Shown: one piece after another, positions 1 to 64,000 of the stretch | How positions within the stretch are numbered: position 1 is the first letter of the stretch | How the letters are laid out: every line of letters starts with the position of its first letter | From: Halorubrum depositum | Lineage (GTDB): Archaea; Halobacteriota; Halobacteria; Halobacteriales; Haloferacaceae | Reading direction: 5' to 3' | Assembly (NCBI RefSeq): GCF_007671725.1 | Contig: NZ_VCNM01000001.1 | Coordinates: 434,001-498,000, forward strand | DNA length: 64,000 nt | The notes under the pieces: generated by a model | Database searches by the model: none | Told to the model about the DNA's origin: nothing | What the model saw: the letters and a program-made list of their open reading frames with translations, nothing else | Position numbers and translations under genes: made by a program

Positions 1-725
1 TCTCGCCGCTTTCGCACGAACCGCTCGCGGAACCCCTCGATCGCCTCGCCCGTGTCCGGGTTCCGGGACGGGACGACGCAACGCTGGCAGGGGTTGACCC
101 CCAGCAGCTCGGCGTCGCCCGCGGCGAACCGCACGGCCTCCCCGCGGTCGGCGAACAGCCGGTCCTCCCAGAACGCGGGACAGTCGTCGATGACGACGCT
201 GGGGCGGAGCCGCCGGCGCATCTCCGTCGCGTCCGCGACCGCGTCGAACCAGCCCGCGACGGTCTCGAGGGTCGCGCGCGAGACCACCGTCGGGCCGCGG
301 GCCGTCCGGTCGTCGGGGAGTCCGCCGTCGGGCTCGCACACTAGGTCGACGGCGTAGCCGAGGTAGTCGCCGACCCACGCTTCCAGCGCGTCGCCGTCGT
401 CGGGGAGCGCGAAGATCCGCTCGCCCGCGGCGGTCCCCGTCTCGGGCCGCGCCGGCCGCGAGAGGGTCACCGCGGTCGGCGTCGCGTCGGTCGGACCCGC
501 CAGCTCGTAGCTCGCGCGGAGCCCGTGGACCGCGGGCTCGCGCTTCCCGTTGACGTAGCCCCCGCTCCCGCCGACGGAGGCCTCGTGGGGGTCGACGCCG
601 GCCTCGACGAGCGCGTACGTGCGGTCGCCGCGGAGGGCGCCCGCGGCCCCGAGTTCGGCGCGGTCGAGGGCGACGCCGTCGTTCGACTTCAGCGGGTAGG
701 CGACGAGTTCCGCGATGCGTGCCAT
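1..725 (-). CDS. MOSC domain protein, 3' end outside window
   Basis: Translated from ATG at 725, this reads MARIAELVAYPLKS, a typical start of the MOSC N-terminal beta-barrel domain. It continues for about 240 codons into the MOSC core near GVNPCQRCVVPSRNPDTGE, whose Cys is the conserved MOSC cysteine. The frame is still open at base 1, so the C-terminus is missing. MOSC proteins of the YcbX/mARC type bind sulfurated molybdenum cofactor and reduce N-hydroxylated or similar substrates, probably with a ferredoxin partner. The start is clear: it is the first ATG and lies about 55 bp beyond the stop of the neighbouring proteasome gene on the same strand. The exact substrate cannot be told. The Mo link to the CO dehydrogenase genes 40 kb away may be coincidence. 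Confidence 0.85.
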   Translation of the reverse strand, partial: MARIAELVAYPLKSNDGVALDRAELGAAGALRGDRTYALVEAGVDPHEASVGGSGGYVNGKREPAVHGLRASYELAGPTDATPTAVTLSRPARPETGTAAGERIFALPDDGDALEAWVGDYLGYAVDLVCEPDGGLPDDRTARGPTVVSRATLETVAGWFDAVADATEMRRRLRPSVVIDDCPAFWEDRLFADRGEAVRFAAGDAELLGVNPCQRCVVPSRNPDTGEAIEGFRERFVRKRR

Positions 726-779
726 GCCCCGCGTTCGACGGGGGGAGAGAAAAGCGATCGGCCGATTGCGACGGCGGCG

Positions 780-1622
780 CTACTCCTCGTCGCTCGCGTC
801 GGCGTCGTCCGCGCCGTCAGCGTCGGTTCCGTCGTCCGCGCCGTCAGCGTCGGTTCCGTCGTCCGCGCCGTCAGCGTCGGTCCCGTCGTCCTCCTCGTCG
901 CCACCGAGCCCGGCCGCCTCGAACGCCTCGGCGACCTCGTCGGCGGGGACGGTCCGGTAGCCGTCGGCCTCGGTGATCGTCGCGACGGCGACGTCGTCGG
1001 GCTCGAACTCGTCCTCGTGGGCCGCGAGCGCGGCGAGGCCGAGCTCGACGCCGGCGGTCAGCGAGAGGTCGTCGCTCCACTCCTCCTCGAGGTGTCCCTG
1101 GATGTCCTGTCGGCCGCCGCCGATGACGGTCGCCTTCCACTCGTTCGGCGTGCCGGAGGGGTCGGCGGCGAACAGGCGCGGCTCGCCGTCGTCGATGCCG
1201 CCGATGAGGAGCGCGGCGCCGTACGGGCGCGTGCCGCCGCGCTGGGTGTTCTCCTGGATGTGGTCGGTGACGAACTTCGTCAGCGTCTCGACGCCGACGG
1301 GCTCGCCGTAGCGCAGGCGGTTCCCCTGCGACTGCCGGCGCGCGAGGTCGATCAGCTGTCGCGCGTCCGCGACGTGGCCCGCGCTCGCGGTGCCGAGGTG
1401 GTCGTCGAGCTTGTGGAGCTTCTCGATGCTCTCCGCCTCCATCAGCGTCGAGGAGGCGCGGGACATCGCGACGAACACGACGCCCTCCGCGGTGCGGATC
1501 CCGACGCTCGGCGCGCCGCGCGAGACCGCCTCGCGGGCGTACTCGACCTGGTAGATGCGCCCGTCGGGCGAGAACAGCGACGTGCCGCGGTCGTACGCCT
1601 GCTGGTCGTTGCCGCCCATCAT
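780..1622 (-). CDS. psmA: Proteasome subunit alpha, with acidic repeat tail
   Basis: This is an archaeal 20S proteasome alpha-ring subunit of 280 aa. The N-terminus carries the YDRGTSLFSPDGRIYQVEYA signature of alpha subunits. These form the outer gated rings that dock PAN/Cdc48-type ATPases. The N-terminal threonine nucleophile of beta subunits is absent, as expected. Haloarchaea often carry two alpha genes, and the divergence here suggests the second paralogue (PsmA2-like), but this cannot be settled from one window. The last 45 residues are an acidic tail built from three near-identical nine-residue units (DDGTDADGA). Two Met codons stand in tandem at the start and either could be used. 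A divergent secreted-protein gene begins 173 bp away. Confidence 0.93.
   Translation of the reverse strand: MMGGNDQQAYDRGTSLFSPDGRIYQVEYAREAVSRGAPSVGIRTAEGVVFVAMSRASSTLMEAESIEKLHKLDDHLGTASAGHVADARQLIDLARRQSQGNRLRYGEPVGVETLTKFVTDHIQENTQRGGTRPYGAALLIGGIDDGEPRLFAADPSGTPNEWKATVIGGGRQDIQGHLEEEWSDDLSLTAGVELGLAALAAHEDEFEPDDVAVATITEADGYRTVPADEVAEAFEAAGLGGDEEDDGTDADGADDGTDADGADDGTDADGADDADASDEE
811..891 (-). repeat. Three tandem 27-bp repeats inside psmA
   Basis: Three head-to-tail 27-bp copies start at 811, 838 and 865. The first two are identical and the third has one T-to-C change. The unit is a multiple of three, so expansion or contraction adds or removes nine acidic residues (DDGTDADGA) at the C-terminus of the proteasome alpha subunit without breaking the frame. 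Near identity at DNA level argues for recent slippage. Confidence 0.95.
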
Positions 1623-1795
1623 CGCCGATCACCCGCTCTCGCGGTGTCGCTTTGGCTCATTACCCGTCCTTACGCCGGACGGTTGAAAAAGGGTCCGTAA
1701 CCGGTACGTGTCGGCCGTGACCCGGCTCCCTTTACACGCTCGCGGCCGGCGAGGGCGGCGAGTCGCCGCTCCCGACCCCCGCCTACGACGGATAT

Positions 1796-3295
1796 ATGCC
1801 GATCGCTCCCCTAACAGGGTCGACATTGACTCCCACACGAACGACAGCCGCCCTGATGGCCCTCCTCGCGCTGCTCGCGGCCGTCGGCGGGGCCGCGGCG
1901 GTGCCCGACGCGCGGATCGCCGTCGACGGGGTCGAGCCGAGCACGAGCGAGCCCGTCGTCGGCGAGCGCACGAGCCTGAACGTCACCCTCTCGAACTCCG
2001 GCGGGAGCCCCGCCGCCGCCGACGTGCGGAGCGTCAGGGTCGTCGCCGGCGCGGGCGACGACGCGGAGCCGCTGGACGAGGCGACCGCGGTCGGCTCGCT
2101 CTCGCCCGGCGACTCCCTCGACGTGACGCTGTGGACGCGGTTCGACGAGCCCGGCGAGCGACGGCTCACGGTCGAGGTCGTCGCCGAGGAGGAGGCGACC
2201 GGCGACGAGGAGGCGGGCGAGGGCGGAACGGTCACCGTGACGCGCGACGTGGTCCTCGACGTCCAGCCGGCCGAGGTGACGCTCGACCTCCGGACCCGCG
2301 GGCTCGCCCCGGAGGACCTGCAGAGCGACGACGAGAGCGAGGGCGCCGGCGGCATCGGCGTGAGCGGGATCGAGGGGATCTTCGGCGGCGGTGGCGGCGG
2401 GCTCGATACGGGAGAAGACGCCGAAGAGGCCGTGCGGTCGGCCGATTCCCCCGTAGCGGTGACCGTGGTCAACACGGGGACGACGACCGCCGACCGCGTG
2501 AGCCTGACCGCGGTCGGTGAGCCGGTCGCGGGCGCTGAGGGGAGCGGGGACGGAACAGACGGGAGCGACGCGGACGGCGGCGGCGACGCGAACGGCGGAG
2601 CCGATGACGCCGACGGCGAGGGGTTCGAGGCCGGCCCGTACGTCGTCGAGGACATCGCGCCCGGCGAGGAGCGCGAGGTCCTCGTCGATCTCGGACCGCT
2701 CGACCGACGCTCGGCGGTGACGTTCACGGCGGCGTTTCGTTCGGGACTCGACGCGCAGGCGGGCGCCGGCGCGGAGCGGACCGCGACGTCGACGCTCCGA
2801 TACCCGGCGCACGACGGGGCACCGACGGTCACCGACGCGGTCGTCGAGGCGGCCGGGGACGGCGCGGTCACCGTCGACGCCAACCTCGGCAACGCGGGCG
2901 GCGGTGAGCTGGAGGGCGTCGTCGTCTCGGTCGGGGAGGCGCCGGGCGTCGAGCCCACGCCCGCCGGCCGCGAGTACTTCGTCGGCGCGGTCGGCGCCGG
3001 CGACTTCGTCGCCTTCGACCTGCGCGCGACCGCGAACGCGTCGGTCGCCGACGAGGTGCCGATCCGGATCGCGTACACCGAGCGCGGCGTGCGGTACGTC
3101 GAGACCGAGACGGTGGCGCTCCCCGACCCGGACGGGAGCGACGGCGGGTCGGGTACCGTCGGGACACTGGGATCGGTCGGATCGCTCAGTCCCGCGGACG
3201 CGATCGGCCCCGTCGGGGCGCTCGGGGCGATCGGCCTCGTCGGCGTCGCCGGGGTCGCCGTCGCGGGCGTCCTCGTCCGCCGCCGCGATGTATAG
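1796..3295 (+). CDS. Secreted, membrane-anchored CARDB-like protein
   Basis: A 499-aa exported protein. A hydrophobic signal (ALMALLALLAAVGGAAA) ends near residue 36. Several beta-rich stretches follow that resemble CARDB/S-layer-like domains (e.g. NVTLSNSGGSPAAADVRSV). There are two low-complexity insertions: a Gly-rich patch near residues 180-205 and an acidic Gly/Asp stretch near 250-280. A C-terminal helix with a final RRRDV anchors it in the membrane, so most of it lies outside the cell. The ABC ATPase gene begins inside its last codons and a permease follows, which suggests it works with that exporter, perhaps as a periplasmic adaptor or cargo. The start is uncertain: ATG 1796 lies in an AT-rich TATA-like patch, and TTG at 1826 would give a shorter signal peptide. 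Confidence 0.8.
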   Translation: MPIAPLTGSTLTPTRTTAALMALLALLAAVGGAAAVPDARIAVDGVEPSTSEPVVGERTSLNVTLSNSGGSPAAADVRSVRVVAGAGDDAEPLDEATAVGSLSPGDSLDVTLWTRFDEPGERRLTVEVVAEEEATGDEEAGEGGTVTVTRDVVLDVQPAEVTLDLRTRGLAPEDLQSDDESEGAGGIGVSGIEGIFGGGGGGLDTGEDAEEAVRSADSPVAVTVVNTGTTTADRVSLTAVGEPVAGAEGSGDGTDGSDADGGGDANGGADDADGEGFEAGPYVVEDIAPGEEREVLVDLGPLDRRSAVTFTAAFRSGLDAQAGAGAERTATSTLRYPAHDGAPTVTDAVVEAAGDGAVTVDANLGNAGGGELEGVVVSVGEAPGVEPTPAGREYFVGAVGAGDFVAFDLRATANASVADEVPIRIAYTERGVRYVETETVALPDPDGSDGGSGTVGTLGSVGSLSPADAIGPVGALGAIGLVGVAGVAVAGVLVRRRDV

Positions 3296-4019
3296 CGTCG
3301 CGCTGCGGGGCGCGACCAAGCGCTACCCAGGCGGGGGAGCCGAGCCGGTGGTCGCGCTCGACGACGTCGACTTCGCGGTCGAGCCGGGCGAGTTCGTCGC
3401 GGTCGTCGGCCCGAGCGGTTCCGGGAAGTCGACGCTGCTGAACGTGCTCGGCCTGCTCGACGACCCCACCGAGGGCGAGCGGCACCTCGACGGGACGGAC
3501 GTGACGAGCCTCTCGGTGGCCGAGCGCACGGCCGCGCGCAAGGAGTCGATCGGCTTCGTCTTCCAGGACTTCCACCTGCTGCCGACGCTGACGGCGGTCG
3601 AGAACGTCGCGCTGCCGACTGCCTTCGACCCCGGCGACGCGAGCGACCGCGCCGCCGCCCTGCTCTCCCGGTTCGGGCTCGGCGACCGGCTCGACCACGA
3701 GCCCGCGGAGCTGTCCGGCGGGCAGAAACAGCGGGTCGCCATCGCCCGGTCGCTGATCAACGAGCCGTCGGTGCTCCTCGCCGACGAGCCGACCGGGAAC
3801 CTCGACACGGAGACCGGCGAGTCGATCCTCGCCGAGTTCGAGCGCGTGAAGGCGGAGGGGGTCGCCGTCGTCGCGGTGACGCACGACCCGCTCGTCGAGG
3901 GGTACGCCGACCGGGTCGTCGAGCTCACCGACGGCGTGCTCGCGGGCGGGATGCCGGACGAGGGTAACGAGGAGGGACCGCGACGCGACCGCGAGACCGC
4001 GACCGCGGAGGACCGATGA
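3288..4019 (+). CDS. ABC transporter ATPase, MacB/LolD type
   Basis: 243-aa ATPase. Walker A is GPSGSGKST, the Q-loop is in FVFQDFHLLPT, the signature is LSGGQKQR, Walker B is LLADEPTGNLD and the switch His is in VAVTHD. The EPTGNLD text and size place it in the MacB/LolD/FtsE group, which powers mechanotransmission or export of lipids, peptides or lipoproteins rather than import. ATG 3288 overlaps the stop of the secreted-protein gene by 8 bp, and its own stop overlaps the permease start by 4 bp (ATGA), so the three genes are translationally coupled. The tail of about 20 residues is charged and low in complexity. Confidence 0.93.
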   Translation: MYSVALRGATKRYPGGGAEPVVALDDVDFAVEPGEFVAVVGPSGSGKSTLLNVLGLLDDPTEGERHLDGTDVTSLSVAERTAARKESIGFVFQDFHLLPTLTAVENVALPTAFDPGDASDRAAALLSRFGLGDRLDHEPAELSGGQKQRVAIARSLINEPSVLLADEPTGNLDTETGESILAEFERVKAEGVAVVAVTHDPLVEGYADRVVELTDGVLAGGMPDEGNEEGPRRDRETATAEDR

Positions 4020-5191
4020 GCGGACCGTCGCCGAAAGGGCGGCCGGGAACCGCCGGGTGGCTCCGCGGCTGGCGCCCCGCGGTCGCGATGGCCGCGCGGA
4101 ACCTGCGCCGGAACCGGGTGCGGACCGCGCTCGCGGTGCTGGGCGTCTGCATCGGCGTGCTCGCAGTCGCTGCGCTCGGGATCTTCGGCAACGTGCTGGC
4201 GCTCGGCGCCGACGACGCCATCGGCGACATCGGGACGCAGGTGGTGGTCTCGCCGAACGCCGACGCCGGGGTCCAGTCGCTCTCCGAGGCCGACGTGGCC
4301 GACGTCCGGCGCGCGGTGGGCGAGCCGGCGGTCGTCCCGCTGTACTCGGACAGCGCGGTCGTCGCCGGCCCGAGCGGGCGGGAGTTCGCGACCGTCTACG
4401 GCGTGGAGGAGCCGGCACTCGCGTTCGAGGCCGCCGAAGGGCGACTCCCCGAGCGCCACAGGCGGGGCGCGATCGTCGGGGCGGGCGTCGCCGAGGAGCT
4501 GGGCGTCGGCGCCGGCGACAGCGTCGAGATCGCCGGGTCGCAGGTCCGGGTCGTCGCGGTGCTCGCCGAGAGCCAGACGTTCAGCCCGGTGGCGCCCGAC
4601 GACGCCGTCTTCCTCCCCGAGTCCGCCTTCTCGGCGGACGGGTACGCGCAGGCGCTCGTCGTCGCCGAATCGGGGGAGGCCGCGCGGGCCGCGGCCGACG
4701 ACATCCGCGCGGAGGTGAACGCCCGCGAGGAGCGCGTCGACCTGTTCGAGCTCGCCGCCATCGTCGACGAAGTGAACGAGTTCTTCGGGCTGCTCAGCAC
4801 GTTCCTCCTCGGTCTGGGCGCCATCTCGCTCGTCGTCGCCGGCGTCTCGATCCTCAACGTCATGTTGATGAGCACCGTCGAGCGGCGGCAGGAGATCGGC
4901 GTGATGCGCGCGGTCGGCGTGACGCGGCGCGACGTGTTGCGCGTGCTGCTCGCGGAGGCCGGTCTCATCGGCGCGGCCGGCGCCGCCGCGGGGACGCTCC
5001 TCACCGTCCTGCTCGTCGCGGGACTGGTCGCCGCGACGCCCGAGGTCGACGCCGCCCTCGCGCTCGACCCGACGAACGGCTACTACCTGCTCCTCGCGCT
5101 CTGCTTCGGCGTCGGCGTGGGGCTCGTCAGCGGCGCCTACCCGGCCTGGAAGGCGGCGAACGAGCGCCCCGTGGAGGCGCTGCGGAGCTGA
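4016..5191 (+). CDS. ABC transporter permease, MacB/FtsX type
   Basis: 391-aa permease with the MacB layout: an N-terminal transmembrane helix near residues 37-60 after the RNLRRNRVRTALAVLGV motif, a long extracytoplasmic domain to about residue 255, then three transmembrane helices with the FtsX-domain text ERRQEIGVMRAVGVTRRDV. The final YPAWKAANERPVEALRS is the usual MacB coupling end. With the ATPase and the membrane-anchored secreted protein it makes a three-gene export or envelope-stress unit. The substrate is unknown. The next gene is convergent, 28 bp away. Confidence 0.93.
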   Translation: MSGPSPKGRPGTAGWLRGWRPAVAMAARNLRRNRVRTALAVLGVCIGVLAVAALGIFGNVLALGADDAIGDIGTQVVVSPNADAGVQSLSEADVADVRRAVGEPAVVPLYSDSAVVAGPSGREFATVYGVEEPALAFEAAEGRLPERHRRGAIVGAGVAEELGVGAGDSVEIAGSQVRVVAVLAESQTFSPVAPDDAVFLPESAFSADGYAQALVVAESGEAARAAADDIRAEVNAREERVDLFELAAIVDEVNEFFGLLSTFLLGLGAISLVVAGVSILNVMLMSTVERRQEIGVMRAVGVTRRDVLRVLLAEAGLIGAAGAAAGTLLTVLLVAGLVAATPEVDAALALDPTNGYYLLLALCFGVGVGLVSGAYPAWKAANERPVEALRS

Positions 5192-5219
5192 CCCGGTCCG
5201 CCCTCTCCGGCGGTCGGCA

Positions 5220-5795
5220 TCACCGGTCTACGCGTTCGTACGTGACGAACGCGAGGTCGCCGCCGGCGTCGGTGTCGGCGTCCGCGACGACCTCGCGGTC
5301 GACCTCGTGCCACGCGTCGTCGTCCCAGTCGGGGAAGCGCGTGTCGCCGTCGGGACGCCCGGGGACCTCCGTCAACACCATCCGGTCGGCGCGGTCGAGG
5401 AACTGTTCGTACACCGCCGCACCGCCGATCACGTACGCCTCGTCGACGCCTCGGTCGGCGGCGTCGGCGGCGGCGAGCACGACCGCCCCGGTGACGTCGT
5501 TGGCGACGACCGCCCCCTCCGGGAGGTCGAGGTCGCGCGTCGTCAGCACGACGCTGGTGCGGTCGGGGAGCGGGCCGCCGATCCGGTCGGCGATGCTCTC
5601 GTACGTCTTCCGGCCGACGATCACGGGATGGCCGGTTGTGAGCCGCTTGAAGTGGGCCAGATCCGCCGGGTAGTGCCACGGCATCCCCCCCTCGTCGCCG
5701 ATGACGCCGTTCTCGGCGACCGCGGCGACGACGACGAGGTCGACGTCGGCGCCCGGGAGACCGTCTTCGGTGCTCCGGGAGGCGTCGCCGGCCAT
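5220..5795 (-). CDS. folA: Dihydrofolate reductase
   Basis: 191-aa DHFR that reduces dihydrofolate to tetrahydrofolate with NADPH. Family marks are VVAAVAENGVIGDEGGMPW near the N-terminus, HPVIVGRKTYESI and VIGGAAVYEQFL. The start ATG overlaps the thyA stop (TGATG), so the two genes are coupled. This is the usual haloarchaeal pairing: ThyA makes dihydrofolate, which DHFR recycles. The first 17 residues precede the conserved fold and are acidic, as often seen in halophilic DHFRs. Confidence 0.95.
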   Translation of the reverse strand: MAGDASRSTEDGLPGADVDLVVVAAVAENGVIGDEGGMPWHYPADLAHFKRLTTGHPVIVGRKTYESIADRIGGPLPDRTSVVLTTRDLDLPEGAVVANDVTGAVVLAAADAADRGVDEAYVIGGAAVYEQFLDRADRMVLTEVPGRPDGDTRFPDWDDDAWHEVDREVVADADTDAGGDLAFVTYERVDR

Positions 5796-6823
5796 CACTC
5801 CGCGACCGCGAACGAGAGCCCGTCCGCGGAGTCGTAGTCGACGAGTTCGACGTCCTCGTAGGTCAGCTCGTTGAGGGGGGCGTCCGCGATCTCGATCCGA
5901 GGGCGCTCGCGCGGCTCCCGCGAGAGCTGTTCGAGCAGGCCGGGGACGTGGTCGTACCCCTCCTCGCCGTCCGCCTCGTCGGGCGCGGTCCGCTCGACCC
6001 AGCTCTTCACGTCGAGGTAGTCGGCCTTGCTCTCGACGTTCCCGAGCCGCTCCTGCACGTACGGGAGGTTGTTCGCGTACCACTTCCCGCGCTCGCCGCG
6101 GCCGCAGTAGACGTGCGCGTCGACGACGGTGTGGCCGAACTCACCGACCTCGAACCCCGTCCGCTGGGCGAGCGCGTTCGCGAGCAGCGCGTACGCGGCG
6201 ATGTTGAACGGCACGCCGAGCGCGATGTCGCCCGACCGCTGCGTGAGGTGGAGGTTCAGCCGGCCGTCCTGAACGTTCACGACGAACGAGTAGTGACACG
6301 GCGGGAGCGTCGAGGTCGCGGCGTTGGCGGGGTGCCACGCGTTGACGACCATCCGGCGCGAGCGGGGGTTCTCCTCGAGGGTGTCGATCACGTACTGAAT
6401 CTGGTCGAACGTCCGGCGCTCGGTTCCGTCGGGGTCCTCCTCGACGGTCACCCAGCGGTGGGCGTCCTCGGGCCACGTCTCGCCGGGGAGCGCGGCGTCC
6501 TCGTCCGGGACCGGGAACCGGCGCCAGAACCGGCCGTAGGCGGTGTCGAGGCGGCCCTCCTCGTCGGCCCACGCGTCCCAGATCTTCGTCTCCTCGCGGA
6601 GATTCCGGACGTGCTCCTCGCCGGAGAGGTACCACAGCACCTCGTGGATGAGCGAGTACCACCGGTAGCCGTCCATCTTCTTGGTGGTGAGGAGCGGGAA
6701 CCCCTCCGCGAGGTCGACGGTGTACTGCCCGCTGAACGACGCGATCGTGTCGACGCCGGTCCGGTTCGGCTTGTACGTGCCCGTCGACAGGGTGTCGTCG
6801 ACGAGATCGAGGTACTGTTGCAT
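5795..6823 (-). CDS. thyA: Thymidylate synthase (ThyA)
   Basis: 342-aa thymidylate synthase, methylating dUMP with methylene-tetrahydrofolate. Visible marks are the N-terminal NRTGVDTIASFSG, the catalytic Cys176 in LPPCHYSF, and LTQRSGDIALGVPFNIA with the dUMP-binding Arg and Asp. It is longer than the 264-aa bacterial enzyme because of an acidic insert around residues 105-135. It is the first gene of the thyA-DHFR unit. The likely promoter lies in the 418-bp gap upstream, where CTTAGTTTCC near 6893-6902 is a weak TATA candidate. Confidence 0.96.
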   Translation of the reverse strand: MQQYLDLVDDTLSTGTYKPNRTGVDTIASFSGQYTVDLAEGFPLLTTKKMDGYRWYSLIHEVLWYLSGEEHVRNLREETKIWDAWADEEGRLDTAYGRFWRRFPVPDEDAALPGETWPEDAHRWVTVEEDPDGTERRTFDQIQYVIDTLEENPRSRRMVVNAWHPANAATSTLPPCHYSFVVNVQDGRLNLHLTQRSGDIALGVPFNIAAYALLANALAQRTGFEVGEFGHTVVDAHVYCGRGERGKWYANNLPYVQERLGNVESKADYLDVKSWVERTAPDEADGEEGYDHVPGLLEQLSREPRERPRIEIADAPLNELTYEDVELVDYDSADGLSFAVAE

Positions 6824-6954
6824 GGTGGTCGACGTCGCACCCGTCCGGCAAGCGCGGGGAACGACGAGTCTGTCGGGTCAAATGCGCGGGGGGAAACTAA
6901 GTGTGTCGCGACGACTCGAACGGGTGTCCACGCGCTCGTCGCCGTCGAGCCCTG

Positions 6955-6964
6955 GTTTATAAAC
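6955..6964 (+). promoter_or_regulatory. Palindromic TATA box before hairpin array
   Basis: GTTTATAAAC is a perfect 10-bp palindrome and matches the haloarchaeal TATA consensus. Archaeal initiation about 27 bp downstream on the plus strand would fall near 6986, where the first hairpin begins. Because the box is symmetrical it could also fire on the minus strand towards thyA, giving a leader of about 110 nt. Confidence 0.5.
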
Positions 6965-6983
6965 AATCGAAGCGGTGGCGCGC

Positions 6984-7100
6984 CTCCGAGCGGCCGCCAT
7001 CGGCGGCCGCGAGGAGCCCGCGAGGGAGTCGCTGGCGTCGTCGACGCCAGCGACAGGGCGAGAGCTTCGCTCTCGCTTGCAACCGGCGCTACGCGCCGGT
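6984..7100 (+). repeat. Array of four perfect inverted repeats, candidate structured RNA
   Basis: Four consecutive perfect hairpins: GCGGCCGCC at 6990-6998 pairs with 7002-7010 (loop ATC); a 13-bp stem at 7028-7040 pairs with 7042-7054 (one-base loop); GCGAGAGC at 7058-7065 pairs with 7069-7076 (loop TTC); ACCGGCGC at 7082-7089 pairs with 7093-7100 (loop TAC). A further CTCC/GGAG pairing can extend the first stem outward. Nothing similar is seen elsewhere in the window. It may be a non-coding RNA, a dispersed haloarchaeal repeat or a MITE-like remnant. Confidence 0.75.
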
Positions 7101-7241
7101 GACGAGGCTGGGGAGGCGCGAGGCTGTGCGGTCGCGGTGCGGGGTGGGAGTCAAAGGAGCAGCCTCACGGCTGGGGCTTTGGAGATGTTCACCGCGCCGT
7201 CAACGATTCATAAATAGCCGATCACGACACCCCAATCAAGT

Positions 7242-7640
7242 TCATATAGCCGTCACCCAGGCCCGGTAGTCGTCGTCGAGCCCGTACACTTCGCGGAACG
7301 CGCGCTCGACGAACCCCGCCACGCGGTTCGCGTCCGAGCGCGCGGTGACGACCGCGTTCGTCCCCTCTGCCTCCTCCGGGCTGACGAGCTCGTCGATCCG
7401 GAACTCGGGGAACTCGCCGAGGAGCGCTTTCAGCCGCTCCAGCTCGTCGTCCGTGCAGTCCAAGATCAGCTCCGTGCCGGCGAGCTGGATCCACGGCGGC
7501 ACCTCGCCGCCCTCGGTGACGTCGCTGTCGGGGTCGACGTCGACGGTCATCACGTCGCTCGACCGGGCGCGGTGCGCGGTCGCCGCGTCCGCGAACAGCT
7601 TCAGCCGCTCGTCCTCGGTGGCGGCGTCGAATCGGGTCAT
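7242..7640 (-). CDS. Hypothetical haloarchaeal protein, 132 aa
   Basis: I do not recognise a named family. The protein is acidic and soluble, with no signal or membrane segment. It looks like two alpha/beta halves: residues 1-60 contain a short beta run (VPPWIQLAGTELILDC), and residues 60-132 contain an amphipathic helix (DDELERLKALLGEF) and a C-terminal FVERAFREVYGLD helix. Codon use matches its neighbours, so it is likely a real gene. It is single, with 68 bp between its start and the next gene on the same strand. Confidence 0.7.
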   Translation of the reverse strand: MTRFDAATEDERLKLFADAATAHRARSSDVMTVDVDPDSDVTEGGEVPPWIQLAGTELILDCTDDELERLKALLGEFPEFRIDELVSPEEAEGTNAVVTARSDANRVAGFVERAFREVYGLDDDYRAWVTAI

Positions 7641-7708
7641 GCCACCACGTCGGCGCCGGCGGCTCTTGAAAGGGCGCGCTTCGCCGAGAGAAATGACTTA
7701 AAAGGCCG

Positions 7709-8869
7709 TTACCGTTCCGTCTCCGCGAGCACGTCCTCGACGATCTCGAGGGTGCGCTCGGCCTCGCGCACCCGGTCGTCGACGGCGCCGGTCCGCACGA
7801 GCTCCAGCTCCGGCTCGTCGAGCGCGTCGCGCACCTCGGCGGCGCGGCGGAGCCGCTCGTACTCCCCGTCGCGCGCGAGGTCCCGGACCGCCCGCAGCGT
7901 CGCGACCGTCTCGTCGTCGGCGACCCGCGAGACCAGCGGGATCAGCTCGTCGATCTCGTAGGCGAGCTCGTCGCCGGCGGCGGGCGGCCAGCCGAGCGTC
8001 AGCGGCTCGCCGTCGAGCCGCTCGATGTACGTGCGGTGGACCGCGACCGCCGTCCGGAGCGCGCCGGGGTCGTCGACGTAGTGCTCCAGCTTCGAGTTCG
8101 AGTAGTCCGCGTACTCCAGCAGGGTCGGGAGCGGCTCCTCGCCGGCCTCGTACTCCGCGACGTAGTCGGCCAGGTCCGTCGGCGGCACGTCGACGTCGAC
8201 GAACGGGGTGGCGTCCGCGCGGTCGAGGAAGGCGAAGACGTCGCGGGCCGACGCGGACTTGAAGAAGTCGTCGAACGACTCCCGAACCGCCTCGTTGTAC
8301 GTCTCGACCGGCTCGCGGAGGCGGTCGACGTCGGAGTCGAGGTCGGCGTCGGCCATGTCCGCGACCTCGCGCAGCTCGTCGAGCCGGGCGGCGAGACGCT
8401 TCTTCGCCTCCCGGGCGTCCTTGCGGGCGATCCGGTAGTCGTCGACCGCCTCGTCGCGGTCGGAGAGCAGGTCGAGGTACTCCCCGGCGGGTTCGAGCGC
8501 GTCGCGGGCCGCCTCGAAGTCCGACTCGGAGAGCCGCTTCTTGTCGACCGCCTCGTCGGCGGCCGCGAAGGCGTCGGAAGCGAGGGCGTCGTCGTCGACG
8601 TCGACCGCGTTCGCGAACTCGCCCTCGAACCGGACGTACGCCTCGAAGTCCCCGCTGCCGACCGCGTCCCCCTCGTACTGGTCGAGCACGCGGTGAGCCC
8701 GTCGGTACGTGTCCGCCGCGGCCTCGACGCGCTCCCGGCCGAGGTCGGCGATCCGGCCTTCGAGCCGCCGGAGCTCGTCGTAGCGCTCGCGGAGCGTCGC
8801 GGCCGCTTCACCCGCCTCGGCGACCGGGTCGGCGCCGCTTGCCTCGGTCGTCGCCCCCGCGCCGCCCAT
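7709..8869 (-). CDS. Coiled-coil hypothetical protein, 386 aa
   Basis: A highly acidic protein, mostly helical. Heptad-like runs at about residues 20-60 (LRERYDELRRLEGRIADLG), 120-185 and 335-386 suggest long coiled coils around a central region near 215-300. No signal peptide or membrane helix is seen. I do not recognise a function. ATG 8869 directly follows the hisI stop (TGA at 8872-8870), so it is probably cotranscribed with hisI, though nothing in it suggests histidine synthesis. A structural or chromosome-associated role is only a guess from the coiled coil. Confidence 0.75.
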   Translation of the reverse strand: MGGAGATTEASGADPVAEAGEAAATLRERYDELRRLEGRIADLGRERVEAAADTYRRAHRVLDQYEGDAVGSGDFEAYVRFEGEFANAVDVDDDALASDAFAAADEAVDKKRLSESDFEAARDALEPAGEYLDLLSDRDEAVDDYRIARKDAREAKKRLAARLDELREVADMADADLDSDVDRLREPVETYNEAVRESFDDFFKSASARDVFAFLDRADATPFVDVDVPPTDLADYVAEYEAGEEPLPTLLEYADYSNSKLEHYVDDPGALRTAVAVHRTYIERLDGEPLTLGWPPAAGDELAYEIDELIPLVSRVADDETVATLRAVRDLARDGEYERLRRAAEVRDALDEPELELVRTGAVDDRVREAERTLEIVEDVLAETER

Positions 8870-9292
8870 TCAGTACACCTCGTCCGGGTCGAAGACGCGC
8901 TCCCCGACGTTCTCGCCGTCGATCGTTCGGTGGAAACAGGAGCGGTGGCCCGTGTGACACGCCCCGACGTTCTGGTCGACGAGGTACAGCAGGGTGTCGG
9001 CGTCGCAGTCGACGCGCACCTCCCGGACCGCCTGCGTGTGGCCGGAGGAGCCGCCCTTGTGCCACAGCTCGTCGCGCGACCGGGAGTGGTAGTGCGCCTC
9101 GCCCGTCTCGCGGGTGCGGTCGAGCGCCTCCGGCGAGACGTACGCGAGCATCAGCACCTCGCCGGAGTCGGCGTCCTGGGCGATCGCGGGGACGAGCCCG
9201 TCCTCGCCGAAGTCCACGTCGATCGCCTCGGCGGCGTCCCCGCTCGCTCCGGAGTCCCCTCCCGCGCTCCCGTCCGCGTCGGCGTCGCTCAT
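8870..9292 (-). CDS. hisI: Phosphoribosyl-AMP cyclohydrolase HisI
   Basis: 140-aa enzyme for the third step of histidine synthesis, opening the purine ring of phosphoribosyl-AMP. Diagnostic text is [15 protein letters not shown], the [11 protein letters not shown] motif, the metal-binding aspartates and Cys in [12 protein letters not shown], and the zinc cysteines in [15 protein letters not shown]. The first 25 residues form an acidic Gly/Ser-rich extension. It is the HisI domain alone, without HisE. It lies immediately upstream of the coiled-coil gene with no spacer. Confidence 0.95.
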
Positions 9293-9404
9293 GTCTCGCT
9301 CGAAGCGCGGGGCTCGAATAGTCCTTTTGTCTGTTCTCGCTCCGACGGTCGGTGAGGGTGTCGGCCGACCCGGGAGACGCCGGTCGCTCCCGGGGGCACC
9401 CCTC

Positions 9405-9884
9405 CTACTCCCGGCGCAACACGAGCGCGTCGCCGTCGGCGTAGGCGTCGGGGCGTCGATCGACGACCTCGAAGCCGAGCCCGTCGTACAGCGCGAGCGC
9501 CCCGTCGTTGTCGGGGTGCGCCTGCAGCGTTACGGGGCCGTCGGCGTCGGCGATGACGGCCGAGAGGAGGCCGCGGGCGCGCCCCTCGCGTCGGTGGTCC
9601 GGATCGACGACGAGCTCGGCGAGGTGGACGCCGGGCCGGTTCGGGGCGTCGACCGGCAGCAGGTAGCCGACGGTCCGCCCGTCCGCGACGCTCACGAGCG
9701 CCGATCCGACCGCGAGCCCGTACTCCAAGAGGTCCGGGTTCGGCTGCCGGAGAAACGACTGCAGCTCGCGGATCCGGTCGGCGTCGGGCGGACGAGCGGC
9801 GCGAACGCGCGGGTCGGGGGTGACGGCGTCCTCCTCGGACGGATCGGAACCCGACCCCTCGCCGTCGCGAGTGGGAGAGGTCAC
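9405..9884 (-). CDS. GNAT family N-acetyltransferase
   Basis: 159-aa GNAT acetyltransferase. The acetyl-CoA loop is recognisable in [19 protein letters not shown], followed by [21 protein letters not shown], the usual motif B end. The substrate is unknown. GTG 9884 is chosen because it overlaps the stop of the DUF92 gene as GTGA and gives a normal length. The first 30 residues are a charged, disordered leader. It is coupled to the DUF92 membrane protein, which may mean a shared role in lipid or isoprenoid metabolism, but that is inference. Confidence 0.88.
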
Positions 9885-11272
9885 AGCGCCGTCACCCCGA
9901 GCGCGACCGCGACCGCCGCGCCCGACAGCGTCGCGAGGAAGTTCACGGTCTGGTTGCCGATCCGGTCGCCCTCGATCAGCGCGCCGAGGAGGCTGTCGAC
10001 GGTCATGCCGGCGACGCCGGCGGCGACGACGATCCCGCCGCCGACGGCGAGGTCGCCGACGGGCATCCCGACCGCGGCGAGACTGGCGACGACGAGCGCG
10101 CCCGCGAAGCCGGCGAGCTCGCCCTGCCAGGTGATCGCGCCGTCGGTGCCGGGTTCGACCCTCTTGAGGGTCGTGACGAGCCGCGGCCCGTCGTACAGCC
10201 CGCCGATCTCCGAGGAGAGCGTGTCGGCCATCGCGGTGGCGGTCGCTCCCGCGAACGCGAACGCGAAGGGGGCCGGGGGGAGGGCGACGTGGGCGGTCGC
10301 GGCGTAGCCGACGAGCGCGACGAGCGCGACCGCGGAGTTCGCCAGCACGTTGCCGGTGCCGCGCGCGCCCTCGTTCTCTTGGGCGACGCCGCGGGCGGCC
10401 TTCTCGTCGAACCGGTACTTGGAGGCGAGGCCGCCGACGGCGTAGAAGGACATCAGCGTGAGGAACCAGCCGACGCCCCCGAGCACGACGGCGAGCAGCG
10501 CGGAGAGCACCCCGGTGAGCATGCCGGGGACCGAAGCGGTGCCGAGCGCGAAGGAGACGTAGCCGAGCGCGGCGGTCACGCCGAGCCCGAACGCGAGGAG
10601 GGGGACGGTGACCGTCGGGTCGAGCGCGAGGAACCCCCAGACCGCGAACGCGACGAGGATCACCGTGATGTGCGCGTCGCGGGCGAACACCAGCGACCGC
10701 ACGAGCGCGGCGGTCAGCGCCGCCACGGACGCGAGGAAGACGAGGTCGGGGAGCGGGGCCGTCAGCGACGACGACGCTCCCGCGAGGTCGACGCTCGGAA
10801 CGGCGGCCCCGCCGAGGGAGAAGCCGCCGTCGACGCCGAGGGCCGCCGTCTGGAGTCGAACCGCGACCTGTCCGGCGAGGGCCGCGAACGCGCCGACGGC
10901 GACGTAGCCGGCGACGAGCGGGAACTCGTCGCTCGTCGCCCGGCCGACGAGCTCTCGGCCCAGCCGTCCCCCGCCGACCGCGAGCGCCGCCGCGGCGAAC
11001 GCCTCGTACGGGAGGGGGGCGCGGGGGAGCGAGGCGAACAGCGCGAGGCCGGCGGCGGCGACCGAGAAGGCGACGAGCCCGTAGAGCCGCTCCTCCTCCC
11101 GGTCGCCCGGCAGCGCGAGCGTCTCGAACCACTCGCCGTCGCGGATCCCGAAGAACGCGAGGCCGGCGACGGCGAGGAAGGGAACGACTGCGGCGTCGCC
11201 GAGGGTCGGCGCGAGGGCTGCGAGCGCGGCTACGGCGGCGAAGGTACTCGCGCGTCGGAGCCTCCGTATCAC
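9881..11272 (-). CDS. DUF92 family integral membrane protein
   Basis: 463-aa multi-spanning protein with about a dozen hydrophobic helices. The C-terminal half has the DUF92 signatures: LTLMSFYAVGGLASKYRF, ATATAMADTLSSEIG and VAGMTVDSLLGALIEG. DUF92 includes plant VTE6 phytyl-phosphate kinase, so an isoprenoid phosphate kinase role is possible. The N-terminal half of about 230 residues is an additional membrane region of unknown role. The family core is near 240 aa, so this is a long haloarchaeal form. It lies upstream of, and overlaps, the acetyltransferase gene. Confidence 0.88.
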   Translation of the reverse strand: MIRRLRRASTFAAVAALAALAPTLGDAAVVPFLAVAGLAFFGIRDGEWFETLALPGDREEERLYGLVAFSVAAAGLALFASLPRAPLPYEAFAAAALAVGGGRLGRELVGRATSDEFPLVAGYVAVGAFAALAGQVAVRLQTAALGVDGGFSLGGAAVPSVDLAGASSSLTAPLPDLVFLASVAALTAALVRSLVFARDAHITVILVAFAVWGFLALDPTVTVPLLAFGLGVTAALGYVSFALGTASVPGMLTGVLSALLAVVLGGVGWFLTLMSFYAVGGLASKYRFDEKAARGVAQENEGARGTGNVLANSAVALVALVGYAATAHVALPPAPFAFAFAGATATAMADTLSSEIGGLYDGPRLVTTLKRVEPGTDGAITWQGELAGFAGALVVASLAAVGMPVGDLAVGGGIVVAAGVAGMTVDSLLGALIEGDRIGNQTVNFLATLSGAAVAVALGVTAL

Positions 11273-11335
11273 GGGTTCGGCTACCCGGGACGAGCACTTA
11301 ACGGTCCCGACACCGGCCGGCGACCGCGGCGTCGG

Positions 11336-11449
11336 TCAGTACCGGTACTCGTTGAACTGGACCGCGTGTCCCTCGATCACGCGGACGGGACGCTCCGGGT
11401 CCTCGTCGTCGTCCCCGGTCGCCTCCTCGTGCGTGTCAACGCCACTCAT
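11336..11449 (-). CDS. Small acidic protein, 37 aa
   Basis: A short open frame from ATG 11449 to TGA 11336. It has an acidic first half (THEEATGDDDEDPE) and a beta-like second half (PVRVIEGHAVQFNEYRY). Codon use with GC-rich third positions is like real genes here. It lies in the gap upstream of the DUF92 gene on the same strand, with AT-richer sequence just before it (ataagcgttatcc). The function is unknown. Conservation is the only decisive test. Confidence 0.5.
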   Translation of the reverse strand: MSGVDTHEEATGDDDEDPERPVRVIEGHAVQFNEYRY

Positions 11450-11541
11450 ACGAGGCAAAAAGCGACTGGTCGGTATAAGCGTTATCCACGGAGCGGAAGT
11501 AGTGGGACGGGAACGAGAGGAGGCTGATCAGCCGAGGCCGA

Positions 11542-12321
11542 TCAGCCGAGGACCCGGTCGATGTCGCCGAGGTCGTCGAGCACGTAGTCGGGGGCGACGT
11601 CGGCGGCGGCGAGCCGGTCGTCGTCGGTCACGCCGGACCTGACGAGCACGGTCGTCATCCCCGCGCGCTCGCCGAGCGCGATGTCGGTGTTCAGCCGGTC
11701 GCCCACGACGAGGCACTCCTCGGGCGGGTAGGGGAGCCGCTCGCGGACCATCTCGATCGCGGTGTCCGAGGGCTTGCCGAGGACGACGTCGGGCTCGCGC
11801 TCGGCGACGCCGGCGATGGCGTTGATCACCGCGCCGGATCCGGGGACGTCGCGCTCGGGGGCCGGGATCACGACGTCGGGGTCGGTGCCGATGAAGGGGA
11901 CGCCGCGCTCCAGCGTCCACAGCGCGGTACAGAGGTCCTCGTAGTCGAACCCGCGGGAGATCGAGGCGACGAGCGCGTCGGCGGCGTCGACGTCGTCGGT
12001 CGTCGAGAGCCCCGCCGCCGCGAACTGGTCGAGCAGACCGGGGTCGCCGATACACAGCAGGTCGTCATCGGCGTGGCGCTCCGCGAGGTATCGCGTCGTC
12101 ACCGTCCCGGCCGTGAACACGCTGTCGACGTCGACGTCGTACCCCGCGGCGCCGAGCCGGTCCACGTACGCCGGCGGCGCCTTCGTCGGGTTGTTCGAGA
12201 CGAACAGCGTCTCGATCCCGGCCTCTCGGAGCCGGCGGTAGCCGGCCGGCGCGCCCGGGATCGGATCGTCGCCTCGCACGACCGTGCCGTCCACGTCGAG
12301 GACGGCGCCGCTGAATGCCAT
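11542..12321 (-). CDS. HAD-IIA family sugar/nitrophenyl phosphatase
   Basis: 259-aa HAD hydrolase of the NagD/phosphoglycolate-phosphatase group. Motif I is LDVDGTVVRG with nucleophile Asp9 and acid Asp11, motif II is FVSNNPTKAP, and motif III/IV is VLGKPSDTAIEMV with CLVVGDRLNTDIALG. The type IIA cap sits between motifs II and III. It dephosphorylates a small phosphorylated metabolite of unknown identity. It stands alone, divergent from the GTP cyclohydrolase gene. Confidence 0.92.
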   Translation of the reverse strand: MAFSGAVLDVDGTVVRGDDPIPGAPAGYRRLREAGIETLFVSNNPTKAPPAYVDRLGAAGYDVDVDSVFTAGTVTTRYLAERHADDDLLCIGDPGLLDQFAAAGLSTTDDVDAADALVASISRGFDYEDLCTALWTLERGVPFIGTDPDVVIPAPERDVPGSGAVINAIAGVAEREPDVVLGKPSDTAIEMVRERLPYPPEECLVVGDRLNTDIALGERAGMTTVLVRSGVTDDDRLAAADVAPDYVLDDLGDIDRVLG

Positions 12322-12461
12322 GTCCCTCGTCGGGGCGCCACGGCCGTAGTGGTTGCGGGGCGGTCGCCGTTCCGCCGCCGCGTGGGTCCCAGATACGATA
12401 CCGGTTCCAGCTTCGGGATAACGGAAGGGTAAAGCGGCGCGACTCCTTATCGGAGTCTACT

Positions 12462-13235
12462 GTGACGACGACCCAGGTGACCCTCGTCCAGATCGACAAC
12501 TACGGGCCGTGGACGACGACACCGGAGCCGCGCCGGGAGATGGACCTCCAGACGCTCCAGTCGCGGCTGTTCGCCGACATCGCGCAGTTCGTCGGCCACC
12601 GCGACGCGTACGTCTTCTTCACGCGCTTCGACAACATGATCGCGGTGACGAACGGCGTGGACGGCGCGGCCCACGCGGCCCTCCAGGAGTCGATCGGGAA
12701 CCGGTACCCGGTGAGCATCAGCCTCGGCACCGCGGTCGCCGAGCGACCGGTCGACGCGCTGGAGGCCGCGAACCGGCAGCTCCAGCTCGAAGGGAGCGCC
12801 CAGGACAAGGCCCGGACCGAGGTGCTCGCCGGCGAGTACCTCACGGAGACGACGAGATCGGACCTCCAGGTCGCGCACTTCGACGTCGTCAACGCGACCG
12901 GGAAGTACACCGATCGGCTCAACGAGTTCGACACGTTCATCAACATCGAACGGGCGTACGCCTCCCTCATGCGCTACCTCCGGGAGCGGCACGGCGCGCT
13001 CTCCTTCTTCGTCGGGGGCGACAACATCATCGCCGTCTGTCCGGACCTCCCCGAGCGCGCGTTCGCCGACGCGGTCGCGCACGTCGAAGACGACGTGGAG
13101 GTGGAGCTGCAGGTCGGCGTCGGCCGGGGCGCCTCCGCCCACGAGGCGGGGTTCGCCGCCAAACACGCGCTGGAGGACTGCCGCCACGACGGCACGAGCG
13201 TCGAGCTGTTCGGCGCCCCCGCCGCCAGCGACTGA
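12462..13235 (+). CDS. gch3: GTP cyclohydrolase IIa (archaeal, type III)
   Basis: 257-aa archaeal GTP cyclohydrolase that opens the GTP imidazole ring to a formamidopyrimidine (EC 3.5.4.29), the first step to riboflavin and the F420 chromophore. Marks: VTLVQIDNYGPWTTTPEPRR at the N-terminus, YVFFTRFDNMIAVTNG, and the second half-repeat LSFFVGGDNIIAVCP; the two halves resemble nucleotidyl-cyclase folds. GTG 12462 is chosen because it starts exactly where family homology begins; no ATG fits. Its 3' flank carries two or three copies of a 27-bp-period repeat. Confidence 0.94.
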   Translation: MTTTQVTLVQIDNYGPWTTTPEPRREMDLQTLQSRLFADIAQFVGHRDAYVFFTRFDNMIAVTNGVDGAAHAALQESIGNRYPVSISLGTAVAERPVDALEAANRQLQLEGSAQDKARTEVLAGEYLTETTRSDLQVAHFDVVNATGKYTDRLNEFDTFINIERAYASLMRYLRERHGALSFFVGGDNIIAVCPDLPERAFADAVAHVEDDVEVELQVGVGRGASAHEAGFAAKHALEDCRHDGTSVELFGAPAASD

Positions 13236-13240
13236 GTCCG

Positions 13241-13288
13241 GATTCCGGCCCGCAACGACCGAGCCAGGATCCCGGCCCGCAACGACCG
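13241..13288 (+). repeat. Direct repeat just after gch3
   Basis: A 21-bp unit (core CGGCCCGCAACGACCG) occurs at 13241-13261 and again at 13268-13288 with one mismatch; a decayed third copy follows near 13289-13310. The period is 27 bp, nine codons. Read past the gch3 stop in frame it would repeat RIPARNDRA, so it may be a decayed former C-terminal extension or simple slippage. Confidence 0.8.
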
Positions 13289-13310
13289 GATCGAAGCCCG
13301 CTACGGCGCT

Positions 13311-13348
13311 GTTATCTATACTGATAACCGCGGCTCCAGTTTTATATA
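13311..13348 (+). promoter_or_regulatory. Palindrome plus TATA box of the 78-aa gene
   Basis: TTTATATA at 13341-13348 is a strong haloarchaeal TATA box. Initiation about 27 bp downstream falls within a few bases of ATG 13374, so the message is probably leaderless. Twelve bases upstream is GTTATC-TATACT-GATAAC (13311-13328), a perfect inverted repeat placed where an activator or repressor could touch TFB/BRE. Confidence 0.65.
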
Positions 13349-13373
13349 CGCCGGCCGGGAAGCCTCGCTCAAC

Positions 13374-13610
13374 ATGTCTGATGAGATAGTGTTCGTCTGC
13401 ACGGCGGACGGCTGCGACGAGGGGCCGTGGGAGGGATCCCACGACGCGATGGCCCACTGCGCCGAACACCCCGACCACGGCTACACCGGACGGCCGCGGA
13501 GCGAGGTCGACGCCGACACCGTCATCCCGGCGACGGCGACGCGGAAGCGCGACAACCGGAACCTCCAGCACAAGGGCCACCCGAAGGGCGCGCTCGCGCG
13601 GAACGACTGA
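13374..13610 (+). CDS. Small Cys/His protein, 78 aa
   Basis: Starts MSDEIVFVCTADGCDEG. Two Cys (9 and 14) are followed by several His (AMAHCAEHPDHGY and later), which could form a small zinc site. The C-terminus is basic (TATRKRDNRNLQHKGHPKG), unusual among acidic haloarchaeal proteins and suggestive of nucleic-acid or ribosome contact. No family is recognised with confidence. A strong TATA box and a leaderless arrangement support expression. Confidence 0.8.
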   Translation: MSDEIVFVCTADGCDEGPWEGSHDAMAHCAEHPDHGYTGRPRSEVDADTVIPATATRKRDNRNLQHKGHPKGALARND

Positions 13611-13739
13611 GCCGTTCCGAGAGCGGCGCACCGCCGACGCCCGCGTCCGTGGCCGTGACCAACAATCGACCGTCCACGGCCGACCGGTGGCGGTCGGCGG
13701 CCGCTCTTCTCCGCCGGGTCGTCCTCTCCCGCTCGCCGA

Positions 13740-13946
13740 CTACGCCTCGTCGAACAGTCCGAGGTCCTCGGCGACGAGGTCGGCCAGCCGGTCTTTCAGC
13801 GCCGGGTCGACCTCCGCCACCTCCTCGCCGTCGTGTTTCCCGTCGTTGTGTTTCGCGAGCGTGTCGGCCACGTCGGAGAGCGGGACGCTGGTCTCCGTCT
13901 CGCACTCGGTGCACACGATCGGGACCGACGGTTCGTCGGATGACAT
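13740..13946 (-). CDS. Small CxxC protein, 68 aa
   Basis: Acidic protein with a CTECETET knuckle (Cys12, Cys15) and two later His in AKHNDGKHDG, a possible C2H2-like zinc site. The C-terminal half (DPALKDRLADLVAEDLGLF) is one predicted helix. Its function is unknown. It is convergent with the 78-aa Cys/His gene; both are small, metal-site-like proteins, but there is no other sign they work together. Confidence 0.78.
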   Translation of the reverse strand: MSSDEPSVPIVCTECETETSVPLSDVADTLAKHNDGKHDGEEVAEVDPALKDRLADLVAEDLGLFDEA

Positions 13947-14068
13947 ACGTCGGGTAGTCGCGGGTCGGTGGTATATGCCTTCGGGAGCGCGGTCCGGGCC
14001 GCCCGCCGCGGACTCCGGGACCGACGCGAACCGCCAGCGTCACCAGCCCTCGGGTGCTACTGTTTCCC

Positions 14069-14878
14069 ATGCGCGTCCTCGTGACCGGGGCGGCCGGCGG
14101 GATCGGCGGCGGCGTCGCGCGAACGCTCGCGGCGGCCGACCACGACGTGATCGGGCTCGACCGCGACGCGGACGGGCTGGCGGCCCTCCCCGAGGCCGCG
14201 GAGACGCACGCCTTGGATCTTCGCGACGGCGACGCGGTCGAGGCGCTCCTCGCGGACCGCGAACTCGACTGCCTCGTCTCCTGCGTCGGCGTGTACGAGA
14301 TCGCGGCGGTGGAGGACACCACCGTCGACTCGTTCCGCCGCCAGCTCGACGCGAACCTGACCGCGGTCCACACCGTCGTCCGGGCCGCCCTCCCGTCGAT
14401 CCGGGAGCGCGGCGGCCGGATCGTCCTGGTCGGATCGATGGTCGGGTCGACCGCGCTCCCGTACCACGGCGCCTACGGCGCCGCGAAGGCCGGGCTGCGC
14501 GGCTACGCCGACGCCCTCCGCCGCGAGGTCGAGCCCCGCGGCGCGACGGTCGCGTTCGTCGAGCCCGGCCCGGTTCCGACCGGGTTCAACGAGCGCGCCG
14601 CCGCGGGGGTCACCGAACGGAACGCGGACCCCGAGGGGCCCTACGCCGACGCCTACCGAGCGTTCGAGGGATACGCGCCCGCCGCGACCGACGTCGAGAC
14701 GGTGGTCGAGCGCGTCGTCGAGGCAGCCACGACCGACGGTCCGCGGGCCGTCTACCGGGTGAGCCGCCGCGCGCGCTGGCTCCCGCGGCTGGCCGCGGTG
14801 CTCCCCGACCGGCTGTACGACCGCCTGATCCGGGCCGGATTGCCGGGGGGAATACTCGGGCGGCTCATCGATCGGTAG
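14069..14878 (+). CDS. Short-chain dehydrogenase/reductase
   Basis: 269-aa classical SDR. The NAD(P) motif is VTGAAGGIGGG at the very N-terminus, the catalytic Ser is in VLVGSMVGSTA, and YHGAYGAAKAG gives the YxxxK pair. The Asp in IGLDRDADG after beta-2 suggests NAD rather than NADP. ATG 14069 is preferred over GTG 14054 because homology starts there. The C-terminal 60 residues (RRARWLPRLAAVLPDRLYD) resemble SDRs acting on lipids or sterol-like substrates, but the substrate is unknown. Its 3' end overlaps the convergent PadR gene by 14 bp. Confidence 0.92.
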   Translation: MRVLVTGAAGGIGGGVARTLAAADHDVIGLDRDADGLAALPEAAETHALDLRDGDAVEALLADRELDCLVSCVGVYEIAAVEDTTVDSFRRQLDANLTAVHTVVRAALPSIRERGGRIVLVGSMVGSTALPYHGAYGAAKAGLRGYADALRREVEPRGATVAFVEPGPVPTGFNERAAAGVTERNADPEGPYADAYRAFEGYAPAATDVETVVERVVEAATTDGPRAVYRVSRRARWLPRLAAVLPDRLYDRLIRAGLPGGILGRLIDR

Positions 14879-15464
14879 CGTCGCCGCCGTCGGGGGCCGC
14901 GTCCCCCTCGACGGTCCGGTCTCCGGTGGCCTCGTGCGGACCCTTCCCGTCCTCGCCCTCGGCCGCCTCCGCGTAGAACGCCTCCGGCGCGGCGTCGATC
15001 CGCTCGAACTCGCCGAAGTCGCGCTCGTGGTGGCGGATCGTCTGCTCGACGATCCACGCGCTGTAGCGCTCGGAGTACGCCCAGTCGCCGTCGGCGTCGT
15101 CGACGTCGAACCGGTCGTCGGTCGCGAGTGCGGCGTACAGGTGGTAGAAGCCGAGGACGACGTCGCCGAAGTCCTTCGCCTCCGCGCCGATCTCGCGGCG
15201 CTTCTCGGCCAGTTCCTCGCGGCCCGCGTCGGTGAGGGCGAAGTACTTCCGGTCGGGCTCGTCGGCGCGCTCGACGCGCTCGGCGACGCCCTCCTCCTCG
15301 AACTTGTAGAGGATGGGGTAGACGGAGCCGTACGAGGGCTCCCAGTGGCCGCCGCTGATCGCGGTGATCTCGCCTAACAGCTCGTATCCGTACCGCGGGC
15401 ACTCGTCGAGCAGCTCCAACACGAGGTACGAGATAAGTCCCTTCGGCGGCCCGCTCTTGCGCAT
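14865..15464 (-). CDS. PadR family transcriptional regulator
   Basis: 199-aa regulator. Residues 1-90 are a PadR winged helix: LISYLVLELLDECPRYGYEL, GSVYPILYKFEEEGV and DRKYFALTDAGREEL. Residues 95-165 are helical, as in PadR dimerisation domains, and the last 30 are acidic and disordered. PadR proteins usually repress and are released by small ligands. It is divergent from the PitA gene (151-bp gap), a natural target. ATG 15464 is chosen at the start of homology. Confidence 0.92.
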   Translation of the reverse strand: MRKSGPPKGLISYLVLELLDECPRYGYELLGEITAISGGHWEPSYGSVYPILYKFEEEGVAERVERADEPDRKYFALTDAGREELAEKRREIGAEAKDFGDVVLGFYHLYAALATDDRFDVDDADGDWAYSERYSAWIVEQTIRHHERDFGEFERIDAAPEAFYAEAAEGEDGKGPHEATGDRTVEGDAAPDGGDATDR

Positions 15465-15615
15465 CGTCGACACGTTTCCGGGATCGTCGTGAAAGCGTTT
15501 CGGTCGCGACAACCGAGGACGCGCCGCCTCTCCGGTCCGTCGCCGGACCGCCCGGCTCCCGACCGTCGCGGCCGCGACCCGCAAGCCCCTAAGTAGCGGG
15601 GCCCCAAGCCGAGGT

Positions 15616-17214
15616 ATGGTCGAGGCACCACAGACCGAGGAGGGGTGGTTCGCGCTGCACGACTTCCGGTCTATCGACTGGGACGCGTGGCGCGACGCCC
15701 CCGAGCGGGAGCGACGACGGGCGATCGAGGAGGGGAAGGCCTTCCTGAAACACCGCGAGCTCGTCGCCGACGCCGAGGAGGGCGACTCCGGGCTGTTCTC
15801 GGTGCTCGGGCACAAGGCCGACCTCCTGTTCGTCCACTTCCGGCCGACGCTCGACGACCTCTCGTCGATCGAGCGCCGGTTCGAGGACACCGCGCTCGCG
15901 AACTTCACCGAGCGGACCACCTCGTACGTCTCGGTCACCGAGGTCTCCGGCTACGTCTCCGACGCGTACTTCGAGGAGGGGCCCGAGGAGGTCGACGCCG
16001 GCCTCCGCCGGTACATCGAGGGGAAGCTGACCCCGGAGATCCCGGACGACGAGTACGTCTGCTTCTATCCGATGAGCAAGCGCCGCGGCGAGGAGTACAA
16101 CTGGTACGACCTCTCCTTTTCGGACCGCGCGGAGCTCATGGCCGGCCACGGCGAGGTCGGCAAGGAGTACGCCGGGAAGATCAAGCAGGTGATCGCCTCC
16201 TCGGTCGGCCTCGACGACCACGAGTGGGGCGTCACGCTGTTCGGTTCGGACCCGACGGACATCAAGGACATCGTCTACGAGATGCGCTTCGACCCCGCCT
16301 CATCGCGGTACGGCGAGTTCGAGGAGTTCTACATCGGGCGGCGGTTCCCGCCGGCCGACCTCGGCGCGTACCTCGCGGGCGAGACGGTGCCCACGGGCGA
16401 CGCCGACCGGGAGGGCGAGCACGGCCACGGCGAGGGGGGACACGGCGGCGCTCACGGCGAGAGCGACCATCACGGCGACGAGAGCCGCGGGAGCCGCGGC
16501 GGGGGCCACGACCACGCGAGCGCCGGCGGCGGCTCCGCGCACGGCGACCACCCGCACGGCGAGGAGGAACCGAGCGGCGAGGGCGATCACCCGCACGGCG
16601 ATGAGGAGGCGGGCGGCGAGGGCGTCTCCGACGAGGAGATCCGCGGCGAGCTCGCTGACCTCGACATCTACGCCGGGAAGCCGCACGGCGAGGACGTGTA
16701 CGCCACCGTGCTGTACAGCGAGGCCGACGTCGACGAGCTGTTCGACGAGGTCGAGGGGCTCCGCGGCAACTTCGACCACTACGGCACCCACGTGAAGACG
16801 GCCGTGTACGAGGGTCGCCACACCGACCGGTCCGCGGTCGTCTCCATCTGGGACACGGCCTCCGCCGCCGAGACCGCGGCCGGGTTCCTCTCGGAGCTCC
16901 CGGACGTCGTCGCCCGCGCCGGCGAGGAGTCCGGCTTCGGCACGATGGGGATGTTCTACACCGTCAAGCCGGACTACCGCGAGGAGTTCGGCGACACGTT
17001 CGACGAGGTCGGCGAGATCCTCGCGGAGATGGACGGCCACGTCGAGACCGACCTGATGAGCAACGTCGAGGACGAGAACGACATGTTCATCGCCAGCCAG
17101 TGGGAGGCGAAGGAGGACGCGATGACGTTCTTCGGCTCAGACGAGTTCCGCGAGACGGTCGAGTGGGGCCGCGAGGTGCTGGCCGACCGGCCGCGGCACG
17201 TCTTCCTCGCCTGA
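15616..17214 (+). CDS. pitA: PitA-type fusion: coproheme decarboxylase + ABM monooxygenase
   Basis: 532-aa fusion. Residues 1-255 form a chlorite-dismutase/HemQ-family domain: FYPMSKRRGEEYNWYDL carries the likely catalytic Tyr151 of coproheme decarboxylases, and LMAGHGEVGKEYAGK carries the proximal haem His178. Residues 265-336 are a Gly/His/acidic linker with 13 His. Residues 350-532 form an antibiotic-biosynthesis-monooxygenase (ABM) ferredoxin-like domain, a fold shared with haem-degrading enzymes. Haloarchaea are known to carry this fusion. The likely role is the last step of the coproporphyrin-dependent haem pathway, with the C-terminal part possibly handling haem. The divergent PadR gene may regulate it. 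Confidence 0.93.
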   Translation: MVEAPQTEEGWFALHDFRSIDWDAWRDAPERERRRAIEEGKAFLKHRELVADAEEGDSGLFSVLGHKADLLFVHFRPTLDDLSSIERRFEDTALANFTERTTSYVSVTEVSGYVSDAYFEEGPEEVDAGLRRYIEGKLTPEIPDDEYVCFYPMSKRRGEEYNWYDLSFSDRAELMAGHGEVGKEYAGKIKQVIASSVGLDDHEWGVTLFGSDPTDIKDIVYEMRFDPASSRYGEFEEFYIGRRFPPADLGAYLAGETVPTGDADREGEHGHGEGGHGGAHGESDHHGDESRGSRGGGHDHASAGGGSAHGDHPHGEEEPSGEGDHPHGDEEAGGEGVSDEEIRGELADLDIYAGKPHGEDVYATVLYSEADVDELFDEVEGLRGNFDHYGTHVKTAVYEGRHTDRSAVVSIWDTASAAETAAGFLSELPDVVARAGEESGFGTMGMFYTVKPDYREEFGDTFDEVGEILAEMDGHVETDLMSNVEDENDMFIASQWEAKEDAMTFFGSDEFRETVEWGREVLADRPRHVFLA

Positions 17215-17280
17215 TTCCGGGACGAACCGCCCCGCCGCCGACCGCCTGTTTTTAACTATCGCCTCGGCGAACGGAGTCGT

Positions 17281-17745
17281 ATGTTCGACACGATCGTGGT
17301 CGCGACCGACGGCTCCGACAGCGTGCGGCGGGCCGTCGACGTCGCGGTCGACGTCGCCGCCCGATTCGAGGCCGAGGTCCACGCCGTCTACGTCGTCGAC
17401 GAGGGAGAAGTCGAGTCCACGCCCGACGAGGTCCGCGAGGACCTCCGCGAGGCGCTCGACGACCACGGCGAGTCGGCGCTCGAACAGGTCGCCGACGCCG
17501 CGGCGGAGCGCGACCCCGGCATCGACGTCACGGTCGAGGTGCGCGAGGGGCGGCCGGCCGCCGAGATATCCGGGTACGCCCGCGACGTCGACGCCGACGT
17601 CGTCGCGATGGGGACGCGCGGGCGACACGGCGAGAACCGGTTCCTCATCGGCTCCGTCGCGGAGCGCGTCGTGCGGACCTGTCCGATCCCCGTGCTCACC
17701 GTCCGCCAGCTCACCGACGAGGACCCGCGGCGAACGACGATCTGA
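17281..17745 (+). CDS. Universal stress protein UspA
   Basis: 154-aa single-domain Usp. It starts FDTIVVATDGSDSV and has the ATP-binding G-2x-G-9x-GS motif in GTRGRHGENRFLIGS, then ERVVRTCPIPVLTV. It probably binds ATP and dimerises; its physiological role is not visible. An AT-rich TATA-like patch (tttttaactat, 17249-17259) about 27 bp before ATG 17281 suggests a leaderless or very short-leader message. Confidence 0.95.
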   Translation: MFDTIVVATDGSDSVRRAVDVAVDVAARFEAEVHAVYVVDEGEVESTPDEVREDLREALDDHGESALEQVADAAAERDPGIDVTVEVREGRPAAEISGYARDVDADVVAMGTRGRHGENRFLIGSVAERVVRTCPIPVLTVRQLTDEDPRRTTI

Positions 17746-17843
17746 GGGACGCACGCGGCGGGACGGCGGCACGGGCGGACGAGGTGATCCGACGCGCACC
17801 CGGAGAACGGCGGAGTTTTCCCGCTCCCGCCCGGCCCGTCGGT

Positions 17844-19136
17844 ATGGACGACGAGCTCATCGACGAGGCGGGGATCCCCCGCTCGCGGTACACGCGGCTG
17901 CCCGGCAAGGGCTTCTTCTACCCGGACTCGCTGGACGAGGAGCGCGCCGAGCGGCGGGCCAAGGAGGCGATCGAGGGGAGCGAGGCGGTCGTGATCGCCG
18001 ACGGCGACGCCGACGGGCTCGCCTGCGCGGCGATGGTCCGGGAGGCGTACGACGCCGCCCTCGACGTCGCCGACTTCGAGGCCGCCATCGCGGCGCGGCT
18101 CGCGGAGGGGGACGACGGAGAGGAGGCGAGCGAAGACGCGGAGGAAGCGGGCGAAGACGCGGAGGGGGAGGTCACCGACGACGGCGACGATCCCACCGAC
18201 GACGCTCACACGCGGTCACCGGTCGGGCTGGTCGCGGCGGGGCCGTACTCGCTCGACACCTCGCTCGAACGCGTGCTCGCGTACGCCGACGACGACGTCG
18301 ACCTGTTCGTCTGCGACCTCTGTCCCGACGACTACGAGTGGATCGCGGAGCCGCTGGAGGCGCTCGCGGAGGAGACCGCCTCGATCCGCTGGTTCGACCA
18401 CCACCAGTGGGACGAGGAGACGGCGGAAGCGGTCCGAGCGCTCGGCGTCGACCTCGTGATCGGCGAGTCCGACGAGGAGTGCACCGCCGACGTGGCGCTG
18501 CGCTCGCTCGACCACGCGTTCGACGACCGGTGGGCCGAGCTGGCGGCCGTGACGCGCGACCACGACCTCTGGATCAAGGAGGACCCGCGCTCGGACGACC
18601 TCGCCGACTACTCCTACTGGGCCGGGAGCGAGGAGTACGCGACGGTCGTCGGCGCGTACGGCGCCGACCTCCCGGAGACCGTCGAGGCGTTCGTCGCCGA
18701 CCGCCGCGTCGAGAAGGAGGCGCGGATCGACGCCGCCGTCGACCGCGCGGTCACCCACGAGGTCGGCGCGTGGACCGTCGCGGTGACGTACGGGCGGTGT
18801 TCGCAGAACGAGGTCGCGGAGGCCCTCCGCGAGGCGGGCGCGGACGCCGCCGTGATCGTCAAGCCGGCCGGCTCTGCGTCGATCCGCGGCTCGGAGGCGT
18901 TCCGGCACGCCCACGAGGTCGCCGGGAAGGTGAACGGCGGCGGCCACCCGCAGGCCGCCGGCTGCAAGCCCGACATCTACGACGACATGCTCGATTACGC
19001 CCAGCACTGGACGACCGAAGGGCAGGCCTGCAAGCGGGTCATCCTCGCCGCGTTCGAGGCGGTCGCCGAGGAGGTCGCGGCGGCGGAGGGCGACGCGGAC
19101 GGGCCCGACGCGGACGGAACTGACGCCGAAGAGTAG
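17844..19136 (+). CDS. DHH/DHHA1 family phosphoesterase
   Basis: 430-aa protein of the RecJ/NrnA superfamily. DHH motifs are VVIADGDADGLACAAM, DLFVCDLCPDD and the eponymous IRWFDHHQWD; the DHHA1 substrate motif is GGGHPQAAGC near residue 370. It likely needs Mn and cleaves single-stranded DNA, short oligonucleotides or a cyclic dinucleotide. An acidic insertion (residues about 90-128) between the first two motifs, and an acidic tail, are lineage-specific. ATG 17844 precedes the conserved N-terminus. Archaeal GAN (RecJ-like) partners of GINS are in the same superfamily, but assignment is open. Confidence 0.88.
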   Translation: MDDELIDEAGIPRSRYTRLPGKGFFYPDSLDEERAERRAKEAIEGSEAVVIADGDADGLACAAMVREAYDAALDVADFEAAIAARLAEGDDGEEASEDAEEAGEDAEGEVTDDGDDPTDDAHTRSPVGLVAAGPYSLDTSLERVLAYADDDVDLFVCDLCPDDYEWIAEPLEALAEETASIRWFDHHQWDEETAEAVRALGVDLVIGESDEECTADVALRSLDHAFDDRWAELAAVTRDHDLWIKEDPRSDDLADYSYWAGSEEYATVVGAYGADLPETVEAFVADRRVEKEARIDAAVDRAVTHEVGAWTVAVTYGRCSQNEVAEALREAGADAAVIVKPAGSASIRGSEAFRHAHEVAGKVNGGGHPQAAGCKPDIYDDMLDYAQHWTTEGQACKRVILAAFEAVAEEVAAAEGDADGPDADGTDAEE

Positions 19137-19202
19137 GGGTATCACCGAGCGAACAGGGGCGAACCGCACACTTTCATGTCGCCCGGCGACCCTGTCTCTC
19201 GC

Positions 19203-20177
19203 ATGGCGGAGATCCTCGTGGCCGGCGAAACGCTGATCGACTTCCTCCCCGGGTCGGGGGAGACGCTCCGCGACGTGGACGGCTTCTCGCACCGACCGGG
19301 CGGCGCGCCGGCCAACGTCGCGGTCGGGCTCTCCCGGCTCGGCGCCCTGCCGGCGTTCTGGACTCGGCTCGGCGGCGATCCGTTCGGCGACTTCCTGCGC
19401 GAGACGCTCGTCGATGAGGGGGTGCCGGCGGCCGCGTTCGAGCGCGTCGACGGCAACACCACCCTCGCGGTCGTCTCGCCTCCCGGCGTCGACGGTCGGC
19501 GCTTCCGCTTTTACGGCTCCGGCGACGTCACGTTCGGCTTCGAGCCCGGTTCGATCCCGGAAGACGCGCTGGCGTCCGTCTCGTGGGTCCACCTCGGCGG
19601 CGTCGCCCTCACGCACCCGGACGGCCGGGAAGCGATGCGCGAGCTGGCCGCGGCGGCCGGCGAGAGCGACTGCACGGTGTCGTTCGACGTCAACTACCGC
19701 GAGGACCTCGTGCCGGACGGCGAGCGCGAGGCCGTCGTCGACGCGGTCCGCGGGATCGTCGCCGACAGCGACGTCGTCTTCGCCAGCGACGAGGACGTGG
19801 ACGCGACGGGGCTCTCCTCGAAGGAGGGCGAGGCGCTCGGCCGCGACCTGCTGGAACTCGGCCCCCACACCGCCGTCGTAACGCTCGGAGAGTCCGGCGC
19901 GGTCGTCACGAGTTCGGCGGCGGCGCCGTGGGGCGAGCGGACCGCTCGCCACGCCGGCTTCGCGGTGGAGGCCGTCGACGCCACCGGCGCCGGCGACGCG
20001 TTCACCGCGGGGCTGATCGCGCGGCTCGCCGGGGAAGGCTCGGGGGGCGATGCCGACCTCGACGACGCGGTCGCGTTCGCCAACGCGACGGCCGCGCTCT
20101 CGGTTCGGGAACGTGGCGGGATGACGGCGGCCCCCTCGAAGGAGGGCGTGGAGTCGTTCCTCGGCGAACGTCGGTAG
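19203..20177 (+). CDS. PfkB family carbohydrate kinase
   Basis: 324-aa ribokinase-fold kinase: ILVAGETLIDFLP start, GGAPANVAVGLSRLG sugar-binding region, and the C-terminal ATP motif ATGAGDAFTAG with the catalytic Asp. The layout is closest to fructokinase or 2-keto-3-deoxygluconate kinase, but the sugar cannot be fixed from sequence. ATG 19203 (MAEILVAGE) is preferred over 19176. It is a single gene, convergent with the PP-loop gene. Confidence 0.9.
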   Translation: MAEILVAGETLIDFLPGSGETLRDVDGFSHRPGGAPANVAVGLSRLGALPAFWTRLGGDPFGDFLRETLVDEGVPAAAFERVDGNTTLAVVSPPGVDGRRFRFYGSGDVTFGFEPGSIPEDALASVSWVHLGGVALTHPDGREAMRELAAAAGESDCTVSFDVNYREDLVPDGEREAVVDAVRGIVADSDVVFASDEDVDATGLSSKEGEALGRDLLELGPHTAVVTLGESGAVVTSSAAAPWGERTARHAGFAVEAVDATGAGDAFTAGLIARLAGEGSGGDADLDDAVAFANATAALSVRERGGMTAAPSKEGVESFLGERR

Positions 20178-20226
20178 GGAGATCCGGTCGACTTCGGCGG
20201 AGAAACGACGCGAACGCGTCGCCGAC

Positions 20227-20820
20227 CTAGTCGTTCCGGCCGTGGACGTACGTCTGGTCGTGGTCCGGGAACACGTCGTCGACGGTGGCCTCGCCGTGCT
20301 CCTCCGCGATGAGGGTCCGGAGCTCGTCCTCGTAGTCTGCCTTCGGCACCTCCTCGCTCGGCCCCTGCTGGACGTCGAACGTCTCCTCGACGAGCCGGTC
20401 GACGGCGTGGCGGCCGAACCCCGACAGCGGGGAGATGTAGTCGACGCCGTGGCGGTCCTCTAAGCTCTGCGCCTGCGCGCGAGAGACCGTCGGCACCCGG
20501 TCGTCACGGCGGGTGCCGTCGGCGATCGCGTCGACGTCGCGGCTCGCGATCGCCTCCAGGGCGTGCTCGTGGACGCGCTGAATCCCGTTTCGGGGGTAGC
20601 CGTCCTCGAGCATGGTCGCGGCCGCCTCCTCGGCGACCGCGCGGTCCAGTTCGACGCGCTCGAAGGGAAACCCGAGCTCCGCGGCCGCCCGCTCGGCGTG
20701 CTCCCAGTCGTCGGTGAGCCCGAAGCTGCCGGTGACGCAGCGCACGTCGTAGAACCGGTCGAGCAGGTGGGCGGCGAGCGAGGAGTCCTTCCCCCCGCTG
20801 TACAGGAGCGCGAGCTCCAT
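20227..20820 (-). CDS. PP-loop (N-type) ATP pyrophosphatase family protein
   Basis: 197-aa protein with the PP-loop SGGKDSSLAAHLL at residues 8-20, the mark of enzymes that adenylate a substrate (asparagine synthase, QueC, tRNA thiolases). YISPLSGFGRHAVDRL is typical of the family's C-terminal part. No zinc ribbon is present. The substrate is unknown; tRNA or small-molecule modification are both possible. Its ATG directly follows the PDCD5 stop, so the two are one unit. Confidence 0.82.
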   Translation of the reverse strand: MELALLYSGGKDSSLAAHLLDRFYDVRCVTGSFGLTDDWEHAERAAAELGFPFERVELDRAVAEEAAATMLEDGYPRNGIQRVHEHALEAIASRDVDAIADGTRRDDRVPTVSRAQAQSLEDRHGVDYISPLSGFGRHAVDRLVEETFDVQQGPSEEVPKADYEDELRTLIAEEHGEATVDDVFPDHDQTYVHGRND

Positions 20821-21171
20821 CTATCGCCGCCTGATGTCGAAGCTCTGCTGATCGGGCTGCAGCTCCTTCAGGAGGTCGCGCATCTGGTCCTCGTCGATAC
20901 GTCCCTGAATCCGACCGCTCTGGGCGAGCGCCGCGACCTGCTGTTTCACCTTCTCGCCGAACTCCGGCTTCGACATCTCGACCGCGTTGAGCCGCTGGCG
21001 CGCGCCGTCGGTCAGGTACTGCTTGAGGACGGCCTCCTGCTGGGCGTCGGCGCGCTCCTGCGCCTCGCGCTGGGCCTCGGCGTCGCCGCCGCCCTGCTGC
21101 TGCTCGCGGAGCTCCTCCATCTTCTTCTCTCGCAGTTCCTCCAGTCGTTCGTCGTCGGGGTTCTCGCTCAT
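20821..21171 (-). CDS. PDCD5 family DNA-binding protein
   Basis: 116-aa archaeal PDCD5 homologue: a charged helical N-terminus ([16 protein letters not shown]), a three-helix core ([20 protein letters not shown]) and [19 protein letters not shown] near the end. Family members bind DNA or ribosomes; the archaeal role is unsettled. In many archaea PDCD5 sits by ribosomal protein S19e, which is not seen here; it pairs with a PP-loop enzyme and lies 150 bp from the divergent nmd3. Confidence 0.93.
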
Positions 21172-21321
21172 ACGAGGGCCTTCACGGCCCGCGCGAAAAA
21201 CGATTTCGGAGGCCGCGGTGGCGACCGCGGGGCGTCGGACGCCCCGAACGGCCGGCGGGGGAGGACCGCCCGCGCCGACGGTCCGCGCCGCTTAAACGGC
21301 TCCTCGGCGTAGCCGCGGGCA

Positions 21322-22428
21322 ATGAGCGAGTCGCGGGAGTTCTGTCCGCGGTGCGGCGATCCGGTGCCGGAGCGGAGCGAGCCGCTCCCCGGCGAACCGC
21401 GCGGCCGAGACGCGCTGTTATGTGACGACTGTTACTTCGAGGACTTCGACCTCGTCGACGCCCCCGACCGGATCGAGGTGCTGGTCTGCTCCGGCTGCGG
21501 CGCGGTCCGGCGGGGCGAGTCGTGGCGCGACGTCGGCGCGCGCGACTACACCGACGTCGCCGTCGACGAGGTGGCGGAGGCGCTCGGCGTCCACGTCGAC
21601 GCCACGGACGTCGAGTGGGGCGTCGAGCCCGAGCAGGTCGACGAGAACAACGTCCGGATGCACTGCCGCTTCTCGGGCGTCGTCCGCGGGACGCTCCGCT
21701 CCGCGGAGGTCACGGTCCCGGTGAAGATATCGCGCGGGACCTGCGACCGCTGCGGGCGGATCGCCGGCGGCTACTACGCCGGCACCGTGCAGGTGCGCGC
21801 GGACGAGCGCGACCTGACGCCGGAAGAGCGCGCCGAGGCGCTCGAGATCGCCGAGTCGTACGTCGCCGCCCAGGAGGCCGACGGCGACCGCGAGGCCTTC
21901 ATCACGGAGGTGAAAGAGACCGACGACGGCCCGGACGTGAAGCTCTCCTCGAACCGGCTCGCCCAGAACGTCGCGACGCGCGTCACCGACGCGCTCGGCG
22001 GGAGCTTCGAGTCGTATCCGACGCTCGTCACCGAGGACGGCGACGGCAACGAGGTGTACCGGGTGACGTTCGCGGTCCGGCTCCCGCGGTACGCCGAGGG
22101 CGAGATTATCGACCCCGAGGACGGCGACGGTCCCGTGCTCGTCACGGGCGTCTCCGGCCGGCTGCAGGGGGTCCGTCTCGCGACGGGCGAGGCGTACACC
22201 TCGGAGTTCGAGGACGCCGAGGCGCCGGACGCGACGCGGCTCGGAACGCGTGACGACGCAGCGGAGACGACGGTCGTGACGGTCGAAGACGAGAACGCGA
22301 TTCAGGTGCTCGACCCGGTCACCTACGAGGCGAAGACGGTCCCGAACCCCGACTTCGTCGACGGCGACGCCGACAGCGTGCTGGCGTTCGAACACGAGGG
22401 CGACGTGCACCTCGTCCCGGACGAGTAG
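21322..22428 (+). CDS. nmd3: NMD3 homologue, ribosome-associated
   Basis: 368-aa archaeal NMD3. Four CxxC zinc knuckles (CPRCGDP, LLCDDCYFED, CSGCGAVRR, CDRCGRIAGG) in the first 150 residues form the two treble-clef units that in eukaryotes bind the 60S subunit. Beta domains follow (RVTFAVRLPRYAEGEI). Archaea lack nuclear export, so the role is probably large-subunit maturation or quality control. It is divergent from PDCD5, another translation-associated gene. Confidence 0.95.
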   Translation: MSESREFCPRCGDPVPERSEPLPGEPRGRDALLCDDCYFEDFDLVDAPDRIEVLVCSGCGAVRRGESWRDVGARDYTDVAVDEVAEALGVHVDATDVEWGVEPEQVDENNVRMHCRFSGVVRGTLRSAEVTVPVKISRGTCDRCGRIAGGYYAGTVQVRADERDLTPEERAEALEIAESYVAAQEADGDREAFITEVKETDDGPDVKLSSNRLAQNVATRVTDALGGSFESYPTLVTEDGDGNEVYRVTFAVRLPRYAEGEIIDPEDGDGPVLVTGVSGRLQGVRLATGEAYTSEFEDAEAPDATRLGTRDDAAETTVVTVEDENAIQVLDPVTYEAKTVPNPDFVDGDADSVLAFEHEGDVHLVPDE

Positions 22429-22572
22429 GGCGTCGTCGCGGAGAGGTCGGTCCGGGCGCCGTCGCGGAGGGACGCGATCTCGGCCCCCGACGGTCGCGAC
22501 GCTGTGCGTGACGGTACGCGAGGAAACGGCGGCGGGGACGGTCCGCCGTCGAGGTGAGGGAGGCGGTCGCGT

Positions 22573-22764
22573 TCAGTCGGCGCGAGCGGTCGACTCGTTT
22601 CCGAGGGCGGCGGCGCGCTCGGACTCGGTCACGTCGATGCCGCGGCGCTCGAGCTGTTCGACGAACTCGGCCTCGCTGAGGCCCGCCTGTGCGGCCGCCT
22701 GAGAGAGTGTCAGCGTTCGCGCACCGTACAGCGTCAGCGCACTCGAGAGGCCCTTCGTTGCCAT
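22573..22764 (-). CDS. UPF0175-like small HTH protein
   Basis: 63-aa protein. TLYGARTLTLSQAAAQAGLSEAEFVEQLERRG has the layout of UPF0175 proteins, antitoxin-like DNA-binding proteins in which SQAAAQAGLS is the helix-turn-helix. No toxin gene such as a PIN domain is adjacent, so it is an orphan here. A perfect inverted repeat overlaps its promoter, which fits autoregulation. Confidence 0.82.
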   Translation of the reverse strand: MATKGLSSALTLYGARTLTLSQAAAQAGLSEAEFVEQLERRGIDVTESERAAALGNESTARAD

Positions 22765-22765
22765 A

Positions 22766-22792
22766 CCTACAGTAGACCCGTGTAGGTTTATG
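22766..22792 (-). promoter_or_regulatory. Promoter and operator of the UPF0175-like gene
   Basis: CCTACA (22766-22771) and TGTAGG (22781-22786) form a perfect inverted repeat with a 9-bp spacer, lying between the ATG (22764) and a TATA-like CATAAA read on the minus strand (22792-22787). A repressor bound here would cover the transcription start. The encoded HTH protein is the obvious candidate. Confidence 0.55.
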
Positions 22793-22924
22793 AAGGTTAC
22801 TAATTGATTGAGGTTCCTGATACACCTTATACGATATATATTGACGATCGATCAGACCGGCGGCGTATAATCACTACCGAGGACGGCCCGCAGGAATTAT
22901 GCCGCTCTGCGGTGCAGGTGGGGT

Positions 22925-23008
22925 ATGAACAGACAACAGATATTCGCGCTGTTCTTCGCGTTCCTCATGGTGAGCTCCATGGCCGCCTGGGGAATCTCGC
23001 TGATTTAA
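22925..23008 (+). CDS. 27-aa single-span membrane microprotein
   Basis: ATG 22925 to TAA 23008 encodes MNRQQIFALFFAFLMVSSM followed by AAWGISLI: a short polar N-terminus and one hydrophobic helix of about 20 residues. A purine-rich GGTGGGG lies just before the ATG. The pattern resembles small conserved haloarchaeal membrane peptides, as far as memory allows. The function is unknown; it may be a subunit or regulator of a membrane complex. The gene is below usual length cut-offs. Confidence 0.6.
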   Translation: MNRQQIFALFFAFLMVSSMAAWGISLI

Positions 23009-23080
23009 GCGGGGATCGCGCGATCCGACGGCCTCGTATCCGGCGCCGCTCGGCGGCGAAACGCGGCTCGAACCTCCGCC

Positions 23081-24976
23081 TCAGCCGTCGCCCCAGACGT
23101 CGGAGAGCGGGTGATCCCGACGCTCCTCCGCGTCCGCCTCGGAGCGCGTGCGCGTCGTCTCACCCCTGTCGCCGGACGCGCTGGCCTCACCCGACGGTCC
23201 CGCCCCCGAGCCACCGCTCCGTGATCTCCCGGTCCCGTCGGGTCCGTCGCCGTCGACGCCACCCGTTCGGCTCCGCCCCGCTCGGGAGGGGCCGGACGGC
23301 TCGGCGTCGATGCCGGCGAGCGCGGCGGCGGGGTCGAAGTCGGGCAGGTCGGGGGTCGTCATCGCGTCGATCTGATCCTGGAACCACGGCGGCGTGTCGG
23401 CCGCGGCGCGGTCGAAGAGGTCCAACAGGGAGTCGTCCGCGAGGTACGTCGCGCCGTAGTCGTCGGGCGCGCGGACGACGCGGCCGCACGCCTGGATGAC
23501 GGTCCGCAGCGCGGTGCGGTGGTACCACGCCCACTGGTCGTCGGCGAGCCGGCGTGCGACGCGGGAGTCGTTCGTGTTGCGGTACGGCGCCTTACACACC
23601 ACCTGCCAGCGACAGAGGTCGCCTTTCAGGTCCAGCGCCTCCTCCATCTTCACCGAAACGAACACCTCGGGATCGTCGCTCGCCTTCCACGCCGACAGCT
23701 CGGCGTCGCGGTTCTCCCGGCCGTGACGCCGGACCCGCGCGGCGACACCGAACTCGCCCAGCAGTTCGGTGATCCGACCGGCGATGTCGTAGGAGTGCGC
23801 GTGGATCAGCCCCTTCTCGTTCGGGTGTTCGGCCATCAGCCGGACGATCAGGCGAGCGATCTTCGGCACCGTCTCGTCGCGGTGCTCGTAGGTCATCGAC
23901 CCCCGCGTCACGTCGTACAGCGGGCGGTGCTCCAGCGGGAAGGTGTGCTCGACGTCGACGAGGGCGACGTTCGCCGGGTCGAGCCCGATCCCGCGGCAGA
24001 ACGCCTCCTTCGAGAGGATGGTGGCGGACAGCAGCGCGAACCGGTTCCCGCGGTCCCACACGGTGTGCCGGAGGTAGCGTGCCGGGTCGAGCGGCTTGAT
24101 CGCGAGCGGCGACCCCTCTCCGCCGGACTGGTCGACGACCCACGTCGTCGGCGAGTCGAGGTCGCGGTAGTCCTCGAGGAACCAGCCGAGTTCGCTTATG
24201 AGCTCCCCGAGGCGGTCGCGGCGCGCGACCTCCTCGCGGTCGAGCTCGGGCCGGCCCGTCAGCTCGTCTTTCGCGCGCTTCGCGACGTCGCGGAGGGAGG
24301 CGACGAAGCGGGCGGTGCGGTCGAGCGCGTCCTCCTCCGGACCCGCGTCGGCTTCCACGTCCGGGACGCTCACGTCGTCCCAGACGGGGACGCGCCCGGG
24401 CGAGAGCTCGATCGTCGCGTACATCTCCGCCCACTCGGCGAGCCCGTGCGCCTCGTCGATCACGACGACGTCGCGCTTGCGGAACACCTCGGAGCCCGCG
24501 GTGCGCATGAAGTAGGCCAACGTCAACGCGGCGTACCGGTTCCCGGAGGCGATCGCGCGGTCGGAGAAGTACGGGCACCGGTGTTTCACGGAGCAGTCGA
24601 ACCCCTGCTGGCGGACGCAGGGCGCGCGGTTGACCGGCGTGTCGTGCTCGCCGGGGAGGATGCAGTCGTAGTTCGACTTCCCGCGGATCACCGCCAGGTC
24701 GTCGAGGAGGTCGTCCGCCTCGACGTCGTCGATCTGCGACACCTGCGGCGTCGTGTAGTAGGCGCCCGTCGCCTCGCTCGGCGACGTCTCCTCGACGGTG
24801 GCGGCCGCGCCCATCACGGCCCGCGCGAGCAGCGACTTCCCGCTCCCCGTCGGCGCGCGCACGAGGACGACCTCGTTGCCGGCGGCGAACGCGTCGCGGA
24901 TGTCGGCGAGCGCCCGCTCCTGCGCGCCGCGGAAGCTCGGGGCGGGGAACTCGGCGGGGATCCGGTCGGGGTCCAC
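23081..24976 (-). CDS. Fe-S helicase, XPD/DinG superfamily 2
   Basis: 631-aa helicase. Walker A is APTGSGKS (41-48) and the DEAH box is VVVIDEAHG (174-177). Four cysteines (105, 120, 128, 134) between motifs Ia and II are spaced as in the [4Fe-4S] domain of XPD/DinG helicases. Motif VI is VIQACGRVVRAPDDYG. The enzyme should unwind DNA 5' to 3' in repair. The C-terminal 90 residues are low-complexity Gly/Ser/Asp. GTG 24976 is chosen because homology starts right after it, no closer ATG exists, and it leaves a 105-bp divergent promoter with the ligase gene. Confidence 0.92.
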   Translation of the reverse strand: MDPDRIPAEFPAPSFRGAQERALADIRDAFAAGNEVVLVRAPTGSGKSLLARAVMGAAATVEETSPSEATGAYYTTPQVSQIDDVEADDLLDDLAVIRGKSNYDCILPGEHDTPVNRAPCVRQQGFDCSVKHRCPYFSDRAIASGNRYAALTLAYFMRTAGSEVFRKRDVVVIDEAHGLAEWAEMYATIELSPGRVPVWDDVSVPDVEADAGPEEDALDRTARFVASLRDVAKRAKDELTGRPELDREEVARRDRLGELISELGWFLEDYRDLDSPTTWVVDQSGGEGSPLAIKPLDPARYLRHTVWDRGNRFALLSATILSKEAFCRGIGLDPANVALVDVEHTFPLEHRPLYDVTRGSMTYEHRDETVPKIARLIVRLMAEHPNEKGLIHAHSYDIAGRITELLGEFGVAARVRRHGRENRDAELSAWKASDDPEVFVSVKMEEALDLKGDLCRWQVVCKAPYRNTNDSRVARRLADDQWAWYHRTALRTVIQACGRVVRAPDDYGATYLADDSLLDLFDRAAADTPPWFQDQIDAMTTPDLPDFDPAAALAGIDAEPSGPSRAGRSRTGGVDGDGPDGTGRSRSGGSGAGPSGEASASGDRGETTRTRSEADAEERRDHPLSDVWGDG

Positions 24977-25081
24977 AGGGGTCCCTCGCTCCCTCTCGGG
25001 ATTAAACCCTCGCGTTCCGACCGGTCTGGTAAACTCAAAACTACCCAATTGTTTATACTGTTCGGGCGGGTCGAAGGCGGT

Positions 25082-27127
25082 ATGCACTGGCAGGAGGCGG
25101 AACGTGAGTTCGCGGACGACGTCGTCGCCCGGGAGACGCTCCCGCGCACGTTCGAGCGGTCGGCCGAGCGCAACGCCGATCGGGTCGCCCAGCGGTACAA
25201 GGGGGGGATCTACGACCGCTCGCTGGTGACCGAGGGCGTCGTCCCGGCGGCGCCCGACGGCGAGTACGCCGACGTCACCTACGCCGAGATGCGCGGCGTC
25301 GTGCGGCGCCTGGCCGCGGGGTTCCGCGAGGTCGGCGTCGACGGCGACGCCCGCGTCGCTCTCTACGCGGAGACGCGGATGGAGTGGGCCCAGACCGACT
25401 TCGCGGCGCTGGCCGCGGGCGCGGTCGTGACGACCGTCTACGCCTCCTCGTCGCCGGATCAGGTCCGGTACCTGCTGGAGGACCCGGGCGCGACCGTCGT
25501 CGTCGTCGAGGACTGCGACCTCGTGGACGAGGTGCTGGCCGTCGCCGGCGACCTCTCGCACGACCTCGACGCGATCGTCTCGTTCGACGACGTGGAGACG
25601 ACCGAGCTGGATTTGGACGACTCCTCACTCTCCGCCGACGACGTGTACACCCTCGGCGAGCTCCACGCGCTCGGCGCGGAGGCGTTCGACGCGGACGCCT
25701 ACGAGGGGTGGCTCGACGCGGTCGACGTCGGCGACCTCGCCAGTCTCATCTACACCTCCGGGACGACGGGGAAGCCGAAGGGTGTCCGACTCACGCACGC
25801 GAACTTCCGGGACAACGTCACGCAGTGTTACCGCCGCTTCGCGGACCGCCCGGACCGCGACCCCGACGTGCCGGGGATCTCGGCCGAGTCGACGACGCTC
25901 TCCTTCCTCCCGCTCGCGCACGTCTTCGAGCGCATGGCGGGCCACTACATGATGTTCGCGGCGGGCGCGACGGTCGGCTACGCCGAGAGCCCGGACACCC
26001 TCCGCGAGGACTTCGGGCTCGTGCGGCCGACGACGACCACGAGCGTCCCGCGCGTCTACGAGAAGCTGTACGACGCGATCCGCGAGCAGGCCGGCGAGTC
26101 GCCGGTGAAAGAGCGGATCTTCGAGTGGGCGGTCGAGGTGGGGCGAGCCCATCACGGGGCGGACGACCCCGGCGTCCTGCTCGACGCGAAACGCGCGGTC
26201 GCCGACCGGCTCGTCTTCTCGTCGGTCCGGGAGGCGATCGGCGGCAACGTCGACTTCTTCATCTCTGGCGGCGGGTCGCTGTCGGCCGAGCTGTGCGCGC
26301 TGTACCACGCGATGGACCTCCCGATATTGGAGGGGTACGGGCTCACGGAGACGTCGCCGGTGATCAGCGTCAACCCTCCAGAGGCGCCGAAGGTCGGCAC
26401 TATCGGCCCGCCGGTCGTCGACACCGAGATCGCGATCGACGGCGGGGTCGTCGGCGAGGCGGCCGACGACCTCGACGGCGACGTCGGAGAGCTGCTCGTT
26501 CGCGGCCCGCAGGTGACCGACGGCTACTGGAACCGACCGGAGGCGACCGCCGAGGCGTTCACCGAGGCCGACAGCCTCCCGGCGGACGCGACCGTCGCGG
26601 GCACGCCCCCCGAGGAGCGCGACGGCGACCCGGACGCGCCGTGGTTCCGCACGGGCGACATCGTCCAGCTCCGACCGGACGGGTACGTGGCCTTCCGTGA
26701 GCGCGCCAAGCGGCTGCTCGTGCTCTCGACCGGCAAGAACGTCGCTCCGGGGCCGATCGAGGACCGGTTCGCCGCGAACGAGTTCGTCGAGCAGTGCGTC
26801 GTGCTCGGCGACGGCCGGAAGTTCGTCTCCGCGCTCATCGTCCCGAACTTCGAGAAAGTGGAGTCGTGGGCGGAGACGCGCGGGGTCGACCTGCCTGACG
26901 ATCGTGCGGCGGTCTGCCGGGACGACCGCGTTCGCGAGCGGATTCAGGAGGAGGTCGACCGCGTGAACGCCTCGTTCGAGCCGTACGAGAAGATCAAGCG
27001 GTTCCGACTCGTCGAGGAGGAGTTCTCCGAGGAGAACGACCTGCTCACGCCGACGATGAAGAAGAAGCGGCGGAACATCTTGGACCGCTTCGCCGACGAG
27101 ATCGAGATGATCTACAAGGAGTCGTAG
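25082..27127 (+). CDS. Long-chain acyl-CoA synthetase (AMP-forming)
   Basis: 681-aa adenylate-forming enzyme. Core motifs: LIYTSGTTGKPKG (P-loop), EGYGLTETSP, FRTGDIV and the C-terminal KRLLVLSTGKNVAPGPIED hinge and lysine region. Length and order fit long-chain fatty acid-CoA ligases (FadD15/ACSL-like). It activates a fatty acid for beta-oxidation or remodelling. ATG 25082 follows a TATA-like TTTATA (25052-25057), giving a short leader. The same frame stays open about 1.5 kb upstream, but that part is antisense to the helicase and is not coding. Confidence 0.93.
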   Translation: MHWQEAEREFADDVVARETLPRTFERSAERNADRVAQRYKGGIYDRSLVTEGVVPAAPDGEYADVTYAEMRGVVRRLAAGFREVGVDGDARVALYAETRMEWAQTDFAALAAGAVVTTVYASSSPDQVRYLLEDPGATVVVVEDCDLVDEVLAVAGDLSHDLDAIVSFDDVETTELDLDDSSLSADDVYTLGELHALGAEAFDADAYEGWLDAVDVGDLASLIYTSGTTGKPKGVRLTHANFRDNVTQCYRRFADRPDRDPDVPGISAESTTLSFLPLAHVFERMAGHYMMFAAGATVGYAESPDTLREDFGLVRPTTTTSVPRVYEKLYDAIREQAGESPVKERIFEWAVEVGRAHHGADDPGVLLDAKRAVADRLVFSSVREAIGGNVDFFISGGGSLSAELCALYHAMDLPILEGYGLTETSPVISVNPPEAPKVGTIGPPVVDTEIAIDGGVVGEAADDLDGDVGELLVRGPQVTDGYWNRPEATAEAFTEADSLPADATVAGTPPEERDGDPDAPWFRTGDIVQLRPDGYVAFRERAKRLLVLSTGKNVAPGPIEDRFAANEFVEQCVVLGDGRKFVSALIVPNFEKVESWAETRGVDLPDDRAAVCRDDRVRERIQEEVDRVNASFEPYEKIKRFRLVEEEFSEENDLLTPTMKKKRRNILDRFADEIEMIYKES

Positions 27128-27148
27128 GCGGGATATCCCGCAGACCGG

Positions 27149-27340
27149 CTACGCCCTCCACAGCTCGGTGCTCGCCAGACAGTACATGAATCCGATCCAG
27201 CCGAAGAGCAGTCCCAAAATAATAACCAGGAAATCGGCCAGCTTGGTGCCGACGACGAGGTCGTACCCGATGCCGACGGTCAGGAGAACCAACGAGACGG
27301 CCAACAGCAGGTGACAACGCCGTTCGGCCTTTCGTTTCAT
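27149..27340 (-). CDS. Small two-helix membrane protein, 63 aa
   Basis: Starts MKRKAERRCHLLLAVSLVLL, then a second hydrophobic helix (FLVIILGLLFGWIGFMYCLA). The positive N-terminus predicts a cytoplasmic start and a hairpin topology. ATG 27340 is preferred to ATG 27364 because CTATTTATGC just upstream (27361-27370) looks like the TATA box, placing the transcript start at about 27340, leaderless. No family is recognised. Confidence 0.75.
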   Translation of the reverse strand: MKRKAERRCHLLLAVSLVLLTVGIGYDLVVGTKLADFLVIILGLLFGWIGFMYCLASTELWRA

Positions 27341-27429
27341 ATATCTAACACTCAGGAGAGGCATAAATAGGTTCGGCCGGCGTACCGCCTCCGTCGCCGA
27401 CGCGATCCGGCGTAACCCGCGGCGGTCGC

Positions 27430-28737
27430 CTACGCCGACGACGCGGTCGACTCGGCGGGGTCGTCGCCCTCGACGGGCTCGCGCTTTTCGACGGGATCAC
27501 CGAACGCGTACACGGTGTTGTGGCCAGTCACCTCGACCGTCAGGAAGTCGCCCACGTCGACGCCGCGCTCGGTCGCGTTCTGTACGATGATCTGGCGGTA
27601 CGCGTTGTCGCGGCACTTCACGGAGTCGCCGGTGCCCTCCTCGACGACAAGCACCTCGTAGCGCTCGCCGACCATCGACTCGTACGCCTCGCCGACGACC
27701 TCCATCTTCAGCTCCGACATCGCCTTCGAGCGCTCCTTCTTGACGGTCCCGCCGAGCCCCTTCATCTCGGCCGCGTCGGTGCCGGGGCGCTTCGAGAAGC
27801 GGGTGACGTTGATCTTCTCCGGGCGGACCTCCGCGAGGAGATCCATCGACAGCTCGTGGTCGGCGTCGGTCTCGGTCGGGAAGCCGACGATGAAGTCGGT
27901 CGAGAGCGTCCAGTGGTCGAGCCGGTCGTCGAACGTCGCCACGACCTCGCGGAACTTGTCGACGCGGTGCTGCCGGCGCATCTCTTCAAGGACGTCGTCG
28001 GAGCCGGACTGGACCGGCGCGTGGATGAAGTCGTACAGCTCCTCGTTCTCGGCGAACACGTCGGCGAGCTCCTCGTGGATCCCGTGGATGCCGCCGGGGT
28101 TCGCCATCCCGAGCCGGACCCGGAACTCGCCGTCGATGTCGCAGATGCGGTCGAGCAGCTCGGGGAGCTTCCGCTCGCCGTCGTCCCAGCCGTAGACGCC
28201 GGTGTCCTGCCCCGTGACGCGGATCTCCTTCGCGCCGGCGTGGACCAGCGCGCGGGCCTTCTCGACGTTCTCCTCGACCGGCGGGGAGTCGACTCGCCCG
28301 GTCGCGAACTTCGTGATGCAGTACGAGCAGTTGCTCATGCAGCCGCGGGCGATGGGGAGGAGCCCGACGACGCCGTCGAGGACCGGTTCGGCGTCGGGGG
28401 TGGTCGTCGGGCACTCGCCGTTGAGCGCGTACGTCGGCACCTCGTCCCAGTGGAGGATCTCGGCGTCGACGCCGGCCTCGCGGAAGGCATCGCCCTGTGC
28501 AAGCGCCATGCAGCCGGTGACGACGAGGTCGGCCGTCGTCTCCTCGAGCTCCTCGGCGCGGCGGAGCATGTTCCGCTCCGTCTTCTCGACGACCGTGCAG
28601 GTGTTGAGGATGGCGACGTCGGCGTCCTCCGGCCCGTCGGCCGGGCGGTGACCGCCGTCGCGGAGCGCGCGCTCTATCTCCCGGCTCTCACCCCGGTTCG
28701 AACTGCAGCCGTAGGTTTCGATGTGGTACGTCGCCAT
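27430..28737 (-). CDS. mtaB: tRNA t6A37 methylthiotransferase (archaeal MtaB/CDKAL1 type)
   Basis: 435-aa radical-SAM enzyme that converts t6A to ms2t6A at position 37 of ANN-decoding tRNAs. The N-terminal UPF0004 domain has Cys11, Cys47 and Cys76 for one [4Fe-4S] cluster; RGCMSNCSYC (Cys133, 137, 140) binds the radical-SAM cluster; a TRAM domain lies at about 355-420 (VVGEAYESMVGERYEVLVVE). It matches the archaeal/eukaryotic e-MtaB group. It is a single gene with an acidic tail. Confidence 0.93.
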   Translation of the reverse strand: MATYHIETYGCSSNRGESREIERALRDGGHRPADGPEDADVAILNTCTVVEKTERNMLRRAEELEETTADLVVTGCMALAQGDAFREAGVDAEILHWDEVPTYALNGECPTTTPDAEPVLDGVVGLLPIARGCMSNCSYCITKFATGRVDSPPVEENVEKARALVHAGAKEIRVTGQDTGVYGWDDGERKLPELLDRICDIDGEFRVRLGMANPGGIHGIHEELADVFAENEELYDFIHAPVQSGSDDVLEEMRRQHRVDKFREVVATFDDRLDHWTLSTDFIVGFPTETDADHELSMDLLAEVRPEKINVTRFSKRPGTDAAEMKGLGGTVKKERSKAMSELKMEVVGEAYESMVGERYEVLVVEEGTGDSVKCRDNAYRQIIVQNATERGVDVGDFLTVEVTGHNTVYAFGDPVEKREPVEGDDPAESTASSA

Positions 28738-28832
28738 CGAGTGGGCCCACTACCGGTCCCGCGGGCAAAAGCGCGACGGATCGGGGGCAGCGAGAAGGAA
28801 GTCCTCGTCCGGGTCGCCGGAGACGACCGCCG

Positions 28833-29150
28833 TCAGTCCTCGGCGACCGCGGTCGCCGTGGGCGTCTCCGCGTCGGGCTCGGAGGCGGCTTCCGGCTCGG
28901 CCGCCTCCGAGCGTTCCGACTCGGGGACCGGCGCGTACACCGACCGGCGGGCGTCGCGGGGGCAGAGGCCCTCCTCGACGAGCCCGACCTCGGTGAGCTT
29001 CTCGATCGCGAACCGCACGGTCCGGGTGGAGAGGCGGGTCTCCTCGGCGAGCCCGGTCTGGTCGAACCGGCCCTCCTCGTCGAGAACGTAGTAGACCAGT
29101 TTGGCGCTCGGCGGGAGCGGCTCGAGCAGCTCGCGGGCACTGTCGTCCAT
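28833..29150 (-). CDS. Winged helix-turn-helix regulator, 105 aa
   Basis: Residues 1-70 form a MarR/TrmB-like winged helix: PPSAKLVYYVLDEEGRF, QTGLAEETRLSTRTVRFAIEKL, then a wing GLVEEGLCPRDARRSVY. The last 35 residues are an Ala/Glu-rich acidic tail. No ligand domain is present, so it may act as a simple repressor. It lies between a tRNA enzyme and a large sensor kinase, all on the same strand. A TATA-like element (29224-29235) about 70 bp upstream may drive it. Confidence 0.85.
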   Translation of the reverse strand: MDDSARELLEPLPPSAKLVYYVLDEEGRFDQTGLAEETRLSTRTVRFAIEKLTEVGLVEEGLCPRDARRSVYAPVPESERSEAAEPEAASEPDAETPTATAVAED

Positions 29151-29286
29151 ACGTAACGCACACGGGCGAGTCGGTCATAATCGTGGCCCGGGTGTGTGCC
29201 CCGGCCGCACAGCTCCCCGTCGTTTTATATATGATAGGAGAACGACGCGGTGGTCGAGCGGATGCGCGGTCGGCGGCGGGCTCCTC

Positions 29287-31908
29287 TTACCCGTCCGTGC
29301 GGAACTCGAACCGCGCGCCGTCGGCGTCGTCGATCGAGAGCGTCCACCCGTGTGCGGCCGCGATCTCGCGGACGATCGCGAGCCCGAAGCCGGTCCCGTG
29401 CGGGTCGTTGGAGACCCCGTACTCGACCGCCTCGTCGGGATCGACGTCGAACCCCTCGCCGTCGTCGGCGACGTAGAACCCGTCCGCGAGCGCCCCGACC
29501 GTGACGGTGACGCCGGGACCGGTGTCGGTCGAGCCGTGCTCCATACTATTCGTGAACAGGTTCTCCAACAGCGTGCGGAGGCGCTCCGGGTCGGCGTCCA
29601 CCGCGACCGCCTCGTCGGGCGCGTCCAGCGTCGCGCCCGCGGTGTCGACCGTGCGCCACGCCTCCGCCGCCGCCTCGGCGAGGTCGACCGACTCCAGCTC
29701 GTCGACCGTCTGCCCCTGTCGCGCCAGCGCGAGGAGGTCGTCGATGAGCTCCTCCATCCGTTCGTGGGCGTCGGCGACCCGGTCGAGCTCGGCGAGCGCG
29801 TCCGCGCCGTCGACGAGTCCGCGCGCGATCTCGAGCCGTCCGGCCGCGACGTTGAGCGGGTTCCGGAGGTCGTGGGAGACGAGCCCGGCGAACTTCTCCA
29901 GGCGATCGATCTCGCGCTGGAGCGCGGCGTCGCGGGTCCGGAGCTGCGCCGTTCGCTCGGCGCCGTCGAGCGCGACGGTGACGTTCGCGGCGAGCACTCG
30001 GGCCAGCTGGATCGCCGTGTCGTCGAAGAACCCCGGTTCGCGGGAGCCGAGCGGCATCACGCCGTGGTCGCCGAGCGGGACGACGAGCAGGCTCCGCAGG
30101 TCGCCGTAGCCGACGACGGTGTCGACGGCGTCGAGGTCGTCGACGACGATCGGCTCGCCGCGCTCGAACGCCTCCCAGATCCGGCCGTCGCCCGGTCCGA
30201 ACGCGGGGCGCTCGCCGAGCGCGGCGGTCGCCTCCCAGCTGATCGCGGTCGGCAACAGCTCTCCCGCGTCGGGGTCGTACAGCCGGACCGCGCTGTTCGG
30301 GAACTCCAGGATGTCGATGGCCGCGCGCGTCGCGAGCGCGGCGATCTCCTCGCGACCCTCCCCGCGGAACATCTCGCGGGTCGTCTCGTGGAGGTTCCGG
30401 AGGGTCCGCTCGACCCGCTTCTGCTCGCCGATGTCCGCGTAGATGCTGTAGATGACCGTCTCGTCGCGGCGCCGCACGGGGATCACGTGCAGGATGAAGT
30501 CCCGGAGTCCCTCGGTCGTCCGGCGGCGCACCTCGAGGCTGGGCGTCTCCTCCGCTTCGAGGACCGTCCCGGGATCGTGTCGGTCCGCGCCCTCCGGGAT
30601 GATCGCGTCCCGTATCTCGCAGTAGCCGTGATCGGCCGCCGAGTAGCCGAACGTCCGTTCGAACGCCTCGTTCGTGGCGTCGAGGCGGCGATCGCCGTCG
30701 CCCAGCGCCACCGTCCTGACGGCCGGCAGCGGGAGGTCGTCGAACAGCGCCGTCAGCCGGTCCCGCTCGGCCCGGAGCGCGTTCTCCGTCTCGATCTGTT
30801 CGATCGCGTCGGCGGCGTGGGCGGCCAGCAGCTCCGCGAACTCGGCGTCCCCCTCGTCGAACGCGGCGTAGCCGTCGGAGACGGCCTGCAACACGCCGTA
30901 CGACCCGATCGGAACGCTGATCGCCGAGCGGATGTCGTCGGCGACCGGGTCGGCGACCGCGCTGCCGTCGGCCTGTTCGACGTCGACGGTCCGGTCGGCG
31001 TCGGCCGGAGCGGCGTCGGCGATCGGAGCGGCGTCGGCCGGAGCGGCGTCGTCGGTCCGATCGGCACCGCCGACCCGCTCGCCGCTCGCACGGCGTCCGG
31101 CGCCCGGCAGGTCGCAGTTCTCCGGGTCCTCCAGCTGGTCCGGGTCGGCCGGGTCGACGCTGATCTCGTCGACGACCATCGTCCGTCCCTCGGCCGCCGT
31201 GGTGCCGACGACCCCCTCACCGAGCTCGAACGCGCGGACCTCGTCGTCCGTGACGCTCTCCGAGAGCGCCGCGGGGACGAGCATGCCGTCCCGGCGTCGG
31301 GCCGTGACGCACCGGTCGAACTCGAGGATGCCCTCCGCGGCGGCGACGGTCCGCTCGAACACGTCGGCGACGCGCTCGCAGGCGGCGACCTCCGTCGCGA
31401 ACTCGTGGAGCGCGGTCACCTTCGCGTTCACCTCGCGGAGGTCCCGCTCGACCCGTCGGCGCTCCAGCGCGTTCCTGACGCTGTTCGCGAGCATCTCGTA
31501 CCGGTCCCGACCGGAGCCCTTCTGGAGGTAGTCAGTCACGCCGGCGGAGATCGCCTCGCTGGCGATCTCCTCGGAGCCCTTCCCGGTGAACAGCACGAAC
31601 GGGATCCCGGGGTCGACCGCGCGGACGTCGGTGAGCAGTTCGAGCCCGTCGCTTCCGGGCATGTCGAAGTCGCTGACGACGCAGTCGACGCGGTCCGTCT
31701 CGACCGCCGCGAGCGCGTCCTCCGGAGTGGTGTACGTCACCGTCTCGATCCCGTCGAGCAGCCGCTCGACGTGGATCGCCGCGAGGTCGGCGGCGCCGGG
31801 CTCGTCGTCGACGAAGAGCACCCGGCGCGGCCCCCCGCCGGCCGGATCCGATCCGCGGAAGGCGTCGGCGGCGGGGCCGTCGCCGGCGTCTCCGGGAGCG
31901 GTGTCCAT
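29287..31908 (-). CDS. Hybrid sensor kinase: REC-GAF-PAS-GAF-HisKA-HATPase
   Basis: 873-aa soluble kinase. Residues 28-145 are a receiver domain (Asp34/35, phospho-acceptor Asp80 in VVSDFDMPG). Residues 165-370 are a GAF domain interrupted by a 60-residue Ala/Asp insertion (about 260-322). Residues 380-500 are PAS. Residues 505-650 are a second GAF. HisKA has the phospho-His679 in LVSHDLRNPLN, and HATPase_c has ENLFTNSMEH, VADDGEGF and GTGFGLAIV. No membrane segment is seen, so it senses cytoplasmic signals. An N-terminal receiver before the sensor domains is common in haloarchaea and suggests it is itself a target of another kinase. No partner regulator is adjacent. Confidence 0.93.
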   Translation of the reverse strand: MDTAPGDAGDGPAADAFRGSDPAGGGPRRVLFVDDEPGAADLAAIHVERLLDGIETVTYTTPEDALAAVETDRVDCVVSDFDMPGSDGLELLTDVRAVDPGIPFVLFTGKGSEEIASEAISAGVTDYLQKGSGRDRYEMLANSVRNALERRRVERDLREVNAKVTALHEFATEVAACERVADVFERTVAAAEGILEFDRCVTARRRDGMLVPAALSESVTDDEVRAFELGEGVVGTTAAEGRTMVVDEISVDPADPDQLEDPENCDLPGAGRRASGERVGGADRTDDAAPADAAPIADAAPADADRTVDVEQADGSAVADPVADDIRSAISVPIGSYGVLQAVSDGYAAFDEGDAEFAELLAAHAADAIEQIETENALRAERDRLTALFDDLPLPAVRTVALGDGDRRLDATNEAFERTFGYSAADHGYCEIRDAIIPEGADRHDPGTVLEAEETPSLEVRRRTTEGLRDFILHVIPVRRRDETVIYSIYADIGEQKRVERTLRNLHETTREMFRGEGREEIAALATRAAIDILEFPNSAVRLYDPDAGELLPTAISWEATAALGERPAFGPGDGRIWEAFERGEPIVVDDLDAVDTVVGYGDLRSLLVVPLGDHGVMPLGSREPGFFDDTAIQLARVLAANVTVALDGAERTAQLRTRDAALQREIDRLEKFAGLVSHDLRNPLNVAAGRLEIARGLVDGADALAELDRVADAHERMEELIDDLLALARQGQTVDELESVDLAEAAAEAWRTVDTAGATLDAPDEAVAVDADPERLRTLLENLFTNSMEHGSTDTGPGVTVTVGALADGFYVADDGEGFDVDPDEAVEYGVSNDPHGTGFGLAIVREIAAAHGWTLSIDDADGARFEFRTDG

Positions 31909-32007
31909 GGGTACCCCTCACACCACCGGTAATTTTAGCTTACGCTCCGATGGTCAAGACTGAGAACCGGAGCGACGGCGATCGGGGGCGGTCCGCCCCG
32001 GCGTCGC

Positions 32008-32877
32008 CTACAGGAAGTCCTCGACGTGGTCTGCGACCTCCTCGGGGGTGTCGCCGACGGGGACGCCCGCGTCGTTGAGCGCGTCGATCTTCGACTGCGC
32101 CGTGCCCGTGCCGGAGCCGGAGACGATGGCGCCCGCGTGGCCCATCCGCTTGCCCGGCGGCGCCGTGCGCCCGGCGATGAAGCCGGCGACCGGCGTGTCC
32201 ATGTGTTCGCCGATGAAGCGGGCGGCCTGCTCCTCGTCCTCCCCGCCGATCTCGCCGCACATCACGACGGCGTCGGTCTCGCTGTCGGCCTCGAACGCCT
32301 CCAAGGCGTCGATGAAGGAGGTCCCGATGATCGGGTCGCCGCCGATCCCGATGGCGGTCGTCTGGCCGATCCCGCGCTCGGTGAGGTTGTCGACGACCTG
32401 GTACGTCAGGGTGCCGGAGCGGGAGACGAGCCCCACGTTGCCGTCGGCGAAGATGTTCCCCGGCAGGATGCCGAGCTTCGCCTCGCCGGGCGTGATGATC
32501 CCCGGACAGTTCGGGCCGAGCAGCCGCGTGTCGACCTCGCTCAGGCGCTTGTTCACCTTCGCCATGTCCTGGGTCGGGATCCCCTCGGTGATCGCGACGG
32601 CCAGGTCGAGGTCGGTGTCGAGCGCCTCGAAGATCGCGTCGCCCGCGAACGCCGGCGGGACGAAGACGACGGACGCGTCAGCGTCCTCCTCCTCGACGGC
32701 CTCGTCGACGGTGTCGTACACCGGGACGCCGGCGACCTCCTGGCCGCCTTTGCCGGGCACCGCGCCGGCGACGACGTTGGTGCCGTACTCGATCATCTGG
32801 CCGGCGTGGAACTTCCCTTCCCCACCGGTGATCCCCTGTACAACCACCCTGGTGTCGTCGTCGACGAAAATGCTCAT
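32008..32877 (-). CDS. sucD: Succinyl-CoA ligase alpha subunit
   Basis: 289-aa alpha subunit. The CoA-binding Rossmann domain is N-terminal ([21 protein letters not shown]), [18 protein letters not shown] is strongly conserved, and the phosphorylated active-site His lies in [11 protein letters not shown] near residue 242. With SucC it interconverts succinyl-CoA and succinate with nucleotide phosphorylation in the TCA cycle. Its ATG overlaps the sucC stop by 4 bp. Confidence 0.97.
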
Positions 32878-34019
32878 TGGGTCACCTCCTCCGCGTTCTT
32901 CACCGCGCGCTGGACCGCCGCTTCCAGCGTCTCCTCGACCTCGATCAGGTCGGTGTTCAGGATCTCCATCCCCTCCTCGGCGTTGGTGCCGGCGAGCCGG
33001 ACGACGACCGGCTTCGGGATCTCGTCGAACTCCGCGAGCGCCTCGTTGATCCCCTTGGCGACCTCGTCGCCGCGGGTGATCCCGCCGAAGATGTTGAACA
33101 CGACACTGTCGACGTTGGGGTCGGAAAAGACCATGTCGAGCGCCTTCGTGACGCGCTCGGCCTTCGCGCCGCCGCCGATGTCGAGGAAGTTGGCGGGCTT
33201 CCCGCCGTAGTAGTCGACCAGGTCGAGCGTCGTCATCACGAGCCCGGCGCCGTTGCCGATGATGCCGACGTTGCCCGAGAGGCGGACGTAGTCGAAGCCG
33301 TACTCGCCGGCCTTCCGCTCTAAGTCGTCCTCGTAGGACGCCTCGGCCATCTCCGCGAGGTCGGGCTGGCGGAACAGCGCGTCCTCGTCGATGTTCATCA
33401 CGGCGTCGGCCGCGACCACGTCGCGGTCGCCGGTGATCATGACCGGGTTGACCTCGATCTCGGAGGCGTCGTTCGCCTCGTAGAGGTCGTACAGCGTCGA
33501 GAGGATCGACGCGACGTCGAGCGCGACGTCGGCGTCGACGCCGGCCTCGTAGACGACCTTGCGGGCCTGGTACGGGTGGAGGCCGAACGCGGGGTCGACG
33601 TGCTCGCGCGCGATGGCGTCGGGGTTCTCCTCGGCGACCTCCTCGATGTTCACGCCGCCCTCGGTCGACACCATCAGGACCGGCTCGCCCGCACCGCGGT
33701 CCATCGTGACGCCGACGTACAGCTCGTCCACGAAGTCGACGCCGGCCTCGACGAGCACGGAGTCGACGGTGTACCCCTTGAGGTCCATCCCGAGGATCTC
33801 CTCGGCGTACTGCTCGGCCTCCTCGCGGTCGGTCGCGATCTTGATCCCGCCGGCCTTGCCGCGGCCGCCGACGTGGACCTGCGCCTTGATCGCGGCCGGA
33901 TAGCCGATCTCGTCGACGGCGTCGAGCGCCTCGTCGACGGTCGTCGCGAGCCGGGAGTCCGGGACCGGGATCCCGGCGTCCGCGAAGATAGTCTTCGCCT
34001 GATGTTCGTGTAGCTTCAT
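32874..34019 (-). CDS. sucC: Succinyl-CoA ligase beta subunit
   Basis: 381-aa beta subunit with an N-terminal ATP-grasp domain ([36 protein letters not shown]), the metal/nucleotide region EINPVMITG-like EVNPVMITG, and the C-terminal ligase domain ([34 protein letters not shown]). It is the first gene of the sucCD unit; fumC lies 141 bp upstream on the same strand, making a small TCA block. Confidence 0.97.
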
Positions 34020-34160
34020 CCGTCTCGAAGGGGGACCGACGGCGGCTTAAATGGTGCCGATCCGCCGCGAGCGGCGCGCGGAGCGCCGCCCCGGAGAAGG
34101 CGGGCGATCGGAGCGGATGCCCCCGGCGCGGCCCGTCCGCGCCGGCTCGCTACGGGTCAG

Positions 34161-35570
34161 TCAGTCCTCGTCGCCGAGGATGACGCGGTGGGTCATCGCC
34201 TCGGGGTCGAGCACCTCGTCGGCCTCCGCCTCGGTGAGGTAGCCGGCCTCGACGGCGGCCTCGCGGACGCTCTTCCCCTCCTTGAGCGCCGTCTTCGCGA
34301 CCTTCGACGCCTTGTCGTAGCCGATCGCGGGGTTCAGCGCGGTCGCCAGCGCCATCGACTGCTCGACGCGCGTCTCGCAGTGCTCCTCGTTGGCCTCCAG
34401 CTTCGCGACGAAGCGCTCGCCGAACGTCGCCGCGGCGTTCGAGAGCAACTCCGCCGATTCGAGGAAGTTGTGCGCGATGACGGGCTTGTAGAGATTTAAG
34501 TCGATCTCGCCGCGGGCGGCGCCCGCCGAGATCGCGGCGTCGTTGCCGACGACCTGCTTGTGGACCTGGTTGACCGACTCGGCGACGACCGGGTTGATCT
34601 TCCCGGGCATGATCGAGGAGCCGGGCTGGTTCTCCGGCTGTTCGACCTCGCCGAGCCCGTTGCGCGGGCCGGAGGCGAGCAGCCGCAGGTCGTTCGCCAT
34701 CTTGTTCATGCTCCCGGCGATCGTCCGGAGCGCGCCGTGCGCCTCCGCCATCGCGTCGTGGGCTGCCTGCGCCTCGAAGTGGTTGTCGGCCTCGCGGAAC
34801 GTCGTGTTCGTCTCGTCGGAGATGTACTCCGCCGCCAACTCCGGGAAGTCAGGGTGGGTGTTGAGCCCGGTGCCGACCGCGGTCCCGCCGAGTGCGAGCT
34901 CGCGGAGGCTCGACTGGACCGTCTCGGCGCGCTCGATCCCCTTCGCGGCCTGGGTCCGGTAGCCGCCGAACTCCTGACCGAGCCGGATCGGCGTCGCGTC
35001 CTGGAGGTGCGTGCGGCCGGTCTTGACGACGCCGTCGAACGCGGCCTCCTTCGCCTCCAGCTCGGCGTGGAGCGTCTCCAGTGCGGGCACGAGGTCCTTC
35101 TCGACCGCCTCGAGGGCGGCGACGTGCATCGCGGTCGGGATCACGTCGTTCGACGACTGTCCGTAGTTGACGTGGTCGTTCGGGTGGACGACGCGGTCGC
35201 CGATCTCCGCGCCGGCGATCTCGGCGGCGCGGTTGGCGATCACCTCGTTGGCGTTCATGTTCGAGGAAGTTCCCGAGCCGGTCTGGAACACGTCGACCGG
35301 GAACTGGTCGTCGTGATCGCCGGCGATCACCTCGTCCGCGGCGGCGACGATCGCCTCCGCGGTGTCCTCGTCGACGAGCCCCAGGTCGCGGTTCGCCTGC
35401 GCGGCCGCCTTCTTCACGACGCCCAGCGCCCGGATGAATCGCCGGCTCATCGGGATCCCGGAGATCGGGAAGTTCTCGACCGCGCGCTGGGTCTGCGCGC
35501 CCCAGTAGGCGTCGGCCGGCACCTGCATCTCGCCGAGGCTGTCCTCCTCCGTGCGGTATTGCTCACCCAT
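34161..35570 (-). CDS. fumC: Fumarate hydratase, class II
   Basis: 469-aa oxygen-stable class II fumarase, hydrating fumarate to malate. Signature loop GSSIMPGKINPV near residue 318, substrate motifs SSNDVIPTAMH and TGRTHLQDATPIRLGQE. There are no Fe-S cysteines. It starts the fumC-sucC-sucD run on the minus strand. The 141-bp gap before sucC may contain a second promoter, but no clear TATA box was seen. Confidence 0.97.
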   Translation of the reverse strand: MGEQYRTEEDSLGEMQVPADAYWGAQTQRAVENFPISGIPMSRRFIRALGVVKKAAAQANRDLGLVDEDTAEAIVAAADEVIAGDHDDQFPVDVFQTGSGTSSNMNANEVIANRAAEIAGAEIGDRVVHPNDHVNYGQSSNDVIPTAMHVAALEAVEKDLVPALETLHAELEAKEAAFDGVVKTGRTHLQDATPIRLGQEFGGYRTQAAKGIERAETVQSSLRELALGGTAVGTGLNTHPDFPELAAEYISDETNTTFREADNHFEAQAAHDAMAEAHGALRTIAGSMNKMANDLRLLASGPRNGLGEVEQPENQPGSSIMPGKINPVVAESVNQVHKQVVGNDAAISAGAARGEIDLNLYKPVIAHNFLESAELLSNAAATFGERFVAKLEANEEHCETRVEQSMALATALNPAIGYDKASKVAKTALKEGKSVREAAVEAGYLTEAEADEVLDPEAMTHRVILGDED

Positions 35571-35624
35571 GCGCGAGGCTTCCCGCGAGACCGGGTAAAA
35601 GCTATTGAATGCGGCCGTCCCGAC

Positions 35625-35948
35625 TCACTCGCCCTCGACCGGGAACAGCCCCGCCTCGCGGAGGTCGGGCGCGAGGCTCCCGTCGCCGTGCTCGGCGTAG
35701 TCGACGGGCGTGTACGTCTTGATCTCCAAGGCGTGGACGGACCGGGTCATGTGGTCGCCGACGGCGTCGTACACGCGCTGGTGCTGGTCGACGAGCGACT
35801 CGCCGTCGAAGGCGGGGGAGACGACGACGGCCGCGAAGTGCGCGTCCTCGTCCTCGTCGTCGTGGATCCGCGGGTTCGTCACGCGGGCGACGGCGTCCGG
35901 GATCCCCGCCTCGATCAGGTCCTCGATCTCGGCCGGTTCGATGGTCAT
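35625..35948 (-). CDS. BolA family protein
   Basis: 107-aa BolA-like protein: MTIEPAEIEDLIEAGIPDA, VVVSPAFDGESLVDQHQRVYDAVGDHM and HALEIKTYTP are the alpha-beta-alpha core. BolA proteins partner monothiol glutaredoxins in Fe-S trafficking or act as regulators. The conserved His near the C-terminus of the core (VHALEIKT) is present. ATG 35948 is chosen at the start of homology. It is 54 bp downstream of the fumC start on the same strand, with its own likely promoter facing the DUF3267 gene. Confidence 0.9.
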   Translation of the reverse strand: MTIEPAEIEDLIEAGIPDAVARVTNPRIHDDEDEDAHFAAVVVSPAFDGESLVDQHQRVYDAVGDHMTRSVHALEIKTYTPVDYAEHGDGSLAPDLREAGLFPVEGE

Positions 35949-36029
35949 GCCCCGTCTCGGAGCCCCCTCGGCAAAAAGCGACCGCATGGACACGCGAAAT
36001 CTTAACATATCGACAGGAGAAACCGAAGC

Positions 36030-36926
36030 ATGACCGACGAGACCACCGGCCCCGTGCTCGGGGAACTCGAGCTCACGCGGGCGCTGACGATCCAGATGAC
36101 CGCGGTCGGAACGCTCGGGATGATCGTCGCGTGGGCGTTCTTCGCCGGCCTGCACGAGGCCGCGACGGGCGCTCCGGTCTCGCTCCGGTTCGCGCCCGCG
36201 ACGCTCGGCTGGGCCGCGACGGCGGTCGACGTGCTCGTCGTCGCGTTCCTCGGGACGGCGTTCCTCGTCCCGCACGAGTGGCTCCACGGGTTGGCGATCC
36301 GGTACTACGGCGGCGAGCCGCGCTACGGCGTCGGCGTCGCGCACTTCATTCTCCCCTACGCGTACGCGACGACCGACCACGAATTCAGTCGGAACGAGTT
36401 CGTCGTCGTCCTCCTGACCCCGCTCGTCGTCATGACGGCGGTCGGCGTCCCCCTGATGGTGGGATTCGGCTGGGGGTGGCTCGTGATCCCGCTGGCCCTG
36501 AACGCGGCGGGCGCGGTCGCCGACGTCTGGATGACCGTCACGGTGCTCGGGTACCCGGCTCACGTCCGGATCGTCGACCACGAGACGGGCGTCAAGATCG
36601 TGGGACGAGCGGGGGACACGCCCCGCACACCGTCCGTGACGGCGGTCGCCTGGGACGCGCTCTCCGGCGCGGCCGTCGCCGTCTTCGGCACGTTCCTGCT
36701 CCTCGCCGTCGCCGGACCGATCGCGCTCTCGACACTCGGCGTCGAGTCGGTCGTCGTCGGGACGCCGGGCCGGATCACCTACCTCTTCAGCTTCGTCAAC
36801 ACGCCGACCGAGATATCGTTCGGCGTCGGCCCCGCCGTGTTCGCCGTCGGAGGGCTGGTCGGACTCGTGTACGCGCTCGGTCGGACCTACCGCCGGTCGA
36901 GGGCGCTGTCCGCCGACTCGACGTAG
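36030..36926 (+). CDS. DUF3267-type membrane metallopeptidase
   Basis: 298-aa protein with about six membrane helices and the zincin motif HEWLH (in LVPHEWLHGLAIRYYGG), the HExxH of DUF3267/site-2-protease-like membrane peptidases. A second polar motif (NAAGAVADVWMTV) sits where S2P-like enzymes have a metal-binding Asp. It may be an intramembrane protease; its substrate is unknown. It is divergent from bolA (81-bp gap). Confidence 0.88.
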   Translation: MTDETTGPVLGELELTRALTIQMTAVGTLGMIVAWAFFAGLHEAATGAPVSLRFAPATLGWAATAVDVLVVAFLGTAFLVPHEWLHGLAIRYYGGEPRYGVGVAHFILPYAYATTDHEFSRNEFVVVLLTPLVVMTAVGVPLMVGFGWGWLVIPLALNAAGAVADVWMTVTVLGYPAHVRIVDHETGVKIVGRAGDTPRTPSVTAVAWDALSGAAVAVFGTFLLLAVAGPIALSTLGVESVVVGTPGRITYLFSFVNTPTEISFGVGPAVFAVGGLVGLVYALGRTYRRSRALSADST

Positions 36927-36988
36927 CCCGACGCGGGTGCGAGGCGGCGCAAGCTTCTTTTCGCGAGTCTCGGTAACTGGAAACGATC

Positions 36989-37495
36989 ATGTCAGACGTT
37001 GACTTGCGGGAGGAGCAGGAGCCGCTGAAACGCGAGTACGAGGAGAACCCGGACGCGGCCAAGGTCACGCTGACCGCGACGGGCGAAGAGCAGGACGACG
37101 TGCGCGCCTGCAGCGTCGACATCGGCCGCGCGATCTACGAGGCGGAGCTCCACGAGGGGGCCGGCGGTCCCGGCGCCGCCGCGTGCTCCGGCGACCTCCT
37201 CCTCGGCGCGCTGGCGGCCTGTTCGCAATTGACCGCCCAGGCCGTCGCGGAGAACTTCGGGGTCGACCCCGACATCAGCGTGGAGGCCAGCGGCGACCTC
37301 GACCTCCGCGGGACGCTCGGTATCGACGACGACGTCCGGGTCGGCTTCGAGGAGATCCGCCTCGACGTGAGCGTCGACGGCGACCTCGACGAGGACACCC
37401 GGGCGGCGCTGCGGAAGTACACCGAGCGGTACTGCGTGGTGTACCGGACGCTGGCGGACGCGCCCGAGCCGGAGACGACGTGGGAGTTCTCGTAG
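36989..37495 (+). CDS. OsmC family protein
   Basis: 168-aa OsmC/Ohr-fold protein. The first conserved Cys lies in PGAAACSGDLLLGALAACSQL, and the second is near the C-terminus in YTERYCVVYRTL. The pair forms the peroxidatic site in Ohr/OsmC, which reduces organic hydroperoxides with lipoyl or thiol donors. The N-terminal 30 residues are charged. It is a single gene with a 62-bp gap behind the DUF3267 gene. Confidence 0.92.
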   Translation: MSDVDLREEQEPLKREYEENPDAAKVTLTATGEEQDDVRACSVDIGRAIYEAELHEGAGGPGAAACSGDLLLGALAACSQLTAQAVAENFGVDPDISVEASGDLDLRGTLGIDDDVRVGFEEIRLDVSVDGDLDEDTRAALRKYTERYCVVYRTLADAPEPETTWEFS

Positions 37496-37544
37496 GCGGA
37501 GACAGAGCGGGAACCCTCCTGAAAAGCCCCGCCCCGACCCGGAT

Positions 37545-38138
37545 TCAGCGCTCGAAGACGAGCCCGTAGTGGAACGGCGGCAGGTCGACCTCGCGGGCGA
37601 GCCGCAGGTCGCTCGCCGCCTCGACCGCGCGCCTCGTCTCCTCGGGCCCCAACCGCAGTTCGGTCGGCGGGCCGCGCGGCTCGCCGTCGACCGCCGTCTC
37701 CGCCCGGGGCCGGTCGCGCCAGTTGACGACGACGAACCGCCCGTCGGCGGCGAGCGCGGCGGCGACGCCCGCGACGAACGCGGCCCGGTCGTCGATCCCG
37801 TGGAAGGCGTTCGCGAGCAGCGCGAGGTCGACCGGCTCGGGAAGGAGGTCGGCGAGGTCCCGGGCGTCGCCGCGGACCGGGACGACGTTCCCGATCCCCT
37901 GCGCGTTCGCCATCCCCTCCAGCTCAGCGAGCAGCGTCGCGTCGACGTCGACGGCGTACACCGACGCCGGGTCGGCGATCCGCGCGGCCGGCAGGGCGAA
38001 GTAGCCGTTGCCGCAGCCGATCTCGGCGACGCGGTCGCCCGGCGTCACGCCGAGCCGCCGAAGGGTGTCCGCCGGCGTCGGCCAGATCCGTCCCCACCAG
38101 TCCCAGTCCGGCTGCCCCGTGTTCCGGAAGCGCTCCAT
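37545..38138 (-). CDS. Class I SAM-dependent methyltransferase
   Basis: 197-aa methyltransferase: RLGVTPGDRVAEIGCGNGYFALPAA is motif I for SAM, VYAVDVDATLLAEL is motif II, and DLALLANAFHGIDD is motif IV. Length and the WWGRIWPTPADTLRRLG start resemble small UbiE-like enzymes. The substrate is unknown. It is divergent from the FtsZ-like gene. Confidence 0.92.
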   Translation of the reverse strand: MERFRNTGQPDWDWWGRIWPTPADTLRRLGVTPGDRVAEIGCGNGYFALPAARIADPASVYAVDVDATLLAELEGMANAQGIGNVVPVRGDARDLADLLPEPVDLALLANAFHGIDDRAAFVAGVAAALAADGRFVVVNWRDRPRAETAVDGEPRGPPTELRLGPEETRRAVEAASDLRLAREVDLPPFHYGLVFER

Positions 38139-38240
38139 GCGGGCCGTAGCGATCGACCGGATTTAGCGGTTGGGGTCCCCGCGCCGAGCGCTCCGCGAGT
38201 GGGAAGGGGTTTGTCGTCGGAGCCTAAACGGTCCTCGCAG

Positions 38241-39143
38241 ATGTCTCACCGGGACGACCTGCGCGAGGCGGCCGACGCCCTCGGCGGCTCCATCGTCGTC
38301 TGCGGCCTCGGCGCGTACGCCGACCGGCTCGCCCGCGCCGAGTTCCGCGACGCCCGATACGCGTCGGCAGCTGAGCTCCTCGCGGAGACGCCGCCCGCGG
38401 GCGAGCGCAGCGCGGTGCCGGCCGCGGCCGACGCGTCGCCGCCCGCGGCGGTCGTCGTCGCGCTCGATCCCGACGACCTCGGCGAGGACGACGGGGCGAG
38501 CGAATCGCTCCGGGCGCTCGGCGGGCTCGACGCGTTCGCGGTCGCGGTCGTCCCAGCGGCAGCGGCCGACGGCGACGCGCTCTCGGCGGTCCGTGACTCG
38601 GTCGACGCCGTGTTGCTCGCGGAGGGCGACGCCGTCGAGGCGGCGATCCGCGCGTTCCTCGCGACGGTCCAGGAGCCCGGCTTCGTCAACCTCGACCTCA
38701 CCGACGCGGAGACGGTGCTCTCGGCCGGCGTCGCCGCGCTAGGGACCGGGACCGCCGACCGCGACGCCCCCGGGGACGCGGTCGCGTCGGCCTTCGACGG
38801 GCTCCCCGAAGGCGTCGACGCGACCGACGCGAGCGCGGTCCTCGTGGACGTCGTCGTCGACCCGGAGACCAGCATCGCCGCCGCGACCGACGTGATCGCG
38901 GCGGTCCGCGAGCGGATCGGCGCCGACGCCAACGTGATCTGGGGCGGCGCGGTCGACGAGGCGGCCGCGGCGGAGCTCGCCGTCCGGCTCGTCGTCGCCG
39001 GCGTCCGCCACGCCCCGCCGCTCGCCGCCGGCGACCCGTGTCCGCGCTGCGGGGCGCCCTTATCGGCGTACGAGTTCGGCGCCCGCGAGACGCTCTCGTG
39101 CGACGCCTGCGGCTACTCCGGCATCGCGGTGCGACGCGGGTGA
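38241..39143 (+). CDS. FtsZ-like C-terminal domain protein with zinc ribbon, no GTPase loop
   Basis: 300 aa. Residues 130-240 strongly resemble the FtsZ second (C-terminal) domain: a helix like FtsZ H10, then QEPGFVNLDLTDAETVLSAG (compare FtsZ PGLINLDFADV), AALGTG, a hydrophobic strand AVLVDVVVDPETS, and ADANVIWGGAVDE (compare DANIIFGAVID). Residues 15-110 look like a Rossmann-type N-terminal part, but the tubulin signature GGGTGTG is missing, so GTP binding is unlikely. The C-terminus is a zinc ribbon (Cys267, 270, 287, 290). The role is unknown; it could interact with FtsZ/CetZ or nucleic acid. A convergent RHH gene follows. Confidence 0.8.
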   Translation: MSHRDDLREAADALGGSIVVCGLGAYADRLARAEFRDARYASAAELLAETPPAGERSAVPAAADASPPAAVVVALDPDDLGEDDGASESLRALGGLDAFAVAVVPAAAADGDALSAVRDSVDAVLLAEGDAVEAAIRAFLATVQEPGFVNLDLTDAETVLSAGVAALGTGTADRDAPGDAVASAFDGLPEGVDATDASAVLVDVVVDPETSIAAATDVIAAVRERIGADANVIWGGAVDEAAAAELAVRLVVAGVRHAPPLAAGDPCPRCGAPLSAYEFGARETLSCDACGYSGIAVRRG

Positions 39144-39166
39144 GCCGACCGTCGGTCGGTCGACGG

Positions 39167-39619
39167 TCAGCGCTGCGGCTCGTCCGGCGCGGCGCGCGGC
39201 TCGCGCTCCGGAGGGGCCCGCCGCGAGGCGGGGGACGACTCCTCTCGGTACAGCCGGAGGAGGTCCTCTAAGACGACCGCGTGCCGGTCGCTCGGGACGT
39301 ACTGATGGTCGATGAAGTCCTCGGCGTCGCTGAAGTTCCCGCGGAGCGCCAGCTTCCTGACGAACGCGACGGACTCGAAGAACGGCGGGTGGTCAGCGTC
39401 GGCGTCGGCGCCGAGCTCGCGCTCCGCCCGCGGCATCACCTCCCCTCTGATCTCCTCGTAATCGATGGTCTCCGGCTCGTAGTCGTCGAGCACCTGGTTC
39501 AGCACGTAGTCGGTCGAAAAACGGTAGAACTCGGACTTGCTCTCGAACTGGCCGCTCTCGACCAGCGACTCGATCTCGCCGACCACAGACTCGGGAAACC
39601 GGACCGTGCTCTTCACCAT
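39167..39619 (-). CDS. Ribbon-helix-helix (CopG-type) regulator, 150 aa
   Basis: Residues 1-45 are an RHH domain: MVKSTVRFPESVVGEIESLV supplies the DNA-reading beta strand and first helix, and QFESKSEFYRFSTDYVLNQ the second. Residues 50-125 are a helical domain of unknown role (NFSDAEDFIDHQYVPSDRHA), and the tail is disordered. This N-terminal RHH plus longer domain recalls haloarchaeal CdrL-type regulators, but I cannot confirm it. It is convergent with the FtsZ-like gene. A palindrome 27-40 bp upstream of its ATG is a likely autoregulatory site. Confidence 0.82.
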   Translation of the reverse strand: MVKSTVRFPESVVGEIESLVESGQFESKSEFYRFSTDYVLNQVLDDYEPETIDYEEIRGEVMPRAERELGADADADHPPFFESVAFVRKLALRGNFSDAEDFIDHQYVPSDRHAVVLEDLLRLYREESSPASRRAPPEREPRAAPDEPQR

Positions 39620-39645
39620 GCGTCCACGAGGCGCCCCCACCCGTA

Positions 39646-39659
39646 TTACATTTTTGTAA
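39646..39659 (-). promoter_or_regulatory. Palindromic operator/promoter of RHH gene
   Basis: TTACA-TTTT-TGTAA is a perfect inverted repeat, 27 bp upstream of the ATG (39619) of the RHH regulator. It is the only AT-rich stretch there, so it probably overlaps the TATA box; binding by the RHH dimer would block TBP. It also lies between this gene and the 3' end of the esterase gene. Confidence 0.5.
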
Positions 39660-39706
39660 GTCGACAGAAACTTCGCGGGTGGGGGCGGCGAAAAGACCCC
39701 CACGCG

Positions 39707-40645
39707 TCACGCCTCGCACCGGAACGCGCCGGCGAGGTCGTCGGCGACGGTCGCGATCGCCTCCTCGGCGCGGTCGACCTCGCGGAGCGTCATGAAGCCG
39801 TGGACCATCGCCTCGTAGTTCTCGTAGCGCGTCGGCACGCCGTCTCTGACCAGCTGTTCGGCGTACGCCCGCCCGCCGTCCCGGAGCGGGTCGAACCCCG
39901 CGGTGACCACCGTCGCCGGCGCGACGCCGCCGAGGTCGCCGGCGTTCGTCGGGTCGGCGTACGGGTTCCGGCGGTGGATCTCGTCGCCGTAGTAGCAGTC
40001 CGCGAACCACTCGAGGTCGGCCTCGTCGAGGACGACCCCGGCGTGCTCCCGGACCGACGGCTGGTCGGGGTGGACGCCGACGCCCGGGTACAACAGCGCC
40101 TGATGTGCAATTTCCGGGCCGTCGCGTTCGGCGGCCATGAGCGCGGCGACCGCGGCGAGCGCCCCGCCGGCCGAGTCGCCCGCGACGGCCACCTGCCCGG
40201 TCCCGGCGACCGAGTCCGGGTTCTCCGCGGCCCACTCGACGGCGGCGTACGCGTCCGCGACCGCCGCGGGGAACGGGTGCTCGGGCGCGAGCCGGTAGTC
40301 GACGGAGAGGACGGCGCAGCCGCTTTCCCGCGTGAGTCCCCGACAGAGCCGGTCGTGGGTGGCGACGCTGCCGAGCACGAACCCGCCGCCGTGGAAGAAG
40401 ACGACGGTGGGAAACGGCCCCTCGGCGTCCGGGAGGTAGAGCCGCGCGTCGAGGGCGCCGTCGGGACCGGGAACCGTCCCGTCGACGGTCCGCCCGACCG
40501 GCGGGGGGTTCCGGTTGCGGATGCGCATCACCGGCTCGGTGAGGAGGCGGGCGAGCTTCAGCCCCCACCTGCTGTGGGGGATCGGGAACCGGTCCTGACG
40601 CTCGACGGCCGCCTTCGCCTGCGGGTCGATCTCGTCGGCGTGCAT
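39707..40645 (-). CDS. Alpha/beta hydrolase (esterase/lipase, HSL family)
   Basis: 312-aa hormone-sensitive-lipase-type esterase. Oxyanion motif FFHGGGFVLGS near residue 83, nucleophile Ser in VAGDSAGGALA, acid in TAGFDPLRDGG, and His in VHGFMTL. The C-terminus EAIATVADDLAGAF is the usual last helix. It hydrolyses short acyl esters. It is a single gene, divergent from the Rieske gene. Confidence 0.93.
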   Translation of the reverse strand: MHADEIDPQAKAAVERQDRFPIPHSRWGLKLARLLTEPVMRIRNRNPPPVGRTVDGTVPGPDGALDARLYLPDAEGPFPTVVFFHGGGFVLGSVATHDRLCRGLTRESGCAVLSVDYRLAPEHPFPAAVADAYAAVEWAAENPDSVAGTGQVAVAGDSAGGALAAVAALMAAERDGPEIAHQALLYPGVGVHPDQPSVREHAGVVLDEADLEWFADCYYGDEIHRRNPYADPTNAGDLGGVAPATVVTAGFDPLRDGGRAYAEQLVRDGVPTRYENYEAMVHGFMTLREVDRAEEAIATVADDLAGAFRCEA

Positions 40646-40739
40646 GGCCGAACGTGTGACGACCGGAGGCTAAGTCTTGGGGGAGCGGTCGCGGGTCCCG
40701 CCGCGACGCTTTTCACCCGGGAAATCGTGGGCTCGGTCG

Positions 40740-41153
40740 ATGCCAGACGGGACGAAGCTCGCCGACGTCGAGGCCGTCACCGAGCGCGGATCGTACCGCT
40801 TCACGGCGGCCGACCCGTTCACGAACGACCGAGAGGTCGTCCTCGTACCTTGCGAGGAGCCGCCCGGAGTGCGGGCGTGGGTGAACACCTGCCCGCACGA
40901 GAGCCAGCGGTTCGACACGGGCGACGGCGTGCCGATGCGGGACGGCGAGGTGATCTGTCCGCGGCACGGCTCGCTGTTCGACGCCTGCTCCGGCGAGTGC
41001 GACAACGGCCCGGCGGCCGGGACGACGCTCCGCGACGTCGAGGTCGCCGTCGACGGCGGCGCCGTCCACCTGACCGACGACGGATACACGTTCCGACACG
41101 AGGGCGGGACCGACGACGACGATCCGGGGTCGACGTCGCACCTCTCGCTGTGA
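40740..41153 (+). CDS. Rieske [2Fe-2S] protein
   Basis: 137-aa soluble Rieske ferredoxin-like protein. Cluster ligands are Cys51/His53 in NTCPHESQ and Cys73/His76 in VICPRHGSLFD. Two extra Cys (83, 87) follow (FDACSGECDNG); this FDxxxGxC pattern is usual for this group. It could be an electron carrier or a subunit of an oxygenase, but no oxygenase is adjacent. It is convergent with the last gene of the CO dehydrogenase operon, 24 bp away, and may or may not be linked to it. ATG 40740 precedes the fold. Confidence 0.9.
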   Translation: MPDGTKLADVEAVTERGSYRFTAADPFTNDREVVLVPCEEPPGVRAWVNTCPHESQRFDTGDGVPMRDGEVICPRHGSLFDACSGECDNGPAAGTTLRDVEVAVDGGAVHLTDDGYTFRHEGGTDDDDPGSTSHLSL

Positions 41154-41177
41154 GAATCAGTCCGGCGGCGGTCGACC

Positions 41178-42407
41178 CTACCGGCTCGGCGGCTCCGGCT
41201 CCGAGCGCGCCTCGACGTCGACGCGGTCGTGGATGTGTCCCTCGCGCTCGCGCAGGTGCCGCGGGGTCCGGTCGTTGCTGACGGCGAGGACCTCGCCGAC
41301 GATGCTGTGGGCGATCTGATACGGCGAGCCGCCGCCGAGGTCGAGCCCGATCGGCGTGTACAGCGACGCGAGTTCGGACTCGTCGAACGTCGTCCCCTCG
41401 TCGTCGTACGCCTCCATCATCTCCTCGAACCGCTCCCGCGGGCCCATCAGGCCGACGTAGGGGGCCGGCGACCGGAGCAGCTCCTCGGCGGCGATGCGGT
41501 CGTCGACGAAGTTGTGAGTCATCACGACCGCGTGCGTCCGCTCGTCGAGGTCGAGCGCGTCGGCGATCCCCGCCGGCGACGTCGTCACGGTCCGGTGGGC
41601 GTCGGGGAACCGCTCCTCGAGGTCGACCCCGCCGCGGAAGCCGACGACGGTGACCCGGAAGTCGTTCCGCTCGGCCAGTTCGACCACCGGTCCGACGTCG
41701 TGGCCGGTGCCGAAGACGACGAGGTCGTCCGGGGCGGCGAGCCCGTCGACGAACACCTCCAGCGTCGCGCCGGTCCCGCCTTCGACCGTGACCACGTCGG
41801 CGGCGCCGCGCGCGGCGAGGTCCGCCGCCGGCCCCGCGAGCGCCTCGGCCGGCCACCCGTCCGCGGGCGACCCGTCGGGGAGCGTCAGCCGGTCCTCGTC
41901 GGGACGGTAGTACGCGCGCTCGCCGAGGCGGTCGCGGTCGGTGTCCGCGGCGTCGTCGACGTCGCCCGCACCGTCCCCTTCTCCCTCGCCGCCCGCGGAG
42001 AGCACCGTGAGCACCGCGACGTCGCGGCCGGCCCCGAACGCCTCGACGGCCGGGCGGTACGTCTCGTCTAACGGTTCCAGGAGGACGTCGATCACGCCGT
42101 TACAGCCCACGCCGAGCCCCCAGACGTCGTCGTCGCCCTCCATCAGATCGTACGTGACGCGATCGGGGCGGCCCGTCTCGCGGACCGCTTCCGCAGCGGC
42201 GAGCAGGTCGTCCTCGACACAGCCCGCCGTGATCGAGCCGACGCCCGTCCCGTCGTCGTCGAGGAGCATCTTCGCTCCCGGGCGACGGTAGGCGTTGCCC
42301 TCGACGTCGACGATCGTCGCGAGCACGTCGGTGCCGTCGGCGTCGAGTCGGTCGCGAACGCGCTGTACCACCTCGGTCTCCGGTACGCTCCAGTTGCTTG
42401 CTGTCAT
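41178..42407 (-). CDS. XdhC/CoxF-family maturation protein
   Basis: 409-aa protein with both XdhC domains: an N-terminal XdhC_CoxI domain (TIVDVEGNAYRRPGAKMLLD, GSITAGCVEDDLL) and a C-terminal Rossmann domain (DLVVFGTGHDVGPVVELAE, AVVMTHNFVDDRIAAEELL, YVGLMGPRERFE). A 70-residue acidic linker separates them. XdhC proteins bind molybdenum cofactor and help insert the terminal sulfur before it is loaded into the hydroxylase. It is the last gene of the cox operon, 6 bp after the DUF364 gene. Confidence 0.93.
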   Translation of the reverse strand: MTASNWSVPETEVVQRVRDRLDADGTDVLATIVDVEGNAYRRPGAKMLLDDDGTGVGSITAGCVEDDLLAAAEAVRETGRPDRVTYDLMEGDDDVWGLGVGCNGVIDVLLEPLDETYRPAVEAFGAGRDVAVLTVLSAGGEGEGDGAGDVDDAADTDRDRLGERAYYRPDEDRLTLPDGSPADGWPAEALAGPAADLAARGAADVVTVEGGTGATLEVFVDGLAAPDDLVVFGTGHDVGPVVELAERNDFRVTVVGFRGGVDLEERFPDAHRTVTTSPAGIADALDLDERTHAVVMTHNFVDDRIAAEELLRSPAPYVGLMGPRERFEEMMEAYDDEGTTFDESELASLYTPIGLDLGGGSPYQIAHSIVGEVLAVSNDRTPRHLREREGHIHDRVDVEARSEPEPPSR

Positions 42408-42413
42408 GTCAGG

Positions 42414-43307
42414 TCACAGGTCGATGGTCGCCGGCGCGTCGCGCGCCGCGTACACCTTCCGAACGCCGCGGTCGTGGAGGTCCGTGCCGCAGGCGCCGCC
42501 CGCCACCGCGGCCCGCGCCCGCCAGGGGTCGTCCACCGCCGCGCCGGCGACGACGTCGACGCCGCGCTCGAACAGCGGGTCGGGGAGCGACGAGGCGGTC
42601 GCCCCCACCACGACGACGGTCGCCGACGCGGGGGCCGCGTCGAGATATCTCTCGATTCCGCCGTACACGAGCGTCGATCCGGTGACGAAGACCACGTCCG
42701 CCCCCTCCATCGCGGCCGCGGTCTCCGCCGGGGAAAACGACCGGAGCGCGACGCCCGCGGGGGTCGCCACCGTCGCGGGGTCGACGGGGTCGCGCTCGAT
42801 GACGCGGACCTCGACACCGTCGAACTTCCGGAACGCGGGCCGGAACAGCCCGACCGTGACGACCCTCTCGACCGACGGGTCGAGCAGTGCCATCGGGTCG
42901 CCGTCGCGCCAGTCGAGCAGCGGCGCCGCGCATGCGTTCAGCGCCGCCACCGCGAGCGCGCGGGCGCCGAGGTCGCTATCGGCGGTCGCGATTCGGTCGC
43001 CGTCGGCCACCGCGCCCGCGCGGACCGGCGCCAGCAGCCCTTCGACGTCCTCGGGGACGGTCGGCGCGGCGCCGTCGGGGAGGTGCGCGAGCCCGGCCGC
43101 GGGTCGCCGTCCGTCTCGCTTCTCCCGTTCGTTTTCGGCCGCGAGTTCCACCAGCGCGACGGAATCCCCGACCGTGACGCGGTCGAGGCGGACCTCCGTT
43201 AGCGCGCCGCGGTCGCGGAGCGCGTCGCGTGTCGCCCGCAAAACGGGACCGGGCCACTCCTCGTCGGCGTCGGCAGAGCCCGCGACGCCACCGTCTCCCT
43301 CCTTCAT
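42414..43307 (-). CDS. DUF4213/DUF364 (heavy-metal-chelation fold) protein
   Basis: 297-aa protein. The N-terminal half matches the DUF4213 layout (EVRLDRVTVGDSVALVEL), and the C-terminal half the DUF364 Rossmann-like domain (VVTVGLFRPAFRKF, GADVVFVTGSTLVYGGIE). DUF364 proteins are often seen near molybdenum, nitrogenase or corrinoid genes and are thought to bind metals or oxyanions. ATG 43307 overlaps the coxE stop (ATGA). Its place inside the cox operon suggests a part in building the Cu-Mo centre of CO dehydrogenase, which is inference. Confidence 0.85.
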   Translation of the reverse strand: MKEGDGGVAGSADADEEWPGPVLRATRDALRDRGALTEVRLDRVTVGDSVALVELAAENEREKRDGRRPAAGLAHLPDGAAPTVPEDVEGLLAPVRAGAVADGDRIATADSDLGARALAVAALNACAAPLLDWRDGDPMALLDPSVERVVTVGLFRPAFRKFDGVEVRVIERDPVDPATVATPAGVALRSFSPAETAAAMEGADVVFVTGSTLVYGGIERYLDAAPASATVVVVGATASSLPDPLFERGVDVVAGAAVDDPWRARAAVAGGACGTDLHDRGVRKVYAARDAPATIDL

Positions 43308-44722
43308 ACGACACCCCCGTCGCCGGTCCGCGTGTCGTCGCCGGTGCGACCGCGCTCTCTCCGTGTCGCGCCGGTCCGGCGCGGGTCGTGCTCGTAGCCG
43401 ACCGGCCCGCCGAGCCCGCGGCGCTCGATCTGGCGGGCGGCCTCCGCGAGGTCCGCCGCCTCGGCGAACCCGAACAGCCCGTCGACGTAGGGGGCCGCGT
43501 CGCTCATCCCGCGGGACGCCGGCTCGAACGACGGGGAGACGGCGAGCGGGTTGAGCCAGACGACGCCGTCGGCCCGGTCGGAGAGCCACGTGATCCCGTC
43601 CGTGAGCAGGTCGGGGTCGCCGACGTCGAGCCCGTCGCTCACGACGACGACGACCGTCCGCCGGTCGACGGCGTGCGGCGCGGTCCGGCGCAGTTCGCCG
43701 AGCGCGTGCCCGATCCTCGTGCCGCCGCCCCACTCGACCTCCGCGGCGCGGAGCGCGTCGGCCGGCGAGCGGGCCGGGTCCGCGAACGCCGCCGTCGCCT
43801 CCGCGAGGTCGGTGTCGAAGAGGAAGACGCGGGCGTCGCGCGCGCTCGCAGCGACCCGCTCGCCGAGCCCGAGCAGCGCGCTCCGGTCGATCGTGTCGAG
43901 GACCGACCCGCTGACGTCGACGAGCAGACAGCACCGCAGCTCGCTCGGCGTCGGCTCGTCGCGCGGGAGGTCGATCGGCGCGCCGCCGGTCTGGAGGCTC
44001 GCCCGCAGCGCGCCCCGCGCGTCGACGAGCGGACCGGTCGGCGACCGGCGGCGGCGGCGGCCCGGGAGCGAGGAGAGCGCGTCGACGAACCGGTCCGCGG
44101 CCGCGCGCTCCGCGCCCGACGGAGCCGGCACGTCCGCGTCGACGAGCGCGCTCTCGCCGACCGCGCTGTACCGGTGTCCGTCCGTCTCCTCGCGCGGCTC
44201 GTCGGTCGGCCGGTCGCCGGCGGCGTGGCGGCGGTCGGTCGGGATCCGGACGGTCGGGTCGCCGTCCCCGTCGGCGTCCATCTCCGGCGGCTCCGCGCCG
44301 TCGAGCAGGCCGGGCTCCTCCGCGTCGGCGGCGTCGGAGCCGGCGGCCGGTCCCGTCTCGTCTCCCTCTCGGTCGCCGTCGTCGTCCCCCTCGTCGCCCG
44401 CCGGCGACGGCCCGTCGTGGGCGGTGGCGATCCGGTCGAGGCCACTCCGGAGCCGGTGCCAGAACGTCGGGAACGCCTCCGCGAAGGCGTCGCCGTCGGC
44501 GGTCTCGGAGAGCAGGCTCGCGCGCAGCGCCGCCTCAACCCGGTCCTCGTCGTCGAGGCCGACCGCCGCGAGCGCGCGGGCGGCGTCGAGGGCTCCGGAG
44601 GCCGGCACGGCGACGCCGTCGCGCCGGAGCACGGCCACGAACCGGATCAGCTCCGCGAGGAGGTGCTCCCTCGCGGCCGGGAAGTCGGGCGTCTCCGTCG
44701 CGGCGCGGTCGGGGGGCGCCAC
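43304..44722 (-). CDS. coxE: VWA-domain protein CoxE
   Basis: 472-aa CoxE-like protein. A helical N-terminal region (ELIRFVAVLRRDGVAVPASG) is followed by an acidic disordered stretch (about 115-200) and a C-terminal von Willebrand A domain with the MIDAS text LLVDVSGSVLDTIDRSALL (DxSxS) and VVVVVSDGLDVGD. In Oligotropha, CoxD and CoxE mature the [CuSMoO2] cluster of CO dehydrogenase after the Mo cofactor is in place. GTG 44722, two bases after the coxD stop, is chosen since no ATG lies between. Confidence 0.9.
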   Translation of the reverse strand: MAPPDRAATETPDFPAAREHLLAELIRFVAVLRRDGVAVPASGALDAARALAAVGLDDEDRVEAALRASLLSETADGDAFAEAFPTFWHRLRSGLDRIATAHDGPSPAGDEGDDDGDREGDETGPAAGSDAADAEEPGLLDGAEPPEMDADGDGDPTVRIPTDRRHAAGDRPTDEPREETDGHRYSAVGESALVDADVPAPSGAERAAADRFVDALSSLPGRRRRRSPTGPLVDARGALRASLQTGGAPIDLPRDEPTPSELRCCLLVDVSGSVLDTIDRSALLGLGERVAASARDARVFLFDTDLAEATAAFADPARSPADALRAAEVEWGGGTRIGHALGELRRTAPHAVDRRTVVVVVSDGLDVGDPDLLTDGITWLSDRADGVVWLNPLAVSPSFEPASRGMSDAAPYVDGLFGFAEAADLAEAARQIERRGLGGPVGYEHDPRRTGATRRERGRTGDDTRTGDGGVV

Positions 44723-44724
44723 GG

Positions 44725-45729
44725 TCAGTCGACCCGCTCGGCCGCCGCGCTCGCGGCGTCGTGGAGGCGTTCGAGCAGTTCCGCGTCGACGCGGCCGACG
44801 TCCTCCGCCTCCTTCAGCAGGCAACCGATCGTCCGCTCGATCTCGTCGGGCGCGAGCGTCTCGTCGGCGTCGTCGTGGCGGAGCGCGGCGACCGCGCGGG
44901 CCCAGTCCAGCGTCTCGGCGACGCCCGGGCGCTTGAGGAACGACTCCTCGCGCAGGCGCTCGACCACCGAGCACACCTCGGCGGCGACGGCGGCGTCGAG
45001 CTCCGGCACCTTCCGGCGGACGATCTCGTACTCAGTCTCGAACGACGGGGGCTCGACGTGGAGGTAGAGGCACCGTCGCTTCAGCGCGTCGCTCAGCCCC
45101 CGCGTCCGGTTCGACGTGAGGATCACGATCGGCGGCGTCGACGCGCTCACGGTGCCGTACTCCGGGATCGACACCTGGAAGTCCGAGAGCAGCTCCAGCA
45201 GGAACGCCTCGAACTCCTCGTCCGCGCGGTCGATCTCGTCGATCAGCAGCACCGGGGGGCGGCCCTCCGAACTGCGGAGCGCGCGCAACAGGGGGCGTTC
45301 GAGGAGGTACTCCTCGCCGAACACGGAGCCGGCGGCGTCGCCGTCGCCCCCCTCGTGCTCGCGTCCCCCGGCCACCGCGCCGGCGTCGCCGTTCGTCGCG
45401 GCGCCCCCGGCGACGGTACCCTCGTCGGCCTGCACGGCGAGCAGCTGCTTGGTGTAGTTCCACTCGTAGAGGGCATTCTCGGCGGTGAGCCCCTCGTAAC
45501 ACTGGAGGCGGATCAGCTCCGTGTCGAACCCCGCCGCGAGCGTCTTGCCGAGCTCAGTCTTCCCGCTGCCGGGCGGCCCCTCGACGAGGAGCGGGCGCCC
45601 CAAGCGAAGGGCGAGGTCGACCGTCGTCACCGTGCGGTCGTCGGCGACGTAGTCGGTCGCTTCGAACCGCTCGCGCAGCTCCTCCTCGGTGAGCGAGGCG
45701 AAGGGGTTCCCGTCGAGCTCCCCGTTCAC
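44725..45729 (-). CDS. coxD: MoxR-type AAA+ ATPase CoxD
   Basis: 334-aa AAA+ ATPase: Walker A GPPGSGKT (51-58), Walker B VLLIDEIDRADEEFEAFLLE (from 160), sensor 1 IVILTSNRTRGLSDALKRR. MoxR/CoxD ATPases act with the VWA partner (CoxE) as chaperones for metal-cluster assembly. A 38-residue Gly/Ala-rich insertion (100-137) lies before Walker B. Its ATG overlaps the stop of the XdhC-YHS gene. Pairing with coxE in this order is as in known cox clusters. Confidence 0.94.
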   Translation of the reverse strand: MNGELDGNPFASLTEEELRERFEATDYVADDRTVTTVDLALRLGRPLLVEGPPGSGKTELGKTLAAGFDTELIRLQCYEGLTAENALYEWNYTKQLLAVQADEGTVAGGAATNGDAGAVAGGREHEGGDGDAAGSVFGEEYLLERPLLRALRSSEGRPPVLLIDEIDRADEEFEAFLLELLSDFQVSIPEYGTVSASTPPIVILTSNRTRGLSDALKRRCLYLHVEPPSFETEYEIVRRKVPELDAAVAAEVCSVVERLREESFLKRPGVAETLDWARAVAALRHDDADETLAPDEIERTIGCLLKEAEDVGRVDAELLERLHDAASAAAERVD

Positions 45730-46922
45730 GCCTCGGCCCCCTCGAGGTACGACGCCGGGTCGTTCGCGAACGAGTCGGCGCAGCCGTGACAGCAGAAGTG
45801 GTACGTCTCGCCGTCGTGCTCGACCGACGCGTCCGCCGTCGCCGGGTCGACGGTCATGCCGCAGACCGGGTCGATCGCGGGCTCGTCGTCGCTCCCGTCA
45901 TCGTCGGCGGGTTCGGTGTCGTCGCCGTCGGCGGTCTCGCTGCTTCCATCATCGTCGGCCGAACCGACCGCAGCGGTATCGCTCACCCCGGCCGTCCCGC
46001 CCGCCCTCGCCGGGCTCGCCGCCGACCGCTCGCCGACGACCTCGGCGAGCAGGCTCGCCGCGATCGCCGCCGGGGTGTAGGCGGCCACGTCGACGCCGGC
46101 GGGGTTGGTCACGGCCCCGGCGACGTCGTCGACGTCGCGGTCGAGCAGCCCCGCGGCGCGCTCGGTCACCTCGGCCGCCCGCTCGTCGCTGCCGACGAGG
46201 CCCACGTACGGCGCGTCCGCGAGGACGCCGGCGGCGACGCCGCGCGCGTCGTACTCGCCCATCGAGGCGACGACGACGAGCGGCGCGGCGCCGACGCTGT
46301 CTGCGATCGCCTCGTGGTCGACCGTGTCGAGCACCCGGGTCGCATCCGGCACGTCGCGGTCCGCGTCGCCGTCGGCGACGACGAGCGTCACGTCGACCGC
46401 GAGCTCGTCGGCCAGCCGCGCGAGCGACCGCGTCACCGGGGAGTCGCCGACGACGACGAGCTCGGTCGTCGGCGTCACCGGCTCGATGAACAGTTCGAGG
46501 ACACCCTCGCTGTGACACGTCATCGGGAAGGCGTCGAGCCCGGGACGGTCGACCGTCTCCGGGTCGGGCGCGATCCCGACGAGCCGGGGGCTCCCCTCCT
46601 CGATCGCCTCGACGCCCTGCGTCGCCACGACCGACTGCGCGCAGGCCGCGCCGCCCACCCAGCCGTGGATCTCGCCGTCGGCGGTGACGACCGCGCGGTC
46701 GCCGACGTTGGCCGACACCGGCGGCTCGCGCCGGACGATCGTCGCCCGCGCGTACGGCTCGCGGCGCTCGGCGAGTTCCGCCTCCAACGCGGAGACGTCG
46801 CCGTCGTCGATCCTCGTCGCGGCCCGGCTCGGTTCGTCGTCGGGCCTCTGGCCCCCGTCGGGTACGGGCTCGTGGGCCTCGACGTGCTCGGTCTCGTCGT
46901 GTTCGGTCTCGTCGTGTGTCAT
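45726..46922 (-). CDS. XdhC/CoxF-like protein fused to a YHS metal domain
   Basis: 398-aa fusion. Residues 40-300 are XdhC-like: ANVGDRAVVTADGEIHGWVG, CAQSVV, then Rossmann text ELVVVGDSPVTRSLARLADEL and APYVGLVGSDERAAEV. A 50-residue acidic linker leads to a C-terminal YHS domain (350-398) with IDPVCGMTVD and FCCHGCADSF; Cys354, Cys377, Cys378 and Cys381 could bind copper or another thiophilic metal. The N-terminus is rich in His/Glu. It lies between coxL and coxD. Mo-cofactor handling plus a copper-type domain on one chain fits the Cu-S-Mo centre of form I CO dehydrogenase; the link is inference. Confidence 0.9.
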   Translation of the reverse strand: MTHDETEHDETEHVEAHEPVPDGGQRPDDEPSRAATRIDDGDVSALEAELAERREPYARATIVRREPPVSANVGDRAVVTADGEIHGWVGGAACAQSVVATQGVEAIEEGSPRLVGIAPDPETVDRPGLDAFPMTCHSEGVLELFIEPVTPTTELVVVGDSPVTRSLARLADELAVDVTLVVADGDADRDVPDATRVLDTVDHEAIADSVGAAPLVVVASMGEYDARGVAAGVLADAPYVGLVGSDERAAEVTERAAGLLDRDVDDVAGAVTNPAGVDVAAYTPAAIAASLLAEVVGERSAASPARAGGTAGVSDTAAVGSADDDGSSETADGDDTEPADDDGSDDEPAIDPVCGMTVDPATADASVEHDGETYHFCCHGCADSFANDPASYLEGAEA

Positions 46923-47015
46923 CAGTTGGTGGAAGCGGTCCCGCCGCCCCGGTCGGTTCGGCCGAACGGGCGGCCGGCGCGACCGAGGGGCGGCGCGCGG
47001 CTGGCTGCGTGCGGC

Positions 47016-49511
47016 TCAGTCGTCGGCCGGTTCGGCGTCGTCGCCGAGGTCGAACTCGACGTTGTGGGCGGGCTGGTGGGCCAGCCCGGCCTCGTCGAGC
47101 GTCTCCCAGACGACGTCCGGCGTCATCGGCATCTCCACGTGGGAGACGCCGGCGTGGCTCATCGCGTCGACGACCGCGTTGACGATCGCCGGCGGCGACC
47201 CGACGGTGGGCGACTCGCCGACGCCCTTCGCGCCGATCGGGTGGTGCGGCGACGGCGTGACCGTGTGTCCCGTCTCGAAGTTCGGGATCTCGTTGGCCGT
47301 CGGCAGCAGGTAGTTCATGAAGTCGCCGCCGGTGACGTTGCCGTTGTCGTCGTAGGTGACCTTCTCTAACATCGCGGTGCCGATCCCCTGGGCGAGCCCG
47401 CCGTGGATCTGACCCTCGATGATCATCGGGTTGATTCGGTTGCCGCAGTCGTCGACCGCGACGAACTTCTCGAAGTCGACCTCGCCGGTCTCGCGGTCGA
47501 CCTCGACGACGACGATGTACGAGCCGAACGGGTACGTCATCTCCGGCGGGTCGTAGTAGTTCACGGCCTCCAGCCCGGGCTCCTCGTCGCCGGGGTGGTT
47601 CATGTAGGCGCCGGCCGCGATCTCCGTGATGGTGATCGAGCGGTCGGGCGCGCCCGCGACGTGGAACTCGCCGGACTCGCGGTCCCACTCGATGTCCTCC
47701 TCGGCGGCCTCCAGCTCGTTGGCGGCGATCGACTTCGCCTTGTCGCGCACCTTGCGCGCGGCGACGGCGGCGGCCGCGCCCGCGACGGGCGTCGACCGCG
47801 ACCCGTACGTCCCGAGCCCGTACGGCTCGGTGTCGGTGTCGCCGTGCTCGACCGTAATCGAGTCGACGTCCATCCCGAGCTCCTCGGCGACGATCTGCGC
47901 GAAGGTGGTCTCGTGGCCCTGCCCCTGCGTCTGGACGCCGACCCGCAACACGGCGTTGCCGGTCGGGTTCACGCGCAGGTCCGCGGAGTCGAACATCTCG
48001 ATCCCGGCGATGTCGCACTGCTTGCCGGGTCCGGCGCCGACGACCTCCGTGAACGAGGAGATGCCGATGCCGATGAGCTTGTCGGCGTCCTCGTCGATCC
48101 GCCGCTGCTGCTCCTCGCGGTAGTGCTCGTAGTCGGCCATCTCGAGGGCCTTGTCGAGCGCCTTCTCGTAGTTCCCGGAGTCGTAGTTCCAGCCCGTCGC
48201 GGACTCGTACGGGAACGCGTCGGAGGGGATGAAGTTCCGCCGGCGGATCTCCGCCGGGTCCATCTCCAGCTCGTCGGCGAGCACCTTCACCATGCGCTCG
48301 ATGAGGTACACCGCCTCCGTGACCCGGAACGAGCACCGGTAGGCGACGCCGCCGGGCGCGGTGTTGGTGAACGCGGCCGTCAGCGAGCCGTACGCGGCCT
48401 CGATGTCGTACGAGCCGGTGAAGATGTTGAAGAAGCCGGCCGGGAACTTCGACGGCTGGGCCGCCGCGTTGTACGCGCCGTGGTTGGCGAGCACGTCGAC
48501 CTTGACGCCCTCGATGACGCCGTCCTCGGTGGCGGCGAGCTCGCCGGTCATGTCGTAGTCGCGGGCGAACCCGGTCGTCTGGATGTTCTCGGAGCGCTCC
48601 TCGATCCACTTCACCGGCTGTTCGAGGACGTACGACGCCGCGGCGGCGACGACGTACCCCGGGTAGATCGGCACCTTGTTGCCGAACCCGCCGCCGACGT
48701 CGGGGCTCACGATCCGGACCTTATGTTCCGGGATCCCCGACACCTGCGAGAACAGGGTGCGGTGGGCGTGGGGCGCCTGCGAGGTCATGTGCACCGTCAT
48801 CTTGTCCATCCCGGGGTCCCAGTCGGCGACCGCGCCGCACGTCTCGATCGGGGCCGGGTGGAGCCGCTGGTACAGCATGTCCTCCTCGACGGTGACGTCG
48901 GCCTCGTCGAACACCTCGTCGGTGGCCTCCTTGTCGCCCGTGTCCCAGTCGAAGATGTGGTTGTCCTCCTGGTCGTCGAGCTCGTCGCGCACGAGGGGGG
49001 CGTCCTCCTCGAGCGCCTCCTCGGCGTCGACGACGGGGTCGAGCACGTCGTAGTCGACCTCGACCTTCTCGGCGCCGTCCTTCGCCGCGTAGCGGTCCTT
49101 CGCGATGACGGCCGCGACCTCCTGCGACTGGAACTTCACCTTGTCGTTGACGAGCACGTCCTGCGTGTCGTCCATCAGCGTCGGCATCGTCGCGAGGTCG
49201 TGCTCCAGTAAGTCCTCGGCCGTCAGCACCGCGACGACGTCGTCCATCGCCTCGGCGCGAGAGCCGTCGATCTCCTCGATCCGGGCGTGGGCGTGCGGGC
49301 TCCGGACGATCTCGCAGTGGAGCATGCCCGGCTTCTTGATGTCGTCGACGTAGTTGCCGCGGCCGGTGATGAAGCGCTTGTCCTCCTTGCGCGTCACCTC
49401 CTCGCCCATGCCGCCGCGGCCGTGGCCGCAGTGTTTCTCCGGGTCGGGACCGCCGTCCTCGTCGTGCTGATACTCCGTCTCCGCGTCGGGGGTATCCGGT
49501 TCGCTGCTCAT
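47016..49511 (-). CDS. coxL: Aerobic CO dehydrogenase large subunit, form I (CoxL)
   Basis: 831-aa molybdenum hydroxylase. The active-site loop reads [11 protein letters not shown]390-R396 is AYRCSFR, the AYxCSFR motif that defines form I (true) CO dehydrogenases, with Cys393 as the Cu/S ligand. Glu766 in [12 protein letters not shown] is the catalytic glutamate. Cofactor-binding text includes DVGGGFGNK and QGQGHETTF. Form II or xanthine dehydrogenase would have other residues in place of CSF. The first 35 residues are acidic and His-rich, a halophilic extension. The stop of coxS overlaps its ATG (ATGA). The enzyme oxidises CO to CO2 and passes two electrons to CoxS, CoxM and the respiratory chain. 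Confidence 0.96.
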
Positions 49512-50281
49512 TTGGTGTCACCTCGGTCGTCCGCGTCGGTGTCGGCGGCGTCGTCCGTGCCGCCCGCGTCGCCCGCGGCGTCCGCGTCGTTCGCCTCGAG
49601 GAGCGCGTCGCGGTCGAACGGGTCCGCCCCGTCCGGGCCGCCGCAGCAGTCCTCTCGGCCGCAGAACGTGTCCGCGTCGCCGCCGAACTCGGGGGCCGCG
49701 TGGCCGCCCTCGGGCGACGCGTCGCCCTGAGGCGACGCCGCGGACCCGCCGCCAGTCGCTCCGTCGGCCGCGACCGCGCCGCCGTCGGCCGCGGCGCGGT
49801 TCTCCAGCTCCTCGGCCGCGTACTCGATCGATCGGACGATGTTCTGGTAGCCGGTACAGCGACAGAGGTTCCCGCTGATCGCGTCGCGGATCGTCTCCTC
49901 GTCCGGGTCCGGGTGCTCGTCGAGCAGCGCCTTGCCCGCCATCAGCATCCCCGGCGTGCAGTAGCCGCACTGCAGGCCGTGCTCCTCGCGGAACCCCTCC
50001 TGGAGCGGGTGGATGTCGTCGGCCTCGGGGAGGTCCTCCATCCCCTCGACGGTGAGGATCTCCGCCCCGTCGGCCTGCGCGGCGAACATCAGGCAGGACT
50101 TGATCGGCTCGCCGTCCTTCAGCACGGTACAGGCGCCGCAGTTGCCCGTGTCGCAGCCGATGTGCGTGCCCGTCATGTCCAGGTCCTCTCGGATCGCGTG
50201 GACGAGCAGGCGGCGCGGCTCGACCTCGATCGTGTGTTCGGTGCCGTTGACCGTCAGCGTGATCTCGCGTTCGTCAGTCAC
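49508..50281 (-). CDS. coxS: CO dehydrogenase iron-sulfur subunit CoxS, extended
   Basis: 257-aa small subunit. Plant-type [2Fe-2S] ligands are Cys43, 48, 51 and 63 ([12 protein letters not shown]); the second cluster uses Cys105, 108, 140 and 142 ([17 protein letters not shown]). The normal CoxS ends near residue 160. Here about 95 extra residues follow, low-complexity but with a CGREDCCGG cluster (Cys207, 212, 213). It carries electrons from the Mo site to FAD in CoxM. It overlaps both coxM and coxL by 4 bp. Confidence 0.95.
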
Positions 50282-51168
50282 TGTGTGACCCTCCGTTCGA
50301 CCGTCACCGTCCCCGCCCGCTCGGCGGCGTCGCCCAGCGCGCGCTGGGTGAGGACGTCGACCATCCGCTCCTTGTAGTCGGCGCCGCCGTGTTCGTCCGA
50401 CTCGGGGTTCGACTGCTCGGCGGCCAGCTCGCCGGCCTTGGCGAACAGGTCCGGGCTCGGCCGCTCCCCTTCGAGGTGCTCCTCGGCGTCCGTCGCCCGG
50501 GCGTTCGTGATGTCGACGGCGGTCATCCCGATCCCGGCCGACTCGATGACGCCGTCGTCGAAGACGAGCCGGACGCCGACGCCCGCCATCGCGTAGTCGC
50601 CGGTCTTGCGCTTCAGCTTGTGGTACGCGCTCCCCTCGTTCGCTTCGGGCGCGGGAACGCGGATCTCCGTGATCAGCTCCTGCTCTCCGAGCGTCGTGTC
50701 GTACGGGAGCAGGAAGAACTCGTCCGCCGGGATCGCCCGGTCGCCGTCCGGACCGGTGGCGATCACGTCGCCCTCGTGGGCGAGGAGGATGCTCCCCCAG
50801 TCGCCCTTCGGGTCGGCCTGCGCGACGGAGCCGACGACCGTGCCGCGGTTCCGGATCTGCGGGTCGGCGACCAGCGGCGCGGCGTCGGCGAAGCTGCCGT
50901 ACTTTTCGTCGATCAGGGCCGAGTCCTCGACGTCGGCGTGGCGCGCGAGCGCGCCGAGCCGGAGGTGGCCGTCCTCCTCGCGGAGGTAGTCGAGCGAGTC
51001 GACGCCGTTGATGTCGACGACCACGTCGGGGTTCGCGAGCCGGAACCGTAACATCGGCACGAGGCTCTGTCCCCCGGCGAGGATCGTCGGGTCGTCGAGG
51101 CTCTCCAGCAGGCTGACCGCCTCGTCGACCGTCTCGGGTTCGTGATGCTCGAACGGTGCGGACTTCAT
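50278..51168 (-). CDS. coxM: CO dehydrogenase FAD subunit CoxM
   Basis: 296-aa flavoprotein. FAD motifs: [14 protein letters not shown] near residue 32 and [20 protein letters not shown] near residue 107. The C-terminal CODH_C domain has [19 protein letters not shown]. It transfers electrons from CoxS to quinone or another acceptor. The order coxM-coxS-coxL is that of form I clusters. ATG 51168 overlaps the coxG stop as TGATG. Confidence 0.95.
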
Positions 51169-51761
51169 CAGAACATCCCTCGGATCCTGTCGGTGACCCC
51201 CGAGTCGGTCTCCTCGACGTCGGTCATCTGCGACTCGATCGAGGTGAAGAAGTTGTTCACGATCTTGTTGGCGACCGGGTTGATGACGCGGCCGCCGAGC
51301 TGGGCGATCCGACCGGAGATGTCGGCCTCGGTCCACCACTCGATGCGGGACCCGTCGCCGTCCTCTTGCGGATGGATGTGCATCCCGGACTCCATGCTGA
51401 AGCTGCTCCCGCTGGCCGAGCCGGACCCGGTGGCCGTCATGACGAACTCCTCCTCGTCGCGGTCCTCGATCGTCACCGTCGTCTCGAACTTCGGCTTCAC
51501 GCTGCCGACGCCGACCTGCATCAGCGCCGCGTAGTCCTGGCCCGCCCGGAACGCGCGGGCGGCGACGTCGTCGGCCTCCGCCTCCGGCAGCGTCGGGACG
51601 TCCTCCTCCGGCTCGTAGGAGTCCCACTCGAAGTCGTCGTCCATCGGGGTGATGTATTGACACCCCTTCAGCGAGTCGCGCACCGCGATCGGGTCCGAGA
51701 GCACGACCCACGCCTTCTCCGGTGGGACGCCGTCGAGCTCGAACTCGCCGTCGAACTCCAT
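51168..51761 (-). CDS. coxG: CoxG, CO dehydrogenase membrane-recruiting protein
   Basis: 197-aa CoxG-family protein (SRPBCC/START-like fold): [57 protein letters not shown]. In known systems CoxG recruits CO dehydrogenase to the membrane and may help deliver electrons to quinone. The typical final membrane-anchoring helix is not obvious; the chain ends [12 protein letters not shown] 51761 is preferred over GTG 51770 because GGGGGGGTGT lies just upstream as ribosome site. It is the first gene of the cox operon. Confidence 0.92.
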
Positions 51762-51815
51762 CAGCGACACCCCCCCGTCGCGTCCGCCGTCGTTCGACCG
51801 TCCGTCACCGTCATC

Positions 51816-51822
51816 TTTTATA
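51816..51822 (-). promoter_or_regulatory. TATA box of the cox operon
   Basis: On the minus strand GGGGGGTATAAAAG places a strong TATA element at 51822-51816. Initiation should fall near 51792, giving coxG a leader of about 30 nt with a G-rich ribosome site. It lies in the 187-bp divergent region shared with moeA. Confidence 0.7.
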
Positions 51823-51835
51823 CCCCCCTACTATG

Positions 51836-51889
51836 AGCATACTATTACCACGAACCATGCTATGTCGTAGCACCATAATAAACGTTATT
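51836..51889. promoter_or_regulatory. Inverted repeats between cox operon and moeA
   Basis: AATAA-ACG-TTATT (51877-51889) is a perfect inverted repeat; AGCAT (51836-51840) and ATGCT (51857-51861) form a second, wider pair. They lie between the divergent cox and moeA starts, upstream of the cox TATA box, and make the most AT-rich stretch in the region. Either could be a regulator site for both units, or the moeA TATA box (ataataaac). Confidence 0.4.
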
Positions 51890-51948
51890 GACCATGACAA
51901 ATACCGGATCTGCGGACGGATCGGGTTCGAAAGCCCCGGAGGGAACAG

Positions 51949-53214
51949 ATGAGCGGCGATGGCGGTGAAAAAGGCGGTCGCGAGGGCGTTGTGGACGGCG
52001 GGCACAACCACGGCGAGATCACCCCCCTGAAGGCGGCCGCGGAGCGCGTGCGCGACCTCCGCGCCGAGTGGCTCGACCGGTGGGCGGTCGAGTCGGTCGC
52101 GCTCGATCGGATCTCCGGCCGCACCCTCGCGGAGCCGATCGACGCGCCGAGCGACGTGCCCGCCCGAAGTCACGCCACGATGGACGGCTACGCGTTCGAC
52201 GCGAGCGAGGGGTACCCGTACGAGCTGGTCGACCGGGAGGTGTTCCCGGAGTCCGACCCGCCGGCCCTCGGCGACGGGGAGGCCGTCCGGATCTTCACGG
52301 GCGCGCCGCTCCCCGCCGAGGCCGACGCCGTGCTCAAGCAGGAGGAGGCGACCGTCGAGGAGGGCCTGCTCGACGGGTCGCCGACCGAGCCCGGCACGTA
52401 CGTCTACGAGCGCGGCAGCAACGTCGCCGCCGGCGAGCGCCTGTTCGCGGCCGGTGAGCGGCTCGGCGCGAAGGACGCGATCCTGCTCGGCGACCTCGGG
52501 GTCGACGAGGTGCCCGTCGTCGAGCGGCTCTCCGTCGGCCTGCTGGCGACCGGCACGGAGATCCACGAGGGGCGTCACGCGGACCTCGACTCGCCGGTGC
52601 TCGCGGGGCTCGTCCGCGGGTGGGGCGGCGAGGCGACGTACGAGGGCACCGTCCCCGACGAGTACGAGCGCGTCAGGGACCGGATCGCCGGGCTCGCCGC
52701 CGAGCACGACGTCGTGATGACGACGGGAGGCACGAGCGTCGGCGACAAGGACTACGTGGTCCGCGCGCTCCGCGAGCTCGGGACCGTGCGCTTCCACCGG
52801 GTCGCGCTGCGGCCCGGCAAGCCGATCGCGGTCGCCACCCTCGACGACCGCGACGCCGTCGCCTTCGCGATCCCGGGCAAGCCGGTCGGCGCGCACGCCG
52901 TGACCTCGCTGGTCGCGCGCCCCTTCTTCACCGGGAGCACGTCGCTCCCGACCGTCGACGCCGAGATGACGAGCGACGTCGGCATCTCGGTCCCCGGGTT
53001 CACCTACGCCGTCCCGGTGACGCTCGACGGGGGCGAGGCGACGCCGCTCGGCCACGCCGACTCGCCGCTCGCCGTCTACGAGGAGACGTTCGACCCGAGC
53101 GTGCTCTCGTCGAGCACGCGGGCGACGCGCGCCGACGGGTTCGTGCTCACCGAGTCGGCGCTGTCGGCCGGCGAGACGGTCGCCGTCGTCCCGTACCCCG
53201 TCGTCGAGCGATGA
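51949..53214 (+). CDS. moeA: Molybdopterin molybdenumtransferase MoeA
   Basis: 421-aa MoeA-like protein that inserts molybdate into adenylated molybdopterin. Motifs: HATMDGYAFDASEGY, GAPLPAEADAVLKQE, SVGLLATGTEIHEG, VMTTGGTSVGDKDYVV, ALRPGKPIAVA and FAIPGKPVGAH. The N-terminal 24 residues are Gly/His-rich. It is divergent from coxG and coupled to the nucleotidyltransferase gene (ATGA), so it is probably a dedicated copy for CO dehydrogenase. A housekeeping moeA elsewhere is likely but cannot be seen. Confidence 0.93.
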   Translation: MSGDGGEKGGREGVVDGGHNHGEITPLKAAAERVRDLRAEWLDRWAVESVALDRISGRTLAEPIDAPSDVPARSHATMDGYAFDASEGYPYELVDREVFPESDPPALGDGEAVRIFTGAPLPAEADAVLKQEEATVEEGLLDGSPTEPGTYVYERGSNVAAGERLFAAGERLGAKDAILLGDLGVDEVPVVERLSVGLLATGTEIHEGRHADLDSPVLAGLVRGWGGEATYEGTVPDEYERVRDRIAGLAAEHDVVMTTGGTSVGDKDYVVRALRELGTVRFHRVALRPGKPIAVATLDDRDAVAFAIPGKPVGAHAVTSLVARPFFTGSTSLPTVDAEMTSDVGISVPGFTYAVPVTLDGGEATPLGHADSPLAVYEETFDPSVLSSSTRATRADGFVLTESALSAGETVAVVPYPVVER

Positions 53215-53921
53215 CCGACGAGGGCCTCCCGGTCGCGACGCCGCCCTTCGAGTCGGGCGAGGACGACGCCGCCGGAGGGGGTGACCCGAACCCGCCCCGC
53301 GTCGCCGGCGTGCTGCTCGCCGCGGGGACGAGCAGCCGCTTCGGCGACGCCAACAAGCTCCTCGCGACCGTCGACGGGGAGCCGGTCGTCCGCCACGCCG
53401 CCCAAACGCTGGTCGCCGCCGGCCTAGACCCGGTGGTCGTCGTCGTGGGTCACGAGGCCGATCGCGTCCGGGCCGCCGTCGACGACCTCTCTGTGGACAT
53501 CGTCGTCAACGACGCGTACGAGGCGGGACAGTCGACGTCGGTTCGGGCCGGAATCGACGCGATTCGAAGCGGGAAATCCGGCGGTCGAGGAGACGCGCGG
53601 GTCGACGCCGCGATTATCGCGCTGGGCGACATGCCGTTCGTCGACCCGGAGACCGTCGAGACGCTCGTCGCTGCGTACGCCGCGGGCGCCGGCGACGCGC
53701 TCGCGGCCGCCCACGGGGGAGACCGCGGGAATCCGGTGCTGTTCGACCGGCGGTTCTTCGACCGGCTCGCCGACGTCGACGGCGACGTGGGGGGCCGCGA
53801 GATCCTGCTCGGGGGCGACGCGAGCGCGCTCGTCGCCGTCGACGACCCGGGGGTCCGCCGCGACGTCGACCGGCCGACGGACCTCTTCGAGCGGGGGTCG
53901 GAGGAGACGGGCGGCGGCTGA
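53211..53921 (+). CDS. MobA/MocA-like molybdopterin nucleotidyltransferase
   Basis: 236-aa NTP transferase: AGVLLAAGTSSRFGDANKLL (nucleotide loop) and IIALGDMPFVDPETV with the metal-binding Asp, the pattern of MocA-type CTP:molybdopterin cytidylyltransferases, then GNPVLFDRRFFDRL. CO dehydrogenase needs molybdopterin cytosine dinucleotide, so MocA activity is the best guess. MobA (GTP) is the alternative; specificity residues cannot be judged with confidence. It overlaps moeA by 4 bp. Confidence 0.88.
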   Translation: MTDEGLPVATPPFESGEDDAAGGGDPNPPRVAGVLLAAGTSSRFGDANKLLATVDGEPVVRHAAQTLVAAGLDPVVVVVGHEADRVRAAVDDLSVDIVVNDAYEAGQSTSVRAGIDAIRSGKSGGRGDARVDAAIIALGDMPFVDPETVETLVAAYAAGAGDALAAAHGGDRGNPVLFDRRFFDRLADVDGDVGGREILLGGDASALVAVDDPGVRRDVDRPTDLFERGSEETGGG

Positions 53922-53976
53922 TCGACCGGGATTCGGTTGGGCGTCGGCCGGGGTTCGGCCGGGCTGGCGTCGGCGT

Positions 53977-54129
53977 CTACTCCTCGGTCGCCTTCCTGAC
54001 GACGATATTCCCGTCCTCGACGTGCCACTCCACGCGGTCGCCGGCGCCGACGTCGAGGAAGTTGCGCACGGGCTTGGGGACCGTCGTCAGGTTCTTCTCC
54101 GACACTTTGGTGTCCGTGAGGTTACCCAT
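53977..54129 (-). CDS. AbrB/SpoVT-type small DNA-binding protein, 50 aa
   Basis: ATG 54129 to TAG 53977. VSEKNLTTVPKPVRNFLDVG followed by AGDRVEWHVEDGNIVVRKA is the swapped-hairpin AbrB fold used by transition-state regulators and antitoxins. No toxin gene is adjacent. Two palindromes lie just upstream (54139-54150 and 54157-54172), consistent with self-binding. It is convergent with the nucleotidyltransferase gene. Confidence 0.85.
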   Translation of the reverse strand: MGNLTDTKVSEKNLTTVPKPVRNFLDVGAGDRVEWHVEDGNIVVRKATEE

Positions 54130-54138
54130 GGGATGCCC

Positions 54139-54172
54139 CTACGATCGTAGCAGGGACATAGTTTACGCTATG
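54139..54172 (-). promoter_or_regulatory. Two palindromes in the AbrB gene promoter
   Basis: CTACGATCGTAG (54139-54150) is a perfect 12-bp palindrome 10 bp before the ATG. CATAG-TTTACG-CTATG (54157-54172) is an inverted repeat with a 6-bp spacer that contains the TATA-like element (minus strand GTAAACTATG). Together they cover TATA and transcription start, a natural autorepressor layout. Confidence 0.6.
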
Positions 54173-54228
54173 GCGATGCGTAGTGATCGGACGAGACGGG
54201 AGTCGGGCCTATCGGGGGTCCCCGAGAG

Positions 54229-54543
54229 TCAGACGGCGGAGTTCCAGCGGTGGGCACCGCCCTCGGAGGCGCGGTCGAAGTCCAGATTGAACCGGTCCGA
54301 CTCGATCAGCACCGGTCCCGGGACGTAGACGTCGGTGTCGCCGTCGCCGTCGACGGCGGCGAGCAGGTCGCGCTCGCGCATCGTCTCCAACACGTCGCTG
54401 ACTGTGCGCTCGCGCCCCTCGATCAGGTTCGCCTCCTCGACGACGCCGTCGACGGTGACGCGCCCCTCCAGCATCGCCAGCCGGATCGCCGACACCCACG
54501 CCGGCTCGCGTTTCATCTCCCGACACACGATACAGTACCACAT
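54229..54543 (-). CDS. Small winged-helix-like protein, 104 aa
   Basis: Starts MWYCIVCREMKREPAWVSAI with a CxxC pair, then a likely winged-helix layout: AIRLAMLEGRVTVDGVVEEA, GRERTVSDVLETMRERDLL and a wing DGDTDVYVPG. No named family is recognised. The start is debatable: the TATA box at 54554-54561 predicts initiation near 54530, downstream of this ATG, which would favour Met10 (54516) and remove the CxxC. The CxxC looks deliberate (TGT codons), so the longer form is given. Confidence 0.72.
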   Translation of the reverse strand: MWYCIVCREMKREPAWVSAIRLAMLEGRVTVDGVVEEANLIEGRERTVSDVLETMRERDLLAAVDGDGDTDVYVPGPVLIESDRFNLDFDRASEGGAHRWNSAV

Positions 54544-54553
54544 ATCGGGGGTC

Positions 54554-54561
54554 TTTATAAA
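54554..54561 (-). promoter_or_regulatory. TATA box of the 104-aa gene
   Basis: TTTATAAA (54561-54554 on the minus strand) is a clean haloarchaeal TATA box inside an A/T run (ttataaaaattt). Its distance to the two candidate starts (54543 and 54516) decides whether the N-terminal CxxC is translated. Confidence 0.65.
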
Positions 54562-54742
54562 AATTTCTCACCTGAGCGATAGAATCAACTGGACGGCGCG
54601 GCCGCGGCGGGAGTTCGGGCCGGGACCTCGATCTGGGAATCGCAGTCTGAACCGCGACCTCGAACCGGCGCTCGCGGCGGTTCCGGTGCGGGAGGGCGGG
54701 CCGGTCGGCAGACGTATGCCGGACGCGGGCAACCGATGGCTC

Positions 54743-55534
54743 ATGACGGACTCACCGTCGACCAACGACCTGGCGGCCATCTTCGACGAGGGCGACGTCG
54801 CGCTCGCCGCGCTCGAGAACGCGTACAGCCCGCGGCTCGTGGAGTTTTACGGCGATCTCGGCCTCGACGTCGTCTGGCTGGACCTCGAACACGGCGGCCC
54901 GGACCCGTGGGACGCGGGCCGGATCGAGGACCTGCTCCGCGCGGCCGAGGCGACCGACACGGAGCTGCTCGTGCGGCTCCCGAGCACCGATCCGGCGCTC
55001 GTCCGAAAGGCGCTCGATCTGGGCGTGCGCAACGTGTTCCTCCCGCGCGTGGAGGGCCCGGACGAGGTGCGGAAGGCGGTCAAGTCGGCGCGGTTCGACT
55101 ACGACGGCGAGCCCGGGGACCGCGGGCTGGGCTCGGCGCGCGCCCGCCGCTGGGGGCTCGCCGACGACTACGTCGCGACCGAGGACGCGGAGACGCTCGT
55201 CGGCGCGACGATCGAGACCGAGGCGGCCGTCGCGAGCCTCGACGACATCCTCGCGGTCCCGGAGCTCGGGTTCGTGTTCGTCGGACCGTTCGACCTGTCG
55301 GTCTCGCTCGGCCACCCCGGCGAGATCGACCACCCGGAGGTGCGGGAGGCGGTCGAGACGGTCCGGTCGAAGGCCATCGCCGCGAGCGTGCCCGTCGGCG
55401 GGCTCGGATTCGACGCGGCCGACGTCGACGAGAAGGTGGCGAACGGGTACCAACTGTTGAACGTCGGCAGCACGACCGGGGCGCTCAAGGGGGCCGTGAC
55501 GGACTGGCTCGACGGCTTCGAGACCGGCCGATAG
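54743..55534 (+). CDS. HpcH/HpaI aldolase/citrate lyase family protein
   Basis: 263-aa class II aldolase: NAYSPRLVEFYGDLGLDVVW, LDLEHGGPDPWD, VRNVFLPRVEGPDEVRKAV, the metal-binding Glu in GATIETEAAVAS and Asp in VFVGPFDLSVSLG. Such enzymes cleave or form 2-keto-3-deoxy or 4-hydroxy-2-oxo acids with a divalent metal. The substrate is unknown. ATG 54743 is chosen over ATG 54716, as the extra nine residues lack family resemblance. It is a single gene. Confidence 0.9.
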   Translation: MTDSPSTNDLAAIFDEGDVALAALENAYSPRLVEFYGDLGLDVVWLDLEHGGPDPWDAGRIEDLLRAAEATDTELLVRLPSTDPALVRKALDLGVRNVFLPRVEGPDEVRKAVKSARFDYDGEPGDRGLGSARARRWGLADDYVATEDAETLVGATIETEAAVASLDDILAVPELGFVFVGPFDLSVSLGHPGEIDHPEVREAVETVRSKAIAASVPVGGLGFDAADVDEKVANGYQLLNVGSTTGALKGAVTDWLDGFETGR

Positions 55535-55693
55535 ACGCGCTCCGACGGTATGCGAGGGCGGATCCACCGCCCGGCTCTCGGCACCGTCTGCCTCGATACA
55601 TGTCGTTAGAATGAATACTTCTCTTCAGCTGTTGCTCGCGGGTACGCTGCCCGACGGGCGAAATTCTTTACGTTCCTGTCCGTATGGCCACCC

Positions 55694-56758
55694 GTGTCAC
55701 CTCCACGTCACCGGGTCCGTCCACAGCACGGGGTGTACGCGCTGGGGGCCCTCTGTATCGGGCTCGGACTCGCCCACCTCGCGACCGAGGGCGAGGGGCT
55801 CGGGACGGGACTGGAGGCGTTCGTGATCTGCGGTATCGCCCTCCTCGTGGTCGCGACGGGGTACGAGCTCCCGAACCGACCGATCTCCCGGTCCGGGAAG
55901 TGGCGGGCGCTGCGGTTGGCGCTCACCGTGGCCGGCTCGTTCGCGCTCCTCGCGCTCGCCGTCTGGCTGATATGGGCGATGGAGGGAGACCGGCGGGAGC
56001 TCACCTTCCTCCTCGCGTTCGCGACCACGCTCGGCTCCGCCGTCGGCGTCCGCGGCGGGCTGTACGCGGTCGAGGCCGACGAGCGGCTCGACGAGGCCCG
56101 CGACCTCACCAAGCTGTTGACGATAAACCAGCGCGTGCTGCGACACAACCTCCGGAACGAGCTCTGCGTCGCGCTCGGCAACCTGGATCGGATCGAACGG
56201 CGCGATCACGGCGCGGAGACGAACGAGGACGTGCGGATCGCGCGGGCGCACCTGGAGAGCCTCCTCGAGACGACCGACCGCACGCGGGAGATCGTCTCGA
56301 TCTGGGACACCGACCAGCGCGAGACGTTCCGCCTCCGGGAGCTCGTAGAGGAGCGGATCGAAGCGGTCGGGACGGCGTACCCGGACGTGTCGATCGCGAC
56401 CGAGTTCGACGACGACCCCCGCGTGGCGTCGCACCCGGCGCTCCCGGCGGCGGTCGAGGAGGCGCTCCGCAACGCGGCCGAGCACACGCCGACCGACGTC
56501 GCGGTCACGGTCGCGCTCCGCACGGACCGGACGGGAGCGGCGGTCGTGGAGGTCGTCGACAGCGGAACGGGGGTCCCGAAGTTCGACGCGGACGCGATCG
56601 AGAGCCCCGAGGAGACGTCGCTCGTCCACACGCAGGGGCTCGGGCTCTGGATCATCTACTGGACCGTCGAGACGTCGGACGGGACGTTCGAGCTGCTCGA
56701 GAACGAGCCGACCGGGACGGTCGTCCGGATCACGGTGCCGACCGCGGAGGAGTCCTGA
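55694..56758 (+). CDS. Membrane sensor histidine kinase
   Basis: 354-aa kinase. Four hydrophobic helices (about 13-30, 41-56, 74-96, 104-122) have almost no outside loops, so it may sense the membrane itself or cytoplasmic state. The phospho-acceptor His151 is in QRVLRHNLRNELCVALGNL; HATPase motifs are AVEEALRNAAEH, VVDSGTGVP and GLGLWIIYWT. The start is GTG 55694; a TATA-like TTTACG patch about 25 bp upstream (55669-55674) suggests a short leader. No response regulator is adjacent. Confidence 0.9.
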   Translation: MSPPRHRVRPQHGVYALGALCIGLGLAHLATEGEGLGTGLEAFVICGIALLVVATGYELPNRPISRSGKWRALRLALTVAGSFALLALAVWLIWAMEGDRRELTFLLAFATTLGSAVGVRGGLYAVEADERLDEARDLTKLLTINQRVLRHNLRNELCVALGNLDRIERRDHGAETNEDVRIARAHLESLLETTDRTREIVSIWDTDQRETFRLRELVEERIEAVGTAYPDVSIATEFDDDPRVASHPALPAAVEEALRNAAEHTPTDVAVTVALRTDRTGAAVVEVVDSGTGVPKFDADAIESPEETSLVHTQGLGLWIIYWTVETSDGTFELLENEPTGTVVRITVPTAEES

Positions 56759-56833
56759 CCCGTCCGTCCCGCGGCCGACGACGGGCGCGCGTCGACGTCG
56801 CGGGGCCGTGACGTGCGTCCGAGAGAGGCAATA

Positions 56834-56850
56834 TTGTGTGAATCACGCAA
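56834..56850 (+). promoter_or_regulatory. Near-palindrome in thioredoxin promoter
   Basis: TTGTGTGA-A-TCACGCAA has 8-bp arms with one mismatch, preceded by AATA. It lies 35 bp before ATG 56885, at or next to the TATA region (aaaacataag follows). It shares AATATTGTGTGA with the promoter of the TusA gene at 61883. Confidence 0.5.
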
Positions 56851-56884
56851 AAACATAAGTCGACGCGGACCGTACGACGAGTCG

Positions 56885-57298
56885 ATGACCGAGGAAATCG
56901 AGGCGATCCGACGACAGAAGATGGAGGAGCTTCGGAACCGAGACGAAGCGGGAGCGACCGACGAGGTGGAGCCGCGGAGCCCGTCCGAGCCCGTTCCGGT
57001 CGACGGGAAGGCGGAACTGAACGAGACCGTCTCCGAACGCGACGTCGTGCTGGTCGACTTCTACGCCGACTGGTGCGGCCCGTGTCAGATGCTCGAACCG
57101 GTCGTCGAGTCGATCGCCGCCGAGACCGACGCGACCGTGGCGAAGGTCGACGTCGACGCGAACCAGGCGCTCGCCGCCGAGTACGGCGTCCGCGGCGTCC
57201 CGACGCTCCTGCTGTTCGCCGACGGAGAGCCGGCCGAACGCCTCGTCGGAATGCAGGACGAAGCGCGGCTCCGCTCCGTGATCGAGGAGCACGCCTGA
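56885..57298 (+). CDS. Thioredoxin with N-terminal extension
   Basis: 137-aa thioredoxin with active site DWCGPCQ (Cys64, Cys67) and the cis-Pro in VRGVPTLLLF. The first 42 residues are a charged extension (MTEEIEAIRRQKMEELRNR) resembling the start of other haloarchaeal thioredoxins. It reduces disulfides in the cytoplasm. It lies upstream of the M20 peptidase on the same strand (51-bp gap). Confidence 0.95.
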   Translation: MTEEIEAIRRQKMEELRNRDEAGATDEVEPRSPSEPVPVDGKAELNETVSERDVVLVDFYADWCGPCQMLEPVVESIAAETDATVAKVDVDANQALAAEYGVRGVPTLLLFADGEPAERLVGMQDEARLRSVIEEHA

Positions 57299-57349
57299 TC
57301 CGCACGCGTCCATGAACAGAGCCGAATCGAGTCGGGGGCTCGGCCGCGG

Positions 57350-58600
57350 ATGAGCGACGCGGTTCCCGTCGAATACGTGCGAGAGCGCCGCGAGGAGCTG
57401 ACCGACCTCGCTCTCGACCTCCTCGCGATCGACACGTCGAACCCGCCGGGCGACACGCGCGAGGTCGTCGACGCAATCGAGCGGTCCCTCGACCCGCTCC
57501 CGGTCGAGGTCGAGCGCTTCGCGGTCGACCCGGCGAAGCCGAACCTCCTCGTTCGACTCGCCGGGGCGTCCGACCGAACGCTGCTGTACAACGGCCACCT
57601 CGACACGGTCCCGTTCGACGCCGGTGCGTGGACCCGCGATCCGCTGGGCGAGCGCGCTGACGACCGCGTCTACGGCCGCGGCGCGACCGACATGAAGGGC
57701 GCCGTGGCGTCGATGCTGTTCGCGCTTCGGGCGTTCGCGGCGACCGACACCGAGCCGCCGGTCGACCTGCTGTTCGCGTTCGTGAGCGACGAGGAGGTCG
57801 GCGGCGATGCCGGCCTGCCCGCGCTTCTGGAGGCCGGACGGCTCGACGCGGACGCCTGCGTGATCGGCGAGCCGACCTGCGAGGCGGGTCGGCACTCGGT
57901 CACGGTCGCCGACCGCGGCAGCATCTGGCTGACGCTCGAGGCGGCCGGCGAGGGGGCCCACGGCTCGCGGCCGGCGCTCGGCGTCAACGCGGTCGACCGC
58001 CTCTACGGCGCGGTCGAGACGCTTCGCGACCGCTTCGGCTCGGAGCGGCTGGACCTCGGCGCCGACGTCGAGCCGATCGTCGAGGAGTCGGTCGAGTACT
58101 ACGCCCCGGCGATGGGCGAGAGGGCCGCCCGAGAGCTGTTCCGGTTCCCCTCGATCAACCTCGGCGTCTTCGAGGGCGGCGACGCGGTGAACAGCGTCCC
58201 GGAGTCGGCCCGGGCCGAGGTCGACGTGCGCCTGACCGCGGGCGTCTCGACGCCCGACGTGCTCTCCCGCATCCGGGCCTGCGTCGCCGACTGCGAGGGG
58301 ATAACGATCACCGACGTCTCGTGGAGCATCGGCACCGCGGAGCCCCCCGACAGCCCGCTGGTCGAGGCCGTGGCGTCGACGGCGGCCGACGTCACGGGCG
58401 AGCGCGTCTTCCGTCGGAGCGCGACGGGCGGCGGGGACGCGAAGACGCTCCGGAACGCCGGGGTACCGACCGTCGAGTTCGCGCTCGGGACCGACACCGT
58501 CCACGCCGCAGACGAGTACGTGCCCGTCGACGCGCTCGTGGGTAACGCCCTCGTCTACGCGCGGCTCCCGTCGGCGTGGGCCTCCGCGATCTCCCAGTAA
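57350..58600 (+). CDS. M20 family peptidase/deacylase (ArgE/DapE-like)
   Basis: 416-aa metallohydrolase. Zinc ligands lie in LLYNGHLDTVPF, YGRGATDMKGAVASML and SDEEVGGDAG (catalytic Glu-Glu), and near the end in ALGTDTVHAADEY. The dimerisation domain (180-300) includes AAGEGAHGSRPALGVNA. It cleaves an N-acyl or peptide bond of an amino acid; ArgE, DapE or acetyl-lysine deacetylase specificity cannot be chosen. The start follows a 51-bp gap from thioredoxin. Confidence 0.92.
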   Translation: MSDAVPVEYVRERREELTDLALDLLAIDTSNPPGDTREVVDAIERSLDPLPVEVERFAVDPAKPNLLVRLAGASDRTLLYNGHLDTVPFDAGAWTRDPLGERADDRVYGRGATDMKGAVASMLFALRAFAATDTEPPVDLLFAFVSDEEVGGDAGLPALLEAGRLDADACVIGEPTCEAGRHSVTVADRGSIWLTLEAAGEGAHGSRPALGVNAVDRLYGAVETLRDRFGSERLDLGADVEPIVEESVEYYAPAMGERAARELFRFPSINLGVFEGGDAVNSVPESARAEVDVRLTAGVSTPDVLSRIRACVADCEGITITDVSWSIGTAEPPDSPLVEAVASTAADVTGERVFRRSATGGGDAKTLRNAGVPTVEFALGTDTVHAADEYVPVDALVGNALVYARLPSAWASAISQ

Positions 58601-58729
58601 CGGTCCCCCGTCGCGGCCGTAGTCGAGAGACGCCCGTCGGCCGCGTGCGGTTTCGTCGATTTTCACACTCTTGGAACTCATATACAATACTAATGTCGGT
58701 CGGACGCAATCGACACCCGTGAGACGCCC

Positions 58730-58966
58730 ATGACCGACATCGAACCTGACAAGACCGTCGACGCCAGAGGAGCCGCCTGCCCCGGTCCCCTGATGGACCT
58801 CATCGGAGCGATCCGAGGGGCCGACTCCGGCGCGGTGATACGGCTCCTGAGCGACAACGAGCAGTCGCGCACCGACGTTCCGGAGTGGGCCGAGGAGGCG
58901 GGTAACGAGCTGCTCGCCGTCGAAGAGGGCGACGATCACACCGCGTTCTACGTGGAGAAAGCATGA
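58730..58966 (+). CDS. TusA-family sulfurtransferase
   Basis: 78-aa TusA fold: KTVDARGAACPGPLMDLIGA carries the persulfide-bearing Cys17 in the CPxP motif. TusA proteins pass sulfane sulfur between enzymes. Its ATG follows a long AT-rich promoter (58670-58695, catatacaatac). It is coupled to the flavoprotein gene by a 4-bp overlap and heads the sulfur region. Confidence 0.93.
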   Translation: MTDIEPDKTVDARGAACPGPLMDLIGAIRGADSGAVIRLLSDNEQSRTDVPEWAEEAGNELLAVEEGDDHTAFYVEKA

Positions 58967-60105
58967 CTGAACGCGTCGTCATCGTCGGCGGCGGGACCGG
59001 CGGATCGGTCCTCGCGAACGACCTCGCCGACCGGCTCGAATCCAAACTCGACGCCGGCGACGTCGAGGTGACGCTCGTCAACGACGGCCCCGACCACGTT
59101 TACAAACCGGTGTGGCTGTACGTCCCCTTCGGCCAGCGCGAGACGGCGGACGGTCGACGTCGGCTCGACGAGCTCGTCGACGACGCGGTCGACCTCCGAA
59201 TCGATCGCGTGACCGATATCGACACGGAGGCCGAACAGCTGGGGTTCAGCGACGGGCCGACGATGGGATACGACCACCTCGTGCTGGCGACCGGGTCGAC
59301 GCTGAGGCCCGAACGGGTCCCCGGCCTCGCGGAGGGGGGATACAACTACTACAGCGAGTCGGGCGCGACCGACCTCCGAGAGGAGCTGCTGGAGTTCACC
59401 GAGGGCGAGCTCGTGTTGAGCGTCGTCGGCACGCCGCACATGTGCCCCGCCGCGCCGCTGGAGTTCGTCTTCATGGCCGACGACTGGTTCCGGCAGCGCG
59501 GGCTCCGAGAGGACGTCGACATCACCTACACGTACCCGATCCAGCGCGTCCACGGCAACCCCCACATCGCCGAGTGGGCGAGGCCGATCATGGACGAGCG
59601 CGGCATCGAGGTCGAGACGTTCTTCAACGCCGAATCGGTCGACCCGGAGGCGGAGACGATCACCTCGATGGAGGGGACCGAGCTCGACTACGACCTCCTC
59701 GTGTCGATTCCGCCGCACGGCGGCATCGACCTGATCGAGGAGGCGGGGCTCGGCGACGACGGCTGGGTCGACGTGAACAAGCACACGCTCGAGGCCGAGG
59801 CCGCCGAGAACGTCTACGCGCTCGGCGACACCGCGGCCACCGGCGTCCCGAACGCGGGCAGCGTCGCGCACTACCAGGCCGGCGTCGTCGGTCGGCGCCT
59901 CGCCAGCGAGATCCGCGGGCGGCCGGCGACGGCGACGTACGACGGGAAGACGCTGTGCTTCATCGAGACGGGCATGGACGCGGCGTCGTACGTCGAGTTC
60001 GACTACGAGAACCCGCCGGCGCCGGCGCCGCCGTCGCGGAAGCTCCACTGGTCGAAGCTGGCGTACAACGAGTCGTACTGGCTCACCGCACGGGGGTTGC
60101 TCTGA
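58963..60105 (+). CDS. Sulfide:quinone oxidoreductase-like flavoprotein
   Basis: 380-aa FAD protein: N-terminal dinucleotide loop VVIVGGGTGGSVLANDLAD, second loop YDHLVLATGSTLRPERVPG, and FAD-binding ENVYALGDTAATGVPNAGS. PHMCPAAPLEFVFMADDWF holds the Cys typical of SQR-like enzymes of this group. It probably oxidises sulfide or a persulfide carrier (TusA) and reduces quinone at the membrane face. It lies between TusA and DUF1641, the usual partner. Confidence 0.9.
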   Translation: MTERVVIVGGGTGGSVLANDLADRLESKLDAGDVEVTLVNDGPDHVYKPVWLYVPFGQRETADGRRRLDELVDDAVDLRIDRVTDIDTEAEQLGFSDGPTMGYDHLVLATGSTLRPERVPGLAEGGYNYYSESGATDLREELLEFTEGELVLSVVGTPHMCPAAPLEFVFMADDWFRQRGLREDVDITYTYPIQRVHGNPHIAEWARPIMDERGIEVETFFNAESVDPEAETITSMEGTELDYDLLVSIPPHGGIDLIEEAGLGDDGWVDVNKHTLEAEAAENVYALGDTAATGVPNAGSVAHYQAGVVGRRLASEIRGRPATATYDGKTLCFIETGMDAASYVEFDYENPPAPAPPSRKLHWSKLAYNESYWLTARGLL

Positions 60106-60107
60106 CC

Positions 60108-60749
60108 ATGTCCGAGGAACGCGTCGCCGGGGACGGCGTCGCCGAGCGGAGCGACCTCGAGGCGGCGATCGAGGAGAACCCGGAGGCGGTCGCCGAGTTC
60201 GTGGAGCGCCTCGACGCGGTGAACGAGCTGCTCGACGTGCTCTCGCTCGGCGAGAACGCGCTCGACGACGAGATGGTCCGTGAGCTCTCGGCGACGGGGG
60301 CGACGCTCGCCGAGTCCGCCGACGGGATCGCGACCGACGAGACCGTCGCGCTGGCCGAGACGGTCGGCGAGAACGGCGGTGAGCTGCGGGAGGCGCTCGA
60401 GACGCTAGTCGTCCTCCAGCGGAGCGGGACGCTGGACGAACTGGCCGAGATCGCCGAGGTCGGCTCGCTGGCGACCGCCGCGCTCGACGACGAGATGGTC
60501 GCCTCGTTGGCCGGCACCGGCGCCGCGCTCGGGGAGGTCGCGCAGACGGCCGCGGACGACGACACGAGCGACGGCGTCGAGACGCTGCTGACGAGCCTCG
60601 GCGAAGCGGAGCGCGAGCCCCCCGAACGGGTCGGGCCCGTCGGCCTGGTCCGCGAGCTGCGCGATCCGGACGTCCAGCACGGCCTCGGCTATCTGCTGGC
60701 GCTCGCGGGCGCGCTCGGCCGCAAGCGATCCGACGGCGACGAGCGCTGA
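60108..60749 (+). CDS. DUF1641 protein, partner of SQR-like enzyme
   Basis: 213-aa acidic helical protein. PVGLVRELRDPDVQHGLGYL near the C-terminus is the DUF1641 signature. A tandem helical repeat is visible (ALDDEMVRELSATGATLAES and ALDDEMVASLAGTGAALGEV). DUF1641 proteins accompany SQR-like or formate-dehydrogenase-like enzymes and may hold them at the membrane. ATG 60108 is 2 bp after the flavoprotein stop. Confidence 0.88.
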   Translation: MSEERVAGDGVAERSDLEAAIEENPEAVAEFVERLDAVNELLDVLSLGENALDDEMVRELSATGATLAESADGIATDETVALAETVGENGGELREALETLVVLQRSGTLDELAEIAEVGSLATAALDDEMVASLAGTGAALGEVAQTAADDDTSDGVETLLTSLGEAEREPPERVGPVGLVRELRDPDVQHGLGYLLALAGALGRKRSDGDER

Positions 60750-60910
60750 CGTCGCGCCCGACTCATCACCGACCGGCGCGCGAGCGAGGCGGGTTCGGCT
60801 TCGCGAAACCCTCGGCGGGTGATCTGTTCTGCAACCGTTGCGGCCGATCGGGAGCGGTTGCGATCGACAGTGGGTGCTTCCGTTACAGTTCGTCGGTCTG
60901 TCAGTAACTG

Positions 60911-60918
60911 TTTATAAG
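60911..60918 (+). promoter_or_regulatory. Orphan TATA box antisense to the DsrE gene end
   Basis: TTTATAAG follows an inverted repeat ACAGTT (60885-60890) / AACTGT (60906-60911). Initiation near 60938 would make a plus-strand RNA running into the 3' end of the DsrE gene (61048-61635, minus). No downstream open frame looks real. The gap 60750-61047 holds nothing else that I can name, apart from a GCAACCG/CGGTTGC inverted repeat near 60832-60861. Confidence 0.35.
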
Positions 60919-61047
60919 CGAGCGCCCGGAGCTTCGGAGGCGTCTGCCGTCACGGCGGCTGCGACGGCGAATGGCGGAGAATTCGGACCCGAATCCACCG
61001 AGCCGATCGAGGCTCGCGAGCGACCGAGACGCGCGTCCGTCGACGGA

Positions 61048-61635
61048 TCAGACCAGAAGCTGGATGTCGGCTTCGGCCATGTCCTGTAGGGCCGTCGCGG
61101 CGCCGACGCCCGTGGTGACGCCGTCGTAGAAGTCGTCCTCGTCGTAGTCCATCAGGTCGATGGTCATCTGACACGCCTGGAACTCGACGCCCATGTCGAG
61201 GCTCGTCTCCAGGAGCTCCTCGACGGTGGCCGTGTCGTTGTCCGCGATGCGCTTTTCCATCATCTTCGTCGTCACGCGGTCCATCCCGGGGAGCGCGGCG
61301 ACGGCGTTCGGGACGGGCATGTTCGGGTTGCCGACGGAGCTGAGCTTGAGGTTCTTCGACCGCTCCTCGTGGAGGATGTCGAGCCCCCAGAACGTGTGGA
61401 ACACCGTGACGTCGTAGCCGAAGGCGGCGGCGGTGCTGGCGAGGATGAGCGGCGGGTACGCCATGTCGAGCGTCCCCTTCGTCGCGATGATGCTCATCTT
61501 CTTGGCGTCGTCCTCGCCGGTCGCCTCGCCGAGCGCCGCCTCCAACTCGTCGACGCGCGCGGCCAGTTCGGCGCGCGAGGGCGCGTCGTCCGCCGAGGAT
61601 TCGGTCCCGTCCGGGGACGGTGTGTCGGCGCTCAT
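61048..61635 (-). CDS. DsrE/F/H-like sulfur-relay protein
   Basis: 195-aa protein. After an acidic 40-residue start with a short coil, the DsrE fold begins: KKMSIIATKGTLDMAYPPLI, YDVTVFHTFWGLDIL, VGNPNMPVPNAVAALPGMD and VEFQACQMTIDLM with the active Cys155. Such proteins accept or donate persulfide with TusA partners. It lies 2 bp after the TusA gene, so the pair is one unit, facing the upstream SQR operon. Confidence 0.92.
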   Translation of the reverse strand: MSADTPSPDGTESSADDAPSRAELAARVDELEAALGEATGEDDAKKMSIIATKGTLDMAYPPLILASTAAAFGYDVTVFHTFWGLDILHEERSKNLKLSSVGNPNMPVPNAVAALPGMDRVTTKMMEKRIADNDTATVEELLETSLDMGVEFQACQMTIDLMDYDEDDFYDGVTTGVGAATALQDMAEADIQLLV

Positions 61636-61637
61636 CG

Positions 61638-61883
61638 TCACTCCGTCTTGCGGACGTAGTGTTTGTACACGTCGTCGCCTTCCTCCTGACCGACGAGCTC
61701 GACGCCGGCGGTCCCCGCGGCCCAGCCGTCGATGTCGCTCACGCTTCCCGGGTCGGTCGCCAGCACTTCGAGGACCTCGCCTTCGGTCAGTTCGTCGATC
61801 GCTCCCTTCGTCTTCACGACCGGCATGGGACACGATGCGCCTTTCACGTCGAGCGTCTCCGCGATATCGTATTCTGCACTCAT
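61638..61883 (-). CDS. TusA-family sulfurtransferase (second copy)
   Basis: 81-aa TusA fold with Cys18 in ETLDVKGASCPMPVVKTK and the family end DDVYKHYVRKTE. It is coupled to the DsrE gene and divergent from the rhodanese-lactamase fusion across a 248-bp AT-rich gap. Two distinct TusA proteins in 3 kb (the other at 58730) suggest a chain of sulfur carriers rather than tRNA thiolation alone. Confidence 0.94.
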   Translation of the reverse strand: MSAEYDIAETLDVKGASCPMPVVKTKGAIDELTEGEVLEVLATDPGSVSDIDGWAAGTAGVELVGQEEGDDVYKHYVRKTE

Positions 61884-61915
61884 TGGTTATCTGCTCCGTT
61901 GGTCTGTATTGGAGC

Positions 61916-61930
61916 TATCACACAATATTC
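61916..61930 (-). promoter_or_regulatory. Conserved ATATTGTG element before TusA
   Basis: On the minus strand GAATATTGTGTGATA ends 33 bp before ATG 61883. The 12-mer AATATTGTGTGA also lies in the thioredoxin promoter (56830-56841), and ATATTGTG recurs upstream of the rhodanese-lactamase gene (62062-62069). It may be the TATA element itself or a shared regulator site. Confidence 0.4.
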
Positions 61931-62131
61931 TCGCCACGGTTAAAAGAATGTTGTTTCTTGGGTGTGTCGCGAACAACCGATTCCGACGGGTTTGCGTGAA
62001 ACACCGATAAGTCGCCACCTAAACGTGTAAACTGTACTATATGCGCTCCGAGCTCGACATTATATTGTGCAGTTATTGAATTACTATGAGAACCCTTTTG
62101 TACGTTCACCCGGTAGGATGGGGTGTACAAC

Positions 62132-63325
62132 ATGGACGCTGAAGATTTCCCGACGCCGGACGTCGACGTCGAAACGATCGCACCGGACACGCTGAAAGAG
62201 CGCATCGACGCGGGCGAGGCCGTCACGCTCCTCGACGCACGCATGCAATCCGACTACGAGGAATGGCGCATCGACGGCGAGAACGTCACGTCGATCAACG
62301 TCCCGTACTTCGAGTTCCTCGACGACGAGATCGACGGGGACGTCCTCGAACGGATCCCCGAGGACCGCGAGGTGACCGTCCTGTGCGCGAAGGGCGGCGC
62401 CAGCGAGTACGTCGCGGGCACGCTCGCGGAGCGCGGCTACGACGTGAACCACCTCGAAGAGGGCATGAACGGCTGGGCGGGCATCTACGAGGCCGTCGAA
62501 GTCGCCGACTACGACGGCGCGGGCACGCTGGTGCAGTACCAGCGCCCCTCGTCCGGGTGTCTCGGCTACCTCCTCTACGACGACGGCGAGGCGGCGATCA
62601 TCGACCCGCTGCGCGCGTTCACCGACCGCTACCTCGACGACGCCGCCGACCTCGGCGTCGACATCGAGTACGCGCTTGACACGCACATCCACGCCGATCA
62701 CATCTCGGGCGTGCGCGACCTCGACGCGGAGGGCGTCGAGGGCGTCATCCCCGAGGCGGCCGTCGACCGCGGCGTCACCTACGCCGACGAGCTGACCACG
62801 GCTGCGGACGGCGACACCTTCCAAGTCGGCGACGCGGCCATCGAGGTCGTCTCCACGCCCGGCCACACGACCGGGATGACCTCGTACCTCGTCGACGAGA
62901 GCCTGCTCGCGACCGGCGACGGGCTGTTCGTCGAGAGCGTCGCCCGCCCGGACCTCGAGGAGGGCGACGACGGCGCGCCGGACGCGGCGCGCATGCTGTA
63001 CGAGTCCCTGCAGGAGCGCGTTCTCACCCTGCCCGACGACACGCTGATCGGGGGCGCGCACTTCAGCGACGCCGCCGAGCCCGCCGAGGACGGCACCTAC
63101 ACCGCTCCGATCGGCGAACTCGTCGAGGAGATGGACGCGCTCACGATGGAGGAAGACGCGTTCGTCGAACTCATCCTCTCCGATATGCCGCCGCGGCCGG
63201 CCAACTACGAGGACATCATCGCGACGAACCTCGGTCAGAACGCCGTCGACGACGAGGAGGCGTTCACCCTCGAACTCGGGCCGAACAACTGCGCCGCGAG
63301 CCAGGACTCGCTCGCGGGTGACTGA
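62132..63325 (+). CDS. Rhodanese + metallo-beta-lactamase fusion (persulfide dioxygenase-like)
   Basis: 397-aa fusion. Residues 12-125 are a rhodanese domain with active Cys85 in VTVLCAKGGASEYVAG. Residues 130-380 are a metallo-beta-lactamase fold with THIHADHISG (His185, His187, Asp189, His190) and further metal ligands in STPGHTTGM and LATGDGLF, the mononuclear-iron pattern of ETHE1/persulfide dioxygenases. Likely role: rhodanese feeds persulfide to the dioxygenase, yielding sulfite. ATG 62132 is preferred over GTG 62123. It is divergent from TusA-DsrE and followed by sulfur transporters 11 bp later. Confidence 0.93.
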   Translation: MDAEDFPTPDVDVETIAPDTLKERIDAGEAVTLLDARMQSDYEEWRIDGENVTSINVPYFEFLDDEIDGDVLERIPEDREVTVLCAKGGASEYVAGTLAERGYDVNHLEEGMNGWAGIYEAVEVADYDGAGTLVQYQRPSSGCLGYLLYDDGEAAIIDPLRAFTDRYLDDAADLGVDIEYALDTHIHADHISGVRDLDAEGVEGVIPEAAVDRGVTYADELTTAADGDTFQVGDAAIEVVSTPGHTTGMTSYLVDESLLATGDGLFVESVARPDLEEGDDGAPDAARMLYESLQERVLTLPDDTLIGGAHFSDAAEPAEDGTYTAPIGELVEEMDALTMEEDAFVELILSDMPPRPANYEDIIATNLGQNAVDDEEAFTLELGPNNCAASQDSLAGD

Positions 63326-63336
63326 GACTGCCATCG

Positions 63337-63891
63337 ATGCCTGACCCACTCGTCGCGCAGGCGGCCGCCGATCTGTTCCCAAACGGGGTCAGCCGGTACG
63401 CCGTCGGCGGGCTGCTCGTCGGCCTCGGCGCGGTCGTGATATACGTCGGAACGGGGATCGCGGCCGGCGCGAGCACCTTCCTCGAGTCGACGCTGTCGTA
63501 CGTGTCGGGGCAGTCGCGGTTCCAGCGGTACGTGAGCTCTCGCGACTGGCGCGTCGTGTTCACGCTCGGAATCATCCTCGGCGGCGCGGCGTTCGCGGCG
63601 ACGGTCCAGTCGGGCGTCATCACGACGTCGCTCTACCAGCCCGGAACGACCGGGCGGACCTACGAGCTCGCCGGCGTGACCCTGTGGCTGACCGACGTCC
63701 AGCCGTGGCGGCTGTTCGTCGGCGGCGTCCTCGTCGGCATCGGGACCCGAATCGGGAAGGGATGCACCTCGGGGCACGGCGTCTGCGGCGTCGGGTCGGC
63801 GTCGAAGACGTCGCTGGTCGGCGTGGCGACGTTCCTGACCGTGGCGATCGGGACGGCGCAAGTCGTCGCCGCGCTGGGGGTGAGCCCGTAA
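63337..63891 (+). CDS. YeeE/YedE family transporter, first half
   Basis: 184-aa membrane protein with about five helices and the conserved Cys motif GTRIGKGCTSGHGVCGVG of YeeE/YedE (TsuA-type thiosulfate transporters). In haloarchaea the two halves of the transporter are usually separate genes, and the second follows here, overlapping by one base (TAATG). Next to the persulfide dioxygenase fusion, it probably imports thiosulfate or a related sulfur compound. Confidence 0.92.
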   Translation: MPDPLVAQAAADLFPNGVSRYAVGGLLVGLGAVVIYVGTGIAAGASTFLESTLSYVSGQSRFQRYVSSRDWRVVFTLGIILGGAAFAATVQSGVITTSLYQPGTTGRTYELAGVTLWLTDVQPWRLFVGGVLVGIGTRIGKGCTSGHGVCGVGSASKTSLVGVATFLTVAIGTAQVVAALGVSP

Positions 63892-64000
63892 TGGCGGACA
63901 GACATCCGCTGTTCAAGCCGCTGATCTTCGTCGGCGGTCTGATCTTCGGGTTCGGGCTCGGCTTCAGCCACATGGCGCGGCCGGAGGTCGTGTTGAACTT
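63891..64000 (+). CDS. YeeE/YedE (DUF6691-type) second half, cut by window end
   Basis: Starts MADRHPLFKPLIFVGGLIFG and continues FGLGFSHMARPEVVLNF before the sequence ends. The GLGFSHMARPEVVLNF text is the conserved start of the second YeeE/YedE half. Only 36 complete codons are visible. It is translationally coupled to the first half. Confidence 0.88.
   Translation, partial: MADRHPLFKPLIFVGGLIFGFGLGFSHMARPEVVLN

Follow-up and report, generated by a model that had tools for sequence, protein, structure and literature searches.

REP/BIME and ERIC sequences are intergenic repeats of enterobacteria. The MITEs of Haloquadratum walsbyi are reportedly the subject of a published paper (PMC3119063), and the HEARO and omega RNAs of IscB/TnpB elements are mobile structured RNAs. 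The element analysed here lies in a 64-kb window (the window being the whole stretch of DNA that was analysed) and is one diverged copy of a dispersed, non-coding, intergenic element family of haloarchaea. Like REP/BIME and ERIC, the family consists of dispersed intergenic palindromes that are multicopy and common to related species, but by description it is set apart from them by its length (approximately 140–310 nt), its multi-domain build, unpaired linkers that do not vary, tandem G.A pairs, exchangeable hairpins and one folding strand. With MITEs it shares a short, non-coding, mobile-type nature and many copies. It seems to differ from MITEs in that inspection by eye showed no inverted repeats at the two ends of its body and no clean target-site duplication; TATA-like words occur on both sides. 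HEARO and omega RNAs also have a conserved unpaired core, variable helices and many copies without a protein gene, whereas the element has no Rfam match and no nuclease gene was identified beside its copies. The likeness to REP, ERIC and MITE is one of dispersal and that to mobile structured RNAs is one of a conserved unpaired core; membership in none of these groups is established. A search of the whole window against Rfam release 15 gave no family at the gathering threshold, and at most weak matches and no family at relaxed thresholds. No description of the element was found in the portions of the literature searched, PMC4983044 among it. The element is a haloarchaeal repeat with a strand-specific fold that persists in different genera, and it is absent from Rfam and from these portions of the literature.

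The element copy in the window

A covariance model (R1) was built from the alignment of the A-B-C core of 30 copies in the window's genome, with the window copy excluded. The following features, all on the + strand, were located in the window.

6955..6964, +, TATA-like palindrome GTTTATAAAC, 5' of the element body
6972..7193, +, element body, one diverged family copy (R1 model match 6972–7164, 75.2 bits)
6978..7021, +, hairpin A, with outer helix, tandem G.A pairs and inner stem; covariation in the family
6990–7010, +, perfect stem 1, 9 bp with a loop of 3
7020..7027, +, conserved linker GCGAGGGA
7028..7054, +, hairpin B, a module varying among copies, and among species at one site
7028–7054, +, perfect stem 2, 12 bp with a loop of 3, or 13 bp with a 1-nt loop
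7058..7100, +, extra two-hairpin module (7058–7076 and 7082–7100, joined by TTGCA)
7058–7076, +, perfect stem 3, 8 bp with a loop of 3
7082–7100, +, perfect stem 4, 8 bp with a loop of 3
7101..7123, +, conserved G-rich block C, GACGAGGCTGGGGAGGCGCGAGG
7143..7159, +, conserved block GGTGGGAGTCAAAGGAG, with the 5' arm CAAAG (7152–7156) and then one side of a 3x3 purine internal loop
7160..7173, +, reduced D arm CAGCC-TCAC-GGCTG
7174..7193, +, block E, with GGG, the 3' arm CTTTG (7177–7181) and then GAGATGTTCACC; conservation ends here
7207..7214, +, 3' TATA-like word TTCATAAA

The original prediction placed four perfect hairpins in a row at this locus, and a stem search recovered an array of exactly four perfect stems at 6990–7100. 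This is the unique place in the window with four such stems within 125 bp, and no such cluster was found in 20 dinucleotide shuffles of the window. The four hairpins correspond to hairpin A, hairpin B and the extra two-hairpin module. The element is larger than this array: the outer helix of the first hairpin begins 5' of its perfect stem (approximately 6978–6987 with 7013–7021), and the conserved sequence reaches approximately 7193, beyond the last perfect stem. The second-best R1 match in the window scores 18 bits, compared with 75.2 bits for the element. Reading frames overlap the element; the family copies differ by indels and hairpin replacement.

In hairpin A of the window copy, the inner perfect stem is formed by 6990–6998 and 7002–7010, and the tandem G.A pairs by 6988–6989 with 7011–7012. 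The outer helix contains one mismatch and a bulged C (C6984) and is two pairs below the usual length. The window copy also carries the closing helix CAAAG/CTTTG, the purine internal loop and CAGCC/GGCTG, with one loop base changed. Its 14-nt D form occurs in four of 63 copies, the window copy included, while D spans 80–200 nt in most copies. The short D with its TCAC loop, GAG in place of GGG, the shortened outer helix and the extra two-hairpin module are the peculiarities of this copy. Modules related to the latter are present in other copies in either orientation. Free two-hairpin modules outside elements (11 + 3 places) are not claimed, because these sites are loose 13–14-nt matches without hairpins and mostly coding-looking.

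Two GAGGCTG words had been proposed to pair with one CAGCCTC. These words are present, but the pairing is a different one: in the family, CAGCC (7160–7164) pairs with the next GGCTG (7169–7173), and this helix of the window copy also appears in its minimum-energy fold. A role for the second GAGGCTG word was dropped because CAGCC covaries with the GGCTG just after it. A pairing of GGCGCGCCUCC with GGAGGCGCG, seen in a longer fold, was also dropped because variants of hairpin A could not form it.

Family architecture, covariation and the folded strand

The plan of the family is constant, comprising a G.A hairpin, swappable hairpin modules, G-rich conserved linkers and the closing helix CAAAG-[GGG/GGG]-CAGCC. 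The A domain has a G-C-rich outer helix, a conserved bulged C, an inner helix, tandem G.A pairs and an apical stem; the tandem G.A columns (20–21 with 43–44) are invariant in all 30 aligned copies. The linker GCGAGGGA separates A from B. The B domain contains at least one hairpin, has many unrelated sequences and often shows tandem G.A pairs again. The C domain consists of GAGGCTGGGGAGGYGTGAGG, a G/T/C spacer of variable length and GGGTGGGACTCAAAGGGG. The D domain is a branched arm of 14–200 nt, the ends of which close through CAAAG-[GGG]-CAGCC with GGCTG-[GGG]-CTTTG, and the E domain is GGCTGGGGCTTTGGAGGTGTTC. G.A pairs and linkers stay invariant while the hairpins get swapped out. In some copies, C and E look as if they had been joined by a deletion between their GGCTGGGG words. 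In one copy (C1:812180, G000), GCCTGCCCC replaces GGCTGGGG, and the G-rich internal loop becomes a fully paired helix. A further E unit is found 3' of E in 23 of 67 copies in the window's genome, after 51, 54, 56 or 57 nt, and in 21 of these 23 the distance is exactly 54 or 57 nt.

Helices A and B were evaluated on a sequence-only alignment (A1), in which 87.4% of the cells are paired, compared with 75.1 ± 0.8% in shuffles. Seventeen of the 26 pairs are changed on both sides (10.0 ± 1.5 in shuffles, none of 500 reaching 17; 2–9 in slid-register controls), although these counts and cells are not independent because the copies are related and exchange sequence. Helix A by itself is 97.2% paired. 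The lower value of helix B (69.1% of cells) arises because unrelated hairpins are forced into one register. The closing helix CAAAG/CTTTG is changed to GAAG/CTTC in three copies of the window's genome, and it is GAAAG/CTTTC in other families wherever both arms were found. According to the original prediction, many scattered copies without covariation would point to a mobile repeat. The many scattered copies were found, but they covary, and the element therefore combines dispersal as a repeat with a conserved fold.

Mismatches in the cells of helix A and the D arm on the + strand comprise 39 G.T and six A.C (p = 5e-7 under equal chance). The + strand was taken as the folded strand because the complement would swap the G.T and A.C counts and turn G.A into C.T. 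As judged from these mismatches, it is the + strand that folds, as RNA or single-stranded DNA. The RNA fold energy of the + strand is below that of shuffles (z -4.5 for 6970–7230 and z -3.1 for 6972–7190), and the opposite strand gives z -5.0 compared with -3.1. Fold energy says nothing on the strand, because both strands beat shuffles: no preference for the + strand was found in the window copy, and the same comparison failed for the plasmid stretch described below.

Distribution, site turnover and candidate explanations

A DNA search of the window's genome retrieved 107 matching pieces, grouped into 40 copies, and R1 gave 77 matches at E ≤ 0.01, the E-values being rough. Of the two readings offered originally, a structured small RNA or a dispersed multi-hairpin repeat, the second is borne out by these 77 matches. 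Direct reading located the conserved core block in 74 copies. Typical copies in this genome score 100–135 bits, and the window copy, with 75.2 bits, is thus a diverged member. Eight relatives contain 101, 122, at least 150, 148, 15, 136, 66 and 117 R1 matches at E ≤ 1e-8. In a class-wide sample, 99 of 292 genomes match R1 at E ≤ 1e-3. They include every one of the 35 same-genus genomes (E ≤ 7e-21); a further 22 belong to the same family but not to the genus and 42 to different families, and the scores outside the genus are lower. Among the weaker matches, 27 of 30 loci were read and were mostly real, with unchanged block order; part of the 3' half is missing at the loci read in G139, G175 and G200. 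The neighbours of thyA are from Halorubrum, and named Halorubrum loci also carry the element. By estimate (150 copies of approximately 280 nt in 3 Mb), the element makes up approximately 1% of some haloarchaeal genomes, and the family would account for many GC-rich clusters of hairpins in haloarchaeal intergenic DNA. Copies also lie at contig ends of the window's genome (the end of C2 and the start of C3), so the repeat probably breaks assemblies.

At the rpl40e-side site, the flanking genes are adjacent in six of ten relatives, and all six carry an element that points the same way. There, the linkers do not vary, hairpin B differs widely among species (two of seven are near-identical), and the intergenic DNA outside the body is not alignable. 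The genes flanking the window copy, thyA and a hypothetical gene, are kept adjacent in four of 29 other genomes, and the element is present in all four. Turnover was surveyed for ten copies of the window's genome in ten relatives, giving 100 genome-site pairs. Both flanks are together in 49 pairs. Of these, 30 contain the core block, without any change of orientation, and 19 do not; when these 19 were read, four had a derivative, gapped or opposite-orientation copy and 15 had no element. One copy is missing from all nine readable relatives, where the intergenic region is 90–145 bp compared with 383 bp; no clean target duplication was found at this site, and the whole intergenic region differs. 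Neither a clean target-site duplication nor a precise empty site was found among the sites compared. Neither an apparent insertion in G299 nor a segment of 2.4 kb in G007 is an element: the first proved to be a gene and the second a histidine-kinase-like gene. As judged by these comparisons, copies are inherited, gained, lost and remodelled. This mixture of stable sites with sites of gain or loss argues for a mobile-type structured repeat.

The flanks of a copy are not together in the other 51 pairs (L241, L243, L242, L248). The survey suggests that elements often lie at rearrangement breakpoints, with some split-flank pairs maybe representing contig ends or unfetched loci. The element would be a likely substrate of rearrangement, its flanking genes often being non-adjacent in relatives.

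The locus was also predicted to be TATA-driven, and the TATA palindrome at 6955–6964 is present. A TATA word that agrees with TTTATAAA in at least seven of eight positions occurs in the 50 nt upstream of 43 of 72 copies in the window's genome; 33 of these lie at -15 to -21 from the body, and bins further upstream than this peak hold 0–1 each. In other families, none of 30 copies has an upstream TATA. The distance from TATA to start in archaea is usually about 30 nt. At this spacing the start would fall inside the outer helix. The absence from copies of other families and this predicted start are the reasons for not calling the element TATA-driven. Upstream flanks (such as those of L134, L146 and L149) often contain another TATA-like word 30–36 nt 5' of the first, with a GTGAGCGACGGCGACGA-like sequence between them.

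The context of 74 copies in the window's genome was determined with a simple gene caller: 29 are convergent, 19 plus 13 tandem, 10 divergent and 3 unresolved. In 50 of the 74 cases the gene 3' of the copy is antisense, which is evidence against the copy being a leader of the gene that follows. The neighbouring genes are various, and the copies do not have the same downstream gene in sense orientation, as a riboswitch or leader would.

The family combines many copies, a covarying + strand fold, hairpin exchange, conserved linkers, and both stable sites and sites of presence or absence. We infer a non-autonomous, mobile-type element, and consider it reasonably probable that the family is such an element and that its folded + strand is what matters. 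A folded single strand (RNA or single-stranded DNA) would be bound by a factor supplied in trans, with the G-rich linkers and the closing helix as the putative binding core. Copies would spread to intergenic sites, exchange hairpins and shrink through recombination, and selection would act on the fold and linkers only. No transposase or other mover was identified for the element, and it counts against mobility that several sites hold a copy in all relatives whose flanks are adjacent, as would also be expected of fixed copies with a function. Such syntenic copies, the TATA that many copies of the window's genome have within a narrow range of distances, and the G.U-type wobbles and conserved unpaired blocks typical of RNA would also suit a multi-copy family of non-coding RNA genes, each with its own TATA, the RNA acting in trans and dispersal being secondary. 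We regard this as possible but doubtful, since a good TATA is missing in 29 of 72 copies of the window's genome and in 30 of 30 copies of other families, the outer helix would be untranscribed at the usual spacing, and copy numbers that range from 15 in one genome to at least 150 in others suit a repeat more than genes.

The intergenic location, with convergent genes as the commonest context (29 of 74, and one more by rpl40e below the length cut-off of the gene caller), is consistent with a cis-acting DNA or transcript structure resembling REP/BIME or ERIC, with a local role in transcription termination, 3'-end protection or nucleoid organisation. This role appears improbable, however: 10 contexts are divergent and 13 co-directional, the single orientation and large conserved core exceed the needs of a terminator or palindrome, and the G.A pairs and wobbles make the fold strand-specific. 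There is very little likelihood that the element regulates thyA or the hypothetical gene (7242–7640) in cis, as a leader or attenuator. It is located between them, but both genes are on the - strand, reading away from or towards it; the element lies beside many different genes, and thyA in most relatives is without it at this place. Short GC stems occur frequently (the window has 43, shuffles approximately 30), yet chance palindromes in GC-rich DNA have a negligible probability and were ruled out by covariation and the 77 genome matches, together with the existence of a family, synteny and the absence of four-stem clusters from shuffles.

A plasmid stretch with a shared 3' module

A copy from another family (L201) matches 36 plasmid records, mostly via its 3' half. 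In six of the seven plasmid regions read, a 'DNA-binding protein' of approximately 290–300 aa starts approximately 450–560 nt away on the other strand. The C-terminal part of this protein resembles an OB fold or replication factor A, below curated cut-offs. A 621-nt stretch beside such an RPA-like gene (L397:3020–3640) has relatives in 166 plasmid records, 79 of which cover at least 80%. Among the 60 rows listed, 49 were named DNA-binding, replication factor A or OB-fold. MPF_T typing applies to six of the 12 plasmids read, and an annotated conjugative transfer gene is nearby in one. In the window's genome, an RPA-like gene and the 3' module are located on contig C4 near 65792–66685 (L411).

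The plasmid stretch resembles the element in its 3' module GGTGGGACTgAAAGGGGC-D-GGGGCTTTC, with an inner AAGCACCGCAG..GAGG.GCGCAG. Unlike the element, it usually has one site per plasmid, in a fixed place by the gene, and its 5' part is different; the 3' module is all that the two have in common. Matches of R1 positions 8–47 to plasmid hairpins (18.7–22.2 bits) were judged convergent because the hairpin branching differs. The plasmid stretch gave no Rfam match. No matches were found in viral contigs searched with two exact core patterns, or in phage records, for which the queries were the window copy and the plasmid stretch.

The shared 3' module points to an uncharacterised conserved non-coding site of haloarchaeal plasmids. 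The approximately 600-nt stretch is possibly a transfer or replication site. It seems rather unlikely, though conceivable, that the chromosomal elements are related to a single-strand-active site on conjugative plasmids of haloarchaea. This site would be a transfer origin, a single-strand initiation site or a single-strand promoter for the RPA-like gene. If so, haloarchaeal chromosomes would carry up to more than 100 strand-specific sites, which would take up their fold in single-stranded DNA and serve as recognition sites in mating, transfer or replication. The plasmids with an approximately 600-nt conserved non-coding stretch by an RPA-like gene include pNRC100 and pNG600.

Follow-up and report, generated by a model that had tools for sequence, protein, structure and literature searches.

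The gene analysed here lies on the plus strand of a 64,000-nucleotide stretch of Halorubrum depositum DNA (the window) and encodes an FtsZ-fold pseudo-GTPase with a zinc ribbon, labelled FZ. Judged from its sequence, FZ belongs to a real family of FtsZ paralogues in which the GTPase is dead; as far as the literature was searched, this family is previously uncharacterised. We propose, with a probability of roughly 0.45, that FZ is a one-faced mimic of FtsZ, which would dock on the GTP face of FtsZ and act as a minus-end cap or form a dead-end dimer. The gene and its parts were located in the window as follows.

38196–38240, plus strand: conserved block directly upstream of the FZ start codon, kept in seven Halorubrum species
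38241–39143, plus strand: FZ gene, 300 amino acids and stop, ATG start (open reading frame, Pfam, NCBIfam, AlphaFold, family alignment)
38241–38630, plus strand: degenerate, shortened GTPase half, residues 1–130 (model secondary structure, residue retention, dN/dS)
38631–39008, plus strand: end of H7, T7 and FtsZ C-terminal domain to S10, residues 131–256 (Pfam, NCBIfam, structure match)
38634–38672, plus strand: shortened central helix H7, residues 132–144 (model; FtsZ T6/H7 stretch deleted in the alignment)
38676–38705, plus strand: T7 "synergy" loop, residues 146–155 (PGFVNLDLTD), intact (conservation in the family and in close species)
38928–38945, plus strand: S9 strand, residues 230–235 (ANVIWG), with I233-W234-G235 invariant (family alignment, close species)
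39030–39119, plus strand: zinc ribbon CPRC-x16-CDACG, residues 264–293, standing where FtsZ has its C-terminal tail (Pfam, invariant cysteines)

The Pfam domain FtsZ_C (PF12327) matched residues 163–255 of FZ (E 7.5e-9; score of 36.2 bits, with the cut-off at 27) and was found in 16 of 16 family members at E ≤ 0.01. NCBIfam TIGR00065 (ftsZ) matched residues 129–257 (E 7.5e-13), the score of 48.5 bits missing the equivalog cut-off of 295 bits. The best solved-chain match in a phmmer search against the PDB was FtsZ of M. jannaschii (E 9.5e-12). The motif GGGTGTG is absent from the sequence, as the first-pass annotation had claimed, and the GTPase domain PF00091 was not among the Pfam matches of the protein. 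When the genome of H. depositum was searched with PF00091, five other genes were found and FZ was not among them. These are FtsZ1, FtsZ2, two CetZ and a further divergent tubulin-domain gene (G000:C2:843842-844249, minus strand, PF00091 E 2.9e-12). FtsZ1 of this genome matched FZ better than FtsZ2 did (4e-16 vs 3e-13).

Structure prediction would have refuted the first-pass annotation by showing no FtsZ-like second domain; it gave the FtsZ fold across both domains instead. The AlphaFold2 model, which was built from nine sequences only, had a mean pLDDT of 72.9 and a pTM of 0.69, with a pLDDT below 50 for the T7 residues 146–151. Its elements follow the order of FtsZ (S1-H1, S4, H4, S5, H5, S6, short H7, H8, S7, H9, S8, H10, S9, S10). 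The best solved structural match was S. aureus FtsZ (7oja; Z 17.2, rmsd 3.2, 223 residues), all of the 50 best VIA-align rows were FtsZ, spanning model residues 9–256, and the best Foldseek hit had an E-value of 2.3e-13. FZ is thus predicted to have a two-domain tubulin/FtsZ fold over residues 9–256. The first-pass annotation had recognised an FtsZ-like C-terminal domain; this part stands with the PF12327 and TIGR00065 matches, but the likeness is not limited to it, the N-terminal half being modelled as a tubulin fold as well. In residues 1–130 the strands S1, S4, S5, and S6 remain, whereas the pocket residues of T1–T4 are lost and the segment is fast-evolving.

A profile search of 392 genomes sampled from the order detected intact copies of FZ in 25 of them, spread over five genera and three families. 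In Halorubrum itself, 14 of 52 genomes carry close orthologues and a fifteenth has a decayed remnant; the remaining members come from four further genera. Intact members scored at least 123 bits and ordinary FtsZ about 60 bits or less, with a single remnant (69.8 bits) in the gap between them. The separation is far beyond chance, and the number of intact carriers, 25, is unambiguous. Apart from the members known from the order, a search of 393 genomes sampled across the phylum found no FZ. All members share one layout, a degenerate N-terminal part of about 130 amino acids followed by T7 with the C-terminal domain and by the ribbon. In a tree of 54 proteins calculated without the ribbon, the 25 FZ rows grouped together with 100/100 support and were set off from FtsZ1, FtsZ2, and CetZ; the eight CetZ rows lay on one side of a 100/100 branch and FZ elsewhere. 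FZ is a separate branch, with branch lengths too long for the tree to fix its exact root, and the FtsZ1 rows were without resolution at the base. Some members have an FtsZ1-like N-terminus (MTTDEELRVAADALxESVLVVGVGEAGEAA; pattern MTDEEL...VVGCGxAG). Because of these N-termini and the stronger match to FtsZ1 of its own genome, FZ is most likely an old paralogue of haloarchaeal FtsZ that arose from FtsZ1, as far as sequence comparison can tell. The loss of the GTP loops and the gain of a ribbon extend across the whole family, and FZ should therefore not be a normal polymerising GTPase, in agreement with the initial reading of the sequence. At locus L009 (817-1056, genome G013), an FZ remnant has lost its N-terminal two thirds and the ribbon cysteines are partly replaced.

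Which letters of FtsZ were kept was determined in a joint alignment. Among its 21 haloarchaeal FtsZ1/FtsZ2 sequences, 129 positions count as invariant (95% or more). Only seven of these 129 letters are kept in 25/25 FZ proteins, namely N150, D152, and D155 in T7, I233, W234, and G235 in S9, and V202, a core valine. N150, D152, and D155 are the conserved N-D-D of the FtsZ T7 loop, corresponding by motif to N208/D210/D213 of S. aureus FtsZ (SaFtsZ), and the T7 pattern NxDxxD is present in all 25 members. The hypergeometric probability of finding six of seven kept letters in T7 and S9 is about 9e-9, which serves as a guide only, as the set was chosen afterwards. At the 95% level, FZ keeps 1/35 of the invariant positions in T1–T4, 3/7 in T7, and 4/4 in S9. 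CetZ, which has its own GTP loops and served as the control within the superfamily, shows the reverse pattern (19/35, 1/7, and 0/4, respectively). Since CetZ has changed letters in T7 and S9, the fold does not depend on the exact T7 letters. Conservation is only moderate in helix H10 and elsewhere on the bottom face of FZ. The dN/dS ratio was 0.69 in the N-terminal domain (residues 15–130) vs 0.275 in the C-terminal domain from H7 to S10, 0.00 in T7/H8, and 0.20 in the ribbon; the end of H7, T7, and H8 contained six silent sites and zero replacement sites across six close species. T7/S9 and the ribbon of FZ are under purifying selection.

In filaments of SaFtsZ, the catalytic water and the metal shell next to the GTP of one subunit are held by N208, D210, and D213 in the T7 loop of its neighbour; water bridges connect T7 and S9 with the phosphates, and the mutations N208L, D210N, and D213N suppress assembly (PMC8936486). 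FZ appears to have lost the nucleotide-bearing ("top", N-terminal) polymerisation face, so that it should neither bind GTP normally nor carry another subunit. It seems to retain the T7/S9 ("bottom", C-terminal) face, the one that covers the GTP of the adjacent subunit in a filament. With one half of the composite active site and without the other, FZ could make a filament-type contact only with its T7 face against the GTP face of FtsZ. Docking by the T7 face would take place where the GTP face of FtsZ is exposed, either on a free monomer or at a filament's minus end, and the docked FZ would be a minus-end cap or part of a dead-end dimer. Once docked, FZ could contribute its two T7 aspartates to the active site, making it complete and setting off hydrolysis of the GTP of that FtsZ. 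That FZ may cap or regulate FtsZ, as the first-pass annotation suggested, gains support which that annotation had not seen from T7 N-x-D-x-x-D and S9 I-W-G as the sole FtsZ-defining motifs in every member. The partner is probably FtsZ1. CetZ is a less likely partner, since both the tree and the relict at the N-terminus speak for FtsZ, with FtsZ1 as the likeliest. Several observations count against the docking model. The spread in the genus is patchy (14/52) and the gene has decayed in one species, from which FZ is considered dispensable; its neighbourhood varies and shows no recurrent link to division genes; H10 and further parts of the bottom face are conserved only moderately; and T7 residues 146–151 have a low pLDDT in a model built from nine sequences. 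A more far-reaching version, in which FZ is an archaeal, FtsZ-derived minus-end (GTP-face) factor, a pseudo-subunit capping or nucleating filaments with T7 catalysis in trans, is less likely than not; what gamma-tubulin does for microtubules would be a loose parallel.

The zinc ribbon was matched by PF06827 (23.4 bits, cut-off 21.3). Its paired CxxC...CxxC with cysteines at 267, 270, 287, and 290 is found exactly where the first-pass annotation had placed it, and the four residues are invariant in the FZ family, that is, in all intact orthologues aligned. With the ribbon in place of the C-terminal tail of FtsZ, the usual tail-mediated anchoring at the membrane is unlikely for FZ. Most likely, the ribbon positions or recruits the FZ complex through protein or nucleic acid. 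It resembles small free-standing haloarchaeal ribbon proteins, and this likeness, together with that to TFIIB-like ribbons, is also compatible with another explanation, in which the FtsZ fold was recruited as a scaffold for a role unrelated to FtsZ, the ribbon (binding nucleic acid or protein) being the active part and T7 being kept for a new binding role. The fast evolution of the N-terminal domain and the missing division-gene context would fit as well, but the explanation fails to account for a T7 and S9 that are FtsZ-like letter for letter amid drift elsewhere, the reverse of CetZ. We regard it as improbable, although it survives best among the alternatives to a docking FtsZ mimic. A stand-alone zinc-ribbon protein of about 60 amino acids with a ribbon of the FZ type is encoded in the genome of H. 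depositum itself at G000:C1:406071-406163 (minus strand, locus L082) and has homologues across Halorubrum.

The nearest rival to the minus-end cap or dead-end partner leaves the interface unchanged and differs in the outcome. FZ would act through the GTP face as an inhibitor of free GTP-FtsZ monomers, sequestering them and/or speeding up hydrolysis as a GTPase-activating factor. The retention of T7/S9 speaks for both outcomes alike, and both catalytic aspartates are kept, which goes beyond the needs of docking alone. Against the inhibitory outcome speaks the published argument that a binder of the N-terminal face would rather promote nucleation and stabilise filaments, unless it sequesters or also alters the subunit (PMC11938149). 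The FtsZ inhibitors MciZ, SulA, MinC, and MipZ all occupy the C-terminal (plus-end) face of FtsZ (PMC11938149). These inhibitors resemble the proposed FZ in acting on a polymerisation face of FtsZ; however, they are not derived from FtsZ, whereas FZ itself carries the C-terminal face and would bind the opposite, GTP-bearing one. The inhibitory reading is also favoured by a plant protein, ARC3, an FtsZ-like chimera that inhibits Z-ring assembly (PMC5855766). Overall, it seems slightly less probable than the reuse of the fold as a scaffold.

Two further explanations are very unlikely. FZ might bind nucleotide in a remodelled pocket and form filaments of its own or mixed ones, as an "FtsZ3"; a relict T1 loop in some members (GCGDAG, GVGEAG) would suit this, but all members have lost the T2 and T3 residues as well as GGGTGTG, a deletion has removed the T6/H7 stretch, and PF00091 fails to detect FZ. 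A functionless, decaying ftsZ duplicate, to which the remnant with lost cysteines in one relative and the relaxed N-terminal domain might point, is hardly reconcilable with strong purifying selection on the C-terminal domain and ribbon, or with a single architecture across three families in which T7 and the cysteines are invariant.

In comparison with known systems, FZ shares with haloarchaeal FtsZ1 and FtsZ2 the fold, the FtsZ_C domain, T7 NxDxxD, and S9 IWG, and some members share with FtsZ1 an N-terminal leader and a relict T1. It differs from both in the lack of GTP-binding loops, the shortened N-terminal domain and H7, the ribbon instead of the C-terminal tail, and its separate clade. ARC3 keeps the N-terminal part of FtsZ and is not known to have a normal T7; FZ, in contrast, keeps the opposite half, and the two are not homologous as chimeras. 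They are alike in being FtsZ-derived with an extra C-terminal module (MORN in ARC3), and ARC3 regulates Z-ring assembly (PMC5855766). CetZ proteins are, like FZ, halobacterial paralogues of the tubulin superfamily (PMC9856176), but they keep the GTP loops and have a changed T7. Patchily distributed "non-canonical TSF" proteins have been reported, among them one from N. pharaonis (PMC9856176). FtsZl1 and FtsZl2 are likewise divergent FtsZ-like families, and FtsZl1 also occurs in a haloarchaeon; unlike FZ, both keep the GGGTG(S/T)G loop, and FtsZl1 is without an alignable T6-H7 and C-terminal domain (PMC2875224).

If the docking model is true, FZ would regulate FtsZ filaments from the end that no known regulator uses. 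According to published structural work, the known inhibitors target the plus-end (C-terminal) face (PMC11938149). The FZ family would serve as an existing tool for probing the minus end, and with it one could ask directly whether T7 provided in trans suffices to set off GTP hydrolysis. With FZ, the tubulin superfamily would gain a branch of pseudo-GTPases, and the poorly known division machinery of archaea a candidate regulator, in genetically accessible haloarchaea.

The conserved block upstream of the start codon is probably the promoter or a regulatory site of FZ itself. No constant neighbourhood, operon or recurrent link to division genes was found at the loci inspected across the clades, and the context of FZ gives no functional lead common to all clades. 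A search for plasmid or phage carriage of FZ gave no match; the sole viral-contig match (L168) turned out to be an unrelated HNH-like protein. In genome G323 (L071, 5959-12526), ftsZ1 is located about 4.5 kb from FZ, which was not seen at other loci inspected. In H. depositum, FZ is part of a sucC-fumC-BolA block that is kept in its subclade, and is flanked there by a divergent methyltransferase gene and a convergent gene for a ribbon-helix-helix protein. The N-terminus of the ribbon-helix-helix protein (39167–39703, minus strand), whose gene also adjoins or lies near FZ in some relatives, weakly resembles CdrS (NCBIfam E 2.5e-4, cut-off missed). CdrS controls ftsZ2 in haloarchaea (PMC7439475). 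The assignment of the adjoining gene as CdrL was rejected, as it has only the weak CdrS match, is without a zinc ribbon, and is inconstant in its adjacency. Genes of CetZ2 were reported beside type IV pilus regulons (PMC9856176). The neighbours differ again at other FZ loci. The other Halorubrum subclade has FZ in divergent orientation to the gene of a type II/IV secretion ATPase (L036, 1402-5906; similar order in L037 and L064-L068), beyond which a TadC-like gene is located in most of the loci.
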